From Candidatus Bathyarchaeota archaeon (GTDB lineage: Archaea > Thermoproteota > Bathyarchaeia > 40CM-2-53-6 > RBG-13-38-9), in NCBI GenBank assembly GCA_018396915.1, contig JAGTRD010000004.1, forward strand, positions 2,987-63,722: DNA of 60,736 bases, in the 5' to 3' direction. The notes beneath the pieces are model-generated. The model was not told where the DNA came from and did no database searches. It saw only the letters and a list, made by a program, of their open reading frames with translations. This document shows, in pieces, positions 1 through 60,736 of the stretch (positions are counted from its first letter, which is position 1; the number at the start of each line of letters is the position of its first letter). A program made the translations under genes and the position numbers.

Positions 1-1719
1 TGGTTGGTAGGGCAGCCGCTAGACATACCTGGTTTTATGAGCAGCCCAGAAGGCAAGACCAGACACTCAATATTCTACCTCGCTCACCTGAGCGATCCAG
101 AACGCATGTTTTTCTTGACTATCCTTCTCAACCAGATCATCACATGGATGCGAACCCAACCTGGAACAACCAGTCTACGAGCAATTTTTTACATGGATGA
201 GATATTCGGTTTCTTCCCGCCTGTCGCCAACCCGCCGAGCAAGCAGCCTATGTTGACTTTACTCAAGCAGGCTAGAGCGTTTGGCTTAGGCATCGTTTTG
301 ACAACGCAGAACCCTGCAGACCTTGATTATAAAGGGCTGGCGAACGCTGGAACCTGGTTTATAGGCAGGCTTCAGACTGAGAGGGACAAGATGCGGTTAC
401 TGGATGGGCTCGAAGGCGTATCATCAACGGTTGGGCAGCCTCTCAATCGAGATGAGTTGAGCCGCATCATCTCATCATTGACAAACAGAGTATTTCTGTT
501 ACATAATATTCATGAAGAGGCACCGGTGACCTTTCAGACACGTTGGGCGATGAGTTATCTTAGAGGTCCCCTCACCCGGCTCCAAGTAAAAGATCTGATG
601 CGGGACAGGCAGCCTGACCAACAAACTGTTTCATCTCTCACGGTGGCTGCCTATTCACGGACCATGCCGACATCCGCAATGTATGGCTTAGATACTCGAA
701 TGGAGCTCGCCACATCCCCACCATCTATCACACCTCAGATCCAGTCTCTCTACATACCAGCTCGAATAAAGCCGACAGCGATCATTGGAGATATTGAGAG
801 ACGGGAAGGTTTGCCTGTTCAGTTGGAAGGGCAGAGTTTAATCTATTTTCCAACTGTACTTGCGATGGGACGTATCCACTTCGAGGATCGAAAGTTGAAC
901 TTGAGTGAGGTGAAAGACTTCAGCCTTATCAGTCAGGTGAAAAAAGAGATTAGCCGGATACGATGGGAAGAAGCCCAGACAATTGAAATAGATCAACGGG
1001 AGCTGATGAGCAACCCTGAGCCAGAAGCCAAGTTTGAGCAAGTCCCGGAATGGATTAATGATAAGCGTCGGTTCGATGCTCTCAAAGACGAATTGACTGA
1101 CTACCTATACAGAGAGAGCAGCCTGAGACTACTCTACAGCCCAATTCTCAAGTTATATTCGCGACCACATGAAGACGAACGTGAATTCCAACTACGCTTG
1201 AACCAACTTGCACGTGAACAGAGGGACATGGAAGTCGACAGGCTCACCAAACGGTATGAGGCACGTCTCGGAACTCTCCGCGAGCGTCTACGTCGAGCCG
1301 AATCGATCATAGCAGAGAAGAAGGCTGACGCTGAAGCAAGGAAGCGAGAGGTTCTTGTATCTGTCGGAGAGTCTGTTCTAGGAGTTTTTCTAGGTCGACG
1401 TTCGACAAGAGCCGCATCCACAGCATTGAGCAAGTATCGCCAAAGCACCTCAGCCAAGATGCGTTACGAAATGGCAGAGGAAAACGCCAAAACACTCCGG
1501 CAAGAGATCGAAGAGCTGGAACAGGAGCTCAAGGAGGAAGCCTCGAAGATAAGTGCACGCTGGGACGAGACGATCAAGACTTTGCAGGAGGTCCGTATCA
1601 GACCTAAGAGAAGCAATATTGGAGTGAGTCTTATGGCCCTGGCTTGGATGCCACACTGGCAGATCACATATCGCTCAGGAAAAGACTCTAGGAAGGTGGA
1701 GATCGCGAAAGCATACTGA
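1..1719 (+). CDS. HerA/DUF87-like ATP-binding protein, C-terminal part (cut by window edge)
   Basis: The reading frame is open from the first base, so the true start and the Walker A motif lie outside the window. Near the visible start there is a Walker B-like segment (AIFYMDEIFGFFPP) followed by LLKQARAFGLGIVLTTQNPADLD, typical of the C-terminal half of HerA/DUF87 hexameric ATPases. A long charged stretch at about residues 390-530 (many RLRERLRRAE-like runs) predicts a coiled coil. Such proteins pump or remodel DNA or move substrates with ATP, but the partner cannot be told from the visible part. Family assignment is firm; cellular role unknown. Confidence 0.8.
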   Translation, partial: WLVGQPLDIPGFMSSPEGKTRHSIFYLAHLSDPERMFFLTILLNQIITWMRTQPGTTSLRAIFYMDEIFGFFPPVANPPSKQPMLTLLKQARAFGLGIVLTTQNPADLDYKGLANAGTWFIGRLQTERDKMRLLDGLEGVSSTVGQPLNRDELSRIISSLTNRVFLLHNIHEEAPVTFQTRWAMSYLRGPLTRLQVKDLMRDRQPDQQTVSSLTVAAYSRTMPTSAMYGLDTRMELATSPPSITPQIQSLYIPARIKPTAIIGDIERREGLPVQLEGQSLIYFPTVLAMGRIHFEDRKLNLSEVKDFSLISQVKKEISRIRWEEAQTIEIDQRELMSNPEPEAKFEQVPEWINDKRRFDALKDELTDYLYRESSLRLLYSPILKLYSRPHEDEREFQLRLNQLAREQRDMEVDRLTKRYEARLGTLRERLRRAESIIAEKKADAEARKREVLVSVGESVLGVFLGRRSTRAASTALSKYRQSTSAKMRYEMAEENAKTLRQEIEELEQELKEEASKISARWDETIKTLQEVRIRPKRSNIGVSLMALAWMPHWQITYRSGKDSRKVEIAKAY

Positions 1720-1852
1720 GAAATAAAGTATTCAATAAGGTAATCCAGCTATGAACCGATAGGGCATATCAGAGGCCTATATTTTATGCGGTATGGAATG
1801 AATTATATATTTCAACATAATCATAACGTTAAGGAGGTTTGTTAGACTACCC

Positions 1853-2821
1853 TTGAGATCAATAGTCCGTATTTGTTTCTTGAGCTTGCTCATTTTAACA
1901 TCGTCATTATCATTGATGGGATATGTCAATTGCAGCAGCCAACCGATTAAGAATGGAGATTTCGAGCAAGGCATAGAATTCTGGCTAAGACCTGGAGTTG
2001 AAGCCTCTATCTCCGATGCACATGTACACTCAGGAAGATATGCATTAAGAACTTATGGAGGAAGCGCATGGCAGACTGTAAATGTTGAGCCACCCCTAAA
2101 CCCAGTTCTACGCTTCTGGGTATATTTGAGTAGCGTCTACGGAACCGAACGTGGTAAAACTGATGCGGCGATCACAATTACAATTATCTCATCTTCTTTT
2201 GAGAAGAACATCTCATACTATGTCAGTGGACCAAATAGACAGACTAATGACATGAAGATTACTTTGACTGGTGAACTCCAACGCGACCAATGGATATTCG
2301 TTGAGCGAAATCTAAGAGAAGACTTCACTAAATATTACAAGACGATTAGATTCGATGAGGTGCAGAAGATAAGGATAAAGATCTGGTCTTATCCAACATC
2401 AGACCCAATTCCTTTCTGGGATGACATAAGCCTAGAATACTTGGAGGCCCCTAAAACACCTACTGTAACTCCAACACCTACAAGGACCCCGACACCAACC
2501 ACCCCAACCCCACCTACAACTAAACCGCCACCTACTACGGTACCGGAGAAAACAACGGCACCTCCCCCAACATTCACTGGAATACTGACAGAGACTTACA
2601 TGATTCCAATATTTGCCATAGTGCTGGCAGCTGTTCTCGCCGGGGGATTGATAGTTTTCAGAAGGCGAAGATTCAAGGCTAGAGAGAAAGCAACACGCAT
2701 ACCCCAATTGCAGAGGCCGGTCGACCAAGCTGCTGGAGTAACTTATTGTCTCAATTGCGGCGAACCATTGAAGCCAGACTCACGTTACTGCACCAAATGC
2801 GGTAGCCCGGCCTTCGGTTGA
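1853..2821 (+). CDS. membrane-anchored surface protein with C-terminal zinc ribbon
   Basis: The N-terminus carries a hydrophobic signal segment (ICFLSLLILTSSLSLMG). The next 160 or so residues resemble a secreted carbohydrate-binding-like beta domain (NGDFEQGIEFW... start, aromatic-rich strands). A Pro/Thr linker of TPTPT repeats follows, then one membrane segment (PIFAIVLAAVLAGGLIVF), a basic stop-transfer stretch, and a zinc ribbon (CLNCG...CTKCG). The expected topology is outside binding domain, inside zinc ribbon. The TTG start lies 15 bases after a strong AAGGAGG, so the start is not certain. A TATA-like AATTATATATTT lies upstream. Ligand unknown. Confidence 0.7.
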   Translation: MRSIVRICFLSLLILTSSLSLMGYVNCSSQPIKNGDFEQGIEFWLRPGVEASISDAHVHSGRYALRTYGGSAWQTVNVEPPLNPVLRFWVYLSSVYGTERGKTDAAITITIISSSFEKNISYYVSGPNRQTNDMKITLTGELQRDQWIFVERNLREDFTKYYKTIRFDEVQKIRIKIWSYPTSDPIPFWDDISLEYLEAPKTPTVTPTPTRTPTPTTPTPPTTKPPPTTVPEKTTAPPPTFTGILTETYMIPIFAIVLAAVLAGGLIVFRRRRFKAREKATRIPQLQRPVDQAAGVTYCLNCGEPLKPDSRYCTKCGSPAFG

Positions 2822-2870
2822 GCAAACCGATTTCCGTGGTTTCTGACCAAAAAATTACACTATTTTTGTT

Positions 2871-2882
2871 AAAAAAAGGTGG
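2871..2882 (-). terminator. CCACC-T7 terminator after the DUF350 gene
   Basis: Read on the minus strand, CCACC followed by seven T begins directly after the stop codon of the DUF350 gene. The same CCACC-T run follows two other unrelated minus-strand genes in this window, so it is probably a factor-independent archaeal terminator without a hairpin. Confidence 0.55.
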
Positions 2883-3356
2883 TTAAGCGAAGACTGCAGC
2901 TATCAATGTCTCGACGCCTTTAACTACCACTGCCGCTACAGCTATAACTATCGCCGCCATGGTTATCCCTACTGCCACGTTGCCCTTCTTCAATTCACTC
3001 CACTCATCGAGCTCTTTCGTTAACTTGCCAAATACTGAAAGTGCTACATATTGCATAGCCATAGCCAAAGCCAAAGCTATTATAAGCTGTATGAAGCCTA
3101 TGGTTATAGCTAATGCATCCCATCTAGTGAAAAGTCCGGATATTCCTGGGGCAATTATGGTAGCTACAGAGATGAATATGCCTCCCATGAATATTGCGAC
3201 AGCAATATTTCCTCTACCGATTTCAGCCCAATCATCGATGCCTTTAGTCAGTCGACCTAACACTGATGATGCAATGTATAGAGCTGCGACTGCAAATACT
3301 ATGCCGAGAATCAGTCTCACGAACGCCAATCCTATTAAGGCCACGTTCACTGCCAT
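2883..3356 (-). CDS. DUF350 family membrane protein
   Basis: A 157-residue protein made of two homologous halves, each with two membrane segments. Each half repeats the pattern LGRLTKGIDDWAEIGRGNIA / FGKLTKELDEWSELKKGNVA between helices, which is the DUF350 signature. The function of DUF350 is not established. It stands alone, with a T-rich terminator directly after the stop. ATG start. Confidence 0.75.
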   Translation of the reverse strand: MAVNVALIGLAFVRLILGIVFAVAALYIASSVLGRLTKGIDDWAEIGRGNIAVAIFMGGIFISVATIIAPGISGLFTRWDALAITIGFIQLIIALALAMAMQYVALSVFGKLTKELDEWSELKKGNVAVGITMAAIVIAVAAVVVKGVETLIAAVFA

Positions 3357-3665
3357 TCACCGCTCTATATTAAGACATCTATTTGCAATATAAAAGTATC
3401 TTTATGTAGAAAGCATTGTTGGAAATGATGTGAATCACTCTTTGGAAAGCCATAGGTCGCGATCTGATGAAGATCGATGAGGCTCAGAATATCTAATTGC
3501 ATGAAACTCAAGATAGACTCCATCGAACTGAATGAGATGAGTTGCATGTGCCAGTACTTCATCTAGAAGACATCTCTAATTGGTGAGATATCTGAATGCT
3601 TTTAGATGAGGTCGACCTAAATATGGTATGCTGTTGCTCTAGTAGAAATATTCTCTATTCGCTCT
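3357..3665. other. intergenic region, no gene seen
   Basis: Upstream region of the DUF350 gene and 3' region of the VapC-like gene. The six frames hold only weak short ORFs. A stretch near 3460-3540 has some C/D-box-like words (TGATGA, ACTGA), but the spacing is wrong for a C/D sRNA. Confidence 0.4.
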
Positions 3666-4106
3666 TTAACCAATCAGTTCTTCAAGTTTGACCTCGCTCA
3701 GGAGTTGGGAGTTGCAATACTCTTTAATCCTATTATGAAGACCCTCATCCGCCGTTATCAACTTGGCATCATACTCCTTGGCCAAGGCAACGTAAGTTGC
3801 GTCGTAAAAGGTTACCTGCAATTGTCTAGAGATCCCAAAACTCTTTTCTAATATCTGAGGCTCAGTGAAGTCTTTTAGGTTTAGACCTAAATCCAGAAGC
3901 GATTTGAAAGCAGCCGCCGAGTCTTCAGATGTGAAGGAGGGGTGCCTTGTCAGAATGTTCCCAATCTCATAAATGAGAAGTGTTGGTGAGTAGACACTTA
4001 ACTTTCCAGATAAGTAGGCGTCTCGAATTTGAATCGCCTTTTCAAAAGCGTCCTCTGCAATATACCACTTTGCTACAACGGATGCATCTAAAACTATTGT
4101 GTTCAG
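3666..4106 (-). CDS. PIN-domain toxin (VapC-like) with apparent CTG start
   Basis: Translation of this frame gives a complete, uninterrupted 146-residue PIN domain. The four acidic active-site residues are in order: LDAS near the N-terminus, IYEIGN in the middle, FYDATYVALA, and ITADEGL. PIN toxins are Mg-dependent RNases that cut tRNA, rRNA or mRNA. No ATG, GTG or TTG lies between the upstream stop and the first motif. The frame can begin at a CTG that overlaps the antitoxin stop (CTGA, like the usual ATGA coupling), eight bases after GAGG, a good ribosome-binding site. It forms a pair with the RHH antitoxin upstream. The start codon may be real or an A-to-C error. Confidence 0.75.
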   Translation of the reverse strand: MNTIVLDASVVAKWYIAEDAFEKAIQIRDAYLSGKLSVYSPTLLIYEIGNILTRHPSFTSEDSAAAFKSLLDLGLNLKDFTEPQILEKSFGISRQLQVTFYDATYVALAKEYDAKLITADEGLHNRIKEYCNSQLLSEVKLEELIG

Positions 4107-4321
4107 CGTGAGTTCCTCACTTGCCTTATTTCCTTGACGCTATCGAACTTTACGCCTTTCGTCTTCTCCCTCAACTCATCCATAATTTTGCAGGCTCGCC
4201 TCATCCTCTCAGTCTTAACCTTCTCTTCTATTGCCTTTCTTAAGTACTCCGCCCAGTCAAGGTCTATGTTGCTCATCTCTTTCTTTAGGTCCTTCGGGAC
4301 TCGAATAGAGACCACTTCCAT
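4103..4321 (-). CDS. RHH antitoxin (VapB-like)
   Basis: A 72-residue protein starting MEVVSIRVPKDLKKEMSNID, the beta strand and first helix of a ribbon-helix-helix DNA-binding fold, then a charged C-terminal tail (KFDSVKEIRQVRNSR) that would wrap the toxin. It overlaps the PIN gene by four bases, so the two are translationally coupled. Antitoxins of this kind bind and block the PIN RNase and repress their own promoter. An AT-rich ACTATATATG element about 40 bases upstream is the probable TATA box. Confidence 0.75.
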   Translation of the reverse strand: MEVVSIRVPKDLKKEMSNIDLDWAEYLRKAIEEKVKTERMRRACKIMDELREKTKGVKFDSVKEIRQVRNSR

Positions 4322-4631
4322 GCAGGGAAACCCATTATTGTAAAGTTAATCGAATACATATATAGTTTTCGTACACTGTTTACGTTTACAAAAATTCACA
4401 CCATCAATCATGTAAGAAAGAAGTTCAATACAGCGTGGACAGTGCGTCTTTAGCGACACAAAATCTAAGAGGCAGATTAAGTGATACTACCCCGCGAGGT
4501 CCGAAGTTGACTCATTTACTGCAGATCCCTCAGAAATGATCCCTTTGCGACCCATTAAAGCACACTTCCAAATTCAATTATTGTATGTCCGGAGCTTTTC
4601 CTTTATAATCTGAACTCTTCTCCTTTTTTTT
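4322..4631. other. intergenic region with antitoxin promoter
   Basis: Contains the likely promoter of the VapB-like gene (AT-rich ATACATATATAGTT on the plus strand). No coding sequence is convincing. Its right end runs into the T-rich end of the Nramp-like gene. Confidence 0.4.
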
Positions 4632-4648
4632 AAAAAAAAAAAAGGTGG
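4632..4648 (-). terminator. CCACC-T12 terminator after the Nramp-like gene
   Basis: On the minus strand CCACC is followed by twelve T and then an A run, a few bases past the stop of the transporter gene. It matches the CCACC-T motif behind two other genes. Confidence 0.55.
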
Positions 4649-4662
4649 AGTAGAGTTTCCGG

Positions 4663-6108
4663 TTAGATGCCTAAACGTGGAGGCTCCACAATTGTCCAGA
4701 GTATGAAATAGCCGATCAGCACTATGATCCATATTATGTTGATGAGGAGGTGGTACCACCTGGGCCTTATAGGCTTCGGTAGGAATTTGAGGTTGATGGC
4801 CAGCATCAGGATCGTTATGTAGGCTTGGGCTGCCTGGCCGAGCCAGTTCGCTATCAACCATATGAAATATGGTGTCCCCAATGGTATGGCGCAGATACCA
4901 TAAGCTACGAGAAAGGTCAATGCTATAAAGTACCAGAATCGATAACTTTTCTTCTCCGAGACTTTCGGATGCTCAACGTAGAATGAGTCTGTGAACTGTC
5001 TGGCTATACCGTCGTAGATTGAGAATTGACTGTCAAACAGGGCGGCTATTATGACCAGTCCGAAGAGGGAGAATCCTATCGGACCCCAGACCTTTCCAAA
5101 TATCTCCGATATCACAACCGCTATCTTCCACCCTGACGGTAACTCCATAGCGTAGACAGACCTGGCGGTGTATCCGGCTAGGGATGCCGTGAATGTGAAC
5201 CAGATCCCACCCAGTATTATGAAGAAGAGCACCATGGTGATGGCGTTGAGCTTCATCCATCTGCTCCATTTCCTAAGCTCCTCAGGATTGCTTGTGTCGA
5301 AGATATATCCGCTTCTTCTGATATCCTCAGGCTTCGCAGTGAAGCCTGTCACGTGGCCGTAATAGTGGGCCATGCCCATCCCTCTCTCTCTTACCCAGTA
5401 GGTGTGCCAGAAGTTCCAGAAGCCTCCAGCTGGCTGGAGCAGGAACGGACCTATCGCACCCACAGTTATTCCAGCAGGTATGAGTCCGAAGCTAACCCAT
5501 CCCGCCGCAACATCTGCAACAGCCTTCGGCGTAGTCATCAGGAGTGTGAACACGGTCAATCCTACGTTGGCAATTATGAAGGCACCATACATTAACAGTT
5601 CTAGAGCCCTATACACGTACCTGCTTGCTGCAAAGATTATCCAAACCAGTGCTAGGGCTACTATGCTCCATGACTCCCATGTGCCTATGCCACTCAAGGC
5701 TGCGGCTCCAGCAGCAGCCCCTGTTATCCAGGCTGGCCAACCTGTCTGGAGCCAGGCGAAGATTGCTGTCAACCAACCCCAAAGGTAACGTGGCCTCAGC
5801 CTCGTGAATCCCTGCAGAATGGTCTCGCCAGTTGCCATGGTCCATCTGGCGATCTCATTGTTCAAGAACAGCTGGAAGAAGCTGGACACTATATAGACCC
5901 AGAAGATTCCGGCGAACAGTTTGGCGCCCATATATCCTGCATGGTAGGCCTCGAATCCTCCGACTGAGAGTGTTCCAAGGATGACTGCTGGGCCGCACCA
6001 AGCTACGATGCCCCTCAAGGTCAATGGTGGCGGTTCTGGCAGTGGTTTGATCTCAAGTGGAGGCTTAATATCTCCAGCCTTCCACAGGCTGGATTTTTCC
6101 TCACCCAA
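4663..6108 (-). CDS. Nramp-related membrane transporter
   Basis: A 481-residue protein with about eleven membrane segments. It resembles the Nramp (Mn/Fe/divalent metal) superfamily in the first helices: GPAVILGTLSVGGFE, then FLNNEIARWTMATGETILQGF, which matches the EigRYtlaTGEtil pattern of an uncharacterised Nramp branch. The classic metal-binding DPGN of helix 1 is replaced by GGFE and the MPH of helix 6 by an IGPF-like sequence, so the substrate may not be a classic divalent metal. TTG start preceded by GAGGAAG. It is divergent from an ArsR-type regulator whose CVC pair can bind soft metals, which suggests metal or metalloid control. A strong hairpin sits in its leader. Confidence 0.65.
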   Translation of the reverse strand: MGEEKSSLWKAGDIKPPLEIKPLPEPPPLTLRGIVAWCGPAVILGTLSVGGFEAYHAGYMGAKLFAGIFWVYIVSSFFQLFLNNEIARWTMATGETILQGFTRLRPRYLWGWLTAIFAWLQTGWPAWITGAAAGAAALSGIGTWESWSIVALALVWIIFAASRYVYRALELLMYGAFIIANVGLTVFTLLMTTPKAVADVAAGWVSFGLIPAGITVGAIGPFLLQPAGGFWNFWHTYWVRERGMGMAHYYGHVTGFTAKPEDIRRSGYIFDTSNPEELRKWSRWMKLNAITMVLFFIILGGIWFTFTASLAGYTARSVYAMELPSGWKIAVVISEIFGKVWGPIGFSLFGLVIIAALFDSQFSIYDGIARQFTDSFYVEHPKVSEKKSYRFWYFIALTFLVAYGICAIPLGTPYFIWLIANWLGQAAQAYITILMLAINLKFLPKPIRPRWYHLLINIIWIIVLIGYFILWTIVEPPRLGI

Positions 6109-6118
6109 AATTTCTTCC

Positions 6119-6149
6119 TCGGGTTTTAAGAAACCCGATTGATTTTTTT
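6119..6149. promoter_or_regulatory. hairpin plus T8 tract in the leader of the Nramp-like gene
   Basis: TCGGGTTT-TAAG-AAACCCGA is a perfect 8-bp stem with a four-base loop. On the plus strand it is followed closely by TTGATTTTTTTT, the layout of an intrinsic terminator. For the minus-strand transporter mRNA it lies just upstream of the GAGGAAG ribosome-binding site. No plus-strand gene ends here, so a leader or boundary element is likely. Confidence 0.5.
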
Positions 6150-6219
6150 TAGGGATCCTCCTATATTAAAAGCTTCCGATCAAGGTGTATCGATCTTGTC
6201 CCTTTAAGCCGGTCGTATA

Positions 6220-6243
6220 ATTTATATATAGCTATATATAAAT
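6220..6243. promoter_or_regulatory. 24-bp perfect palindrome overlapping the arsR-like TATA box
   Basis: ATTTATATATAG followed by its exact reverse complement, ending ten bases before the ATG of the ArsR-type gene. The TATA box is inside it at about -25 to -30 relative to the ATG, so transcription probably starts at or next to the ATG. A dimeric winged-helix repressor bound here would block TBP, giving autoregulation. Confidence 0.6.
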
Positions 6244-6253
6244 AGACTTCACT

Positions 6254-6583
6254 ATGGATGAAATTGGCATGAACAATTTCAAGGCAACCATCTTCAAAGC
6301 TTTAGGAGACCCGAGCAGGCTAAGGATCCTAGAATATCTGAGGTTGGGTGAGAAGTGCGTCTGCTCCATTGTCCCCACTGTAGGTTCAACTCAGCCAACA
6401 GTCTCAAGACACCTCAAGGTTCTGACAGACTGCGGCATCCTGAAGAGGAGGAGGGTAGGCAACAGGATCCTCTACTCAGTAACATCCACCAAGATCTATG
6501 ATGTGATAGATTCGTTGGATTCAAGACTCATCGAGAGCTTCAGTAGACACATAATAACATCGATACAGAGTGGAAGAAGATAG
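6254..6583 (+). CDS. ArsR-family winged-helix regulator
   Basis: A 109-residue helix-turn-helix protein: FKALGDPSRLRILEYL (start of the ArsR fold), then EKCVCSI, the CxC metal site of ArsR/SmtB sensors in helix 3, then STQPTVSRHLKVLTDCGIL as recognition helix, and the RRVGNRILYSV wing. It probably represses DNA until a thiophilic metal, metalloid or sulfur species binds the cysteines. It heads a co-directional set (GcvH-like, thioredoxin-like) and is divergent from the Nramp-like transporter, the two likeliest targets. A perfect palindrome overlaps its promoter. Confidence 0.85.
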   Translation: MDEIGMNNFKATIFKALGDPSRLRILEYLRLGEKCVCSIVPTVGSTQPTVSRHLKVLTDCGILKRRRVGNRILYSVTSTKIYDVIDSLDSRLIESFSRHIITSIQSGRR

Positions 6584-6632
6584 CAGTCATGCCAATTTCA
6601 ATTTTAAGAGTTGTAATGGGAGGTCTAAAACA

Positions 6633-7115
6633 TTGAAAGTGAACGGTTACGAAGTATGTGATGGATTATATTACACTGAGCAGCATAGTTGGGTAAAGAT
6701 TGAGGGTGAAACATGCAAGGTCGGTGTGACAGACTATTTTCAGAAAATGGTTAGAGGGTGGGCTTTCAGAAAGCCAACAGACATAGTCTATGTGGGATTA
6801 CCCCAAGTAGGGTTGAGAGCAAGAAAGGGTGACCCCATAGCCTCAATAGAGTCAGCGAAGGCCGTCTCAGATATGCACACCCCACTCTCAGGTGAGGTGA
6901 TAAAGGTAAATATTGACTTGCTCGACAATCCAGGAGTAATAGGTGAGAGTCCATACGAGAAGGGTTGGGTGGCCATCATAAAACCTTCAAAGCTTGAAGA
7001 TGAGATCAAAAACCTAATGACTGCCGAAGGCTATAAGAAACATCTGGAGAGCCTCATCGACATCAAGAATCAGGAGTATATGGAGATGTTGAGGGAAGTA
7101 GGTTTACAAACTTAG
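6633..7115 (+). CDS. GcvH-like lipoyl-carrier protein 1
   Basis: A glycine-cleavage H-like fold: LYYTEQHSWVKIEGETCKVGVTD at the N-terminus, the lipoyl lysine in IESAKAVSDMHTPLSGEV, and NPGVIGESPYEKGWV near the end. The protein would carry a swinging lipoyl arm. I chose the TTG at 6633 because GGGAGG stands nine bases before it; an in-frame GTG at 6570 inside the arsR-like gene would add 21 residues. It lies 49 bases after that gene and 15 before the thioredoxin-like gene. No P, T or L protein of glycine cleavage and no lipoate ligase is in the window, so it may serve another pathway, for example a LbpA-like role in sulfur metabolism (inference). Confidence 0.75.
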   Translation: MKVNGYEVCDGLYYTEQHSWVKIEGETCKVGVTDYFQKMVRGWAFRKPTDIVYVGLPQVGLRARKGDPIASIESAKAVSDMHTPLSGEVIKVNIDLLDNPGVIGESPYEKGWVAIIKPSKLEDEIKNLMTAEGYKKHLESLIDIKNQEYMEMLREVGLQT

Positions 7116-7130
7116 TGAGGGTGATGAAAC

Positions 7131-7394
7131 ATGGTTTTGATCGAAGTTATAGGTGTGGAGCCGCCGTGCAAGAGATGTACTGCAACATACAAGAACACTG
7201 AAGAGGCAGCTTCAAAACTTAAGAGTGAAGGTATAGAGGTAACGATAAATAAACTTAACATATCATCGAAGGAGACCATTTCAAAGTATGGAGTGATCCT
7301 CTCTCCAGCATTGGCAGTCAACGGTAAAGTCAGGGTTGCAGGTAGAATCCCTAGCCCAGAGGAGATAGTGAAAATCGTCAAAGAGTCGCAGTAA
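7131..7394 (+). CDS. small thioredoxin-like protein
   Basis: An 87-residue thioredoxin fold with a CxxC active site near the N-terminus (EPPCKRC), the conserved cis-proline loop (SPALAVNGKV) and the final helix (IPSPEEIVKIVKE). It resembles the small redox-active disulfide proteins of archaea. ATG preceded by GAGGGTGA, an excellent archaeal ribosome-binding site. It follows GcvH-like protein 1 by 15 bases, so it may reduce the lipoyl disulfide or a thiol in the same pathway (inference). Confidence 0.8.
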   Translation: MVLIEVIGVEPPCKRCTATYKNTEEAASKLKSEGIEVTINKLNISSKETISKYGVILSPALAVNGKVRVAGRIPSPEEIVKIVKESQ

Positions 7395-7492
7395 ATCTTC
7401 AAAGTCAATTATCTAAACGGAGAGAATCTGTCAGAAAAACCCATGCGATTAAGAATCAGTGTTGTGATCATAAACGTCTGAAGAGGCTTAGC

Positions 7493-8413
7493 ATGACTAC
7501 TGTGAGGCTCATCCAGATACTTGTCATAGTAACTTTAACATTCAATCTAGGCAGCGATGTTTGGGCTGTAGAATCCACCTTAACAATCCAGCCGTCGACC
7601 GCAGACACCTTTGTCAACAGCATGTATCTGAGCCACAAGTATCCCGAGGAGCCACATGGATATTTATGGGGGATCTTTGCTGGAAACATGTATACGGAAT
7701 ATGATTCATTCAAAGGATATGGTTCCTCAAGGATCTACATACAGTTCAACATATCAGCCATCCCGAAAGACGCGAAGATACTGTCGGCGAACATGTGCCT
7801 GTACATGTATGACCCACCAAAAACAAGACAGGAATTTGAAGCTCACAGGGTACTATCAGAATGGAACGAGCACAAATTGACATGGATCACACAGCCACCC
7901 TACGCTCAGACACCAACATCCATCACAACAATAGATCCAACGATTAGAGAGGGTTGGGTCTGCTGGGACATTACAAAAGACCTACAGATGTGGCATTCAG
8001 GCGCAGCACAGAACTTCGGAACCATGATAAAGATAAGACATGAGAGAAATGCAACAGACCAGGTTGCCTCCTTCTACCCTAAGGAAGCTTTACAGGCCCA
8101 ATACCTCAAACCGAAGATAACGGTCAGAATCGAATGGTACAAGCCGGTTCCTCAACAGCAGACCGAGACACCAGCCACACCAACCAAGACACCTGAAAGT
8201 AAACCTCAAACCCAAGAAGCGCCCAAACCACCACTCAGCCCAACTTATACACCAAAAATAACCGAGCAAAAAACTTCAGACTACACAATATTCACATTGG
8301 CTTTGGTAACGATCATCATAGTAGGAACCATACTAGTTGCAAGGAGAAAGTCAAGAAGAAATACAAAGAAAGATGCCAATGAAAAGAGGCGCAGACACCG
8401 CTCACCAGTGTGA
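7493..8413 (+). CDS. DNRLRE-domain surface protein
   Basis: A secreted protein with an N-terminal signal segment (IQILVIVTLTFNLGSDVWA), a DNRLRE-type beta domain (residues about 25-215: TIQPSTADTFVNS, SSRIYIQFNIS, ILSANMCLYMY, WNEHKLTWITQPP, GWVCWDIT), a Thr/Pro-rich linker, one membrane helix (FTLALVTIIIVGTILVA) and a basic cytoplasmic tail. DNRLRE domains are common in surface proteins of archaea and bacteria and are thought to take part in adhesion or polymer binding. ATG preceded by AGAGG. Confidence 0.75.
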   Translation: MTTVRLIQILVIVTLTFNLGSDVWAVESTLTIQPSTADTFVNSMYLSHKYPEEPHGYLWGIFAGNMYTEYDSFKGYGSSRIYIQFNISAIPKDAKILSANMCLYMYDPPKTRQEFEAHRVLSEWNEHKLTWITQPPYAQTPTSITTIDPTIREGWVCWDITKDLQMWHSGAAQNFGTMIKIRHERNATDQVASFYPKEALQAQYLKPKITVRIEWYKPVPQQQTETPATPTKTPESKPQTQEAPKPPLSPTYTPKITEQKTSDYTIFTLALVTIIIVGTILVARRKSRRNTKKDANEKRRRHRSPV

Positions 8414-8465
8414 TTTGAAAACCGAACATTATGGAGAGCTCCCTGGAAAACGTGTTTGGTGGAGG

Positions 8466-9242
8466 ATGATTCAATCGAGAAAGATTCTAAAGGTTAAGCC
8501 TCCAGACGAATATCCCCCTGAAGACGGCAATTACCTCAGAGGCAACGACTACTCACCAGTCGCCGTAGTCATCCTCCTCCACACACCATACGACAAGATC
8601 CCAGACTTTCTATTGGAGCTCTCAAAAGTCTCTGTTGAAGCAGGAGCCGCGTTGGCTGGTTTCCTGCAGACCGAGAATATTGGAATAGAGAAGATAGTCT
8701 GCAATGTCGTCGCCAACCCAAACATAAGATACATCATACTCTGTGGCGTTGAGTCTGCGGGTCACAGGCCAGGACAGACATTCGAAGCATTCATTAAAAA
8801 CGGTATCGACGATAAGAGGAAGATAGTTGGAGCAGAATCCTTAACCCCATACCTCTACAACATCTCCCTCGAAGCAATAGAGAGGTTCCGTAAACAGGTT
8901 ACACTTGTGAGCCTACTATTTGAGGAGAATAGAAGACTCAGAATAGATCCGGAAACTGTGAAGAGCGTAGTAAATGCATGCATCCAAGAGGAGTCTACAC
9001 CCATTCTAAACTTCAACTTATACGATCCAGGAGCCTACCCTGAACCAGCAATATGCCAGAAGATAACATGGAGGGTTGAGAGGCCATGGGCGAAATATTC
9101 AGAGGAAGAAGCTGAAAAGATGAGAAAGATAGAGGAGGCCGCCTCAATTAGATCAAAGTTAGAAACGGAACGTCAGAGACGTCGAAGAGAAGAGATGGAA
9201 CTGCTAGAATTACTATTTCCTAACAAGACAAAGAAAGAATAG
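8466..9242 (+). CDS. soluble MtrA-like cobamide-binding protein
   Basis: Residues about 15-155 match subunit A of tetrahydromethanopterin S-methyltransferase: DYSPVAVVILL, EAGAALAGFLQTENIGIEKI, NPNIRYIILCG, and ESAGHRPGQTFEAF, which keeps the histidine that in methanogen MtrA binds cobalt of the corrinoid. The methanogen protein ends in a membrane helix; this one ends instead in a charged helical tail (KLETERQRRRREEMELLE). It should therefore be a soluble methyl carrier. No MtrH or other Mtr subunit is present. Start uncertain: ATG 8466 fits the domain edge, but TTG codons at 8415 and 8337 are also in frame. Confidence 0.75.
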   Translation: MIQSRKILKVKPPDEYPPEDGNYLRGNDYSPVAVVILLHTPYDKIPDFLLELSKVSVEAGAALAGFLQTENIGIEKIVCNVVANPNIRYIILCGVESAGHRPGQTFEAFIKNGIDDKRKIVGAESLTPYLYNISLEAIERFRKQVTLVSLLFEENRRLRIDPETVKSVVNACIQEESTPILNFNLYDPGAYPEPAICQKITWRVERPWAKYSEEEAEKMRKIEEAASIRSKLETERQRRRREEMELLELLFPNKTKKE

Positions 9243-9512
9243 ATGAACTATCAACACATCCACATGAAAACTGCGATAGCCAAAAACTGGTGAGTTAATC
9301 TGAAAGATGAAGTTTGTAAGCATCAAATTAAATTTATTGAACGTACCATAAAGTCTCAACACATGGCTGAAAATCCCTTTTACCATTCGCCACTGAGATA
9401 TGTTAGGCGACCCTGCTGAGAACAGTGGAAGAACTGCCGTACATGACATCGTTGACTTAATAAATGTTTTAAGTTAATGAGATGTGCTGCTACGCCACTG
9501 GAGGGATATATC

Positions 9513-9944
9513 GTGCCTTACCAGATCCCAGGGGAACTCTACTATACACGTGAACATGAGTGGGTCAGAAGACTAGATGACGAGACAGCTTCAGTTGGGG
9601 TGACCGACTATGCTTTCGAGGGACCTACTGGAATAGGTTCTAGAGCAGTGTTGTTTATTGAGCTGCCCAATGTAGGAACGAGAGTTAGAGTTGGGGAGGC
9701 GATTGTTACTATTGAGAGTGAGAAGAATGTTGTTGTTTTTCCTTCACCTCTATCAGGAGAGGTGATTGAGGTGAATAGAAGGTTAGAGGAAGAGCCGACG
9801 CTTGTCGGCTCAGACCCTTACGGCGATGGCTGGATGATAAAGTTAAAGATGTATGACGTTAAAGAGTTAGATAAGCTAATGAATTCAGGGAAGTATAAGA
9901 GTTATTTAAGTGAGACACTCAATCTTCGCGGATTCAAATGTTGA
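9513..9944 (+). CDS. GcvH-like lipoyl-carrier protein 2
   Basis: An H-protein-like fold starting IPGELYYTREHEWVRR, with the candidate lipoyl lysine in IESEKNVVVFPSPLSGEV and the C-terminal GSDPYGDGWMIKLKM. The GTG at 9513 is chosen because GGAGGG lies seven bases upstream; an ATG at 9477 would add 12 residues. The residues around the lysine differ from glycine-cleavage H protein (ESVKAASE), so lipoylation specificity or partner may differ. It has its own AT-rich promoter region and lies after the MtrA-like gene on the same strand. Confidence 0.75.
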   Translation: MPYQIPGELYYTREHEWVRRLDDETASVGVTDYAFEGPTGIGSRAVLFIELPNVGTRVRVGEAIVTIESEKNVVVFPSPLSGEVIEVNRRLEEEPTLVGSDPYGDGWMIKLKMYDVKELDKLMNSGKYKSYLSETLNLRGFKC

Positions 9945-9983
9945 CTTACATACCGAATTCTCCAGGAGGCATAATGATCTCAT

Positions 9984-10406
9984 TCAATAGTTTCTATCAG
10001 ATGTGTTCGTAGGTTCAGGCATCTCCTCGACATATCTCCTATATCTGTCCGCATCGAAAAGTTCAACTGCCTCACTCATATTCTCAATTTTCAACTTGGC
10101 AATCCAACCTCCACCGTAAGGGTCTTGTCCTATGAGTAAGGGTCTTTCGACCAAATTCATGTTGACCTCCAAAATTACACCGCTCAAAGGCGAGAATATT
10201 TCTAGAACCGTCTTCGCTGTCTCAACAGTCGCTATCGCCTCATTTCTTTTAACCTTCCTACCCAGTTCTGGAAGCTCTATAGATAATATACCCCTCATAT
10301 AATCCTGAGCGTAAGACGTAATCCCTATAGTAGCCTCGTCATTAACTATCCTTACCCATTCATGATTCGAAGTGTAGAGGAGGCCGCTTGGAATATTATT
10401 CTCCAT
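9984..10406 (-). CDS. GcvH-like lipoyl-carrier protein 3
   Basis: A 140-residue H-protein-like carrier: GLLYTSNHEWVRIVNDEATI, lysine in VETAKTVLEIFSPLSGVI, and IGQDPYGGGWIAKLKI. It converges with GcvH-like protein 2. All three paralogues keep the lysine but have different flanks (ESAKA, ESEKN, ETAKT), so they are old paralogues rather than a recent duplication. No ribosome-binding site precedes the ATG, but AT-rich sequence does, so a leaderless message is possible. Confidence 0.75.
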   Translation of the reverse strand: MENNIPSGLLYTSNHEWVRIVNDEATIGITSYAQDYMRGILSIELPELGRKVKRNEAIATVETAKTVLEIFSPLSGVILEVNMNLVERPLLIGQDPYGGGWIAKLKIENMSEAVELFDADRYRRYVEEMPEPTNTSDRNY

Positions 10407-10495
10407 TATTTAATCACGTTGGAGAATAGGTATTTATGGATGTACACTCTACAAATCATTCGCCTCGCCTTAATAGCTGCGGGTTTGAAAAATTG

Positions 10496-11260
10496 TTAGG
10501 CCGTTAATCCTCCATCAACAAGTATGGTTGTTCCTGTGATGTAGCTTGAGGCGTCTGATGCCAGAAACACAGCGGCTCCGACCAGGTCTTCTGGGATACT
10601 GTGGCGGCCTAGGGGGACAAGCTTGAGCTTCGCCTCATACCAATCTCTCTGCTTGAATAGGGGTGCGTTGAGTTCCGTGTCGACGAAGCATGGGGCTAGG
10701 GAGTTGACCCTTATTCCGTATCTCCCCCACTCTTTAGCCAGTATCTTGGTGACGCTGTTCAATGCGGCTTTGCTTGGGCAGTAGGGCCCAACATCCAACT
10801 CAACCCTATCAACAACCTCTGATGTTATGTTGATTATGCTGCCTCCCCTCCCTTGAGCCATCATGGTCTTCCCTACTTTCTGTGAGAGGAAGAATGGAAC
10901 TTTTACGTTTATGGTCATGCTCAGGTCCCAATCCTTCTCCTGAACGTTCTCTGCAGGGGAGACCTTGACCAAGCCGGCGTTGTTCACAAGTATGTCTATA
11001 TGTCCGAAGATGTTCAAGGTCTCCTGCACAACCCTATCAATCTCAGACATCATGGAGAGGTCTGCAACAATGGGTAAGGCTTTACGGCCAATCTTAACGA
11101 CCTCTTCAGCGACACTCTCAAGTTGGGACTTTGTTCTTGAACATATGGCTACGTCAGCTCCATGTTCTGCAAATCCTAAAGCTATGGCTCTACCTATACC
11201 TCGACCTCCACCAGTTATTAGGGCTACTTTACCTGACAAGTCGAACCTGTTGCCTCGCAT
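10496..11260 (-). CDS. SDR-family NAD(P)-dependent oxidoreductase
   Basis: A 254-residue classical short-chain dehydrogenase: cofactor motif TGGGRGIG, NNAG loop, catalytic YCPSK, and the C-terminal TGTTILVDGG. The proximity to an aminotransferase, an amidase and an MFS transporter suggests a catabolic alcohol or hydroxyacid dehydrogenase rather than a fatty-acid FabG. Substrate unknown. It is divergent from the aminotransferase gene, with a 112-base shared promoter region. Confidence 0.85.
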   Translation of the reverse strand: MRGNRFDLSGKVALITGGGRGIGRAIALGFAEHGADVAICSRTKSQLESVAEEVVKIGRKALPIVADLSMMSEIDRVVQETLNIFGHIDILVNNAGLVKVSPAENVQEKDWDLSMTINVKVPFFLSQKVGKTMMAQGRGGSIINITSEVVDRVELDVGPYCPSKAALNSVTKILAKEWGRYGIRVNSLAPCFVDTELNAPLFKQRDWYEAKLKLVPLGRHSIPEDLVGAAVFLASDASSYITGTTILVDGGLTA

Positions 11261-11372
11261 CCTAAAACCCCAATCAGCCTTACGTTATGAGTTCGAACTT
11301 TAATTTTAATCTCTAAATAGGTTGGGTATGGACTTAAATACTCTACGGGCAACTTTGATCGTGTGAGTTGTT

Positions 11373-12662
11373 ATGGATAAGACGAGGACAATAGAGTTGT
11401 TTGACCGTGCGAGCAAGGTTGTTCCAGGTGGGATACATTCAAACATAAGGTACATGCAACCTTTCCCATACATCTTCGAGAGAGGTCAGGGAGCCAGACT
11501 CTTCGACGTCGATGGAGAAGAGTATATTGATTGTGTGGTAAACTATGGGGCTCTGATACTGGGGCATGGAGATAGAAGGGTTACTGAGGCTGCTAAGCAG
11601 CAGCTCGACTCTGGCCTCACCTGCGGAGTTGAGAGTGAACTAAGCATCAAACTTGCTGAGAGGTTGAACAGCATAATTCCATGCGCTGAGATGGTTAAGT
11701 TCTCCCTGTCAGGAACAGAAGCTGTCGCCCACGCCCTCAACATTGTCAGAGGATACACTGGGAGGGACAAGATAATCAAGATTGAAGGTGGCTACAACGG
11801 ATGGAGTGACACAGTCATAGTGAGTGTCCACCCAGACCCGAGTAAAGCAGGACCCGCATCATCACCTAACAAGATATATGAGACCAGAGGTGTCCCAGAG
11901 AACGCTAAGGAGAACACAATAGTTATACCTTTCAACGACGGAGAGGTTGCTGAGAAGACAATTAGAGATAACAGGGATAAGGTAGCCGCCCTCATCGTTG
12001 AACCTGTAGTATTCAATAGTGGAGCGATAATGCCGAAGGAAGGTTACCTCCAACATCTCCGTGAAGCGACTGAGAAGAATGATGTCCTACTCATCTTCGA
12101 CGAGGTGATAACAGGATTCAGACTCGCCCCAGGAGGCGGCCAGGAATATTTCGATGTCACACCAGACCTCGCAACCTTCGCCAAGGCTATGGCCAACGGC
12201 TTCCCAATAAGCGCAGTAGCCGGTAGAAGGGACATTATGAAGGTTTCAGCACCAGGTGGAGGGGTGATGTACGGTGGGGTATACAATGGAAGCCAGGTAT
12301 GCGTAGCAGCGGCCTTGGCCACCCTTGACGCTATAGAGGACGGCGAGGTCCAGAGGAGACTCAACGAGTCAACCCAATACCTCTCGAAGAGGTTCACTGA
12401 GATCGCAGAGGACAGGGGGGTTGAAGCACAACTCTTGGGGTTGGGTGGGCAATTCTGCGTATACTTCACCGATGAGGATATTGTAGACTACCGATCCGCC
12501 GCAAAGTCTGACAGGGTGAAGTCCCAAAGATTCCATAGAAACCTTCTGGAGAGAGGCGTCTACACCTACGACGGATATCTATTTCACAATGGAATATGTG
12601 CAGCCCACACAATGCAAGACTTGGACTATATACTGCAAAAGATGAACGAATCCATCCCATAG
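11373..12662 (+). CDS. class III aminotransferase (glutamate-1-semialdehyde aminomutase-like)
   Basis: A 429-residue PLP enzyme of fold type I. Visible are the N-terminal RASKVVPGGIHSN typical of the HemL branch, the SGTEAVAHAL substrate loop, LLIFDEVITGFR (PLP-binding Asp) and FAKAMANGFPISAVAG with the Schiff-base lysine. HemL converts glutamate-1-semialdehyde to 5-aminolevulinate, but many archaeal relatives are catabolic aminotransferases. The neighbours (SDR, acetamidase, MFS) rather than heme genes point to catabolism. About 50 bases separate it from the acetamidase gene, so they may be one operon. Confidence 0.75.
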   Translation: MDKTRTIELFDRASKVVPGGIHSNIRYMQPFPYIFERGQGARLFDVDGEEYIDCVVNYGALILGHGDRRVTEAAKQQLDSGLTCGVESELSIKLAERLNSIIPCAEMVKFSLSGTEAVAHALNIVRGYTGRDKIIKIEGGYNGWSDTVIVSVHPDPSKAGPASSPNKIYETRGVPENAKENTIVIPFNDGEVAEKTIRDNRDKVAALIVEPVVFNSGAIMPKEGYLQHLREATEKNDVLLIFDEVITGFRLAPGGGQEYFDVTPDLATFAKAMANGFPISAVAGRRDIMKVSAPGGGVMYGGVYNGSQVCVAAALATLDAIEDGEVQRRLNESTQYLSKRFTEIAEDRGVEAQLLGLGGQFCVYFTDEDIVDYRSAAKSDRVKSQRFHRNLLERGVYTYDGYLFHNGICAAHTMQDLDYILQKMNESIP

Positions 12663-12711
12663 AAACCGTGAACAATGGAACATAGAATAATAGATTTTAG
12701 GAGTTGCTAGT

Positions 12712-13626
12712 TTGAAGCACCTAAGACAGAAGACACATCACTACACATTAAGTCCCCACGCAGAGCCTACTATGACAGTCACTCCAGGCGAGACGGTAAT
12801 TGTTGAAACCCTCGACAACGTAGGTAACCGAGTCGACTCAGAGATGGATAAGGACAAGATCAGGCCGCCACTGAATCCATTGTCAGGACCAATATATATT
12901 GAAGGGGCTGAAAGAGGCGACGCGTTAGAGATCATAATCGAAAACATTAAACCTACAAGAGATTTCGGATGGACGGGTCAAACATCTGAATGGGGATTCA
13001 TAGAGATGGGCAGCCCAATATGGAACATATTCAAAGATGCGATACCAACAGAGATCAAGATATGTAGAATACAAGGTGATAAGGTAACATTTCCATTAAA
13101 GAATGGAAACACTATCGATCTTCCTCTGAGACCAATCGTGGGAACCATAGGGACCGCACCTGAGGCTGAGGTCCAAAGCACCACCCCAGGACCATATGGA
13201 GGGAACATGGACTGCCAAGAGGTCAGACCGAAAAATAGACTCTACCTCCCAGTATATGTTGAGGGGGGTCTTCTATATTTGGGCGACATTCACGCCCTAC
13301 AGGGACACGGCGAATTGGGAGGAGCGCCCATAGAGATTCCATCCGAAACAACTTTAATCATAAACTTAGTTAAGGAAAAGACCATAGGGTGGCCACGCAT
13401 AGTCTCTGAAGATCACTTAGTTACTGTTGGAAGCTCAAAGCCCACAGAAGCTGCCATCAAAACTGCGCTTGCCGAAATGGTCGGTTGGTTGATGAGCGAT
13501 TATAGCATGGACATTTGGGATGCGAACCTCCTACTAACAGCGACAGCGGAGATCGAGTGCAGCCAGATAACCAATCCCCTCTACACAGCAGCTCTAAAGA
13601 TGCCGAAGAGTTTCCTTCCAAAATAA
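12712..13626 (+). CDS. acetamidase/formamidase family protein
   Basis: A 304-residue protein of normal family length, with HHYTLSPHAEPTMTVTPGETV at the start, GPIYIEGAERGDALEI, and GDIHALQGHGELGGAPIEI, the metal-site region of FmdA/AmdA. These enzymes hydrolyse short amides such as acetamide or formamide to acid and ammonia. TTG start after TAGGAG. It follows the aminotransferase, so the cluster may process an amide-containing amine compound (inference). Confidence 0.85.
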   Translation: MKHLRQKTHHYTLSPHAEPTMTVTPGETVIVETLDNVGNRVDSEMDKDKIRPPLNPLSGPIYIEGAERGDALEIIIENIKPTRDFGWTGQTSEWGFIEMGSPIWNIFKDAIPTEIKICRIQGDKVTFPLKNGNTIDLPLRPIVGTIGTAPEAEVQSTTPGPYGGNMDCQEVRPKNRLYLPVYVEGGLLYLGDIHALQGHGELGGAPIEIPSETTLIINLVKEKTIGWPRIVSEDHLVTVGSSKPTEAAIKTALAEMVGWLMSDYSMDIWDANLLLTATAEIECSQITNPLYTAALKMPKSFLPK

Positions 13627-13680
13627 TACGCCCATGAAAGACAGAATAAGAACGGCCCACATAAAGAAAGTTACTTTCAT
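13594..13680 (-). CDS. possible 28-residue membrane microprotein
   Basis: A short frame encoding one hydrophobic helix (FFMWAVLILSFMGVLFW) with a charged tail (KETLRHL). The ATG lies seven bases after GAGGT. Its 3' end overlaps the acetamidase gene antisense. There is no homology argument; the ribosome-binding site and helix are the only support. Confidence 0.22.
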   Translation of the reverse strand: MKVTFFMWAVLILSFMGVLFWKETLRHL

Positions 13681-13740
13681 GATAAAGACCTCATATGACT
13701 GACTAGCCACCTTAGAAACCTTCGCCCCACCGCCTTTCAT

Positions 13741-14038
13741 CTAGAACAGGGTTAACCGCTTTAATCCAGCTTCCTACGGAATGTCTTGTATCAGGTGTAG
13801 TGACTCTCTGATCTGCCTACATCAACTGGAGAATTCACTCATCATAAACATCTAGAACATGATTTGTCGATCATTAAACCTGCCTTATATGAAGGCGGCA
13901 CTCATCGGCAAGTTTTGTATGATCAGTAATAGACGATTATGAGAATCAAAAATACTTGAGGATCTATTGAAATTGAATTTTAATTGACTGCTTTACATTG
14001 ATCAAGTTTAAGCGAGTTTGGTAAAGGAGAGCTGAATT
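13741..14038. other. intergenic region, promoter of the MFS gene
   Basis: Together with 13627-13740 this makes about 410 bases between the acetamidase and MFS genes. No ORF is convincing apart from the microprotein candidate. The right end holds an AT-rich TTGAATTTTAATTG promoter-like stretch and an AAAGGAGAG ribosome-binding site for the MFS gene. Confidence 0.4.
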
Positions 14039-15202
14039 ATGAGGCGTTTCTGGAGCATCTGCGTAACTCACATGTTCATCGAGATATACCTGCTGACTCA
14101 GGTCGCCTTGATACCTGTCTTCATACAAGAGTTTAACTTAAGCCTAATTGAAGCGTCTTTAGTGGCCTCTATTCCAAGCATGGTCCAGTTGTTCATGATC
14201 ATTCCTTCAGGCATCTTAGCCGAACGTTTCGACACAGGAAGAATCCTTTCATTAAGCATGTTAATTGAGGGCGGAGCCGCACTATTCTTGAGTCAGACTA
14301 AGAGCTTCTATATGTTGATTTTGGGCGTATCCGTGCTCAAAGCCTCATCGGCAATATACCATATCTCAGGATTGAGCCAGATAAGCAGAGATGAAAAGAT
14401 TGAGACGATGAGTAGATCTATGGGGTTCCACAATACTCTGGGATGTTTAGGGTCAGGGCTGGGGGTACTCAGCCTCAGCTTCTTCCTCACGGCTGCTGGG
14501 TGGAGGTGGGTCTACGTCTTCTGGGCTTTTCCAATATTTGTTTGGGCCATAGTAATCTCAAGATTTCTTATACCGATTAGATGTTTGCCTGGAGAGTTCA
14601 AAGTTGAAAGACCCGCTTGGCCTACTCAAATTCGAGGCCTCATATCCGCAGGGTTCATGATCTTTCTAGTTGCGGTTGGATTGAGGGAGTTTGGAACGAC
14701 GGGAGCCTCAACATTTATGACCACATATCTTGTAGGTGTAAAGGGCCTAACTGAAACGGTGGCAAGCCTAATATTCGGTTTAGGCCCATTAACAGGGATT
14801 GTCGGCTCACTGCTCGGAGGCTACTTAGGTGAACGGTTAGGCGCCAAGAGGGCCCTAGGCCTAGCGATTCTAGGCTGTGCAATAATCCTTCCAACTCTCA
14901 CCTTACCCATTCGGATCTACCTAATCGCAATAGCATACCTCATCTATTCAACCTTGAGTCAAAGCACATACGTTCCTATGAACACATTAGTTACGAATCT
15001 CACCCCAGCAAAAAGTAGGGGGTATGGGTTCAGTGCTTACTTCTTTACCGAAAACCTCGTCATGTCCTTCGCCCCCACCGTTATGGCTGGTGTGATAAGC
15101 CTGTATGGTCTGCCATACTTTATACAATTCAGCATCGGATTCATGTTAGCCGGCTTGCTGGCTCTACAACCTTTGAAGGTCCTGAAATCCAGCCGGAGTT
15201 AA
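14039..15202 (+). CDS. MFS transporter
   Basis: A 387-residue protein with about twelve membrane segments. It shows the helix 2-3 loop pattern IPSGILAERFDTGRILSL in the first half and a second half beginning near residue 200. It probably exports or imports a small organic substrate with an ion gradient. The upstream catabolic genes suggest uptake of their substrate. Ribosome-binding site GGAGAG eight bases before the ATG. Confidence 0.85.
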   Translation: MRRFWSICVTHMFIEIYLLTQVALIPVFIQEFNLSLIEASLVASIPSMVQLFMIIPSGILAERFDTGRILSLSMLIEGGAALFLSQTKSFYMLILGVSVLKASSAIYHISGLSQISRDEKIETMSRSMGFHNTLGCLGSGLGVLSLSFFLTAAGWRWVYVFWAFPIFVWAIVISRFLIPIRCLPGEFKVERPAWPTQIRGLISAGFMIFLVAVGLREFGTTGASTFMTTYLVGVKGLTETVASLIFGLGPLTGIVGSLLGGYLGERLGAKRALGLAILGCAIILPTLTLPIRIYLIAIAYLIYSTLSQSTYVPMNTLVTNLTPAKSRGYGFSAYFFTENLVMSFAPTVMAGVISLYGLPYFIQFSIGFMLAGLLALQPLKVLKSSRS

Positions 15203-15240
15203 TGTCTCACGAATGAAACTTGTGCGGATCTAGACCTAAT

Positions 15241-16002
15241 TTAGGTTCCGCATACTGGACATTCAGGGTTTCTCTGAACCTTTATCTCCTGAAAGGACAT
15301 GTCTGTTCCATCATATATTAGGAGCCTACCAAGCGCGTTCTTACCTATGCCTGTTATGAGTTTGATAGCTTCTGTGACTTGAAGGGTTGCTATTAGGGCC
15401 GGTGTCGTGCCGACGACTGGGGGTTTCTCTACTTCAGGCGGGACCTGCGGAAAGATGCATGAGAGGCAGGGTGTGATATGAGGTATGATAGTGGTGAGCT
15501 GCCCCTCAAAGCCGTAAACTGCTCCATGGATGAAAGGTATCCCCTCCCTAATACAGGCCTCATTCAGAATGTATCTAGTTCTGTAATTGTCCATAGCATC
15601 TACTACAACATTGAATCCCTTTATCATCTCATGGACGTTCTCTCTAGTTATTTTACATTTCAGACCCTCAACCTCAACGTTTGGGTTCAGACTCCTGAGC
15701 TTCAAAGATGCGGAGTCAACTTTGAAAACTCCAATGTCATTCGTCCAATGTAGGATCTGTCTGTTCAAATTGCTTAACTCAACCTTCTCATCATCGATGA
15801 TCCTGACTTTCCCGAAACCGCTTGCGACTAAGTATATGGATGCTGGACATCCTAGACCCCCTGCACCAGCCACGACGACCTTGGAGGACTTCAATTTCAT
15901 TTGACCCTCCTTTCCCCAACCGCCTATCTTAAGTTGCCTATCATAGCGTTCAAGCTCATACCCAGCCAGATCCATCGTTATCACTGCGAACATACTATCC
16001 AA
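15241..16002 (-). CDS. ThiF/MoeB/HesA-family E1-like adenylyltransferase
   Basis: A 253-residue protein with ERYDRQLKIGGWGKEGQ, the nucleotide loop GAGGLG, the adenylation region LSNLNRQILHW, and a zinc site of two CxxC pairs (CLSC and CPVC). These enzymes adenylate the C-terminus of a ubiquitin-like sulfur carrier (MoaD, ThiS) for molybdopterin or thiazole synthesis. A MoaD-like gene lies at 31713-32003 beside an AOR, a possible partner. Start uncertain: TTG 16002, ATG 15993 or ATG 15975 are all in frame. Confidence 0.85.
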   Translation of the reverse strand: MDSMFAVITMDLAGYELERYDRQLKIGGWGKEGQMKLKSSKVVVAGAGGLGCPASIYLVASGFGKVRIIDDEKVELSNLNRQILHWTNDIGVFKVDSASLKLRSLNPNVEVEGLKCKITRENVHEMIKGFNVVVDAMDNYRTRYILNEACIREGIPFIHGAVYGFEGQLTTIIPHITPCLSCIFPQVPPEVEKPPVVGTTPALIATLQVTEAIKLITGIGKNALGRLLIYDGTDMSFQEIKVQRNPECPVCGT

Positions 16003-16197
16003 GACTTCCTAATTAACCTCAGCAGTTTCAGGTCTATAACTATTAGACTCTACAGTGGGTCAGTGGAGGTGATGATTATAACCTTCCACACTCTAACATT
16101 CTCAGTATGATTACCTTATCTGATGGAATCTATAATATAATCTTAAGATGTAGCTTGAGTTATTCTGGCCGAAACAAAGGATGTACGCTCTCGGATT

Positions 16198-16626
16198 CTA
16201 AAGATCTTTTGGATGTACTCTTTTGATCAAACCTACTCTATCATACTCTTCGTCCTCGCTGATTATCTTGGATATATTGTGTTCAAGCATCGTCGCAATA
16301 TTTATTGCATCTTTTGGCCTTTTAAGTTGTGTAATCTCCATTATTTCAAGGGCGTTTATGAAAGTGTTTAAGGCCATTTCATATTTCTTAATTCTGGTCA
16401 TTTTTAGGTAATCGTTGACGGCACGAATGGCAGTTTGTAAAGATGTGAGTTTAGATAAGATGAAGAGAGTCTCTTCTAGGGTTTCTAAACTGGTGGCCGC
16501 GCTTATTATTCCTTTAGATGCTTTTATTATGATATCTATGCATTCTCTATGATATTCTGCATTCTTATCTATGGCATGTATGAGTGTTGTAGAATCTAAG
16601 AAATATGCAAGTTCGTTTTTGTTCAA
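16198..16626 (-). CDS. PIN-domain toxin (VapC-like)
   Basis: A 142-residue PIN domain: YFLDSTTLIHAID at the start, LETLEETL in the middle, KRPKDAINIA, and ISEDEEYDRV supply the acidic metal-binding residues. It is the predicted RNase of a toxin-antitoxin pair with the AbrB-type gene 15 bases upstream. ATG start. Confidence 0.8.
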   Translation of the reverse strand: MNKNELAYFLDSTTLIHAIDKNAEYHRECIDIIIKASKGIISAATSLETLEETLFILSKLTSLQTAIRAVNDYLKMTRIKKYEMALNTFINALEIMEITQLKRPKDAINIATMLEHNISKIISEDEEYDRVGLIKRVHPKDL

Positions 16627-16641
16627 GGTGTGTGGACCATC

Positions 16642-16911
16642 TTATGATGTTTCAAGAAACTGTTTTAATCGTTCCTCATCCACTTTCTTTTTTAACTCTT
16701 CTGCAGAGAGCCCTATCGATACTGTTTTTGAAAGTTCTACCAAATCCTGTAGCGGGTTCTTGGATACATTATGAAGGTACATGGTTAATTCATTGCCTCT
16801 TGCAATTACTACGGCTTCATCTCCTACATTCACCCGGTAAGCTTCACGGAGTTCCTTGGGCAATACGATTCTTCCCTGTCTACCAATTCTAATCTTATAT
16901 ATTGATGTCAT
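16642..16911 (-). CDS. AbrB/SpoVT-type antitoxin
   Basis: An 89-residue protein with an N-terminal swapped-hairpin AbrB domain (IGRQGRIVLPKELREAYRVN, VGDEAVVIARGNEL) and a C-terminal helix rich in charge (SAEELKKKVDEERLKQFLE) expected to bind the toxin. It precedes the PIN gene and probably represses the operon. Confidence 0.8.
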   Translation of the reverse strand: MTSIYKIRIGRQGRIVLPKELREAYRVNVGDEAVVIARGNELTMYLHNVSKNPLQDLVELSKTVSIGLSAEELKKKVDEERLKQFLETS

Positions 16912-17115
16912 AGTCTTGTCTCATGTCCATAATAGAAATTGTGGCATTATTTAATTTTAGTGGTAAAGCTTATTTCAATATCATCGTCACTTTTGCGGGG
17001 CCTTGAAAGGTGCCTGAACTAGATCATAACTTATCTAATTTTTGCATGCAACATTTCTCCTATTGAAGCTGCCAACTACCAGTATTCCTGTTTCAGAGGA
17101 GAAAAGAATCCTCAT

Positions 17116-17556
17116 TTGAAGGTATTATCAGCCAGTAAAACTTTACATAGGTATGGCTGGCTTAGGATATTGTCGATTATGATGGATAAGGTCTTGCAAG
17201 ACCTCAGGAAGGGTGAGGATAGTAGTCTCCTTTTAAAGGTTGCATGCGATATTCTCAGGGTCTTGACCATTATGGGTGGCAGCGCCTGGACGACCGAGTT
17301 GGAGCAGAGGCTGTTAGAGTTGTGGAGTCTTGATGAGGAGCATCTTTACGATTTGGGGAGTCTGCAAGGTGAGGTTGAGAAAGCTTTGGAGCTATTGCGT
17401 GGAAGGAACCTTTTGAATGTTAGGAAGTGTGTGAGGGGTGATCTGGAGACGAATATGCAGCGGGAGGAGAACCTATATTCAACATGTGACTTTACATCCC
17501 TACTCAGGGTCTTTGGAAGCGATGGAAAGGTTTTGAGGTACAGGACGATGGCATGA
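17116..17556 (+). CDS. hypothetical winged-helix-like protein
   Basis: A 146-residue soluble protein, not recognised. The central part (LLKVACDILRVLTIMGGSAWTTELEQRLLEL) could be a winged-helix fold, followed by EVEKALELLRGRNLLNVRKCV, which looks like a wing. TTG start; ATG codons 22-23 (near 17179) may be the true start. It stands alone between the toxin-antitoxin pair and the TolB-like gene. Confidence 0.45.
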   Translation: MKVLSASKTLHRYGWLRILSIMMDKVLQDLRKGEDSSLLLKVACDILRVLTIMGGSAWTTELEQRLLELWSLDEEHLYDLGSLQGEVEKALELLRGRNLLNVRKCVRGDLETNMQREENLYSTCDFTSLLRVFGSDGKVLRYRTMA

Positions 17557-17593
17557 TCTAGGTTTCAAAACTATTTTGTTAGCAATTGTCTAC

Positions 17594-19132
17594 TCAGTCA
17601 CTTTGGGATGGCGCTTCAACAACTGTTCTTTTGCGAAATATGGCCTTCACATATCCGTCATGAACAGCTACAATGTTTAGGGGGTTATCCACTGTCTTAG
17701 AGCCACCAGGCAACTCCCACTCAACAAACTCCCAGGCTCTAGGATCTCTGGTGGTTGCTATGAAAGTTATTGATGTGTTGTATCTGTAGTGGGTGGCCCA
17801 TGGATTTGTTATCAGCCCATATGTAGGTTCAGGTATACTGCTTATTGAGCCTGCCTCAGGCGGATAGACTATTTGATCTATTCTCACCCAAGGCCAGATT
17901 GTAGGTAAGATTGGGCCCCCAACCTTTGTTGGGGCCACAACAGCCTTCAATGAGCCGTCGCCTAAGACAGTGCATGCTGTCTCAGCCATATCCGGCCTAT
18001 TTACGGATACTCCTCCAGTTGTCTCCCATCTGGTGAGTTCGAAGCCAGGCTGGGCCTCCATCCTCACCTTGTATGTTCCTGGTTTCATAGATAATGTTAT
18101 GTTGCCGTAGGTTGTGTTGCCAAGCATTATTCTGGAGCCGCCGGTCAATACGAGTTTTATATTGTAATATCTGTTTCTTAACGGTTGCCAGTTGGGACCC
18201 CAGTTCGAACCTCCCCTAGAACCTATGATCGCCCTTGTATCCGTAAGTTCCATTTGGTTCGACCCATCAGTTTCCATAACGCATAACTGCCATCCTACAA
18301 ATGGCCAATACTTAATCTCACGTCTTGTGAACGCTATCCTCCTTCCATCCGGGGAGAACGCTGGATCGCCGTCATCAACCGAATTGAATGTAAGTTGAGT
18401 TACATTCCCACCTTCAAAATCCATCAAGAAGATTTCAGGATCACCTTCAGGGTTTGTGCTGGTTACTCTGTCACTCACAAAGACTATCTTCCGTCCATCC
18501 GGCGACCAGGATGGAGAGTAGTCATCTGCTGTATTGTCTGTTAGTTTTCTGATATCTTTTCCATCAGGGTTCATAATGTATATCTCATAGTCGCCGTCCC
18601 TGTTGCTTGAGAAGACTATCTTAGAACCGTCTGGGGACCATGCTGGATGCTGCTCATGGGCAAGGGTACGGGTCAGCCTAGTCCTATTCGACCCGTCAAG
18701 ATTCATAATATGTACTGCAGTTGTTTCGTTCCAGCTCGTATAGACTATTCTGCGGCCATCAGGGGACCAGGAAGCCTCCCCATCCCATACGCTGTTGAAT
18801 GTGAGTTGAAGTCTATTCGACCCATCCTGATCTATTAAATATATTTCAGGATCGCCGTCATCCCAACCTGTGAAGACTATTCTGGACCCGTCTGGAGACC
18901 ATGATGGTTCACCATCCATTATCCCATGGGTCAGCTGAGTCAGATCTGAACCGTCAGGGTTGATGGAGTATAACCTCCAGTATCCATCCCTGTCACTGTA
19001 GAATACTATTTTTCCATTGACTCCTGGGAAGGCTGCTGAAGCTGGGTGACAGCCAAATGGCACATATACGGAGCTTAAGATTAGACTCGACAGAAGTGTG
19101 ACAAAAATAATTTTTAGAGAAGAATTGAACAT
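17594..19132 (-). CDS. secreted TolB-like PD40 beta-propeller protein
   Basis: A 512-residue protein with a signal peptide, then six or more PD40 repeats, each with WSPDGRRIV(Y/F)TS and a DGSN-type loop (residues about 35-320), then an Ig-like beta region with repeats of the type EAQPGFELTRWE and TTRDPRAWEFVEWELPGG. It probably sits on the cell surface and binds a protein or polysaccharide. It has no visible membrane anchor at the C-terminus. Ligand unknown. Confidence 0.8.
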   Translation of the reverse strand: MFNSSLKIIFVTLLSSLILSSVYVPFGCHPASAAFPGVNGKIVFYSDRDGYWRLYSINPDGSDLTQLTHGIMDGEPSWSPDGSRIVFTGWDDGDPEIYLIDQDGSNRLQLTFNSVWDGEASWSPDGRRIVYTSWNETTAVHIMNLDGSNRTRLTRTLAHEQHPAWSPDGSKIVFSSNRDGDYEIYIMNPDGKDIRKLTDNTADDYSPSWSPDGRKIVFVSDRVTSTNPEGDPEIFLMDFEGGNVTQLTFNSVDDGDPAFSPDGRRIAFTRREIKYWPFVGWQLCVMETDGSNQMELTDTRAIIGSRGGSNWGPNWQPLRNRYYNIKLVLTGGSRIMLGNTTYGNITLSMKPGTYKVRMEAQPGFELTRWETTGGVSVNRPDMAETACTVLGDGSLKAVVAPTKVGGPILPTIWPWVRIDQIVYPPEAGSISSIPEPTYGLITNPWATHYRYNTSITFIATTRDPRAWEFVEWELPGGSKTVDNPLNIVAVHDGYVKAIFRKRTVVEAPSQSD

Positions 19133-19264
19133 TTCTATGCTTTCCCAGAGGTTAGAGTGTGTTTAGATCGATCTGGTGAGATCATGATATTTTCCATGTG
19201 ACTCTCTTTTAAAGCCAATGTTTAAGATTCAAATCTTTAGTATAAAAGGGTTGGGTGTATAGGT

Positions 19265-20005
19265 TTGAATGGTGTCAAGACTTTACTTATTACAGGAGCA
19301 AGTAAAGGGATTGGTAAGGTTACGGCGCAGCTCTTCGCCGAGAATGGTTACGATGTAGCTGTGAACTATAACACTGACGCCAAGGGTGCAAATGAGGCCG
19401 CTGAATATATTCGTAAGGTTGGTAGGAGGGCCCTGGTGATTCAGGCAGATGTCTCTGATAGTAGGCAGGTTGAGGAGTTGGTTAGGAGGACCGTTGAAGG
19501 TTTAGGCCGGATAGATATCCTCGTCAATAATGCGGCAATCCAGTCGATGTTCAAGATCGAGGAGTTGAGTGAGGAGGTTTGGGATAGGACGATAGACGTG
19601 AACTTGAAGAGCGCATTCCTCTGCTGTAAGGCAGTTGTTCCAATCATGAAGAAGCAGAAGGGTGGGAAGATCATCAATATATCGTCTGTTGCGGCGAGGA
19701 ACGGAGGAATACTTGGACCTCACTACGCATCATCCAAGGCTGGAATGTTGGGTTTGACAAGATACTTAGCCAAAGAACTTGCCCCATTCAACATCCTGGT
19801 GAACTCGGTGACACCAGCCCTGATAGGTGATGCAGGTTCAATAGCAACCATGAGTGAGGAGCAGAAGGAGGCTTTGAGGAGGCAGATACCCCTAGGGAGG
19901 CTCGGTAGGTCAATAGATGTTGCCAAGGCCATACTCTTCCTCGCCGAGAACGATTTTGTGACAGGGCAGACAATTGATGTGAACGGCGGCTGGTACATAA
20001 CCTGA
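19265..20005 (+). CDS. SDR-family oxidoreductase
   Basis: A 246-residue classical SDR: TGASKGIG cofactor loop, NNAA loop, catalytic YASSK, and C-terminal GQTIDVNGGWYIT. It lies 64 bases before the ferredoxin-AOR pair on the same strand, so it may supply or use the aldehyde/alcohol pair of AOR 1 (inference). TTG start. Confidence 0.85.
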   Translation: MNGVKTLLITGASKGIGKVTAQLFAENGYDVAVNYNTDAKGANEAAEYIRKVGRRALVIQADVSDSRQVEELVRRTVEGLGRIDILVNNAAIQSMFKIEELSEEVWDRTIDVNLKSAFLCCKAVVPIMKKQKGGKIINISSVAARNGGILGPHYASSKAGMLGLTRYLAKELAPFNILVNSVTPALIGDAGSIATMSEEQKEALRRQIPLGRLGRSIDVAKAILFLAENDFVTGQTIDVNGGWYIT

Positions 20006-20069
20006 ACGATACTCCTAGGTGTAGAAGGTTTTAAGTAGATTCTTGGCTAAAAAGCATTAATTATGGTGT

Positions 20070-20615
20070 TTGGGATTGGCTGAGTCTAAACCGATCTGGA
20101 TAGCGAGAGACTACTCAAGATGCAGCGGTTGCAGAAGATGTGAGGTGGCATGCTCCTTACATCATGAGGGTAGGATATGGCCTGACGCCTCTAGGGTCAG
20201 GATATACATGCTCGTACCGGGGGCTGAGTTTCCACATCTATGCTCACAGTGTGATGATGCACCATGTATCAAGTCATGCCCAGTATCAGCCTTAACGGTG
20301 AGCAAATATACAGGAGCAATAATTGTCGACGATGAGAGATGCACAGGATGCGGGGAGTGTGTCGAGGCCTGCCCAGGCAGGATCCCATTCATACATCCAA
20401 CAAAAGGAAAAGCTGTGATATGCGACCTCTGCAACGGTGACCCCCAGTGTGTGAAAGTCTGCCATGAGGGTAGGTGGGACGCCTTATACTTAACGTCGAG
20501 GACACCTATGGGGAATGAGTACTATCACAAGAAGCTATACGCTAGAAGGCCTGAGGAGATCATTAAGGACTTCGTGGTTCTAATATATGGAGAGTATGGG
20601 GAGGAGTTGATCTAG
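20070..20615 (+). CDS. four-cluster [4Fe-4S] ferredoxin, AOR partner
   Basis: A 181-residue protein with sixteen cysteines in four groups: CSGCRRCEVAC, CSQCDDAPCIKSC, CTGCGECVEAC and CDLCNGDPQCVKVC, each able to bind a [4Fe-4S] cluster. It resembles HycB/NrfC-type electron-transfer subunits. It ends at the base before the AOR start codon, so it is coupled to AOR 1 and very likely accepts its electrons. TTG start. Confidence 0.9.
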   Translation: MGLAESKPIWIARDYSRCSGCRRCEVACSLHHEGRIWPDASRVRIYMLVPGAEFPHLCSQCDDAPCIKSCPVSALTVSKYTGAIIVDDERCTGCGECVEACPGRIPFIHPTKGKAVICDLCNGDPQCVKVCHEGRWDALYLTSRTPMGNEYYHKKLYARRPEEIIKDFVVLIYGEYGEELI

Positions 20616-22490
20616 ATGAGAGGTTACGCAGGAAAGTTTCTTGAAGTAGATCTATCCACCGGAAAGATTCAGACGATAAAGCTCAGCGACGACGTATTGA
20701 GAACCTACATTGGTGGCAGGGGTCTAGCTGCAAAGATCCTTTGGGACAGACTAGGCTCCAAATGGGATGAAGTGGACCCGCTGGGTCCAGAGAACATACT
20801 GTTGGTTCTCACAGGCCCCCTCACAGGATATTATCCAGGTGGGAGAACATGCATATCGGGAAAGTCTCCCCAGAGCAACGGAATAGTAGGCTCAACCATA
20901 GCCGGCGAGTTCGGTGTCGAACTGAGGTGTGCAGGATGGGATGGAATAATCATAACTGGAAGAGCTGCCAAACCAAGCTACCTATTCATATTTGACTCAG
21001 ACGTTGAGATAAAGAGCGCTAGACACTTATGGGGTAAGCTCGGGAAAGAGACCCTTAGGATCCTGCTCAAGGAGGGTAGGGCTGAACTCTTCAAGAGGAA
21101 GCCTAGATACGGTGAATGGAAGAATCCTGATGTTTTGTATATCGGCCCAGCAGGTGAGAAGAAGTCGAGAATAGCTGTTGTCAATGGGAAATGGAGCCAC
21201 GCGGCGGGATATGGTGGTTACGGAGGTGTCATGGGCTCAAAGAACTTGAAGGCGATAGTTGCCAAAGGTTCAGGACCCCTCCCTGAAGCCTATGATCCGA
21301 AGAGGACAGCTGAACTTTTGGATAAGGTGTGCAGGGACTGCATGGACAACGATGCTTTCAGAAGGTGGGGCACAGGCTACATAGGCTTCGACGCAGGGAA
21401 CAGGACGAGTTCAGAGCCTGTGAGGAACTGGCAGGAGGAGTGGCATGACAAGAGGACTTTCGCAGCAGATAGGTTTGAGGAGAGGGTCTGGATAAAACGT
21501 TACTGGGGAGACTTCGGATGTCCAACAACATGCTACAAGGTAGGAATGTGCAAGGTAGGCCCATTCAAAGGAGCCATAGACGACAATCCAGACTATGAGT
21601 TGCAAGCATATCTAGGCACAAACCTTGGAATATTCACTCCTGAGGAGAACGTCTATGTGGCAAGTGTGATGGATGATTTGGGCATATGCGGCATCAACGG
21701 TGGAAACGTCCTAGGATTCGCAGGCGAACTATATCAGAGGAAGATTTTGACGAGGAAGGATCTTGGTGGGATATCTTTGAAATGGGGTGACGCAAAGGCC
21801 TTCGCAGCCCTAGCGCATAAAATAGCCCGCAGAGAGGGCATAGGAGACGTCTTGGCCGAAGGGAGTTACAGGGCAGCTTTAAAGTTAGGCAGAAAGAAGA
21901 GGATGGACTTGACAAAGTACGTGGTCCATGGGAAGGCGATAGCGTGTGGGGCTCACGGAATCAGAAGCCACCTAGACTTTCCGACAGACATAGCCTATGC
22001 ATGCTCGGTTCAAGGTGGAGACCACACGTCAGTAGCTCAGCTGCCCCTGGAAGGAGCGAACAGTGAGTTGAGGACCCTCCTCTACGATTCAGGGGTCTTC
22101 TGCTGGTTCAACGTATTTGCAGTCGATGAGCCTATCATCTGGGAGTTTCTCGAAGCAGTCACCGGATGGGGGATAACCAAGGAGGAGTGGTACAGCCGAC
22201 TGGCACCTTCAACAATAAACATTCAAAGAGCCGCCCTGCTCATTGGAGGTCCAGACCTGAAGTGGAGGCCGAGAGAGGACGATGAGAATCCGCCGAGATT
22301 CTATGAACCTCTACCGTCAGGACCAAAGAAGGGTGAGAAGATAGTGTGGGAGAAATTCGATGAGATGAGGAGGGAATACTACCAAGCCCTAGGCTGGGAT
22401 GAGAGGGGGATCCCAAAGACTGAGACGTTGAAGGCTTTGGGTCTAGCAGACGTGGACAGGGTATTGAGGGAGAAGCTCAAAGAAAAGTAA
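20616..22490 (+). CDS. aldehyde:ferredoxin oxidoreductase 1
   Basis: A 624-residue AOR of normal family length. Visible are the N-terminal FLEVDLSTGKI and IGGRGLAAKILWD, PLTGYYPGGRTCISGKSPQSN, the cluster region GCPTTCYKVGMC, and SYRAALKLGRKK. AOR uses a tungsto-bispterin and a [4Fe-4S] cluster to oxidise aldehydes to acids with ferredoxin. The coupled ferredoxin upstream supports this. Aldehyde substrate unknown. A T7 run follows the stop. Confidence 0.9.
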   Translation: MRGYAGKFLEVDLSTGKIQTIKLSDDVLRTYIGGRGLAAKILWDRLGSKWDEVDPLGPENILLVLTGPLTGYYPGGRTCISGKSPQSNGIVGSTIAGEFGVELRCAGWDGIIITGRAAKPSYLFIFDSDVEIKSARHLWGKLGKETLRILLKEGRAELFKRKPRYGEWKNPDVLYIGPAGEKKSRIAVVNGKWSHAAGYGGYGGVMGSKNLKAIVAKGSGPLPEAYDPKRTAELLDKVCRDCMDNDAFRRWGTGYIGFDAGNRTSSEPVRNWQEEWHDKRTFAADRFEERVWIKRYWGDFGCPTTCYKVGMCKVGPFKGAIDDNPDYELQAYLGTNLGIFTPEENVYVASVMDDLGICGINGGNVLGFAGELYQRKILTRKDLGGISLKWGDAKAFAALAHKIARREGIGDVLAEGSYRAALKLGRKKRMDLTKYVVHGKAIACGAHGIRSHLDFPTDIAYACSVQGGDHTSVAQLPLEGANSELRTLLYDSGVFCWFNVFAVDEPIIWEFLEAVTGWGITKEEWYSRLAPSTINIQRAALLIGGPDLKWRPREDDENPPRFYEPLPSGPKKGEKIVWEKFDEMRREYYQALGWDERGIPKTETLKALGLADVDRVLREKLKEK

Positions 22491-22502
22491 CGTAACTTAA
22501 CC

Positions 22503-22515
22503 CACTCCTTTTTTT
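22503..22515 (+). terminator. CACTCC-T7 terminator after AOR 1
   Basis: CACTCC followed by seven T, 13 bases after the AOR stop codon. Its sequence resembles the CCACC-T motif of the other genes. Confidence 0.5.
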
Positions 22516-22529
22516 GGTCAACGCGTTTG

Positions 22530-22560
22530 GAAATGTAGCTAGAAGAGATGTAGCTATTTC
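22530..22560 (-). terminator. hairpin downstream of the ABC operon
   Basis: GAAAT and AGCTA (split by a two-base bulge) pair with TAGCT and ATTTC across a nine-base loop. It lies just past the stop of the small membrane ORF, between convergent genes. Confidence 0.4.
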
Positions 22561-22566
22561 TAAATG

Positions 22567-22668
22567 TTAGGGCCCCATGCCTGGGCCTATATTGATCCAT
22601 ATCGCTAGGGATGCTGATACGAATGTTATCACCCACAGAAGTATTGTGACTTTAGCGTTGAAACTCAT
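22567..22668 (-). CDS. 33-residue single-helix membrane protein at the end of the ABC operon
   Basis: A 33-residue frame starting MSFNAKVTILLWVITFVSAS, with one clear membrane helix and a short tail ending GPGMGP. GAGAGGTGG lies seven bases before its ATG, and the ATG is 13 bases after the stop of the ABC ATPase gene, so it is well placed as the last cistron of the operon. Too short for most gene finders. It may be an accessory subunit of the sugar transporter (inference). Confidence 0.6.
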   Translation of the reverse strand: MSFNAKVTILLWVITFVSASLAIWINIGPGMGP

Positions 22669-22681
22669 CTTCAACCACCTC

Positions 22682-23773
22682 TCAAAGTATAACCTTCTCG
22701 GTCTTGGGATCGATTAAATGTATTCTCTCCATGTCTATTTTGGTCCAGACAGTTTCACCATATATCGTGTGGAAGGTTGGCGGCGTAATAGCTTTCATAG
22801 GGATCTTGCCGACCTTCAAATGTAAGATCGTCTCAGCTCCAAGGGGTTCCTCCATAACCACCAGAGACTCCATAGCGTCCGGTGATATCTTATCGTGACT
22901 GACCGTCAAGTGTTCAGGCCTGATACCTAAGATAAGTTCTGAACCTGCACTGGACTCCTCAAGTACTTGCCTATATTTTGAGATGTCGAGTTTGAATGCC
23001 CCACAGTCTAGAATAGTCTTACCATTAACCTCACATACCGAGCCGTCTATGAAGTTCATTGATGGGCTGCCTATAAATCCTGCAACGGTCTTCGTCGCTG
23101 GATGTCTATAGATAGTTTCTGGGTCCGCTATTTGATGTATGATGCCTCTATGTATGAGGGCTATTCTGTCAGCCATGCTCATGGCTTCGAGCTGGTCTGG
23201 GGTTACATAGATTATTGTCTGGCCGAGCTCCCTCTGCATCCTCTTCAACTCAACCCTCATACCCAACCTCAGTAGGGCGTCTAGGTTTGATAGGGGCTCA
23301 TCCATCAAGTATACTTGGGGTCTCCTGACGAGGGCCCTCGCTATGGCTATTCTCTGCTTCTCGCCGCCACTTGCAAATACTGGAGTTCTATCCAGTAGAT
23401 GCTCGATCCTTAATAGCTGAGCTACCTCCTTGACCCTCTTCTTTATCTCTTCTTCAGGGACCTTGTGGGCACGTAAGGGTGAGGCGATATTGTTGTATAC
23501 TGTCCAGCCTGTGTATAGGGCTAGGTTCTGGAATACCATGGCCACGTCTCTCTTGCTTGGGATGACTTCATTCACTAGGCTACCTCTGATGTATACTTCA
23601 CCTTCATCAGGCTTCTCGAGTCCAGCTATTATTCGGAGAAGTGTTGTCTTACCTGCACCTGGCCTTCCCAAGAAGCATAGAAATTCTTTTTCGTGACATT
23701 CGAAGTTTATATTGTTCAGGGCAACGTTCTCACCATATTTCTTGGTCAAGCCCTTGACTTTTACCGCATCCAT
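22682..23773 (-). CDS. ABC transporter ATPase (MalK/UgpC type)
   Basis: A 363-residue ATPase: Walker A GRPGAGKTTLL, Q-loop FQNLALY, signature SGGEKQR (instead of LSGGQ), Walker B YLMDEPLSNLD, and a C-terminal regulatory TOBE-like domain (LILGIRPEHLTV, VMEEPLGAETILHLKVG) as in carbohydrate importers. It powers the two permeases encoded upstream. The ATG lies five bases after the permease stop. Confidence 0.9.
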   Translation of the reverse strand: MDAVKVKGLTKKYGENVALNNINFECHEKEFLCFLGRPGAGKTTLLRIIAGLEKPDEGEVYIRGSLVNEVIPSKRDVAMVFQNLALYTGWTVYNNIASPLRAHKVPEEEIKKRVKEVAQLLRIEHLLDRTPVFASGGEKQRIAIARALVRRPQVYLMDEPLSNLDALLRLGMRVELKRMQRELGQTIIYVTPDQLEAMSMADRIALIHRGIIHQIADPETIYRHPATKTVAGFIGSPSMNFIDGSVCEVNGKTILDCGAFKLDISKYRQVLEESSAGSELILGIRPEHLTVSHDKISPDAMESLVVMEEPLGAETILHLKVGKIPMKAITPPTFHTIYGETVWTKIDMERIHLIDPKTEKVIL

Positions 23774-23778
23774 TCCTA

Positions 23779-24639
23779 TTACCTCTTTATTGCCCCGAAT
23801 GTGAATCCTCTGACTAGATATTTCTGGATTGCCAAGCCCAAGATTACGGGCGGTAGTATGCCGAATGTTCCCACAGCAGCTAGGGGGCCATACATCTCAC
23901 CGTAAGCCTGACTGTATACCGATAGGAATATTGGGATTGTGGTGCACCTGACATTCGTCAAGGTCAAGGCTACCAGAAAGTCACTCCAGCACAGGATATA
24001 TATGAAGAGGGCGGTTACAGCCATCCCTGTGTAGGTTAATGGAAGGACAACCCTGCGAAATACCCCCCAGTATGACCAGCCGTCGACGAGTGCAGCCTCA
24101 TCCACCTCTCTTGGTATATCGTCAAAGAAGCTCTTCATAAGCCAGACGACGAAGGGTATATTGAACAATCCATAAGCCGTTATCAGGCCTATGTGGGTGT
24201 CAACCCACCTGAAAGCTGAGTACATTATAGTTATTGGTATGATGGCAGCTATGGGCGGCATCATCCTAAACATCAGGATTAGCTGCGGGAGAATATCACC
24301 TCCGGCCTTGAACCTAGATATGGCGTATGCTGCTAGGGTTCCAGTCAATAGTGCTAGAAGGGTTCCTCCGACAGATAGGATTACACTGTTCGTCAGGGCT
24401 TTCGTGATAGGTTCTTTCACTGTTGTGAAAGCAACGTAGGAGGTGGCTTCAGGGTGGAATAGAATTATGAAGTTCTCCCATGTTGGGTTATGTGGAAATA
24501 GAATCGCCTCTTTTGGAACCCACTCCTCCCAAGGCTTGAAAGCCGTTGTGACCATCCAATATATTGGGAAGAGGAATGGAACCAGTAGAATTCCCATTAT
24601 TATGAACTTCACTATTCTCCTCACTTTTTTCTTAGCCAT
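23779..24639 (-). CDS. ABC transporter permease (MalG type)
   Basis: A 286-residue protein with six membrane segments and the cytoplasmic EAA loop DEAALVDGWSYWGVFRRVVLP that docks on the ATPase. It forms the translocation pore with the MalF-type subunit. Three bases separate it from that gene. Confidence 0.9.
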   Translation of the reverse strand: MAKKKVRRIVKFIIMGILLVPFLFPIYWMVTTAFKPWEEWVPKEAILFPHNPTWENFIILFHPEATSYVAFTTVKEPITKALTNSVILSVGGTLLALLTGTLAAYAISRFKAGGDILPQLILMFRMMPPIAAIIPITIMYSAFRWVDTHIGLITAYGLFNIPFVVWLMKSFFDDIPREVDEAALVDGWSYWGVFRRVVLPLTYTGMAVTALFIYILCWSDFLVALTLTNVRCTTIPIFLSVYSQAYGEMYGPLAAVGTFGILPPVILGLAIQKYLVRGFTFGAIKR

Positions 24640-24642
24640 TTT

Positions 24643-25566
24643 TCATTCACCCCTCAGAGGTTTGATTGCAAACCATGATATTATTCCCATGGTGACGAAT
24701 ATTACTAGGGCTATCTGGCTCACATATCCGTAGTCTAGATATTTGAATGCAGCCTCATATATCCACATAGATATGGTTTGGGTAGCGTATCCTGGACCTC
24801 CCAAGGTCATAACATATATTCCATCCATCAACTTGAAACATTCGATAGCCCTCAAAATTAACGCTATCATAATTATCCTCTTCATCATCGGCAACATCAG
24901 CCGTCTGAAGATCGTGAATTCTGAAGCACCAAGGACCCTCGCTGCGTTTATCGGATCAGGTGGAAGGGCAAGCATTCCAGAGAGAAGTATGAGGAACATG
25001 AATGGTGTCCACTGCCATATATCCATCAGAATCACAGCCATCAAGGCGTAATTTGGATATGTGAGCCAGGCAACATCCCAGTGAGTTCCAGTCAAGATGC
25101 TCAAGATCCTGTTTATTGGGCCGTGACCTTGAAACATCATGAAGTACATGTATCCTGAGACTGCCGGTATCACCATCATAGGCATCAGGAAAAGCGATAC
25201 CAAGACCCTTCTGCCTCTGAACTCCTCGACGAATAGGAGAGCAAGAATGAGCCCGAGTAAGAACTCCGCTATTGTAGCCACCACGACTATGGCAACTGTA
25301 CGGAGAACAGCCATCTGGAATAAGCTATCTCCAATCATCCTAATTATGTTATGACCTGGCACGATATGTGCCTTAAACCATGAGCCTGTTGAAGGTGACC
25401 AGTCTGTCTGAGATGCATATATCAATATGAATAGTGGGAATAGAGCTATAAGGTTGAGCAGAAAGTTCAGCGGAACCGTCATTATTACAGGAAACTTCTC
25501 AAGGTCATTCGACCACTCCTTTAAACCTTTCAACCCAACCATTCTACCCAAACCACCAACGGACAA
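24643..25566 (-). CDS. ABC transporter permease (MalF type)
   Basis: A 307-residue protein with about six membrane segments and an EAA-like loop NAARVLGASEFTIFRRLMLP. It is the partner of the MalG-type permease. A T-rich element separates it from the binding-protein gene upstream. Confidence 0.88.
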   Translation of the reverse strand: MSVGGLGRMVGLKGLKEWSNDLEKFPVIMTVPLNFLLNLIALFPLFILIYASQTDWSPSTGSWFKAHIVPGHNIIRMIGDSLFQMAVLRTVAIVVVATIAEFLLGLILALLFVEEFRGRRVLVSLFLMPMMVIPAVSGYMYFMMFQGHGPINRILSILTGTHWDVAWLTYPNYALMAVILMDIWQWTPFMFLILLSGMLALPPDPINAARVLGASEFTIFRRLMLPMMKRIIMIALILRAIECFKLMDGIYVMTLGGPGYATQTISMWIYEAAFKYLDYGYVSQIALVIFVTMGIISWFAIKPLRGE

Positions 25567-25589
25567 TCAACATTTTAATCATCATGACC

Positions 25590-25602
25590 AAAAAAAAGGT
25601 GG
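25590..25602 (-). terminator. CCCACC-T8 element between binding protein and permeases
   Basis: Read on the minus strand, CCCACC then eight T follows the binding-protein stop and precedes the permease genes. A partial terminator here would give the usual excess of binding protein over the membrane subunits. Confidence 0.5.
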
Positions 25603-25612
25603 GAAGTTGATT

Positions 25613-27253
25613 TTAGTAGGGGAACATATATAGGGCCTTCAGCCACTTCCAGTCTGACTTCTGTCTTGCTCTGCCTATCTTGTCGGTTATCTCGTTCCAT
25701 TTGGCTTCAGTGTTCTTTGCTGCCTTCTCAGCATCTATCTCGCCGGTGTAGGCTCTGTGCAGCTCCTTGTCTAGTGTGAGCAGATACTCGTTCTCACCGT
25801 TGATGGATAGTATAGGTGGGCAGACCTCAGCTGCAACCCTTGATACCTCATATATATTGCTCTCCTCGTCAGCATAGTAGTCTCTGAATGTCTTGTCTAT
25901 TCGGCGTCTGTCACCTATCTGGTTATATCTTTGGGCGTCCATCCATGATCCTGGGACTGTTGAGCCGATGATTAGGCCTTCTGGGCTTGCTACTGCTTGG
26001 CAGTAGAGGTATCCTAGTTCAGGCCACTTGTAGGTTGTGCATACGAACATTCCCCATCCGCCCATGATTGCTCCTCTTCTGAAGATGGTTCCGTCGGGTC
26101 TCGGCCTTCCAACCGGCGGCGCTGTGATATTTTTGCCTTTCACTACACTCGCTGGGTCTGCGAATGCGAAGTGGCTCATCGAAGGTGGCCAGAACCCACC
26201 TGCATACAACCCGTTCTTCACATAGTTGTTGACCTGCTCTGTGTAACCCCAGACAGACTGGTCCTTATGATGGAACTTCTTCATCTTCAGGTACTCCTCA
26301 ATAGCTTCTATACCCTCCTTCGTAGCTATCTGCGGGTTCATGTCATCATCGAACGGATACATCACAGGCTCCCTCTTACTGTGGAAGTACAGGAAGAAGG
26401 GCATGTACCCGTTTCCTAACGATCTGGCCTCACCGTTCCCATACATCTTCGGCGGCCTATGGAAGAACTCTGTGAAGTCGAAATATTCTTTGAAAGTTTG
26501 TGGGACAGGGGTCTTACCCATCCAAGGCTTCAACCTATAACCGTACTGCTTCTCGAACGCATCCATCTCCTTGGGATCATCGAGCAAGTCTTTCCTGAAG
26601 GCGTGGTTACCCCAGTCCGCATCGATGGGTAGGCAGTATATTCCTTTACCGACGTTCTGGGTTGTTGAGTAACAGTGTGGATATGGGTATCCATCTGGTT
26701 CACCGTACATTCTTGGGTCATAGTACCAAACGTATTCTGCTAAGTCGTGAACCAGACCTGCACCTACAAATTCACCTATCATTCTCGGCCTCGCAGCCAG
26801 CGCCGCGTAGGCTCCGGCCTTCTGTGTGGCCTCAAGCATAGCCTTTGTAAACACCTCTTCATGCGGCACACCTATGAACTCGAACTTCACTCCTGTGGCC
26901 TCTGCAAATTTCTCTGAGGCCGCCTTTATCGCTGCTACAAGTCCTGATGGACATAGTACATTGAATGGACTGCCTGGTGGGACATTATTCTCTTTAACGA
27001 AGTTCTTTGCTGCTATGAGGGCCCTCTCCAGAACGGTCTCTCCCGCTGGCCTCTTCTTCGGAACTAGCCCAGGCGGGGTAGCTGTCACGGTTCTGGTGAC
27101 GGTTGCTGCGGCTGGAGCTGTCGGGGCCATCGACATCGCTGCTCCATAACCTATTCCTGCGCCGACTGCCAGTCCAACTATTCCTGCTCCTGCTGTCTTC
27201 ATGAATCCCCTTCTAGAAACTTCTTTCTTCTCCTCACTCATTTTTCTCCTCAT
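25613..27253 (-). CDS. ABC transporter substrate-binding protein with Tat signal
   Basis: A 546-residue extracellular binding protein. The N-terminus has a twin-arginine signal (SRRGFMKTAGAG) and a hydrophobic stretch, then an Ala/Thr-rich linker and the two-lobe binding fold of family 1 (VLCPSGLVAAIKAASEKFAEATGV). Tat export implies folding before export. Its position first in the operon with MalF, MalG and MalK types supports carbohydrate or polyol uptake. ATG 27253 and ATG 27241 are both possible starts. Confidence 0.85.
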   Translation of the reverse strand: MRRKMSEEKKEVSRRGFMKTAGAGIVGLAVGAGIGYGAAMSMAPTAPAAATVTRTVTATPPGLVPKKRPAGETVLERALIAAKNFVKENNVPPGSPFNVLCPSGLVAAIKAASEKFAEATGVKFEFIGVPHEEVFTKAMLEATQKAGAYAALAARPRMIGEFVGAGLVHDLAEYVWYYDPRMYGEPDGYPYPHCYSTTQNVGKGIYCLPIDADWGNHAFRKDLLDDPKEMDAFEKQYGYRLKPWMGKTPVPQTFKEYFDFTEFFHRPPKMYGNGEARSLGNGYMPFFLYFHSKREPVMYPFDDDMNPQIATKEGIEAIEEYLKMKKFHHKDQSVWGYTEQVNNYVKNGLYAGGFWPPSMSHFAFADPASVVKGKNITAPPVGRPRPDGTIFRRGAIMGGWGMFVCTTYKWPELGYLYCQAVASPEGLIIGSTVPGSWMDAQRYNQIGDRRRIDKTFRDYYADEESNIYEVSRVAAEVCPPILSINGENEYLLTLDKELHRAYTGEIDAEKAAKNTEAKWNEITDKIGRARQKSDWKWLKALYMFPY

Positions 27254-27337
27254 CCAGCCTCTTTTGAGGCATCATAAAAGGAAGGAATAGAGCATATATA
27301 AGTTTAATCTCGATATTTAAGAGTGGGTGCATATGTC

Positions 27338-28252
27338 ATGGTTTCAAAGAATGTTTCTGTAGGGTTTATCGGCCTTGGCAACATGGGTTTGCCTATGGCC
27401 AAGAATATTTTGAGAGCAGGTTATCCCCTGACAGTCTGGAATAGAACAGTTGAGCGGGCTGAAAATCTGGCTCAAGTCGGTGCGAAAGTAGCTTTGAACC
27501 CAGCCCAACTTGCCTCGGAAACCTCGGTGATTATAACTATGCTCTCAGGACCTTCTGCCGTCCAGGAAGTTGTCTTAGGAGCCACATCCTCCCCACCACC
27601 TGTGATTGATGGCATAGGAGCTGGCAAAGTCTTAGTGGATATGACGACGAACTTGCCGAGCATATCTAAAATGGTCGCTGACAAGATTTGTGAGCGAGGT
27701 GGTGATATGCTCGACGCCCCGGTCTCAGGAAGCGTCAAACCGGCGACTGAAGGAACATTGACGATAATGGTTGGGGGAAGGAGAGAGACTCTTGATAGAG
27801 TGAAGCCTATCCTCGAGACCATGGGCAAGAAAATATTTCATGTAGGCGGGAACGGAGATGGATGCTCGATGAAACTTGCCTTGAACATGCATCTGGGCGC
27901 GTTGATGGCTTCCTTCTCTGAATCCTTCATGTTCGCTGTCAAGGCAGGTCTAGATCCGAAGATTGTTCTGGATGTGTTCAACAACACTGTCTTGAAAACC
28001 TATATCTCCGAGACTAAGGGCCAGAAGATCATCGATGGAGACTGGAGCGCGGCCTTTGCCTTGGGCTTGATGGCTAAGGACCTGGACCTAGCCTCAGATA
28101 CGGCCAGGCAGATGAAAATTCCTATACCAATCACAAGTCTGGTCAAGGAGCTATTCTACGCATGTGTCGCCAACAGCAAGGAGAACCTGGACTTCTCAGC
28201 CGTTGCGACCTTGCTTGAACAGATGGGAAACGTTAAAATATCTGCGCGGTAG
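27338..28252 (+). CDS. beta-hydroxyacid dehydrogenase (3-hydroxyisobutyrate dehydrogenase family)
   Basis: A protein of about 304 residues with NAD(P) loop GFIGLGNMGLPMAKNIL, substrate motif DAPVSGSVKPATEGTLTIMVGG, and the catalytic lysine region GCSMKLALNMHLG. The family reduces or oxidises hydroxyacids such as 3-hydroxyisobutyrate, tartronate semialdehyde or glyoxylate. A TATA-like CATATATAAG at about -45 suggests a short leader. A GTG at 27323 is an alternative start. It lies between the sugar transporter and an alcohol dehydrogenase, consistent with fermentation of imported carbon. Confidence 0.88.
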   Translation: MVSKNVSVGFIGLGNMGLPMAKNILRAGYPLTVWNRTVERAENLAQVGAKVALNPAQLASETSVIITMLSGPSAVQEVVLGATSSPPPVIDGIGAGKVLVDMTTNLPSISKMVADKICERGGDMLDAPVSGSVKPATEGTLTIMVGGRRETLDRVKPILETMGKKIFHVGGNGDGCSMKLALNMHLGALMASFSESFMFAVKAGLDPKIVLDVFNNTVLKTYISETKGQKIIDGDWSAAFALGLMAKDLDLASDTARQMKIPIPITSLVKELFYACVANSKENLDFSAVATLLEQMGNVKISAR

Positions 28253-28265
28253 CCTCTGAACTATT

Positions 28266-29402
28266 CTAGAGGATCTCACGTAGAATCTCATCCACAACTT
28301 CACCGGTGACTTCCCTAGGATTGTTTGCAACCCTAGCCGCTGAGAATCCATGCTCAACTATCCATGGAATCTCATCCTCACCTATACCTAACTCGCTCAG
28401 CCTGACCGGCTCACCAATATCCACCATCAACCTCCTAAGGGTCTCCGCAGCCTCATCAATACTTCCCACACCCATGGTCTGGAGGAGTCTCGGAACCTTT
28501 CCCGGTATGGATGGCGCGTTGAACCTTATGAACGATGGAAGCGTGAGGGCGCAGGCTAAACCATGGGGTACACCGAACCTAACCGTCAACGGGTATGATA
28601 TTGAGTGAGCCGCAGTGGCCATTGCGTTACTGAGGGCCATACCTGCAAGGAGGGCTCCCAAAGCCATCTCAGACCTTGCTTCCATATCCATAGGGTCCTC
28701 GCAGGCCCTCCTCAGGTTCGGAAGAATATGTCTAAGAGCCTCCAAAGCCAGGGAGTCTGTTATAGGCTGGGACCTTTTTGCCCAGTAAGACTCGATGGCG
28801 TGTGATATTGCGTCGAGACCCGTGTCGGCGGTGACTTTTCTAGGCATCGTCCTGCTGAGTGATGGGTCGACTAAGGCGATGTCTGGGTATAGGTACGGGT
28901 GGTTTGCAGCCTTCTTGGTCCCATTCTCGGGGTCGCTTACGATGGAGTATGGTGTGACCTCGCTTCCAGTCCCTGAGGTTGTTGGAACAGCTATCATGGG
29001 TAGGCCTTTGCCGTCGATTCTTGTCGGCGTTATGAATAGTTCGGCTGGACTCTTATCCTTGTTACCTAACGCGGCTGCGACTTTGGCGACGTCTATCGGG
29101 CTCCCTCCACCTAAACCAACAACCAACTCGCAACGCCTATCCCTCAGGGTCCGATGGGCCTCCTCGAAAGTCTTCATGGCCGGGTTAGGCTCAACCATAT
29201 CGAAGACCTCAACATCGATAGGCTTCAATAATCCTATCACCCTATCCAGCACACCATGCTCCTTTGTAGCCCTCTTACCAGTCACAATAAGAACCCTCGA
29301 CGCGCCCAGCTCAGCTGCGAATGCACCTATCTGGCTCAAACAATCGCCAAAAACAACTCTGACAGGCATATGAAATGACCAGTTTGAGATTGGGGCGAAC
29401 AT
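28266..29402 (-). CDS. iron-containing alcohol dehydrogenase
   Basis: A 378-residue group III alcohol dehydrogenase: GGGSPIDVAKVAA cofactor loop, VPTTSGTGSEVTPY, and the metal site DTGLDAISHAIES with HSISYPLTVRFGVPHG. It interconverts an alcohol and an aldehyde or ketone with NAD(P)H and could feed the AOR enzymes. The start is placed at ATG 29402; a TTG at 29426 adds eight residues. It converges with the dehydrogenase gene on its left. Confidence 0.88.
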   Translation of the reverse strand: MFAPISNWSFHMPVRVVFGDCLSQIGAFAAELGASRVLIVTGKRATKEHGVLDRVIGLLKPIDVEVFDMVEPNPAMKTFEEAHRTLRDRRCELVVGLGGGSPIDVAKVAAALGNKDKSPAELFITPTRIDGKGLPMIAVPTTSGTGSEVTPYSIVSDPENGTKKAANHPYLYPDIALVDPSLSRTMPRKVTADTGLDAISHAIESYWAKRSQPITDSLALEALRHILPNLRRACEDPMDMEARSEMALGALLAGMALSNAMATAAHSISYPLTVRFGVPHGLACALTLPSFIRFNAPSIPGKVPRLLQTMGVGSIDEAAETLRRLMVDIGEPVRLSELGIGEDEIPWIVEHGFSAARVANNPREVTGEVVDEILREIL

Positions 29403-29694
29403 AACTATTCCAAAATATTTGATCAATTCTGGTAGATAATAATCTTTGGGATATAATCGTGGATACTAAGCCTCATGATATTTCAGAGTCGCTGAGACAT
29501 ATTCTGTTCCGTGTATACATATGAGAATCCTAATACTCTTTTCTGATATCATGAGGAAGATGTTTCTAAAATATGTCTGTGACAGGTAGAATAGTTTTGG
29601 AAAGTCTTCGTCTAGCCGAATAGTTACCGTTTGACGGAGGACATAGATATTCTGTTGGTTAATAGGGAAAAAATGAGGGGTTATTGGGTTTGTC

Positions 29695-31572
29695 TTATGG
29701 GACGTTCGGGTATAGGCCCAGCTCGGTCAACTTCTCCTTTGTGGGTACTCCGTTCTCATCCATGCCCCTATGTTTGTAATATGCTTCGATTGCTTTGGTT
29801 ATTCCCTCCACAGTCGGCAGCTTGTAGGCTGACTCACTCGTCGTCTTCGGCTCCTCAAGCAGCCTCCTCGGATGGGCCAGGTCATCCTTCTTAGTTATGC
29901 CATATCTGATGTTGAGGAGTCTGCATAGATGGTAGATCCTCTCCCCTGCCTTGCGGAGTTGCTGCATACTCCAGTTTAGGCCAGTGGCTGCGTTGAAAGT
30001 GTTCAATATGTCGGTCATCGTGTAGTTTGCAAAGAACATGAATTTGCAGTGGCCAAGAGAGTTTACAATGTTGTTCCAGTCCTGGTATATTGCGGTGGTT
30101 ACCTCGGCGTTCTTCCATGACCAACGCTCATCTGGCGGGGCTGTCGGCTTACCCAACTCCGGCAGGACAAGGTTCACGATGAATAGGTGCTGTGGATTGC
30201 CCCTCTCATGGCATGGGCCTCTTGAGGAGTCTGTACAGTAGGCTAGGCCTGCGACGAATGCGGCTCTAGGATCGTGGGCAGCTATCTCGTTACCCTTCTG
30301 CTGGATAGCCCAAGCCTCTGAACCCTTGCCAATAGCTTCCGAGGCTCTCTTTACACCCTCACCGAGCAGCCATCCGAGCTTCGTTTCCCTGAGGCCTATC
30401 CTCCTAACCATCTCCACCATAGCCTCAGCGTTTCCCCACGTCAACTCTAAACCTTCGGTGTCCTCCTTTGTTATGACACCTTTTTCATATGACTCCATAG
30501 CCCAAGCAAGAACTGATCCTAGAGATATTGTGTCCAGAGTATACATGTTGGCTAGGTCGTTTGCCTTACATATAGCGTCTAGGTCGTCGACCATGCAGTT
30601 GAAACCCAGCATGGCAAAGGTCTCATATTCTGGACCTACACTCGTTATGGTCTCGCCCTTCCATCTATACGTGATTTTTCTATGGCATCCAAGTGTACAG
30701 TAGAGGCATGGCCAAGGCTTAGCCTGAAGATACTCTGTATATCTTGGCGCCCCAATGAGTTTAACACCCTCATCCCAGCTTCCGAGCCTCCAGTTCTTTA
30801 TGGGCAGGTTGCCCCTCTCGTTGAAAGGAACTGCTGCGAATGCTGTTCCGTGGGTTCTCATGTTCACACCGCTCTCGTACACCTTCTTGTTTATCTCCTT
30901 GTTCAACTCTGCAAGCCTGTCTGGATCCGCATACTCAACTTCCTTCGAACCTTTAACAGCGACGGCTTTAAGGTTCTTTGAGCCCATGACAGCTCCCATG
31001 CCCGTCCTGCTTGCATATGACCTGTTCTCGTGGCCGATGCACGAGTAGCGTACAAGCCTCTCAGCACCTTGGCCTATACAAGCGACTTGAACGCCTTGCT
31101 CACCAATATCCTTGATCAGTGTGTCATTTGTGTAGTAGGAGTCTTTACCCCAAAGGTATGATGCGTCTCTGAGCTCAGCAGTATCCTCCGTAAGCCAGAG
31201 GTAGGTTGGTTTCTCAGCCTTCCCTTGAAATATTATTGCGTCGTAACCTGTCCTCTTCAGGGTTATGCCGAATGAGCCTGTAGCCGCTGCCTCACCGTTA
31301 ATGTTGCTCAATGGGTTTCTGGCTATGACAGACCATTTCCCCGCCCCTGTCTGAGCTATTCCGTGAAAGATCCCTGTGGCGAATATCAGCCTATTACCTG
31401 GATCGAATGGACCGACATCCGCTGGAACCTCATGGTAGAGGAATCTATGGCCGAGCCCAGGTCCGCCGAGGAAGTATTCATATACTATGTCAGGCACCTC
31501 TTCCGTAGTGATCTTCTTCTTTGTCAGGTCTACCCTCAGAATTCTGTTCCATACACCCTTCATTATTTTCAC
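29695..31572 (-). CDS. aldehyde:ferredoxin oxidoreductase 2
   Basis: A 625-residue AOR with the standard regions: RVDLTKKKITTEEVPD, FLGGPGLGHRFLYHEVP, SFGITLKRTGYDAI, the cluster cysteines PCLYCTLGCHRK (C-x2-C-x3-C as in Pyrococcus AOR), and YCTDSSRGPCHERGN. It is only distantly like AOR 1 and has no ferredoxin gene beside it; a MoaD-like gene precedes it in the same direction. It probably oxidises a different aldehyde or serves a pterin-poor condition. Confidence 0.9.
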   Translation of the reverse strand: MKIMKGVWNRILRVDLTKKKITTEEVPDIVYEYFLGGPGLGHRFLYHEVPADVGPFDPGNRLIFATGIFHGIAQTGAGKWSVIARNPLSNINGEAAATGSFGITLKRTGYDAIIFQGKAEKPTYLWLTEDTAELRDASYLWGKDSYYTNDTLIKDIGEQGVQVACIGQGAERLVRYSCIGHENRSYASRTGMGAVMGSKNLKAVAVKGSKEVEYADPDRLAELNKEINKKVYESGVNMRTHGTAFAAVPFNERGNLPIKNWRLGSWDEGVKLIGAPRYTEYLQAKPWPCLYCTLGCHRKITYRWKGETITSVGPEYETFAMLGFNCMVDDLDAICKANDLANMYTLDTISLGSVLAWAMESYEKGVITKEDTEGLELTWGNAEAMVEMVRRIGLRETKLGWLLGEGVKRASEAIGKGSEAWAIQQKGNEIAAHDPRAAFVAGLAYCTDSSRGPCHERGNPQHLFIVNLVLPELGKPTAPPDERWSWKNAEVTTAIYQDWNNIVNSLGHCKFMFFANYTMTDILNTFNAATGLNWSMQQLRKAGERIYHLCRLLNIRYGITKKDDLAHPRRLLEEPKTTSESAYKLPTVEGITKAIEAYYKHRGMDENGVPTKEKLTELGLYPNVP

Positions 31573-31712
31573 ACCTTCCGGTGTTGAGTAATCTTCAACC
31601 CCAACTAATATATTAATTCTACTGGCGGGGGATAGCCTTCCGAAAAATTCAGACCCACAGGTAATTGGAAGGTGTGTTCCTGAAAGTCATATGTTGATGT
31701 TCTTGGAGGCGG

Positions 31713-32003
31713 CTAACCTGCAGCGCAAGGTTCAAGTATAGATACTATGTCACCGTCGACGATCCTTTTAGCCAAGGCTTGATCATTGATGAGTCCGAGA
31801 CTCTGATTATTTACCAGGATCATAAGGTGTTGGTATCCTGACTCAGGATTCTTCAGCAGCGGCTTAAGGTTAGGATACTCACTCGATAGAGTCTCAAGTA
31901 AATGTTCCAGGCTTGGATTCGACGGTAGCTCAAGCTCAACCTGATCTCTTCCAGCCGCACTCCTCAAACATGTGTGAAGTTTAACCGTAACCTTACCCAA
32001 CAT
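31713..32003 (-). CDS. MoaD/ThiS-like protein with non-canonical C-terminus
   Basis: A 96-residue ubiquitin-like fold: KVTVKLHTCLRSAAGRDQVELEL, LMILVNNQS, DGDIVSILEPCAAG. MoaD ends in Gly-Gly, whose last glycine becomes a thiocarboxylate for molybdopterin or tungstopterin; here the end is Ala-Gly, so activation by an E1-like enzyme is uncertain. It sits 140 bases before AOR 2 on the same strand, the usual AOR-linked position. The E1-like gene at 15241 is a possible partner. Confidence 0.75.
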   Translation of the reverse strand: MLGKVTVKLHTCLRSAAGRDQVELELPSNPSLEHLLETLSSEYPNLKPLLKNPESGYQHLMILVNNQSLGLINDQALAKRIVDGDIVSILEPCAAG

Positions 32004-32248
32004 CCTCCCCCCATAATTTACAGATCGAGGAAACGTTCTTAGATATGAATTTTTCTAGTCTACGGCCATAATTCAAGATCCAGACTGTAGGATCCAAAGG
32101 CGAGATGGCTCCGCTAAGTATCATTTGCAGGAGTCCCCAACCATATGCTCAATAATGCTGGAACTTTACATGAACACGGGCAAGAGTTACTTAAGAGATC
32201 ACAAGATATCGAAGCATTCCTTATCGAATCTAGGTATTTTGTAAGTTC

Positions 32249-32551
32249 TTGGGAGGGGAAGAGATAAAAACATCTTGGAACCCTGTAAGATCGGGATGGG
32301 GATCCTTGGAAGCCTATATTCTGGTAAACACCGAGTCAGGTAAATTGTGGAAGGTGGCTGAGGAGGCCCTGAAGATTCCAGGTGTCAAGATGGCCCACGC
32401 CGTCACTGGAGAATATGATGTCATAGCCTACGCTGAATTTCCAAACATTCAGGACCTGGAGAGGATAATCAGAGTCTTCCAGTTGATTGAAGGCGTGGTT
32501 AGAACTCATACTTCAATAGCTATACCGACAAGACTCTCCGAGGAGCATTAG
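32249..32551 (+). CDS. stand-alone Lrp/AsnC ligand-binding (RAM) domain
   Basis: A 100-residue protein with EAYILVNTESGKLWKVAEEAL, VTGEYDVIAYAEFP and VRTHTSIAI, the beta-alpha-beta RAM fold of Lrp/AsnC regulators without the HTH part. Such domains bind amino acids or act as regulators with a partner. The TTG start is poorly marked, since GGGAGGGG follows rather than precedes it. Function unknown. Confidence 0.65.
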   Translation: MGGEEIKTSWNPVRSGWGSLEAYILVNTESGKLWKVAEEALKIPGVKMAHAVTGEYDVIAYAEFPNIQDLERIIRVFQLIEGVVRTHTSIAIPTRLSEEH

Positions 32552-32697
32552 ATATTTGGGAAAGGATGTCTGGAGTGGCAACCTTATACGTCAGGCCTCT
32601 TTTATAAACACTCGATCGGCTTGCATACTGGTCACTTCGGTAAAGGTTTGATTAAATATCTGTATCGGCTCGTGCATGGCAAGGGAACTTTTCCAGG

Positions 32698-34305
32698 ATG
32701 ATATGGATGGCTGAGATAGTCATTAAACCTCACGATAGGAAGGCTATATTGAATGTTGGCCGTACCATCCTATCATATCTTCAGGAGCTCGACGTTGACA
32801 TCGATGCTTCATGCGGTGGCAGGGGGGTATGCGGCAAATGTCTGGTCAAGGCTCTTCCAGATGAAAGTTTAGCTCCACCCACCGAGGCTGAGAGGAGACT
32901 TGCAAAGCCAGGCTTCAGACTTGCATGCCAAGCGAGGATTCTGAGAGACGACCAGAACCTTCAGGTTGAAGTCCCAACGTATGCCATATACAAGATTTTA
33001 GGGAGGGGGGTCGTCAAGCCTGTACCTCTCAACCCCCCTGTATTGAGACGATTTACCCCTGAGGGTGAGAAGGTCTACTGGAGAAATGTTATGGTCGACG
33101 AGTATCGGGGTGAGATTTACGGGTTAGCCCTGGATGTTGGAACTACAACCTTAGCTATGTACTGGGTAAACTTGGAGACAGGTGTTGTTGAACACATATC
33201 TTCAATGCTCAACCCCCAGATCAGGTATGGCGACAATGTCATCGACAGGATAAATTATGCGAGGATGGGTAGGCAGATGGACTTGGAGAATGCTGTCCGA
33301 GGCGGGGTCAACCAGATGATCTTGCAGAGGCCTATAAATCCAGACCACATCTACGAAGTCGCAGTCGTCGGTAATACGGTTATGAGGGATCTGTTCATAG
33401 GCCATCCCGTCAGCCAGATGGGCGAGGCTCCCTTCGAACCTCTAAGCACAAGCCCAGTGAATAAGTCTGCGGGAGAGTTGGGTTTGAAGGTGAACAGGGC
33501 TGCAAACGTCTACGCTTTACCTCTGATAGGCCACTTCGTAGGTGCAGACGCCTTGGCGGTGATCCTGGCCACTGAGATGCATCTCAGCCGGGAGGTTGTG
33601 ATGGCGATCGATATTGGAACGAACACTGAGATAGCTGTTGGATGTGAGGATGGAATAATGGTGACCTCATGTGCCTCTGGACCTGCTTTTGAAGGTTCAG
33701 GTGTAAAGTGTGGGATCGGAGCCGTTGAAGGAGCCATCCAGAGCGTTGAGATAGCTGAAGACCTGAAGGTAAAATATGAGACTATAGGTGGTGCACCGCC
33801 CATAGGGATCTGTGGATCCGGTCTGATAGACCTTCTGGCCCAGATGCTTGATAGGGGGGTAATCGATTGGAGGGGAAGATTCACATCTGGAAGAGGGAGG
33901 CTCATAATAGTCGGGGATAATGGGCGGATATTCATAGATGGGGAGGATATAGACAATTTGAAGCTTGCGAAATCGGCTATAAACGTCGGCGCCAAGGCTC
34001 TGATGAAACATTACGGCGTCAAGGTGAAGGATATAAGTAGGCTGTATCTGGCTGGCGCCTTCGGAAACTACATAAATCCAATGAACGCGGTCAAAATAGG
34101 AATGTTACCGAACATACCGTTGAAGAAGATTGTGAAGGTTGGGAATGCAGCCATTGAAGGCGCGAGGGAGGTTCTGGTCTCCCAAGAGAAGAGGAATGAG
34201 GCTGAGAAGATCCCTAGCAAGACAAGACATCTCAGGCTTGAGGTTGAGGAGGACTTCCATGACATGTTCATCCAAGGACTCTCTTTCAGCAGATACAGAT
34301 CCTAG
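32698..34305 (+). CDS. RACo-like ATP-dependent corrinoid reductive activator
   Basis: A 535-residue protein. Residues 5-100 hold a plant-type [2Fe-2S] ferredoxin (CGGRGVCGKC and a distal LACQARI). From about 150 there is an ASKHA-type domain with LALDVGTTTLAMYWV, DIGTNTEIAVG, and LYLAGAFGNYINP. RACo/RamA proteins reduce inactive Co(II) corrinoid to Co(I) with ATP, restarting corrinoid methyltransferases. It converges with the DUF166-corrinoid operon and shares a CTAG stop with its last gene, which points to service of that corrinoid protein. Confidence 0.88.
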   Translation: MIWMAEIVIKPHDRKAILNVGRTILSYLQELDVDIDASCGGRGVCGKCLVKALPDESLAPPTEAERRLAKPGFRLACQARILRDDQNLQVEVPTYAIYKILGRGVVKPVPLNPPVLRRFTPEGEKVYWRNVMVDEYRGEIYGLALDVGTTTLAMYWVNLETGVVEHISSMLNPQIRYGDNVIDRINYARMGRQMDLENAVRGGVNQMILQRPINPDHIYEVAVVGNTVMRDLFIGHPVSQMGEAPFEPLSTSPVNKSAGELGLKVNRAANVYALPLIGHFVGADALAVILATEMHLSREVVMAIDIGTNTEIAVGCEDGIMVTSCASGPAFEGSGVKCGIGAVEGAIQSVEIAEDLKVKYETIGGAPPIGICGSGLIDLLAQMLDRGVIDWRGRFTSGRGRLIIVGDNGRIFIDGEDIDNLKLAKSAINVGAKALMKHYGVKVKDISRLYLAGAFGNYINPMNAVKIGMLPNIPLKKIVKVGNAAIEGAREVLVSQEKRNEAEKIPSKTRHLRLEVEEDFHDMFIQGLSFSRYRS

Positions 34306-35282
34306 AATCGGCTCGGTGCAGGTTTCAGTCGGCCATCGACCTTAATGATCCTACCCTCCTTAATCAATTCCTCAACATATAGGCGGAATGTTCTGTTGGC
34401 TTCACACAGTTTGTCTGTGTTCGCCCAGTCCCCAGGCTTTCCAACAACTTTCTCCTCCAACCTATCAACATCGACTTCCCCACCTTCAACGATCTCTTTT
34501 AGAATAATTTCTTTGGCGGTTGGCCAACCGCAAGCCTCGAATATAGCGTCTTTGAGAAGGTCTCCCGCCTGCTGCATCAGGGGGCAAGCAGGATCCATCT
34601 CCGCAAGACAGTAGTTCTCAGCGTTCTCGTTATGGTGCTCCTCATAGATCTTCCTTAGGAGGAGCTCTCTGTCGATATATGGGAAACCCACAAGTTTCTG
34701 GGCTACTGCTGAGGCTGTTCCGCTGGGTGTATCCCTCAGGACTTGGATCGACCTTATCACCTTCTTATCCTCATCGAGTGTTATCTTGAATCTTGGTCTA
34801 CCGAAACTCTTTGCAAACTCGGCTATGACTTCGTTTTCACTTCTGTCCAATGCGCAGAAGGGTTCAGGAAATTCTATATACACACCCATCCTCTCGAGGT
34901 CTTCCTGAATTGTTCTCTTTGCTTCAGGGGCCATAGCCCTATCGTCTATAGGGTAAAGTACAGCTTTGACCCTCAACCTTCTTGCTATAGGAGGGATCAA
35001 GTCTCCAAGTTTAGGATGTATACCGAGAACCAGGAGAAGGTCAGACTCAATAGTAGGTAGGTCTGCTGGAACATATTTTTCAGGCTCCTCCCATAACTTC
35101 GACAAGAGATCCCCATTTGAAGGATGTATCTCAAGTATAGTTTCAGGCTTCAACTCGTATACGCCGAATATCTTGTCAGCGAAACCTTTCATGGCGAGGT
35201 TGTTGACAACCTGCTCGCCGAATGGACCCCTATATAGTATGTATATCCTCATATCGGCCAGCCCCCACACTGCACGCATCAA
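34302..35282 (-). CDS. DUF166 family protein 1
   Basis: A 326-residue DUF166 protein. It shares with the second copy YIEFPEPFCALD, RFKITLDEDKKVIRSIQVLRDTPSGT, and QKLVGFPYI. Its own YCLAEMDPACPLMQQ gives two more cysteines. DUF166 is sometimes called putative thymidylate synthase, but no function is established. The conserved cysteines and the corrinoid neighbour suggest a role in corrinoid or methyl chemistry (inference). It is the last gene of the operon, 85 bases after the corrinoid gene. Confidence 0.75.
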   Translation of the reverse strand: MMRAVWGLADMRIYILYRGPFGEQVVNNLAMKGFADKIFGVYELKPETILEIHPSNGDLLSKLWEEPEKYVPADLPTIESDLLLVLGIHPKLGDLIPPIARRLRVKAVLYPIDDRAMAPEAKRTIQEDLERMGVYIEFPEPFCALDRSENEVIAEFAKSFGRPRFKITLDEDKKVIRSIQVLRDTPSGTASAVAQKLVGFPYIDRELLLRKIYEEHHNENAENYCLAEMDPACPLMQQAGDLLKDAIFEACGWPTAKEIILKEIVEGGEVDVDRLEEKVVGKPGDWANTDKLCEANRTFRLYVEELIKEGRIIKVDGRLKPAPSRF

Positions 35283-35366
35283 CCTTTTTTAATTGCAGGT
35301 AGGATTCTGCCTCATGCCTGACGAATCATCCATCGAACTCATCAGTTGATAGGTTTAATTTATATC

Positions 35367-36011
35367 TCAAGGGTTGATGAATGAAAGGCACTTCTTCAAC
35401 CCGTCTATGCAATCCCTACCGTAAGCGTCTACACCTATCTTCTCAGCAAAATTCTCAGTCACAGCCCTTCCACCGATTATAATCTTAACCTTGTCCCTGA
35501 GATTCATCCTCTTCAACTCTTCAACAACCTCACTCATATATGATACTGTTGAGGTCAAGAGGGAGGACATTCCAAGAATCTCAGGCTTGAACTCCTTAAC
35601 CTTTGCTGCAAAATCCTCCTTAGCTACGTCTACACCGAGGTCGATGACCTCAAATCCATTTGACTCAAGCATTATGGAGAATATTGCTTTACCGATGTCG
35701 TGTACGTCACCCTTCACCGTCCCAACCACAACCCGACCCCTCGCCCTCAATGATCTCTTGAAGTGAGGTTTGAGAACCTCTATGGCTCTCTTCATATTTC
35801 TACCAGCGACTATCAAGTCTGAGGTGAAGTATCTTTTGAAAGATTCACTCTCGTAACCTCTACCTATCTCCTCCAGACCCATAGAGAGGTCCTCAAATAT
35901 TCTGTAGGGGTCCGTTCCCTCCCCTAATCTCTTCACACAGTAATCCCTGATCTTACGTCCTCCAAAGTCGAGTAGAACCTCCAAGATCACATCTAAATCT
36001 TTTTTTGGCAT
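35367..36011 (-). CDS. corrinoid protein (MtbC/MtmC-like)
   Basis: A 214-residue corrinoid protein: N-terminal helical cap (about 90 residues, RKIRDYCVKRLGEGT), then a B12-binding Rossmann domain with GTVKGDVHDIGK (the DxHxxG cobalt-binding histidine), MSSLLTSTVSYM and IIGGRAVTENF. It carries a methyl group between a methyltransferase and an acceptor. No methyltransferase gene adjoins it; it lies seven bases after one DUF166 gene and before another. The RACo-like protein is encoded on the opposite strand downstream. Confidence 0.9.
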   Translation of the reverse strand: MPKKDLDVILEVLLDFGGRKIRDYCVKRLGEGTDPYRIFEDLSMGLEEIGRGYESESFKRYFTSDLIVAGRNMKRAIEVLKPHFKRSLRARGRVVVGTVKGDVHDIGKAIFSIMLESNGFEVIDLGVDVAKEDFAAKVKEFKPEILGMSSLLTSTVSYMSEVVEELKRMNLRDKVKIIIGGRAVTENFAEKIGVDAYGRDCIDGLKKCLSFINP

Positions 36012-36017
36012 AAGGCT

Positions 36018-36761
36018 TCAACTCTGAGCTTCAATATTATTCGTTGAGGATGCTCTTAACAGAGATTCTTCGACTGTGCCACTCATTATCTTCGCCGCCT
36101 CATGTATCAAAGACCTTCCATATTGGGGCACCTCAACCTTGGATGCTAGGCATGGATAAAGTTGTGTGAGGAGGCCAGCCCTTGACGACGCTTCATTCAC
36201 CCTCAATCCGACAAGCCTCTCAGCTATAAAGTATGTGGCTCCGCAAGGTGAGCTACGCAACACATCTACCCTGCTTATCACCTCATTCCTCAGGGTGATC
36301 AGAAGCTTCGGCTTGCCAAACCTCTCTGCGAAGAGCCTGATGCAGTCATTGTTTACATTATCTTGGAGCGAGCATAGGGGTTTTGGAAAGGTGTAGGCAA
36401 CGCCCAATTCAACAAGCCTCTCAGAAACCTGCCTAATCAACCCTGACGGTACCCAATCATGATTGTCCACCGGACAGATAACCGAACTGGCCATCGTAGC
36501 TTCGGCGATCTCTGGGAGGATGGCTGCGACTGTTGGATGCTCCCCAAGAGAAAGAATTAGGTCGCAACGTGGAAGCTTGGGAATTACACTCTTAGGATCC
36601 TCCACTGGGTCTGGAAGCTTGTTTGGAAACTCGCAGACCTCAAGATTCCAGCCTTCAGGGAGCTTTCCCTTAATATTTGATACTATTCTATGACCGTAAA
36701 ATCCTTGAATCAGTGCACAGATGGATAGTTTCCGGTTTGTAACCATGCAGATCATCTTCAA
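36018..36761 (-). CDS. DUF166 family protein 2
   Basis: A 247-residue DUF166 protein with LSLGEHPTVAAILPEI, FPKPLCSLQDNV, DVLRSSPCGATYFIAERLVG and LYPCLASKV. It is shorter than the first copy at the C-terminus and keeps the FPxPxC and YPC cysteines. It is the first gene of a likely operon with the corrinoid protein. Function unknown. Confidence 0.75.
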   Translation of the reverse strand: MKMICMVTNRKLSICALIQGFYGHRIVSNIKGKLPEGWNLEVCEFPNKLPDPVEDPKSVIPKLPRCDLILSLGEHPTVAAILPEIAEATMASSVICPVDNHDWVPSGLIRQVSERLVELGVAYTFPKPLCSLQDNVNNDCIRLFAERFGKPKLLITLRNEVISRVDVLRSSPCGATYFIAERLVGLRVNEASSRAGLLTQLYPCLASKVEVPQYGRSLIHEAAKIMSGTVEESLLRASSTNNIEAQS

Positions 36762-36991
36762 AATTTTATAACTAATTCTTGACTATCCCTCTAGGGATGA
36801 ACCTCCTTTCATCTTCGATGGATATCAGTTCTTCCATATATCTAAATTCCTGGTCGAGAAAGATTGTAGACCATCCAATTTTATAAATGCCCTTTACCTT
36901 GTGTAATGAAGCTTCTTGTTTGCTGAGAACCACAGATAACATTCTGAGAACTATCTGGACATAGACTGGAAAAATATTATAATACTGTTCG

Positions 36992-37444
36992 TTGTTTGAT
37001 AATGTCAGGGGTCTTAACTTGTCTGGAAAAACCGTTGGTCCACCAACATTATCTGAGGTTGTGACTGTGGAGGATGGGTTCAAAGTCACCCTTCCAGAAG
37101 AGGCTTGTAGAGTCTTGGAGATCACTTCTGGAACGAGGCTACTTTTGACTGTAAATCCTACTGTCGGCGAGATAGTTATGAGTGTGGCGGGAAAGCCTGG
37201 AACCCTCCTCGCTGAGGCGAGTATGACTATAGACAATCATCCAGGGGTCATGGCTAGGATAGCTGGAAAACTTGCGGAGGAGAATGTCAATATAATAATG
37301 TTTCTACTCCCACCTTCGACGAAGGAGACTATAAGTGGGACCATGCTCCTGGACATATCGAAATGTAAAAAGACATTGAGGGAGATCGAGAATTCGCTGT
37401 CATCCCTCAGCGATGTTAAGGAGATAGCTACGAAGATTCTTTGA
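36992..37444 (+). CDS. AbrB-like plus ACT-domain protein
   Basis: A 150-residue protein: an N-terminal AbrB-like strand region (VVTVEDGFKVTLPEEACRVLEI) joined to an ACT domain (ASMTIDNHPGVMARIAGKLA, VNIIMFLLPPSTKET, SGTMLLDISKC). ACT domains bind small ligands such as amino acids, and the AbrB part suggests DNA binding, so a ligand-sensing regulator is likely. TTG start without a clear ribosome-binding site. It lies divergent from the DUF166-corrinoid operon, a candidate target. Confidence 0.65.
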   Translation: MFDNVRGLNLSGKTVGPPTLSEVVTVEDGFKVTLPEEACRVLEITSGTRLLLTVNPTVGEIVMSVAGKPGTLLAEASMTIDNHPGVMARIAGKLAEENVNIIMFLLPPSTKETISGTMLLDISKCKKTLREIENSLSSLSDVKEIATKIL

Positions 37445-37533
37445 CAATGACCTCAGATATGGCTGGTTTCGATGGCGGTATATCAAGATCTGTATGAACG
37501 AGATTTGTATTCTGAAAATTGGAGGGTGATTGC

Positions 37534-39492
37534 TTGTTCAGAACGGCACCGATGAAGAGGATGTATGCAACATTCCCGACCAGGTTCGAGGACGATGTGC
37601 TCAAGGCTCTGGGTAAGGTTGGTGCAGTTCAGATTGTGAGTGACTATACTATAAGCGGCTTCAAGAGGGTTGAGAATGTTGACGCCTGCGAGAGATACGT
37701 GAAGCTTCAGCAGAGGATCGAGTCTATACTATCGACCATACCAGCCAAGGAGACTGAACATAAAGGCTTCATTGAGAAGTTGAGGTCAAGTTTCACCAGG
37801 CCACCCATAACATATCCATCCGTGAGGAAAGATCCTAAAGAGATTGAAGATTACGTTGCCAGCATCGAGGCTAGACTCGACAAGGAATTGAGTCTAATGG
37901 ATGGTCTGAAGTCTGATGTTGAAAGGTTGAGAGGTTTAGAGAGGAAGCTTAGGATCCTCCAGAAACATAATCTTCGAATAGACCAGCTTGGAGAGTTCAG
38001 ACACATATTCGTCAAGGCGGGCCTCATCCAGAGGGAGCTCATTCCGAGACTGAGAAGGTATGCTGAGGGGACGAGTGTAACCTTCACATTCACCCCTGAG
38101 GCTGGAAGGGAGGACTTCATAGTGTTGACAGGTCTGAATGAAGATAAGGCCCACATAGAGAATGCCCTCACACTCCTCAACTTCAGCGAGTTCACATATC
38201 CAAGCGACGTGAAGTCTGACCCGAAGGAGGCTCTCAAAGAGTTGACTGCTGAAATAGATGAGAAGTTGAGGATCATAAGGGAGGTTGAGGCAAGGGTATG
38301 GGCTCTAGGTGAGGAGTTCAGGGAGAGATCTAAACTTTATGAGCCTATTGTGACTGGAACATTGAGGCTTGAAGAGGCTAGGTCCAGCCTCAACAGGACG
38401 AGGACGATGAGTCTGATACATGGGTGGGTTCCAGCCGATAATATTCAGGAGACGGAGAAGGCTATTCAAGAGGCCACCGCAGGCACAGCCTACATAAGGT
38501 TTGAAGATGCCACACCACATGACAGGCCGCCGGTCAAGCTGGAGAATAAGGGTGTCTTGGGTTTCTTCGAGTTACTCACGAAATTGAGGGGGACACCAGA
38601 GTATAGGGAGATAGATCCAACGCCGATCACAGCAATATTGTTTCCTGCGATGTTCGGCCTCATGTTCGGAGATGTAGGCAGCGGGCTCGTTCTAGCCATA
38701 ATCGGACTTATCCTTCTAAACCTGCAACGTGAATTCTTGAAGATACCTGCTAGGGCTGTTAGGAGGCTCGGCGGAATCCTACTTGTCTGCGGCTTGGCCT
38801 CAACCGTATTCGGAGTCCTTTACGGTGAAATCTTTCTCCTGGAGGGTATTCTCCATCCGATTCTCATAAGCCCATTCCACAACCAGACCACAATCATAAT
38901 CGCTGCGCTCCTGTTCGGAGTGTTGCAGATAGCTCTTGGGCTAATCCTGAGGGTAATTAATAACATCAGAAGGAGAGACATGTATAAAGCCATATTCTCT
39001 ATTATTGGATTTGCCTACTACATCGTAGGCGTCCTACTCGCCGTCAAGTATGCCTCAAACATGTCCTTTACAGTGTTCGCTGAGAATCTATTGTTGACGG
39101 GGGCTGCCATAGGTTTGCTAGGACTCATCATGTTCTTCCCCCTCATTGAAGGTGCAGCAGAAGGCCATATTAGACCTGTCGAGCAGTTGATGAGGGGCTT
39201 CTCAGAGTTCATTGAGACATTCATATCATTCCTTACAAATTCAATATCCTATGTCAGACTTGCTGCCTTCGCCATAGCCCACGGTGCATTGGGATTTTCA
39301 GCATCGATTCTAGCCTTGACCGTTGGGGTTCCGATGAGCTACATGATAATGAACCTGCTGGTGATAGTCATCGAAGGTTTGGCTATATTGATACAGTCTA
39401 TGAGGTTGACCTACTATGAGTTCTTCACTAAATTCTATACTGGTGGGGGTGCACCTTACAGGCCATACACCCTACCTCCACCTCTTACGTAA
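37534..39492 (+). CDS. atpI: A-type ATP synthase subunit I
   Basis: A 652-residue protein: soluble N-terminal half with coiled coils (residues about 80-300), then seven or eight membrane helices with DPTPITAILFPAMFGLMFGDV and ISYVRLAAFAIAHGALGFSA, the helix bearing the essential arginine. It forms the ion half-channels and the peripheral arm of the A-ATPase. The TTG at 37534 is chosen because GGAGGGTGAT lies directly upstream; a TTG at 37519 is in frame but contains the ribosome-binding site. Confidence 0.92.
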   Translation: MFRTAPMKRMYATFPTRFEDDVLKALGKVGAVQIVSDYTISGFKRVENVDACERYVKLQQRIESILSTIPAKETEHKGFIEKLRSSFTRPPITYPSVRKDPKEIEDYVASIEARLDKELSLMDGLKSDVERLRGLERKLRILQKHNLRIDQLGEFRHIFVKAGLIQRELIPRLRRYAEGTSVTFTFTPEAGREDFIVLTGLNEDKAHIENALTLLNFSEFTYPSDVKSDPKEALKELTAEIDEKLRIIREVEARVWALGEEFRERSKLYEPIVTGTLRLEEARSSLNRTRTMSLIHGWVPADNIQETEKAIQEATAGTAYIRFEDATPHDRPPVKLENKGVLGFFELLTKLRGTPEYREIDPTPITAILFPAMFGLMFGDVGSGLVLAIIGLILLNLQREFLKIPARAVRRLGGILLVCGLASTVFGVLYGEIFLLEGILHPILISPFHNQTTIIIAALLFGVLQIALGLILRVINNIRRRDMYKAIFSIIGFAYYIVGVLLAVKYASNMSFTVFAENLLLTGAAIGLLGLIMFFPLIEGAAEGHIRPVEQLMRGFSEFIETFISFLTNSISYVRLAAFAIAHGALGFSASILALTVGVPMSYMIMNLLVIVIEGLAILIQSMRLTYYEFFTKFYTGGGAPYRPYTLPPPLT

Positions 39493-39552
39493 GTATTAAA
39501 TATTAAGACCTATCTTTCAACATTTGAACTGAATATTTGAGGCTGGTTTAGG

Positions 39553-39900
39553 ATGCCTGATTCAAACAGTAGAAGGTCAACATCAAAGAGGAGTTTAGTT
39601 CTCATAATCCCATTGATACTATCCATATTTATATTCGTAACTGTGGCTTCAGCGGCTGTTGAGCAGCAGCCCACTGAGGCTACTGGAGCCAAACTCTACG
39701 GTTTGATAGCGGCAAGTCTAGCAGTCGGTCTCTCAGGCATAGGGGCTGGGGTAGCGATATTCGGCTCGACGTCGGCAGGTATGGCTGCAACAGCGGAGAG
39801 GCCTGAGCTGGCTACTTGGGTACTGATCCTTGCAGGACTCGGTGAGGGGCTTGCAATTTACGGATTGGTAGTTGCAATAATGATTCTTGGAAAGATATGA
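39553..39900 (+). CDS. atpK: A-type ATP synthase subunit K (c-ring proteolipid)
   Basis: A 115-residue protein with a basic start and a first hydrophobic segment (LVLIIPLILSIFIFVTVA) like a signal peptide, then a two-helix c subunit with AGVAIFGSTSAGMAATAERPE and the ion-binding glutamate in GLGEGLAIYGLVVAI. It forms the rotor ring. The extra N-terminal segment is longer than the 80 or so residues usual for K. It follows subunit I by 60 bases. Confidence 0.92.
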   Translation: MPDSNSRRSTSKRSLVLIIPLILSIFIFVTVASAAVEQQPTEATGAKLYGLIAASLAVGLSGIGAGVAIFGSTSAGMAATAERPELATWVLILAGLGEGLAIYGLVVAIMILGKI

Positions 39901-39909
39901 AAGCCTGTT

Positions 39910-40929
39910 TTACAGGATCCTGCTCCTCAAGACATCTTCAGGGACACCTAGATCCACAGCAGTTGTTATAGCGACTAGGTTCTTGGCTTCCCTCTCACAG
40001 AGCAACATGTAAGCCACTACATAGCTCAGTTCCATGAAGAAGTTGGTGAGGGCAAAGGTTGCATACTCATACACTCTCTTCAAAATCACTGTTTCAACCC
40101 TAGATTCTTCTTCACCCTTGGAAAGGTCATTTGCAACGTCGCTATATATTCCCATAAGAATTTCCCTTGCATCCTCAAGCTTCCCTTGAATCAGCCTTCT
40201 AACTACCCCCCTCCTGAGCCTATAATATATTGGAATATGCATATCTTCTATGATTCTGGGTGTGGCCTCCCTAAGCTTCAACGTAAATATTAGCAGAAGG
40301 TTTCGTAGGTCTATCTCTTGGCGTATAAGCCAGCTCAGGCTATCCTCATCGACCAACCCTTCCATCTTATCCAGCACCCTTTCAAAGTATATCCTGTCCA
40401 TGTAGGACTCTAGCACTATCGGCTGGCCGAGATGTTTGTATAGATCCAGTCTACCACTTAAGGCTGCGTACGGGGTCTCCTTGAGTAGGGTGACAGCTTC
40501 CTCAACATCCTCAGCCTTTAGGAGGGCTGGGAAGTTTATGGTCGTATGCTCCCTCCCTAGAGGTATCAGGTTTTGACTCTCGACAGGTTCGCCTGTATGT
40601 TTAGCCCTGAATATTCTCTTGAGGTTCTCAACCTCAATCCTGGCTGCGTACGCCCTCAAGAACTCTTGGATCCTGCCCCTCGCATCTTTGACGACCGTGA
40701 AATATCTGTCTACGAGGGTTTTCAGAAAGATCGTCTCCAGCCTTGTAGAGTCTACTTCTCTGCTGGGTAACTTGCTTATCTCAGTCGCGTAGTCGCCCCT
40801 CAAGAGTTGGGTGACAATCTCCGTGATGCTTCTGGATTTGGCCATAACGTTGAAATCTTCAGGGTTCAGAAGGTGTGTCTTCCTACCGTGGGTTCTGGTT
40901 ATCAAGTATATTGTCTCAGGCTTCTTCAC
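39910..40929 (-). CDS. atpC: A-type ATP synthase subunit C
   Basis: A 339-residue helical subunit of the C/d type (VENLKRIFRAKHTG, DLRNLLLIFTLKLR). It is the central stalk adaptor between rotor ring and the D/F shaft. It overlaps the upstream subunit D gene by four bases and converges with subunit K, leaving only nine bases between their stops. Confidence 0.85.
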   Translation of the reverse strand: MKKPETIYLITRTHGRKTHLLNPEDFNVMAKSRSITEIVTQLLRGDYATEISKLPSREVDSTRLETIFLKTLVDRYFTVVKDARGRIQEFLRAYAARIEVENLKRIFRAKHTGEPVESQNLIPLGREHTTINFPALLKAEDVEEAVTLLKETPYAALSGRLDLYKHLGQPIVLESYMDRIYFERVLDKMEGLVDEDSLSWLIRQEIDLRNLLLIFTLKLREATPRIIEDMHIPIYYRLRRGVVRRLIQGKLEDAREILMGIYSDVANDLSKGEEESRVETVILKRVYEYATFALTNFFMELSYVVAYMLLCEREAKNLVAITTAVDLGVPEDVLRSRIL

Positions 40930-41540
40930 TTCTCTTCCCTCCCTATGACCTGCTTGACCCTCTTTGCCCTGAAGAACTCCTCCAGAGACTCCTCCTCGAG
41001 TCTCCCCTCGACATATCTAATCAATTCTATAAGGTTTGGTATGAGAATCCTTTCGAGGGCGTTCACCTTCCTGTTCGTCATCATCAACTCGTAGGCTATG
41101 ATCTCTATCCTAGACTCTGTCTCTGCAAGCTCTACCAGTTCCCTCATCAAGCCTTTGAGTCTCTCAGCCGCTCTGTAGGCTGAGGGGCTCGATATTGGCT
41201 TTATCTCAGGCTCCTTCTCAACTATGACCTCTGGAACTATGACACCCATTATGCTGCGGGGCCTGACCTTGACACTCATCCTGTCGACTGTCAAGGCTTG
41301 GGAGAGTAGGCCTGAGTATCCCAGGTTCAGGTAGGCTTCCTTCAGGTCTATGTAGGCTTCCATGATCTTTCGGTCGAGGTCTTTCCTCATCGTAACCTTG
41401 GCCAGGAGCCTGTTCGTCTCAGCTGCAAGATGGTCTCTCTTCATTTTTAGAAGTTCTTGGCCCTTCCTTGTGAATTCGAGTTGCTCCCTTAACCTTAGTA
41501 GGACACCCCTAGTCACCGCGGCCCTGCCTGAAATGCTCAT
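40926..41540 (-). CDS. atpD: A-type ATP synthase subunit D
   Basis: A 204-residue protein of long helices: LLRLREQLEFTRKGQELLKM at the start and VNALERILIPNLIELIRYVE near the end. This is the central rotating shaft that drives the catalytic A3B3 head. It lies 21 bases after subunit B. Confidence 0.9.
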   Translation of the reverse strand: MSISGRAAVTRGVLLRLREQLEFTRKGQELLKMKRDHLAAETNRLLAKVTMRKDLDRKIMEAYIDLKEAYLNLGYSGLLSQALTVDRMSVKVRPRSIMGVIVPEVIVEKEPEIKPISSPSAYRAAERLKGLMRELVELAETESRIEIIAYELMMTNRKVNALERILIPNLIELIRYVEGRLEEESLEEFFRAKRVKQVIGREEK

Positions 41541-41561
41541 GTGGATGAAACCATCCTACTC

Positions 41562-42974
41562 TTAGGCAGCCTCTTGTTTCACATAGTACTTATGAATATA
41601 TTCTTCACGTATTCTTGTCAGAGCTTTCTCAGGAAGGATTGATAAGAGTCTCCAAGCAATGTTCAGGGTCTCCTCTATCGACCTGTTTTCATATTCGCCT
41701 TGATTTATGAATTCAGTCTCGAATCTGTCAGCGAACTTCAGGTATAACTTCTCGTCTTCGCTCAAGCCGACCTCGCCGACTATTCTCGACAGGTCCCTGG
41801 CCCTCCTCCCCCTAGCGTAGGCTCCGTAGAGCTGGTCTGCAACATCTCCATGGTCCTCCCTTGTCTTGCCTTTACCTATCCCTTTCCTCATAAGCCTGGA
41901 GAGGGATGGCAAGACGTTTATCGGCGGATATATGCCTTTCATGTATAACTCACGGTCCAAGAATATTTGGCCCTCAGTTATGTATCCGCTCAGGTCCGGG
42001 ATGGGATGTTGTATATCTCCTCCGGGCATTGTTAGGATAGGCATCTGGGTCAGTGAGCCGGGTAGACCCTCAATGATTCCAGCCCTCTCATATATTGAGG
42101 CCAAGTCGCTGTAGAGGTATCCTGGATAGCCTTTCCTGCTGGGAACCTCCTCCCTCGCTGCGCTCAACTCCCTGAGGACCTCGGCATAGTTTGTCATGTC
42201 GCTGAGTATAACAAGTACATGCATTCCAAGCTTGAAGGCTATATATTCAGCAGCCGTCAAGGCTATGCGGGGTGTGAATAGTCTCTCGATCGCTGGGTCG
42301 TCGGCCAAGTTTAGGATTATGACTGAACGTTCCAATGCCCCTGAATTTCTAAACTCATCTATGAAGTATTGGGCCTCATCGTGTCTCAGGCCCATCGCTG
42401 AGAAGACTAGGGCGAACTCCTCCCTCTCACCGAGGACAGTCGCCTGTCTTGAGATCTGGGCTATCAACCTGTTATGTGGTAGGCCGCTCTCTGAGAATAT
42501 TGGGAGCTTCTGCCCCCTGACCAGGGAGAGCATCCCATCAATGGCTGAGACACCTGTCTGGATGAAGTTGTTCGGGTAGACCCTAGCCCTGGGGTTTATT
42601 GGGGAGCCGTTTATGTCCCCGAACTCGGTGGAGACTATGGGTGGGTAATTGTCTATGGGTTCAAAGATTCCGTTGAATATTCTACCAAGCATCTCGTCTG
42701 ATAATGGTATCTTGAAGGTTGAGCCTGAGAAGCTTATTATTGAGTCTGCTTGCAAACCCATCTCACCACCGAAAATCTGTATAACCGCCTTCCCCCTCCC
42801 AACCTCAAGAACCCTACCCAACCTCTCAACACCATCTGGAGCCTTGATCTTGACAAGCTCATCGTATCCGACGTTCTCTACATTGTCAACCATTATGAGT
42901 GAACCCCTCACCTCCTCCAGTCCACGCTGGATCAATCCGTGGGTCCTAGTGAACAGCGACTCCAAGATTACCAC
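41562..42974 (-). CDS. atpB: A-type ATP synthase subunit B
   Basis: A 470-residue non-catalytic head subunit. Where the A subunit has a P-loop, this one has [15 protein letters not shown], as expected for [13 protein letters not shown] and [20 protein letters not shown] are further family marks. GTG start two bases after subunit A. Confidence 0.94.
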
Positions 42975-42976
42975 CC

Positions 42977-44809
42977 TTATCCTAATCCATACTCTTGCTT
43001 TATTTTATTGATCTCTATGCTGATCTCTTGGGAGAGTTTCTCTATACCTTCGAGGCCACTCTTATCCTCCTTCGCCCTCTCGAGCTTAGATATCTGTGGT
43101 AGGGACTTTATTCTATCGATGGGCACCCCTTTCTCAACAAGTTCGCTTGCCATATCGTAGAATCCAAGCAGCAACTGCAGGAGGGCTATCTGCTTATCCA
43201 TCTCGCAGAAGGCGTCGACCTCATGGTATGCGAACTGTCTCAGGAAAGCTTCCTTTATCAGTTCAGACTCTAACAGGATGAGTCTCTGAGTGTCGGGTAG
43301 GGCCCTCTCACCCATTATTCTCGCTATGGACTCAACCTCTGAGGATTCACTCAAGATCTTGAGGGCCTTACCCCTCAACTCTGAGAAGTCCTTGTGGAGT
43401 CTACCCTTCCAATAATCTGCAATCTTCTCAGCATATTGGCTGTAGCTTTGGGCCCATGAACCCATCAGCCTGTCGACGTAAAGGCTGTAGCTCTTCAACC
43501 AGTGGATCGCTGGGAAATGTCTACTGTATGCTAGGTCCCTGTCCAGAGCCCAGAATACTCCTGTGAACCTCAGAGTATGTATGGTGACAGGTTCGTTGAA
43601 GTCCCCGCCTGGCGGTGAGACTGCGCCTATTATTGATACCGAGCCGACCCTCTCAGGTCTGCCTTGGGCCCTGACCTTTCCAGCCCTCTCATAAAACTCA
43701 GCAACCCTATCTGGCAAGTATGCTGGGTAACCTCCTTCAGCAGGCATCTCCTCCAGACGGCCAGATATCTCCCTCAAAGCCTCAGCCCATCTTGATGTTG
43801 AGTCAGCCATCATTGCAACATCGTAGCCCATATCCCTATAATACTCGGCCATGGTTACCCCAAGATAGATGCTGGCCTCCCTCGCAGCGACGGGCATGTT
43901 GCTGGTGTTGGCCACGAGAATTGTCCTCTCCATTAAGGGCCTGCCTGTTCTAGGGTCTACGAGCTCAGGAAACTCTGTAAGAACTTCACACATCTCGTTC
44001 CCCCTCTCGCCACAACCGACATATACTATCACATGTGCCGCACTCCATTTCGCAAGTTGATGCAGCATAACAGTCTTTCCAGTTCCGAAACCTCCAGGTA
44101 TACATGCTGTACCCCCTTTAGGGAGTGGAAAGAAAGTGTCTATGACCCTCTGGCCGGTGACTAGGGGCTCATCCAAGGGCAGCCTGCCTTCAGGGGCGAA
44201 TGGCCTAGGTATCCTTATGGGCCACTCATGCATCAGCTTCAAAGGTATCTTTCGTCCACCACTCTCAACTATGGCCACAGCCTCATCGACTGTATACTCA
44301 CCTTCTCTGATCTCTATCAGTCTTCCAGCAATGTTGGGTGGAACCATCACCTTGTGGGTTAGGATGGGCATCTCTTGTACTGTCCCTATTATGTCGCCAG
44401 GCTGAACAATTTCACCCTCAACTAAGGCTGGTTTGAAGTGCCATCTCTTTTCTCTCGGCAGAGTGTTTACTTTGGCACCTCTCGTTATGAATGGGCCTGT
44501 CTGGGCCCTTATCCGGTCTAGTGCCCTACCTATGCCGTCTACGATATTGTTGAGGAGGCCTACACCGAGCTCGGCTACTAGACGTTTACCGCTCGCAACT
44601 ATCTCCTCGCCAGGCCTGAGGCCTGACGTGTTCTCATACAGTTGGGCTGTGAACTCTTCAGCCCCAACCCTGATGACTTCACCTATGAGCCTCTCCTTCC
44701 CAACCTCCACTATCTCACCCATCTCGATGTCTCTGATGCCTGAGCCTACGACAACCGAGCCGCTTATCCACCTAACCCTCCCAACTCTGGACCCTGCCAC
44801 CTCAATCAC
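42977..44809 (-). CDS. atpA: A-type ATP synthase catalytic subunit A
   Basis: A 610-residue catalytic subunit with P-loop [50 protein letters not shown], and the non-homologous insert before the P-loop. It is uninterrupted, with no intein. GTG start overlapping the subunit E stop by eight bases. It makes or hydrolyses ATP in the head. Confidence 0.95.
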
Positions 44810-45431
44810 CTTCCTTGAATAACATATTGTAGATGGTGCCAGCTAGCCTATCCCTAACCTTCTCAAGCCTAGCCTCCAACGTGTTTACGTAGTATTGCCT
44901 GCCGTCGCTTGACTGGATAATGACTCCTAATTGGCTGTCTGGCGTATACTCTATTTCTAACTCAATCTTCTCACCCTTAACCTTAGAAACTCTCTCTAAT
45001 ATTTCCTTGAGGCTCCTATGCAAAACCTTGCTCGAGTTTACATCTGTCTTCAACAGTAGTTTTGAGCCTCTGAGGTTTATTGCACCCTCAACCACGAGTC
45101 CAACCAGAAAGTCCCTATATGCTCTTGAATCAGGGTCTTTTGCCATATCTTGAATTCTCTCGTATGCTTCCTCGAAAGCCCTATTCAGCCATTCAGTCTT
45201 GATCTTTGTCAACTCGGCCCTCTGGGCCATCTTCATAATTGAAATTTCAGACCTCTCTCTCGCAACAGTCTCAGCTATTCTTCTCTGTTTCAACTCTTCA
45301 AGCTTTGCTGAGGCTTTCCTCTTCGCTTCCTCAACTATTTTTTTAGCCTCAGACTCAGCCTCACTTAATATTTTCTTGGCTTCTGCCTCAGTCTCCCTCT
45401 CAATATATTCCCTGATCTTTTCGACGCTCAT
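44802..45431 (-). CDS. atpE: A-type ATP synthase subunit E
   Basis: A 209-residue protein: N-terminal coiled coil rich in Ala/Lys/Glu (ILSEAESEAKKIVEEAKRKA) and a C-terminal globular domain (DSRAYRDFLVGLVVEGAI, YTPDSQLGVIIQSSDGRQYY). It is the peripheral stator stalk with subunit H. It overlaps subunit H by four bases. Confidence 0.92.
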   Translation of the reverse strand: MSVEKIREYIERETEAEAKKILSEAESEAKKIVEEAKRKASAKLEELKQRRIAETVARERSEISIMKMAQRAELTKIKTEWLNRAFEEAYERIQDMAKDPDSRAYRDFLVGLVVEGAINLRGSKLLLKTDVNSSKVLHRSLKEILERVSKVKGEKIELEIEYTPDSQLGVIIQSSDGRQYYVNTLEARLEKVRDRLAGTIYNMLFKEGD

Positions 45432-45739
45432 AACTCCAACCTCATAACTTCTTGAATGATATGGTTGACTGCCCGCTCAAGATTCTTCTGTGCTATCATG
45501 TTGAGGATTTTTATCTTCTCCATCTGCTCCTCCTCCATCCTTCTCTTCCTCTCCTCAAACTCTTTGGTGTGGGTGTAGGTTTCACTGGAAAGGTTTTGTT
45601 CCACCATAAGTATCCTGTTGGCTTCATCCCTTGCCATCCTCAGGATCTCTTCAGCTTTCTCTCTAGCCTCCTTGATCTTCTGCTCAGCCTTTCTCTCGAC
45701 CTCTACGAGTCCTATAAGCTCTTGGACAGTTGAAGACAT
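45428..45739 (-). CDS. atpH: A-type ATP synthase subunit H
   Basis: A 103-residue coiled-coil protein (LVEVERKAEQKIKEAREKAE at the start, then long charged helix). It pairs with subunit E in the peripheral stalk. Three bases after subunit F. Confidence 0.85.
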   Translation of the reverse strand: MSSTVQELIGLVEVERKAEQKIKEAREKAEEILRMARDEANRILMVEQNLSSETYTHTKEFEERKRRMEEEQMEKIKILNMIAQKNLERAVNHIIQEVMRLEL

Positions 45740-45742
45740 TGT

Positions 45743-46090
45743 TCAACCTCCAAACTTCAATTCAGCCCCTACCGACTCGCTTATCAGGGAGTGCAGTTCC
45801 TTAATCCTCTGGCCTGTGGGTCCTTTGAAGTCTGGGATTACTGCGAATACCGGCCGCGCCTTCCCCATTGAGACTATCTTCTCCTTCTCCCTCCTAAGTT
45901 CCTGGGAGAGTTTCTCTGTTAGGATTATTAAGTCATGTTTACCCTCGGAGACGAGTCTGGACAGGATGGTCCTCGCCTCCTCGACACTCTCAGTCGGATA
46001 GGCGTCGACGCCTGCGAGCCTGAATCCGACTGAGATGTGTTTATCGGCGATTATTGCTATCCCAGCCAATCGAATCCCACCCACCTTCAA
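45743..46090 (-). CDS. atpF: A-type ATP synthase subunit F
   Basis: A 115-residue protein with IAIIADKHISVGFRLAGVDAY, HDLIILTEKLSQEL and RPVFAVIPDFKGP, the Rossmann-like fold of subunit F on the central shaft. It is the first ATPase gene of this unit, nine bases after the zinc-finger gene. Confidence 0.9.
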   Translation of the reverse strand: MKVGGIRLAGIAIIADKHISVGFRLAGVDAYPTESVEEARTILSRLVSEGKHDLIILTEKLSQELRREKEKIVSMGKARPVFAVIPDFKGPTGQRIKELHSLISESVGAELKFGG

Positions 46091-46099
46091 ATATAACTG

Positions 46100-46351
46100 T
46101 TACCCTCTTCGTCGCCTATACCTTCTCCGCCTCACATCCGTCTGGTAAGTTGAGCCATAAATGTTCAACTCTCTGGATTCGAAGTGGCTCACTACACCTG
46201 AGGCTGGCGAAACTTGGTATAGACTCCAGTCTTGATGCTGTTTCTCCCAGTCCATATGTGTTTCATAGCATTCTTGACAGAAATGTTTCATACAGTATGG
46301 ACATTCTTTGAGGTCGCCTATCTTCTTACCACAATTATCACATGAATTCAT
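46100..46351 (-). CDS. AN1-like zinc-finger protein
   Basis: An 83-residue protein with CDNCGKKIGDLKECPYCMKH, then FCQECYETH, giving cysteine pairs and histidines of an AN1-type finger, and a basic C-terminus (VRRRRYRRRRG). It leads the ATPase unit by position, nine bases before subunit F. Whether it is functionally linked is unknown. Confidence 0.7.
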   Translation of the reverse strand: MNSCDNCGKKIGDLKECPYCMKHFCQECYETHMDWEKQHQDWSLYQVSPASGVVSHFESRELNIYGSTYQTDVRRRRYRRRRG

Positions 46352-46426
46352 GATATCAAATGATCAGGCTTACTGTTAATAAGGGTTGACTCGGACTGCG
46401 TTAGGCATGCATGATATTCGGCTGGT

Positions 46427-46891
46427 TCACCACGGTGTGTTTATTACTGTGACTGGACAGTCTGCGTTTAGAATTATCTTGTCTGATGTTTTTATGCCGA
46501 AGTGCCTCTCAAAGCTGCTCCGCCTTCTGACGCCGAGGACTATGAGATCAACATTCTCTCTCTTGGCGACCTTCAATATCTCCTCTGGAGGGTAGCCCTC
46601 AACAAGAAATGTTCTCGATCTAACCCTCTCCCTGGAGCATAATCTCTCGACCTGCTTCAAATACTCCTCACCCTCCTTCCTATACTGTCCGGCGAAGTCA
46701 TGTGAAATCTCACCTAGGTGTCTACGCTCCTCGAATATTCTGGAGACTTGGTTAGGTAGGACATGGACACCGATTACCTCAGCTCCTGTTATCTTAGCCA
46801 GCCCGACGGCGTACTGGCAGGCCTTGACTGAATGGATGAGGCCGTCTGTCGGAACAAGTATCTTCTTCAAGGAGACCGAGCTGTCCATCAT
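46427..46891 (-). CDS. universal stress protein (UspA family)
   Basis: A 154-residue protein: KILVPTDGLIHSVKACQYAV at the start, the EVIGVHVL strand, YPPEEILKVAKRENVDLIVLG and FERHFGIKTSDKIILNADCPVTVI at the end. The ATP-binding GxxGxxxxxxxxxG(S/T) motif is only partly kept (FGIKTS). It may bind nucleotides under stress. It has its own promoter region. Confidence 0.82.
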   Translation of the reverse strand: MMDSSVSLKKILVPTDGLIHSVKACQYAVGLAKITGAEVIGVHVLPNQVSRIFEERRHLGEISHDFAGQYRKEGEEYLKQVERLCSRERVRSRTFLVEGYPPEEILKVAKRENVDLIVLGVRRRSSFERHFGIKTSDKIILNADCPVTVINTPW

Positions 46892-47073
46892 CCTAAACCT
46901 CCATAAATCTTCTTGAGGTAATATTCAAGCATAAAAGTAATACATGTTAAAGACTCCTGTATCTGGCTCATTCAGACATTCACCATCAACATTTATTTTC
47001 CATGTTCGATCTAATATTTCGGCTGTGTCGACTAATATCAGTTTTGATTTTGGAACCCTTATATTAGATGGAG

Positions 47074-47110
47074 CTCGGCTTTCACCAAAAAAAGGCTCCG
47101 AGTAGGGTGA
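47074..47110 (+). promoter_or_regulatory. possible pseudoknot in the leader of the hydroxyacyl-CoA dehydrogenase gene
   Basis: CTCGG (47074-47078) can pair with CCGAG (47098-47102), and TCACC inside that loop (47082-47086) with GGTGA (47106-47110), giving an H-type pseudoknot with an A7 stretch in the loop. The GGTGA could be a ribosome-binding site although it is 15 bases from the ATG. Speculative. Confidence 0.25.
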
Positions 47111-47125
47111 GAGTGTAACTCATAT

Positions 47126-48106
47126 ATGTCTTCCAGTTTTATGATGTCTCGGGATGGTATATTGGTAATAAGAAATGTTGCATGTATAGGACTTGGAACG
47201 ATAGGCCACAGTTGGGCTACACTCTTCGCGGTCAAGGGCTACGAGACTTCAGTTTATGACGCAGATCAAAACCTGCATAGGACTGCGATTGACAGGATAA
47301 GGTCTAATGTCGATTTTCTGGCCGAGAAAGGATTGATATCTAAAGGTGAAGCTGAGGGGGCTACAGGGAGAGTTAGGATTGCACGTGATATAGCTGAGTG
47401 TGTCGCAGGAGCAGATTACGTTCAGGAGTCTGCCTTCGAGAGTTATGACGTTAAGAAAAAGATCTTTAGGGAAGTCGATAGTGTGAATAGAACGGCGATA
47501 ATAGCGTCGAGCACATCGGGCCTACTCATGACTGAGATCCAGAAGGCTGCTGAAAGACCTGAGAGATGTATAGTCGCTCATCCTTGGAATCCTCCGTTGC
47601 TGCTCAAACTTGTTGAGATAGTTCCTGGGGAGAAAACATCCAGAGACGCTGTAGATGTTACCTACAATTTTATGGAGAGCCTTGGGAAGATTCCTGTTAT
47701 CGTTAGAAAGGAGGTCCCAGGCTTCATAGGAAACAGGCTCCAGGCAGCCCTGTGGCGTGAGGCTCTGAGTCTTGTAGAGAACGGTGTCGCAACGGTTGAG
47801 GATGTTGATAGGGCGGTTTGGGCTGGTCCAGGGGCGAGGTGGGCTGTGATGGGGCCATTCCTGACACTGCATCTTGGCGGTGGGCCTGGAGGACTAAAGT
47901 ATCACATAGATACTATTCAGCATGGATTCAATGAGTATTGGAAGAGCATGGACGATTGGAAGCTTATACCATACCATGCGGCGATGAAGGCTATTCAGGG
48001 TGTGGAGCAGCTGCCGATGGTTAAGGGTATGAGCTTCCAAGAAATGGTTAAATGGAGGGATGAGAGGTTGGTTGAGATACTTAAGATTCAGGAGAAGCTC
48101 CGGTGA
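47126..48106 (+). CDS. 3-hydroxyacyl-CoA dehydrogenase family protein (CRYL1/carnitine-dehydrogenase-like)
   Basis: A 326-residue protein with NAD loop VACIGLGTIGHSWATLF, catalytic His region IIASSTSGL and CIVAHPWNPPLLLKLVEIVPG, and KEVPGFIGNRLQAALWREAL. The AHPWNPP motif and the length resemble L-gulonate/L-carnitine dehydrogenases more than fatty-acid HAD. Likely a hydroxyacid NAD-dependent dehydrogenase. It is coupled by a four-base overlap to the VOC gene. Confidence 0.8.
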   Translation: MSSSFMMSRDGILVIRNVACIGLGTIGHSWATLFAVKGYETSVYDADQNLHRTAIDRIRSNVDFLAEKGLISKGEAEGATGRVRIARDIAECVAGADYVQESAFESYDVKKKIFREVDSVNRTAIIASSTSGLLMTEIQKAAERPERCIVAHPWNPPLLLKLVEIVPGEKTSRDAVDVTYNFMESLGKIPVIVRKEVPGFIGNRLQAALWREALSLVENGVATVEDVDRAVWAGPGARWAVMGPFLTLHLGGGPGGLKYHIDTIQHGFNEYWKSMDDWKLIPYHAAMKAIQGVEQLPMVKGMSFQEMVKWRDERLVEILKIQEKLR

Positions 48107-48540
48107 ACGCCATGTCGAGTGGTGAATCTAAGAAGATAAGGCTACACCATGTGGGTGTGGTTGTTAAGACTGACAACATCAAGAACCTGATCAGGGGATT
48201 CATAGGGATCGGTGAACGCACTTGGTATGTTGAGACCCAGGGGGTGGATGTCACTTTCCTACCTCTTGGGAACGCTTACATAGAGCTGGTCTATCCTCAT
48301 GGCAACAAGACCATAGATAAGTATCTTGAGACACGTGGCGAAGGGATTCATCACTTCTGCTTCGAGGTCGATGACCTTGACTACTGGGCGAAGAGGTGTG
48401 AGGAGAACGGGTTCAAGGTTGTCAGCAGAGACCACAGATGTTTCTTCATACATCCTAAAACCTTCGGGGGGATACTTGTAGAGTTCATCATGATGTCAAA
48501 GGGGGACCCGATGCGTGAATTGACATTGCTTGAAAGATGA
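48103..48540 (+). CDS. VOC/glyoxalase family protein (methylmalonyl-CoA epimerase-like)
   Basis: A 145-residue protein with two betaalphabeta modules: LHHVGVVVKT, YIELVYPHG, EGIHHFCFEVDDL, and GILVEFIM give the His-Glu-His-Glu metal site of epimerases. Methylmalonyl-CoA epimerase is one possible function; other VOC isomerases or lyases are equally possible. The GTG start overlaps the dehydrogenase stop (GTGA), so both act in one pathway. Confidence 0.75.
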   Translation: MNAMSSGESKKIRLHHVGVVVKTDNIKNLIRGFIGIGERTWYVETQGVDVTFLPLGNAYIELVYPHGNKTIDKYLETRGEGIHHFCFEVDDLDYWAKRCEENGFKVVSRDHRCFFIHPKTFGGILVEFIMMSKGDPMRELTLLER

Positions 48541-48723
48541 TTGTGGAGGATGACGCTTCAGGAGAATATTCAACTTCATACCACAAATATTTCTAAGTCT
48601 TCGAGTAAAGGTGAGACTTGCGTAGATCCTATGCTGTCGATATTAATTATCTCAGGTGCATATTAGATGTGGCTTGGATATGTTGCAGGGTGTCTGATAG
48701 GGGCTCACTCCATAACCGCGATT

Positions 48724-49053
48724 TTATGGAGTTAGTAGGAATTGCCTGACGAACCTGTCGGCATCCTTGTCGGTTCCTCCATCTTTCAAGGTCTTATGGT
48801 AGGTGAGGTGATGGTAGAACTCGTGTAGGACTATCCTAGGGTCAAGTAATGCTTCGCAGTTTGAGAATAGTATCGTTTTTTGGCTGGCTATGTAACATGC
48901 GGTGGATTTTCTGTGGCCTTTGACTGTTCCAACTCTGAAGTTTGGCGGTGGGACATCGTAAAGTCTGCTGAGTAGTTCAAGTGCATATTTCAGGTCTCCG
49001 TCACGAATCTTCTCGACAATCGAAATTCTTGCATCTATATTGACTATCTTCAA
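48724..49053 (-). CDS. small zinc metalloprotease-like protein
   Basis: A 109-residue protein with a zinc motif VLHEFYHHLTYH (HExxH) and a downstream DKDADRFVRQFL helix that could supply a third ligand. It resembles minimal metallopeptidase domains of the SprT or gluzincin type. It ends the operon begun by the creatininase-family gene, 18 bases upstream. Substrate unknown. Confidence 0.65.
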   Translation of the reverse strand: MKIVNIDARISIVEKIRDGDLKYALELLSRLYDVPPPNFRVGTVKGHRKSTACYIASQKTILFSNCEALLDPRIVLHEFYHHLTYHKTLKDGGTDKDADRFVRQFLLTP

Positions 49054-49071
49054 CGTTACAACATCTCCTCT

Positions 49072-49797
49072 CTATGAATGTATCTGCATGATTGTTCTGC
49101 TGATCTCTTCGACAAGCAATTTTAGGATGGCTTCGCCTTTCTCAACTGTGGCTTTCGTTGCGTCTCCCATGACTCCTGACTTCATGAAGGTCTTTGAGTC
49201 TCTTATTACTATGTGTGGTGGGAAATTCGGTTTCTCAGATGTAGCTTTCTCCATTGCAACTTGGCTTGGGGAGATTGCGAGCATGATAGATGTCTCAAAC
49301 TCACCTGCATGTCCTAGAGGTTCATCCACTAGTCCTTGAGGAAACTTTTCAAGGATCTTTGGAATACTTATGATGGCTAGGTTTAGGTCGCTATGATTCT
49401 TAACGGCCTCCTGGGCTGAGAGCTCCATTCCAATAATCTGTGCGTCGCCCAGATGGCCTGGTAGAAGTATGATGTTTCTGAAACCTTGACTGTAAAGGCT
49501 CTCAATAAGATCCCTCACCAACATTCTTAGAGTTTCGAAGGTTAGGGATATGGTTCCAGGATATGTTCCGGTTCTCCTGCATACCCCGTAACATATTGGT
49601 GGGGCTACGAGGACCTTTACCCTCTTTGCAACACGTACTGCCAGCTCATACGCAATCTTGGTGTCGGTGGATAATGGTAGGTGGGGGCCATGCTCCTCGG
49701 TTGACCCGAATGGGACTATGATTGTCTTCGTCTCCACCAGTCTGGCCTGGATATCCTGCCAGGTCATATCCTCCATCAGAAAGTTCGTTGAGGCCAT
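49072..49797 (-). CDS. creatininase-family amidohydrolase (ArfB-like candidate)
   Basis: A 241-residue protein with PFGSTEEHGPHLPLSTD (metal ligands Glu, His, Asp), APPICYGVCRRTGTYPGTIS, and LLPGHLGDAQI, where most members have GHGGN. In archaea, ArfB of this family is the formamide hydrolase of riboflavin and F420 synthesis; a RibD-type reductase gene lies 1.4 kb away, which supports but does not prove this. Confidence 0.75.
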   Translation of the reverse strand: MASTNFLMEDMTWQDIQARLVETKTIIVPFGSTEEHGPHLPLSTDTKIAYELAVRVAKRVKVLVAPPICYGVCRRTGTYPGTISLTFETLRMLVRDLIESLYSQGFRNIILLPGHLGDAQIIGMELSAQEAVKNHSDLNLAIISIPKILEKFPQGLVDEPLGHAGEFETSIMLAISPSQVAMEKATSEKPNFPPHIVIRDSKTFMKSGVMGDATKATVEKGEAILKLLVEEISRTIMQIHS

Positions 49798-49969
49798 GAC
49801 TGTCCTTAACCTCGTATCTCAATATCTTTGTTAGAATGTATGTTCAAAAGTTTGTCTAAAAAACGCTCCAGCCAGCAAGTGACCCAATTATGAGTAGACT
49901 TATTAATTATGGGTAAGAAATATTGGCTCCCCCCGACGCATCTAAAACTGAATATGGCAAGGTGATTAC

Positions 49970-51142
49970 ATGAAACGTATTGGAAGAACCTTATCTTCGG
50001 AGAGGCCTAGATATCCCGAGAAATATTCTTGGTGGTCACCCATCATTAGAAAACTAGTTTCCAAAGAGGATCTGAGCAAAGATGAGGTTGAGGAGGCAAC
50101 ATTTAGAATTTTGAGTTTGATCGAGAGAGGCGACGCAGCTGCACCTTTATTAATGGCGGGTTTCTTCGGTGGACTGACCTTTAAGGGTCCAACCATCGAC
50201 GAGCTCGCAGCGATGTATTCAGGTATGGAGAGAACAAGACTTGTAAGATTGAGTTTTAATGTCTCTAAACCAATCGTGACCGCTGGGGGGACGGGGGGAG
50301 ATACTATCAAGACGATAAACGTCACCACACCAGCCGTTCTCTTAGCTGCCTCAGCTGGAGCAGTAGCTGTCAAGAGTGGGGCGAAAGCCTTCACCTCAAG
50401 GACAGGAGCCACAGACCTTGCGATGAGCATGGGAATAAACGTCTACTCCAACTCGAAGATCGTAAAGAGTTGTGTTGAAAGGTTGGGCACAGCCGTGTGG
50501 GCTTCATCTATCGTCTATCAATGGATGGAGCCTCTTATAGAGTTGAGAAACTGTAAATTCGCACCCATACTCTTCCCGCAATTAGAATCATTGAGGTTGA
50601 TGATCGCCACATCTTTGAACCCTTTCTCGACGAAGCGTCAAGTCAGGGGGGTCTCCACACCCCAGACCAGGCTTGTCGCAGAGGTTCTTGGCAAGATAGG
50701 TTATGAGAGGGCCCTCGTACCCTTAGGCTACGGTATGGACGAGAATGTTAGGATAGATGAGTTTTCAAACCTCGGCAAAACCGTAGTTTCGGAGCTCCAC
50801 CAAAATGGCGAGATAGATACCTATGAGGTTAATTGTGAGGATCTCGGTGTGAAGAGGGGAGATGTCAACGAGGTGGTGTCAGGTGAGACCCACCGTCAAA
50901 ACGCTCTGATCATACTGAGGATCCTGTCTGGAAGAGATCGAACAGGTAGAAGAGACCTTATAGCCATCAACGCCGGCGCTATCCTCTATTTGGCCGATGA
51001 GGTTGACTCGATAAAAGAAGGATACGAACTAGCTTCGAACACAATAGATGAGGGGCATGCAATAAGAAAGGTTGAGGAGCTTGTGAAATGGAGTGGGGGA
51101 GATTTAAAGAAGCTCAGTAGACTGGTGAGGCTGGCATTTTAG
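49970..51142 (+). CDS. TrpD-like phosphoribosyltransferase/phosphorylase family protein
   Basis: A 390-residue protein with the TrpD/thymidine-phosphorylase fold: LSKDEVEEATFRILS, ELAAMYSGM, TAGGTGGDTIKTINVTTPAVLL (PRPP loop) and VKSGAKAFTSRTGATDLA. In true anthranilate phosphoribosyltransferase the KHGN motif binds the substrate; here it is KSGAK, so a different nucleophile is likely. No trp gene is near. Confidence 0.75.
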   Translation: MKRIGRTLSSERPRYPEKYSWWSPIIRKLVSKEDLSKDEVEEATFRILSLIERGDAAAPLLMAGFFGGLTFKGPTIDELAAMYSGMERTRLVRLSFNVSKPIVTAGGTGGDTIKTINVTTPAVLLAASAGAVAVKSGAKAFTSRTGATDLAMSMGINVYSNSKIVKSCVERLGTAVWASSIVYQWMEPLIELRNCKFAPILFPQLESLRLMIATSLNPFSTKRQVRGVSTPQTRLVAEVLGKIGYERALVPLGYGMDENVRIDEFSNLGKTVVSELHQNGEIDTYEVNCEDLGVKRGDVNEVVSGETHRQNALIILRILSGRDRTGRRDLIAINAGAILYLADEVDSIKEGYELASNTIDEGHAIRKVEELVKWSGGDLKKLSRLVRLAF

Positions 51143-51172
51143 ATACGCCCCTCCAAATAGTGAGGTTAGGGC

Positions 51173-51850
51173 TTATTTCGAGGCCACGTAATGTAAGATG
51201 ACTGTATTGTCAACAACTTCTAGATTCTTAAGTTTGAGGCTGAAGGCACAATCGATATTTTGATAGCCGTCTCCACCAACCATCGTCGGTGCGTCCCTTC
51301 CACCCCAAATGTACGGGGCGACCCATACGAAGACCTCGTCGACCAGACGCTCCTTTATGAAGCTCCACCTGACCTCCGACCCTCCCTCAACAAGCATCCT
51401 TCTGACACCTTTACGGTAGATCTCTTCAAGCAGGAACTTTAGATCTATTCGACCGTCACATTTGCAACGGATCACCTCAACACCCTTCCCAACCAGTCTG
51501 TCAACTCTCTCAGCCTCTGCATTCTCGCAGACAGCCACAATGGTAGGTGCCTCTCTAATATTCAATACCTCAGAGTCCAATGGAATGGTAGCCTTACTGT
51601 CAAGGATGATCCTGATTGGATTGTTACCCTGAACCTCCCTGACTGTGAGTTTCGGATCATCCTCCAAAACTGTGCCAACACCGACAAGAACAGCGTCAAC
51701 ATTCGCACGGAGCATGTGAAGTCTCTTAACCAGATCCTCATTCATCATAGGTGTGAACAGTCTACCCTTCCTGCTTGCTGGAGCGGTTTTCCCATCTACA
51801 GTCATGAAACCTCCAACGATAACGTAAGGCCTACACATATGGACCAGCAT
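51173..51850 (-). CDS. RibD C-terminal-type diaminopyrimidine phosphate reductase
   Basis: A 225-residue stand-alone reductase: VIVGGFMTVDGKTAPASRKG, LRANVDAVLVGVGTVLEDDP, VRRMLVEGGSEVRWSFI, and DEVFVWVAPYIWGG. In archaeal riboflavin synthesis this enzyme reduces 2,5-diamino-6-ribosylamino-pyrimidinone 5'-phosphate. Length is normal for the archaeal form, without the deaminase domain. The start may be ATG 51838 (MCRPYVI) rather than ATG 51850. Confidence 0.85.
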   Translation of the reverse strand: MLVHMCRPYVIVGGFMTVDGKTAPASRKGRLFTPMMNEDLVKRLHMLRANVDAVLVGVGTVLEDDPKLTVREVQGNNPIRIILDSKATIPLDSEVLNIREAPTIVAVCENAEAERVDRLVGKGVEVIRCKCDGRIDLKFLLEEIYRKGVRRMLVEGGSEVRWSFIKERLVDEVFVWVAPYIWGGRDAPTMVGGDGYQNIDCAFSLKLKNLEVVDNTVILHYVASK

Positions 51851-52242
51851 GATATATCAATGGTGGTGGGTTAAATGCGTTAAGGAGTTGGAGTTGTAGT
51901 ACTCATGAATGGTGTCTCAAACAGATTTAGACAACGTCTAGCTATAGTTTGTTGAGATTTTCATTTGAGGAGCTGAGCCAACTATGCAGGAATGAAACAT
52001 TTTTGAGGCGAGGCTTATGATCAGAGCTCAGCATCATGGAAAGACAGGTTGGAAAGCTTAAACAGCGACTACACAGAGACTCCTTAAAGGATACTTGGAA
52101 CTGTGTGGAATCTTACAGACGTACTCAATTTAAATTTAATAATTTGTCATTCACACCAACTATAATGGAAGACCGTTTTGCAGTAGCTCGACACAAAATT
52201 TTTGTATATGGTCAATTTAGTACTTTAGTACAAGTGTGCTAA
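51851..52242. other. intergenic region, no gene seen
   Basis: The only ORF (52036-52242, 68 residues) looks random. The right end has AT-rich CAATTTAAATTTAATAATTTG and TTTAGTACTTTAGTAC, a likely promoter whose TATA lies about 26 bases before the ATG at 52243, fitting a leaderless message. Confidence 0.45.
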
Positions 52243-52859
52243 ATGGTCTTAATAAAGTCCGAGATTCCAGAAGACCTAAACAAAAGATTCAGGCAAAGGC
52301 CGCACTTCGATTCGGACTCAGAAGAGGATCCATCTCTGAAGCTGTCACAAGTGCCCTGGCCAAATGGACAGGTGAGCCTCTGGTTCAAGTTTCTCAAACA
52401 CCCTTCGGCTTATCACTAGACATTAAACCCAGTCTTGTGGAGGATGTTGTTAAACTCATCCTCCAGAGGTCTGGTAGGAGAGAGTTCACAGTCTATGCGA
52501 AGACCCCCTTAGGATGCAGTCTAGAGGGTTTTGAAGAGATAGACAAGGATGTCGAGGGTGGCTTCTCATATCTTGTTGGGAAGATAAACATTTCCAGGCT
52601 CGACCTGATAGGAGATCTCACCAAAATATTGAGAGGACTCTCAGAGATGCGGGTTGAGTCCGGCGACTTCAACATTGTCGTGGGGGAGGACGGTTGTCTA
52701 TCTGTTCAAGGTCTGAGTAGGATCCAGGAAGGCAGAGTCACTGAGGATATCTTAGAGCTTCACGGAGTACAAGTTGCTGTTCCTCAAACGACTTTCGAGA
52801 TTGTTGCGTGGAGCACTGAACACGTAGAAGTTTTGGAGAAGAGACCGAAGTATGGGTGA
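52243..52859 (+). CDS. RHH-domain protein with apparent frameshift near codon 17
   Basis: From ATG 52243 the frame reads MVLIKSEIPEDLNKRFR, a typical first strand and helix of a ribbon-helix-helix protein. The rest of the RHH domain (LRFGLRRGSISEAVTSALAKW) is in the other frame, open from 52236 to 52859. A -1 shift (one base lost) at about 52288-52300 joins them exactly. The C-terminal part (about 150 residues, DIKPSLVEDVVKLILQRSG, FSYLVGKINISRLDLIGDLT) is unrecognised, perhaps a ligand domain. The GTG start of the long frame is therefore probably false. It is followed by an overlapping small gene. Confidence 0.6.
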
Positions 52860-53082
52860 AGCCGAGCCTTATGTAAAAGATGCTATAGGCCACTTCAGAA
52901 ACCTTTTAGAACACGCAATGCGCGAGCATGAACCTACACCAGAACATGTTCTGAAGAGACTACTCATTCCCTTATGCAGAGACATATCCCTTGTAGTATC
53001 TAAGGGAACATCAGGAGACGCTTCATCAGTCCTTGAAGGATTTAGAGCACTCTGCACAAAATCTATTAAAAGTATGAGTTAA
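52852..53082 (+). CDS. hypothetical 76-residue protein
   Basis: Starts ATG eight bases before the stop of the RHH-type gene, so the two are coupled. The sequence (YVKDAIGHFRNLLEHAMREH, LLIPLCRDISLVVSKGTSG) is helical and not recognised. It may be a partner of the RHH protein. Confidence 0.45.
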   Translation: MGEAEPYVKDAIGHFRNLLEHAMREHEPTPEHVLKRLLIPLCRDISLVVSKGTSGDASSVLEGFRALCTKSIKSMS

Positions 53083-53241
53083 ATCAAGAATATGCTGAAC
53101 CCAAACAAAATATGTATAACGAATTAGCAAGCCTAGTGGTCACCCCATCACTCTTACTCTTCATGCGTTATGGAAAAATCTAAATCGATATTAATTACTG
53201 TTGAACATATGAATGGGCTGGGCCGGTAGTTCAGTCTGGTA

Positions 53242-53263
53242 TACCAGCTATGTTGGGGCCAAG
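53242..53263 (+). other. tRNA-Ala D-loop intron (about 22 bases)
   Basis: An insert after the D-loop GGTA and before GAAC. It is needed to restore the D stem. CTGGTA/TACCAG across the 5' boundary is a perfect palindrome, and TTGG-GG-CCAA makes a small hairpin inside. The exact splice points may shift by a base or two. Non-canonical introns like this occur in several TACK archaea. Confidence 0.75.
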
Positions 53264-53280
53264 GAACGTCCGGTTTGCAA

Positions 53281-53294
53281 GAGAAACCAGAAAA
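53281..53294 (+). other. tRNA-Ala anticodon-loop intron (about 14 bases)
   Basis: GAGAAACCAGAAAA lies after the anticodon loop position 37/38, the canonical archaeal intron site, and before the 3' anticodon strand CCGGA. The boundary can slide by one base because of the A repeat. Confidence 0.75.
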
Positions 53295-53533
53295 CCGGAA
53301 GGTCGCGGGTTCAAATCCCGCCCGGTCCACCAAGCTCCGAATCCTTTCTGGCAGTTCTCTTAATTTCTAACTTCATAGAGATTGTTTCTCAGCTGCACAT
53401 CCAAACTCCATACGAAAGTGTTCATATAATGGATTGAGCGCCGCTCATGTGAAGCACTTCCCATACTATCGAGTTAACTTTTGGGCAGTCTCATATACTG
53501 TGAAACGCTTACTGATGGGTCCAGAGGAATTGT

Positions 53534-53953
53534 ATGTCTTAGAAAGAGACCATAGGAATAGGGGCCAGGTTAGGTGCACAGAGGATAGACGGGGTTGTCT
53601 TGATCATAGTCTACTGTCTCATCGGTTTCGCTCTAACTTGTAAGACTAGCTGGGAGATATCTGGAGAACCCTCAATACCACTGATAGCGCTAGGCTTGAT
53701 CTTTCTGCTGTACTTCTCGCTTTTCGAGGGCATGGCTGGCGCAACCTTAGGAGAGATGGTCCTAAAGATCGCAGTAGTAATTGAGGACGGGAGCTTCTGC
53801 GGGCTAGGCGCAGCCTTCGTCAGGAACATACTGAGGATAATTTACGCCATGCCCTTCCTGTATATCATAGGCATGGCTCTGATCTCCCGCTCACCCAAGA
53901 AACAGAGGCTGGGAGACAGAGTTGCACATAAGTTGTTGTGGGATCGAGGGTAG
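53534..53953 (+). CDS. RDD-family membrane protein with in-frame amber at codon 3
   Basis: An RDD protein: GARLGAQRIDGVVLIIVYC (the Arg-Asp motif entering helix 1), GATLGEMVLKIAVVIEDG, and KKQRLGDRVAHKLL at the end, with about three membrane helices. The ATG at 53534 has GAGG seven bases before it, but the third codon is TAG (ATG TCT TAG). The next standard start, TTG 53600, would cut helix 1. Either the gene is damaged, it starts at a rare codon (ATA), or TAG is read through. Many genes here end in TAG, so wholesale recoding is unlikely. RDD proteins are possibly ion transporters. Confidence 0.55.
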
Positions 53954-53954
53954 C

Positions 53955-54065
53955 CTGAGTTGCCCCGCTACCGCCATATGCTCCGGAACCGTCTGCTGCA
54001 CCAGCTGTGGTGCTAGGATCCCACAAGAAGCAGTCTTCTGTTCAGTATGTGGCGTAGCTCAGTAG
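53955..54065 (+). CDS. zinc-ribbon fragment after the RDD gene
   Basis: In another frame from 53955 the sequence reads CCTSCGARIPQEAVFCSVCG with the CxxCG...CxxCG spacing of a zinc ribbon, ending at TAG 54065. It starts within a few bases of the RDD stop. It is probably the C-terminal end of the RDD protein separated by a frameshift, or a tiny gene with CTG start. Several membrane proteins here carry such ribbons. Confidence 0.4.
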   Translation: MSCPATAICSGTVCCTSCGARIPQEAVFCSVCGVAQ

Positions 54066-54235
54066 ATCTCGCAAGATCGTTTCATGCGTTTTCAAGCGGG
54101 AGTTCTTAGTCAAGAGGGGGCTCAGATTAGGCTTGAAGTTGATGGTCGTTAGAAAAAAATGAGGCGGTGAACTATTTACTCAGCCTCCCGAATCTTTAGC
54201 CGGTTCAGATCTGTTTTTATTTGTAGACTTTTAAT

Positions 54236-54937
54236 ATGGGGTTAGTGGCGGAGATGCCTTTTTGTCTCAAATGTGGGAGAGAGCTTTATGATGAGGTTGA
54301 CTTCTGCATCTCATGCGCCGGATCATCGACTACGTCGCCTGGGGAATCGCAGATCCAGAAGAAAATACTACTCGTCTTTGTTCTACTTGATCTAGTGGCG
54401 GCTTGTGGTCTAATGTATTATCTGTTTCAACCTCAAGCACCTGCGATGGAAGCGACACCTTCACCCATACAGACTTGGAAGCCTCCCATCCAGCCAACCT
54501 ATACCCCAACCTCTACACCCGGCACAGTGCCTCCCCTCAAATCGCCGTCAACCCCGATTGAGGGTGAGGAAAATCGTATCCGAGAGATGTTGAGGTTGTT
54601 CTTTGACGCGTTAAATAGACATTCAGTGGATGAGGTGGTGAGCTATTTTGCAGATGATGTTGAGATACTGATCAACCATGGGAGGGATTACTCTTATAAA
54701 GGTCCTAAGGTTGGGCTGAGCCGGTATCTTCTCATCGCTTTCACATTGGCTCCAGACGCCGAGGTTACGGATGTGAAAATCAACAGCATAGAGGTAGTTG
54801 GGGATGAAGCGAAGGTTCGGGTCAGCTATCTGGTCTCCTCCAAGACACATAGTCTCTCAAGAACCGCCGTCGAGGATTTTGATTTGGTGAAGATGGGCAG
54901 TTCATGGAAAATTGTGAGGACAGACATCACATATTGA
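54236..54937 (+). CDS. membrane protein with N-terminal zinc ribbon and NTF2/SnoaL-like domain
   Basis: A 233-residue protein: zinc ribbon FCLKCG...DFCISC at the start, one membrane helix (ILLVFVLLDLVAACGLMYYLF), a Pro/Thr-rich linker (PTYTPTSTPGTVP), then an NTF2-like fold (EMLRLFFDALNRHSVDEVVSYF, VRVSYLVSSKTHSLS). The ribbon would be inside and the NTF2-like domain outside the cell. TATA-like TTTTTATTTG lies upstream. An ATG at 54254 is an alternative start. Ligand unknown. Confidence 0.65.
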   Translation: MGLVAEMPFCLKCGRELYDEVDFCISCAGSSTTSPGESQIQKKILLVFVLLDLVAACGLMYYLFQPQAPAMEATPSPIQTWKPPIQPTYTPTSTPGTVPPLKSPSTPIEGEENRIREMLRLFFDALNRHSVDEVVSYFADDVEILINHGRDYSYKGPKVGLSRYLLIAFTLAPDAEVTDVKINSIEVVGDEAKVRVSYLVSSKTHSLSRTAVEDFDLVKMGSSWKIVRTDITY

Positions 54938-55185
54938 TCTGACGTAGACAATCACAACGTGAATCTGGTGAATATTTACAGTATGGGCGCCTACAAGTCG
55001 CTGGCTGAAGCGTTTCGAGAAAGAGTCAGCTGACTTCTGAGATCAAGATTATTAGACTCTGGGCTAGATTTCACCATGTACATGTTTTGTTCGTCAAAGT
55101 CTTGAAGGCCGCGGTATATCAAGAAATATCTTAATCTAAATAGTAAAATTAGAGATGGATGTGTGGCTGAAGCTTTTTAGTTCTT

Positions 55186-55216
55186 GTATACATTTTTCGT
55201 ATACGAAAAAGTATAC
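55186..55216. repeat. triple GTATAC palindromic element
   Basis: An 18-base perfect palindrome TTTTTCGTATACGAAAAA (55193-55210) is flanked by further GTATAC sites, giving three GTATAC at spacings of 13 and 12 bases. It could be an operator for a dimeric or tetrameric regulator or a structured site. No gene starts near it. Confidence 0.45.
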
Positions 55217-55235
55217 TTCAGTAAAACCACATCAT

Positions 55236-55272
55236 CCCCCAACCCGCAAAGGGGGTAGGGGGGGTGGGGGGG
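55236..55272. repeat. C-tract/G-tract with quadruplex potential
   Basis: CCCCC followed after ten bases by G5-TA-G7-T-G7. The G side can supply four GGG runs, enough for a quadruplex, and the C side can pair with the first G run. It lies 20 bases after the GTATAC palindrome. Confidence 0.45.
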
Positions 55273-55367
55273 TCTCAGCCCCATTCACATACCATTCCAC
55301 AAGCAAAAGCATAAACCAAGCATGATCCAGACTCAAACAATATCGAGGATCCTCAAACACCCATCTG

Positions 55368-55478
55368 TGAAAGACATCTTTGTATGTGGCTCTTCTTAAC
55401 AGTGGTTATGAAGCCCCAACACCTCAGCTGATCATTCCAATCGATTTAACTGTCAGACTTGGCTTCCAGCCAACTTAG
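55368..55478 (+). pseudogene. possible remnant of a retropepsin-like aspartyl protease gene
   Basis: The frame reads KTSLYVALLNSGYEAPTPQL then IIPIDLTVRLGFQP before a stop. This resembles the A(L/I)LxSGYE..TPQL..P..LA..LG pattern of archaeal retropepsin-like hypothetical proteins, with no start codon, further stops, and no more domain. From memory of the pattern only, so tentative. Confidence 0.3.
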
Positions 55479-55801
55479 GAAGCCCCTGAGTCGACATGAC
55501 ACCATTAAGAGATTACATTAGAGGCTCCCAGCTTCATCCTCTAGCATCCAAATCAGAATTATGGCGATCAATGGAAACTTTCGATTTGAATCATTCACCC
55601 ATGTTTCCATATGCTACATTCGATGGACCAGAATGAGTCTCTCGAGGACTCTCCACTAGAGAAACAGACGATTCCAGATCCAGAATCTTCACATCTGATC
55701 TGCGTACCGCTCAAAACTTCAATAGGGCATAATCTTGACATTGACTATCATTGATAGAATCCACAAGACCATAAGATACACCAGTAGAAGCAGCATCGAG
55801 A
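55479..55801. other. intergenic region, no gene seen
   Basis: Short frames only. It may hold further decayed coding sequence after the protease-like remnant. No RNA gene or repeat recognised. Confidence 0.35.
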
Positions 55802-56356
55802 TTACAAGGTTCCCCTCCAATTCTTACTCCAAACTATCCCGAAAGGCAACCCTAAAATGAAGCCAATCACATGCGATATGTAGGCTACGCTGCCGGAGAC
55901 TCCAAAGTAGATCATTGCAATATTATATAGAAGGTATAGTAGAGCAACGGCTCCTACAGGTGCTAAGAATATTATGGAGAAGGTCATAGGCGTTATCAAC
56001 ATATCTGCTGAAGCTACCGAGAAGATGGCGGCTGAGGATCCGACCATAAAAATATCACGCCTATAGAATGGTACGCTCAGAATGAAAGACATTATTCCCC
56101 CAACAAAGAATACCGTTAGAAACCTCGCTTGGCCCGCAACCCTCTCAAGGGTTCGTCCTAGAACAAATAAGAACAACATATTGCCCAAAAGGTGAGTTAG
56201 ACTTGAGTGGATGAAGAGGGCTGTGACAAGGGTCCAAAGTCTGAGGTGGACCAGATCCATAGGAGTAAAACCGAGCACCCCCATGAGCCCTGGACTCCTG
56301 AGCGTAACAAAAGTTATGAAGAACGATAAGATGATTATCCAGGTCGATGCCCTCAC
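55802..56356 (-). CDS. rhomboid-family intramembrane serine protease
   Basis: A 184-residue protein with six membrane helices: HLLGNMLFLFVLG (the conserved HxxxN), MVGSSAAIFSV (serine; usual GxSG is here GSSA), and YISHVIGFILG (catalytic histidine). It probably cleaves membrane helices, although the serine motif is not exact. It has no linked genes. GTG start. Confidence 0.75.
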   Translation of the reverse strand: MRASTWIIILSFFITFVTLRSPGLMGVLGFTPMDLVHLRLWTLVTALFIHSSLTHLLGNMLFLFVLGRTLERVAGQARFLTVFFVGGIMSFILSVPFYRRDIFMVGSSAAIFSVASADMLITPMTFSIIFLAPVGAVALLYLLYNIAMIYFGVSGSVAYISHVIGFILGLPFGIVWSKNWRGTL

Positions 56357-56879
56357 GGATCTTCACACCGTTCAAACCATTGCGTTCCATATTTAAGTTT
56401 CAGCCTAGAGTACTCACCCTAATCTGAAAACGAGGCTTCAGAATCCTGTCTCTGGTGACCTGTCAAAATATATCACCTTATAGCGATCCCGATGCCTCAT
56501 AGAGCTAACAGCTCCCTGTTCAAGATTGCCCATGCCAGCCTTTCGACATGTTGCCGCAGATTGATGGCTTCGAAAGGTATGGGTTGGGCGTTCTGACGCG
56601 CGAGCTACATTCTCGTCGATTCCTTCTTAAAATTCCAAATTCCGGTATCTCTTTCGCCCTATTAAGAAATATTTTAGCGGCCCCGATATTTTTCGTGGCT
56701 TCGACTTTTAAGTAAGAGCATGACAACATCATCCCTGAGGCATAAGGCATTCTTCAAGTCCTCGATTGGCTCTATGTTGATACCTATAGATGACGAATTT
56801 CTTATTGACAGGGAATCTTTGCTTGATAAGTTATGGTTAAATACAGATTTAGGTATATTTGGTATAGGAGGTATTGGAT
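56357..56879. other. intergenic region with possible short ORF
   Basis: A plus-strand 55-residue frame at 56720-56887 (ends SLLDKLWLNTDLG plus a glycine-rich tail) overlaps the antitoxin start; its support is weak. A minus-strand 76-residue frame at 56520-56750 also looks random. The right end has the GGAGG for the antitoxin. Confidence 0.35.
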
Positions 56880-57149
56880 ATGGTTAAGGTGAAAACCAGC
56901 ATATACACCGACAAGGACCTATGGGAAAAATACAAGCGAAATTTGGCGAAGAGAGGTCTTGAAATCAGCAAGGCTCTGGAAGACCTCATTAAGGAAGATC
57001 TCGTTGAGGATATTCTTGACGAGGCTCTAAAAACAGTGGCTGGAGCGGACAGCTATGAGATAGACTTTGATCCTGTGAAGCCGAGAGGGGGGCTTGCAAG
57101 CGATTTTGTGAGGACCATGAGGAATGAAAGACTCGATAACGTATCTTGA
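56880..57149 (+). CDS. antitoxin of a PIN toxin pair (RHH-like)
   Basis: A protein of about 89 residues with VKTSIYTDKDLWEKYKRNLA and EISKALEDLIKEDL, an RHH-like start, and a C-terminal tail (YEIDFDPVKPRGG) expected to bind the toxin. GGAGG lies eight bases before ATG 56880, so I prefer it to the TTG at 56874. It overlaps the PIN gene start. Confidence 0.7.
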   Translation: MVKVKTSIYTDKDLWEKYKRNLAKRGLEISKALEDLIKEDLVEDILDEALKTVAGADSYEIDFDPVKPRGGLASDFVRTMRNERLDNVS

Positions 57150-57579
57150 CTCAAGCAGTATAGTAAAGAGATACGTCGAAGAGCCTGGGACCAGGATTGT
57201 CAGAGACGTTTACTTAAAGGCTTATTCAGGAGAGTTGACAGTTGCCTTCAGTTCTTGGAACATAGGCGAAGTAATAGGTGCCTTTGACAAGTCTAGTGTG
57301 AGGGGGGTACTGAGCCATGAAAGCCACTTAAATGCTAAGAATCGGTTCCTAATTGAGACGAGAAGACTTACGAGGCTGGGAGTATTGTGGCTCATACCGG
57401 TAAGACTCAAATTACTCACCAAGAGTTGGGATCTCATAGAGAGGTACCACATATATCAAGCCGATGCTCTCCAAATAGTATCCGCTAAAACTGTAAATGC
57501 CACCCAATTCTTTACATCCGACAAGAGAGTGTGTGAGATTGCGGGCAGAGAAGGATTAAATAGCGTACTTATAATGTGA
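57124..57579 (+). CDS. PIN-domain toxin (VapC-like)
   Basis: A 151-residue PIN domain with YLDSSSIVKRYVEEPGT, WNIGEVIGAF, YHIYQADALQIV and FFTSDKRVCEIA, which carry the acidic active-site residues. It overlaps the antitoxin by 26 bases, so expression is coupled. Third toxin-antitoxin pair of the window. Confidence 0.82.
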   Translation: MKDSITYLDSSSIVKRYVEEPGTRIVRDVYLKAYSGELTVAFSSWNIGEVIGAFDKSSVRGVLSHESHLNAKNRFLIETRRLTRLGVLWLIPVRLKLLTKSWDLIERYHIYQADALQIVSAKTVNATQFFTSDKRVCEIAGREGLNSVLIM

Positions 57580-57993
57580 GTTGGATCTAACTTCAAATGA
57601 TTCGTCACCTACATCTTGACCCTGTAGATTCTCGCTCCATGCGGCGTTCCTCTGCTCTCCCCTTCTTTGATCCGTTTTTCAAGGTAGTAGGAAATGTGAA
57701 CACATGAGAAAGATGACTCAGGACAACATGAAGAGCGCCTATGCAGGGAAAAGCCCACGCTACAAACCATTATAAAATCATAGACATGATAAGAGGGTCA
57801 GATTGCAACCTCCAAATAGCGATCGAAGGCGAAACATACACGTTCCGCCTCTCCCCTGCCTCACCTATAATCCTCCCAAATTTTTTGGCAGCACGATGAC
57901 ACATCGAATGTCTACAACGTATTTTATACGATAAACCAAAAACTAACATGCATGTTGAAATTAAGACTAGACCATACATATGGGAGGGAGTAG
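57580..57993. other. intergenic region with possible 52-residue ORF
   Basis: The plus frame 57741-57899 encodes 52 residues containing NLQIAIEGETYTFRLSP, protein-like but without a ribosome-binding site or family. It may be a remnant. The right end holds the promoter and GGGAGGG of the SHMT gene. Confidence 0.35.
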
Positions 57994-59367
57994 ATGAGCG
58001 AATCTGGAGACTTCTACAAGAGATTCCTCAAACTATATGAGGCCAGCCTGGCGCATGAGAAGTATAGAGGCCGCGAATGTTTGAACCTGATCGCCAGCGA
58101 AGGTTTAACATCACCAGCTGTAGATGAGATGCTCAACCTATGCAGAGACTTGAGGTGCAGATACTCTGAGGGAGAGAACGACCTCTCAGGCCACGTCCAT
58201 TCAAGACACTATCAAGGCCAGAAATACATGACTGTAATCGAGGATGCTACGGCAGACCTGATGAAGGAAGTTATTGGATGCGACTGGATCGATATAAGGC
58301 CGATATCAGGATTGCAGGCTAACCAAGTGACTTTCTGGGGCCTCTCCGAGGTAACCAAGAACAGGAGGATGCTGAGCATACCCCTAGAGGCTGGAGCCCA
58401 CTCCTCACACGACTATACAGGCAACGCAGGGGAGGTTATAGGTCTAGAGGTGATGAGCCTCAAGTATGATGTGGATGAGTTGAACCTCGACGTCGAAGGT
58501 TCAGAGGAGATCATCAAGTCTGTCAAGCCTGGGATAGTTACTTTCGGTGGGAGCCTATTCCTCTTCCCTAACCCTATCAGGAAACTAGCTGAGGCAGCGA
58601 AGGATGTTGGAGCCTACATAGTATACGATGCAGCCCACGTCCTAGGCCTGATAGTTGGAGGCGAATTTCAAGACCCATTGAGGGAAGGAGCTGATTTCAT
58701 AACATCATCGACCCACAAAACATTTCCAGGACCACAAGGAGGCATAGTCTGCGCAAATTTGAGTGGAGGCAGCGGATACGATGAGAGGATGGTTAAAGGG
58801 GCTAAAAAGATCCAGCATGCAATCTTCCCCCTCTCAACATCGAACACCCATCCAGGAAGGTTCCCAGCCTTGGGTGTGGCAGCGTTAGAGATGAAAGTCT
58901 TCGGAAAGGAGCTGGCGGCTCAAACAGTCAAGAACGCCCAAACTGCTGGCAGGCACCTTTACAGTATGGGGTTGATGGTATTGGGGAGGAAACTCGGATA
59001 CACCAGATCCCACCAAATAGCTTTGGATGTAAGAGATTTCGGAGGCGGCAGGAAGGTTGCGCAGAGACTCGAAGAAGTGAATATCATAGTGAACAAGCAG
59101 ATCCTCCCGTACGATAAGCCTGGTAGTAGGGAGGATCCATCAGGCCTGAGGCTCGGCTTCCAATATCTGACAAGGATGGGATTCGAGGAGAGTGATGTGA
59201 AGCATATCTGCGAGATTATTGGTGATGTTATTAAGAGCCCTGATATGAGTCGAAATAGGAAGGAGGCCTTAAAGATGGAGGTTACCGAACTAGTGAGAAG
59301 GTTCAACTCAATAAAGTACGGATTCAAAAGTTTAAGGGACGCATTGAATCATGCAAGTATACAATAA
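57994..59367 (+). CDS. glyA: serine hydroxymethyltransferase
   Basis: A 457-residue archaeal-type SHMT: ECLNLIASEGLTSPAVDEML, SGLQANQVTFWGL, VYDAAHVLGLIVGG, and the PLP lysine in SSTHKTFPGPQGGIV. It transfers C1 between serine and glycine with a tetrahydropterin carrier. GGGAGGG precedes the ATG. With the GcvH-like and corrinoid proteins it belongs to the one-carbon theme of the window. Confidence 0.92.
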   Translation: MSESGDFYKRFLKLYEASLAHEKYRGRECLNLIASEGLTSPAVDEMLNLCRDLRCRYSEGENDLSGHVHSRHYQGQKYMTVIEDATADLMKEVIGCDWIDIRPISGLQANQVTFWGLSEVTKNRRMLSIPLEAGAHSSHDYTGNAGEVIGLEVMSLKYDVDELNLDVEGSEEIIKSVKPGIVTFGGSLFLFPNPIRKLAEAAKDVGAYIVYDAAHVLGLIVGGEFQDPLREGADFITSSTHKTFPGPQGGIVCANLSGGSGYDERMVKGAKKIQHAIFPLSTSNTHPGRFPALGVAALEMKVFGKELAAQTVKNAQTAGRHLYSMGLMVLGRKLGYTRSHQIALDVRDFGGGRKVAQRLEEVNIIVNKQILPYDKPGSREDPSGLRLGFQYLTRMGFEESDVKHICEIIGDVIKSPDMSRNRKEALKMEVTELVRRFNSIKYGFKSLRDALNHASIQ

Positions 59368-59472
59368 CTATAATGTTCCTGATCACCTCCTAATTCTTTA
59401 ACAATATGCAAAGGGTAATTCCATGTCAAACTTCTAAATTGTATGCCTAGTGAAAAGTCTTAGCATATCCAC

Positions 59473-59528
59473 CTTACGATGACGTAAGCCAAATAGTATA
59501 ACGGATAAACTTCTATCGAAGATAGAAG
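59473..59528. terminator. two hairpins between convergent genes
   Basis: CTTACG-ATGA-CGTAAG (59473-59488) and CTTCTATC-GAA-GATAGAAG (59510-59528) are perfect inverted repeats between the SHMT gene and the convergent UroD-family gene. They could end both transcripts, although no T run follows. Confidence 0.35.
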
Positions 59529-59624
59529 CATGGTAGTCGGTGGGAATATTATTCATTTGCGAATAAAAATTGTTTGCGATATAGTCTTCTATCAGGGATT
59601 TGTAGATGAATTTGAAATAGTTGT

Positions 59625-60736
59625 TCAAAGGTTGCGACGCATATCTTCAATTGTCTCTTTCGTCAGTGGAAGTTCTGCTTTTTCCATGACTTCGACCATC
59701 GCCATCATATTCTCTGTTGGGACACGATTTTCAGTGCTTACGATGAGTGTGATTCGTTCGCCTGGAATTGTATGTTCCAAAAGGTCTATGAGATACTTTT
59801 TGACATTCTTGGGGGATGGACCCATCAGTGTTGAGATTGTTGATGGAAAGTTTATCCAGAGGACTTTATTCTTCCATATATTCAGGGCTTCATCTATAGG
59901 TAGGTCTCCCATCGGTGGTGGAGTGAAGGCCTCTATAACGTTTAGTCTGGTTTTTGCAATATGATCTCTTAGGGCTTTGAGTCTTCCATCCATATGGACA
60001 TTTAGGAGTTTCCCTTTTGGGTGGAGGATCTCAGCGCACTCCTCGTATGGCGATATGTAGTATTTCTCGAATAGTGGAGGGTTGACTAGGATGCTATCGA
60101 TGTTCGCTCCGACCATAACCACTTCGGCGGGCGAGTTGGCTGCGATAGGATAAAGTTCCTTAATATACTTCTCTTTGAGTATTTCATAGATCTCCTCTAT
60201 TGCCTCTCTGTTCTTGACCAGGTCCATGTAGAATCTTTTCCAGTCAACAAACTCTATGAGTATCCTATGCATCGGTTCGTATGGTAATGTCGCGACGACT
60301 ATTCCATCCTCACCGAGTCTCTTCATTTGATCTTCGATTGCGAAGTAGTACGGTTCATAATGTAGATTCTCTACAATATATTTCAGAACCTTGTAGTCTT
60401 CAGGTTTCTTTACTAGGAACTCTTCCCTCCTAGGAACAACTCCCTGCCAGTCGCGGCCGAAGAGTGCGATCCCATATCCTGCTCCATAGCTGAGAACCTC
60501 ATTCACGCTCCCAACTGGTGTATTATATATTTTCACCTGGGTGTTTGGGCCACCGCTCTTAGTCAAGACCTCAGTGTCCAATATTGACTCGATGTAGCAT
60601 GGCCTGTGACATATGAGGCCTAAACCTCTGTTCCTGGCCGCCCTCTCCTTCTCACCTTGAAGGAGATGACGGCCAAAGCCTCCGATAGGTACTCTGTATG
60701 CGACGACAACTCTTCGAGATGTCACCACCGTCTCTC
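59625..60736 (-). CDS. uroporphyrinogen decarboxylase-family protein (partial at right edge)
   Basis: A UroD/MtaA-family TIM-barrel protein; the frame is open to the window edge, so the start (GTG 60728 or upstream) is unsettled. Visible are GYGIALFGRDWQGVVP, WKRFYMDLVKNREAI, VVMVGANIDSILVNPPLFEKYY, LLNVHMDGRLKALRDHI and LIDLLEHTIPGERITLIVST. Zinc methyltransferases of this family use HxC...C; here the region reads VHMDG, so it is unlikely to be a MtaA/MtbA zinc enzyme. Its role is unknown, possibly corrinoid- or heme-related. Confidence 0.7.
   Translation of the reverse strand, partial: ETVVTSRRVVVAYRVPIGGFGRHLLQGEKERAARNRGLGLICHRPCYIESILDTEVLTKSGGPNTQVKIYNTPVGSVNEVLSYGAGYGIALFGRDWQGVVPRREEFLVKKPEDYKVLKYIVENLHYEPYYFAIEDQMKRLGEDGIVVATLPYEPMHRILIEFVDWKRFYMDLVKNREAIEEIYEILKEKYIKELYPIAANSPAEVVMVGANIDSILVNPPLFEKYYISPYEECAEILHPKGKLLNVHMDGRLKALRDHIAKTRLNVIEAFTPPPMGDLPIDEALNIWKNKVLWINFPSTISTLMGPSPKNVKKYLIDLLEHTIPGERITLIVSTENRVPTENMMAMVEVMEKAELPLTKETIEDMRRNL

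Follow-up and report, generated by a model that had tools for sequence, protein, structure and literature searches.

We describe here a four-gene module composed of a RACo-like activator, a stand-alone corrinoid protein (CORR) and two DUF166 proteins, one short (DUF166S) and one with a C-terminal extension (DUF166L). The module itself is well supported by genome comparisons, and so is our conclusion that its four genes travel as a unit with those for CODH/ACS. The two DUF166 proteins, whose function is unknown, probably handle or move methyl groups at CODH/ACS by a route that is not yet described. CODH/ACS is central to the oldest proposed carbon-fixation pathway, and the entry of methyl groups into the archaeal enzyme is considered settled, proceeding directly from methyl-H4MPT; the conservation, in two distant archaeal lineages, of a further corrinoid protein alongside this enzyme, together with a dedicated activator and two uncharacterized partners, suggests that this picture is incomplete. 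Likewise, DUF166, a Pfam family previously without a functional context, gains one that can be tested.

Organization of the locus

The module is contained in a window of 60,736 nucleotides, the whole stretch of DNA that was analysed, from a Bathyarchaeia MAG of 1.63 Mb and 96% completeness. The nearest named relative of this genome is a Bathyarchaeota MAG (DUF166L 89% identical), followed by a Hecatellales MAG. The initial annotation of the window had described a DUF166-corrinoid-DUF166 gene order converging on a RACo-like gene, and all four genes were found where it had placed them (Table 1). The minus-strand trio shows operon-like spacing, with 6 bp separating the genes for DUF166S and CORR, and the genes for the RACo-like protein and DUF166L are convergent, tail to tail, overlapping by 4 bp at their stop codons. 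DUF166L probably starts at the Met codon at 35252, a start that is kept in its relatives. The annotation had also noted that no methyltransferase lies nearby, and this holds as far as tested: a phmmer search of the window with seven UroD/MttB-type methyltransferases, the Pterin_bind protein and CdhD/CdhE, all from the same genome, retrieved no homologue.

Table 1. Genes of the corrinoid module in the window.
Gene	Position	Strand	Length (aa)	Description	Pfam
RACo-like	32698-34305	+	535	RACo-like activator	PF00111, PF17651, PF14574
DUF166L	34302-35282	-	326	DUF166 domain plus C-terminal helical/winged-helix-like extension	PF02593
CORR	35367-36011	-	214	Stand-alone corrinoid protein, methyltransferase type	PF02607, PF02310
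DUF166S	36018-36761	-	247	Short DUF166 protein	PF02593

The flanking genes code for AFOR, Fe-ADH, MoaD-like and Lrp/AsnC-like proteins, an ABC transporter and, as judged by eye, an A-type ATPase cluster; they appear to be unrelated to the module and are common only to a congener (L033).

The corrinoid protein and its activator

CORR has the make-up of methyltransferase-type corrinoid proteins (MtaC/MtbC/MtgC fold), with a B12-binding_2 and a B12-binding domain and an intact D-x-H-x-x-G / S-x-L / G-G motif (here DVHDIG / SxL / GG) of the base-off/His-on cobamide type, which is invariant in an alignment of 13 orthologues. Its nearest solved structures are 4jgi, 7xcn and 1y80. In comparisons with the NCBIfam equivalogs for MtgC, MtbC and MtaC, CORR reached at most 159.9 bits against 370 and missed the cut-offs, indicating that it belongs to a separate orthologous group; members of this group score at least 335 bits, and the next paralogue 243.

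The Fer2, RACo middle and RACo C-terminal (ASKHA) domains of the activator are all above the Pfam cut-offs, its N-terminus is of the [2Fe-2S] type (CGGRGVCGKC...C) and its closest solved structure is that of RACo (3zyy, E 1.8e-77). We call it RACo-like because no match to the RACo linker domain (PF17650) was detected at E 1e-3; a second RACo of the source genome, on contig 22, does have the linker. The best NCBIfam match of the RACo-like protein is AcsV (NF040756), with 341.3 bits, under the curated cut-off of 800. Activators of the RACo type imply Co(I)/Co(III) methyl chemistry and, together with a base-off corrinoid protein, this one points to methyl-transfer chemistry via Co(I).

The source genome encodes 11 B12-binding proteins; nine of them, CORR included, belong to the stand-alone, methyltransferase type of corrinoid protein. 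After checking the UroD genes locus by locus, we found a UroD- or MttB-family gene in the cassettes of seven of the eight located outside the window (six loci: two proteins on contig 16, two on contig 12 and one each on contigs 1, 17 and 6), and the cassette of the eighth, near the end of contig 12, is cut by the contig end. The CORR of the window is the sole one accompanied by DUF166. In the whole genome, we found one Pterin_bind protein (DUF6513/DUF4346 type) and one MttB.

The DUF166 proteins

Both DUF166 proteins clearly exceed the gathering cut-off of PF02593 (24.4 bits), with 113.8 bits for DUF166L and 182.7 bits for DUF166S; the matching COG is presumably COG1810. From their sequences (37% over 138 aa) and their placement in separate clades of the tree, they appear to be old, divergent paralogues. 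The cysteine of the FPxPxC motif, the only one seen in the initial annotation, is indeed present in both, and in DUF166S it is one of three: C130 (FPxPFC), C173 (PCG) and C204 (YPCxA). These three are invariant in the aligned short forms from Bathyarchaeia (46 of 46) and from Methanomicrobia (26 of 26). The first and the third (YPC/YC) are also invariant in DUF166L, in 16 of 16 sequences, and the second is kept in ten and is Ser or Gly in the other six, being Ser in the DUF166L of the window.

The family has a catalogued selenoprotein form, DfsP (NF041372), a fact that fits reactive thiols. DfsP has the same domain and conserved cysteines as the window proteins, but both of these are far under its cut-off of 200 bits (33.3 and 80.8 bits), and DUF166L differs from it in forming a separate clade, in its C-terminal extension and in that some of its members have lost the second cysteine. 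In the open-access literature searched, mentions of DUF166 by name came from selenoprotein lists.

The AF2 models of the two proteins were confident (mean pLDDT of 91.1 for DUF166S and 90.8 for DUF166L) and predict an alpha/beta architecture with a Rossmann-like N-terminal half in both, a TIM barrel being absent. Foldseek comparisons with these models yielded at best a weak Rossmann similarity (E 5e-4, TM 0.33), with no barrel among the best matches, and a PDB sequence search gave no match and hence no solved homologue. We thus rejected the idea that DUF166 conceals one of the known methyltransferase folds (UroD, MttB, Pterin_bind/MeTr), for which there was neither a sequence-family match nor AF2 or Foldseek support. 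Nor did we accept that DUF166L ends in a known winged helix, because its C-terminal extension had no match in the PDB sequence search and the H-H-H-E-E order of this extension is suggestive at most.

The module accompanies CODH/ACS in two archaeal lineages

DUF166L forms a single clade in the tree (16 rows, support 100) that spans Bathyarchaeia and Methanomicrobia. CODH/ACS genes, identified by their NCBIfam names, occur in the stretch fetched with DUF166L in 12 of the 16 genomes, both in Bathyarchaeia (L034-L036, L039, L041, L043) and in Methanomicrobia (L091, L093-L095, L170, L176). Likewise, CORR adjoins DUF166L in 14 of the 15 genomes where the contig allows the test, and RACo in 12 of 16; these counts come from related genomes, and the genomes compared are MAGs or assemblies.

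In other Bathyarchaeia, the genes are found inside the CODH/ACS operon or immediately next to it, in the order cdhA-cdhB-cdhC-cdhD-cdhE-cooC-like-DUF166S-CORR-DUF166L, with RACo converging (L034/L087; L036 with L037), or as CORR-DUF166L with the cdh genes on the opposite side (L039/L086, L041/L089, L043/L090). Four MAGs labelled Methanoregulaceae/Methanomicrobiales show the order cdhD/E-CORR-DUF166L with RACo converging, gene calls being noisy at these high-GC methanogen loci, and we found the arrangement also in two more genomes of the same class (L170; L176 plus L097). A cooC-like gene, named in all cases from MinD/ArsA-type P-loop matches and position and not from a CooC-specific model, is visible too in L091, L093 and L094; L095 is a short contig. 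In the source genome, CODH/ACS lies away from the module and is itself split, with cdhA/cdhB on contig 1 and cdhC/D/E on contig 11.

Among 151 Bathyarchaeia genomes, DUF166L is present in ten, an orthologous CORR in ten and both in nine (Fisher p ~1e-12, an optimistic value because the genomes are related; several of the high scorers belonged to the CORR profile, and G070 and G094 did not). The two genomes that depart from the co-occurrence are incomplete, at 74% and 77%. In G091, which is 74% complete, DUF166S and DUF166L lie beside CODH/ACS and a cooC-like gene, CORR and RACo are not adjacent, and a search of the genome for a close CORR found none. The module is split in one genus (g4), where CORR and RACo form a convergent pair on a contig without DUF166 (G070, G094); in G094, DUF166L is on another contig, so that both halves were retained, and in G091, of the same genus, it has stayed with CODH/ACS and the cooC-like gene. 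This retention of separated halves suggests a shared function beyond synteny, and the pairing of CORR and RACo on a contig without DUF166 argues for a bond between these two that is tighter than that of either with DUF166L.

A possible methyl-transfer unit of CODH/ACS

Since the cluster lacks a methyltransferase and, in relatives, adjoins the genes for CdhDE, DUF166L is most simply explained as the protein that exchanges methyl groups between CORR and a second carrier. We tentatively favour the proposal that the module is an accessory corrinoid methyl-transfer unit of archaeal CODH/ACS, with DUF166L as its thiol-based methyl-moving partner. The cobamide of CORR would cycle between Co(I) and CH3-Co(III), and RACo, using ATP and its [2Fe-2S] cluster, would rescue CORR, and possibly also CdhDE, the corrinoid protein of CODH/ACS, from the Co(II) state. 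DUF166L, aided by DUF166S in the family of the window, would occupy the slot that UroD/MttB methyltransferases have with the other corrinoid proteins of the genome, and its invariant cysteine thiolates would move the methyl group to or from CORR, the other party most likely being CdhDE or a small methyl donor; the net effect would be an exchange of methyl groups between CODH/ACS and CORR. We infer not only that the reaction is methyl transfer but also which way it runs, what the partner is and how the cysteines take part.

Several points count against this proposal. Archaeal CdhDE is thought to accept the methyl group from methyl-H4MPT without an extra enzyme, and DUF166 has no catalytic resemblance to known methyltransferases in sequence, AF2 or Foldseek comparisons. 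The absence of an adjacent CORR or RACo in G091, the tighter CORR-RACo pair and the variable second cysteine of DUF166L were also counted against it.

The main rival, which we consider somewhat unlikely, holds that DUF166 is a thiol-based metallochaperone or assembly factor acting on CODH/ACS beside CooC, either on the A- and C-clusters (nickel or Fe-S) or in cobamide loading, and that CORR and RACo are a separate unit sharing the operon. This would account for the short DUF166 genes without CORR that adjoin CODH/ACS in several Bathyarchaeia families (L038, L053, L054, L057), in three of them directly after cooC-like or cdhE genes (L038, L053, L054), and for the finding that DUF166 goes together with CdhC across Bathyarchaeia (47 of 50 genomes against 55 of 101, p 2e-7, relatedness uncorrected), which we count in favour of the methyl-transfer proposal as well, but 55 of the 102 genomes with CODH/ACS are without DUF166. 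The three invariant cysteines would also suit a metallochaperone, although Foldseek and PDB sequence searches found no solved one with the DUF166 fold. Similarly, the DUF166 pair of G091 stays with CODH/ACS and cooC where CORR and RACo are not found, but DUF166L follows CORR (nine of ten genomes) more faithfully than a role in maturation would predict.

DUF166 proteins outside the module

The initial annotation proposed that DUF166 proteins work with a corrinoid protein and its activator. This stands for DUF166L, given its adjacency to CORR (14/15) and its co-occurrence with it (9/10) in two lineages, but not for the whole family, in which most genes lie away from CORR-type genes; the same annotation had named a predominance of DUF166 away from corrinoid genes as evidence against its idea, and family-wide this is what the neighbourhoods show. 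We therefore discarded DUF166 as a general corrinoid partner, because the 46 short-type proteins of Bathyarchaeia and the 28 loci of Methanomicrobia are mostly without CORR. We also set aside the HerA/NurA and NUDIX genes that lie near short DUF166 genes, because their synteny is kept in one Bathyarchaeia family group only and a functional link was not seen.

The short DUF166 proteins of Methanomicrobia form their own clade, which a long branch (2.04 changes per column) sets apart, and their surroundings are those of arsenic resistance. Near their 28 loci we found the arsenite efflux gene ACR3 (20 loci), ArsP/SaoE-like permeases (14), an MtrA-like corrinoid subunit (7) and HgcA (6), as well as ArsR, ArsC and ArsM. 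For instance, L147 contains, in this order, genes for a permease, DUF166, ACR3, the MtrA-like protein, HgcC and HgcA on one strand and with overlapping ends. The hgcAB genes have been linked to arsenic genes (PMC10349881), and we found no mention of DUF166 in this connection in the open-access literature searched. Like the module, the HgcA mercury-methylation clusters of Methanomicrobia have a CdhE-related corrinoid protein near a DUF166 gene, but their DUF166 is of the short, arsenic-operon type and not DUF166L, and CODH/ACS and RACo were not seen alongside.

These neighbourhoods, with ACR3 in 20 of 28 loci, lead to the boldest alternative, in our view quite unlikely, that DUF166 uses its cysteines to bind As(III) or another soft metal(loid) and, jointly with a corrinoid protein, methylates or demethylates it, the CODH/ACS-linked form feeding or draining the methyl pool. 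The relatedness of HgcA to CdhE and the existence of the seleno form DfsP agree with it; however, we saw no arsenic gene beside DUF166L or among the annotated neighbours of DUF166 in Bathyarchaeia, and the long branch sets the arsenic-linked clade apart. It would also be possible, but improbable, that DUF166 as a whole is a new family of corrinoid-dependent methyl-transfer proteins, built without a TIM barrel and working through cysteine thiolates. DUF166L would then exchange methyl groups between CODH/ACS and the corrinoid protein dedicated to it, and the arsenic-operon relatives would do likewise with metal(loid)s, beside MtrA-like or HgcA corrinoid proteins.

The module is also carried by hydrogenotrophic Methanomicrobia, which are not known to be users of methyl substrates. 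This would suit an outflow of methyl groups, in which CORR receives them from CdhDE and DUF166L passes them to a biosynthetic acceptor, as in the methionine synthases MesB/MesC, predicted to draw methyl groups from CdhDE and with a precedent of mesB together with CODH/ACS genes (PMC7857596), but it is very unlikely; we saw no consistent linkage of DUF166L with a biosynthetic enzyme, and DUF166 matches no methionine synthase family.

Comparison with known corrinoid systems

Four-part demethylase systems (MT1, corrinoid protein, MT2 and activating enzyme), such as MtgB/MtgC/MtgA from Bathyarchaeia (PMC10989822), likewise cluster a corrinoid protein of the MtgC/MtbC type with an ATP-dependent activator. 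The cluster in the window differs from them in that it is without UroD, MttB, MtgA or Pterin_bind, has DUF166 instead and is linked to CODH/ACS. The bacterial acs operon, with RACo/AcsV and CoFeSP, also has a RACo-type activator with Fer2, middle and ASKHA domains by the CODH/ACS genes, whereas the module combines the archaeal cdhABCDE genes with a RACo without the linker domain, an extra stand-alone corrinoid protein and DUF166.

The C-terminal extension of DUF166L

The long form of DUF166, DUF166L, is extended at its C-terminus by about 80 residues. This extension contains conserved cysteines, and its order of secondary-structure elements (H-H-H-E-E) is winged-helix-like; no match to it was found in the PDB.

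CODH/ACS, corrinoid and oxidoreductase genes

In the window genome, the genes for CODH/ACS fall on two contigs, with cdhC-cdhD-cdhE on contig 11 and cdhA-cdhB on contig 1, both away from the RACo/CORR/DUF166 module (loci L098 and L184). In the congener G076, cdhC appears as two separate matches, with an in-frame TAG, which may reflect a frameshift, an error of assembly or recoding.

The window genome is rich in corrinoid cassettes, and encodes seven more corrinoid proteins, at six loci, together with UroD- or MttB-type methyltransferases; transporters adjoin some of these cassettes. The window also encodes two aldehyde ferredoxin oxidoreductase paralogues, one preceded by a 4Fe-4S ferredoxin gene and the other adjoining a MoaD-like gene.

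Other genomic contexts of DUF166

Short DUF166 is found in arsenic-resistance operons of Methanomicrobia, accompanied by ACR3, an ArsP/SaoE-like permease and an MtrA-like corrinoid subunit. HgcA, the mercury-methylation corrinoid protein, occurs with short DUF166 in six of the 28 Methanomicrobia loci, alongside HgcC in L147. Within Bathyarchaeia, an archaeal thymidylate synthase gene, or a BLAST relative, adjoins DUF166 or lies near the module at three loci, and in one group synteny is conserved between short DUF166 and the genes for HerA, NurA and a NUDIX protein (L040, L042, L068-L072).

Coordinates of the features described (L, loci; G, genome)
Feature	Location	Further location
DUF166L C-terminal extension	window 34305-34562	
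Aldehyde ferredoxin oxidoreductases	window 20616-22490	window 29695-31572
cdhC, two matches	G076, contig 130, 9586-10330	
Further corrinoid cassettes	L099-L104	contigs 16, 12, 1, 17, 6 of window genome
Arsenic-resistance operons with short DUF166	L147:7117-12168	L149, L151, L153, L157, L160, L163
Archaeal thymidylate synthase gene or BLAST relative	L054:8476-9201	L005, L039
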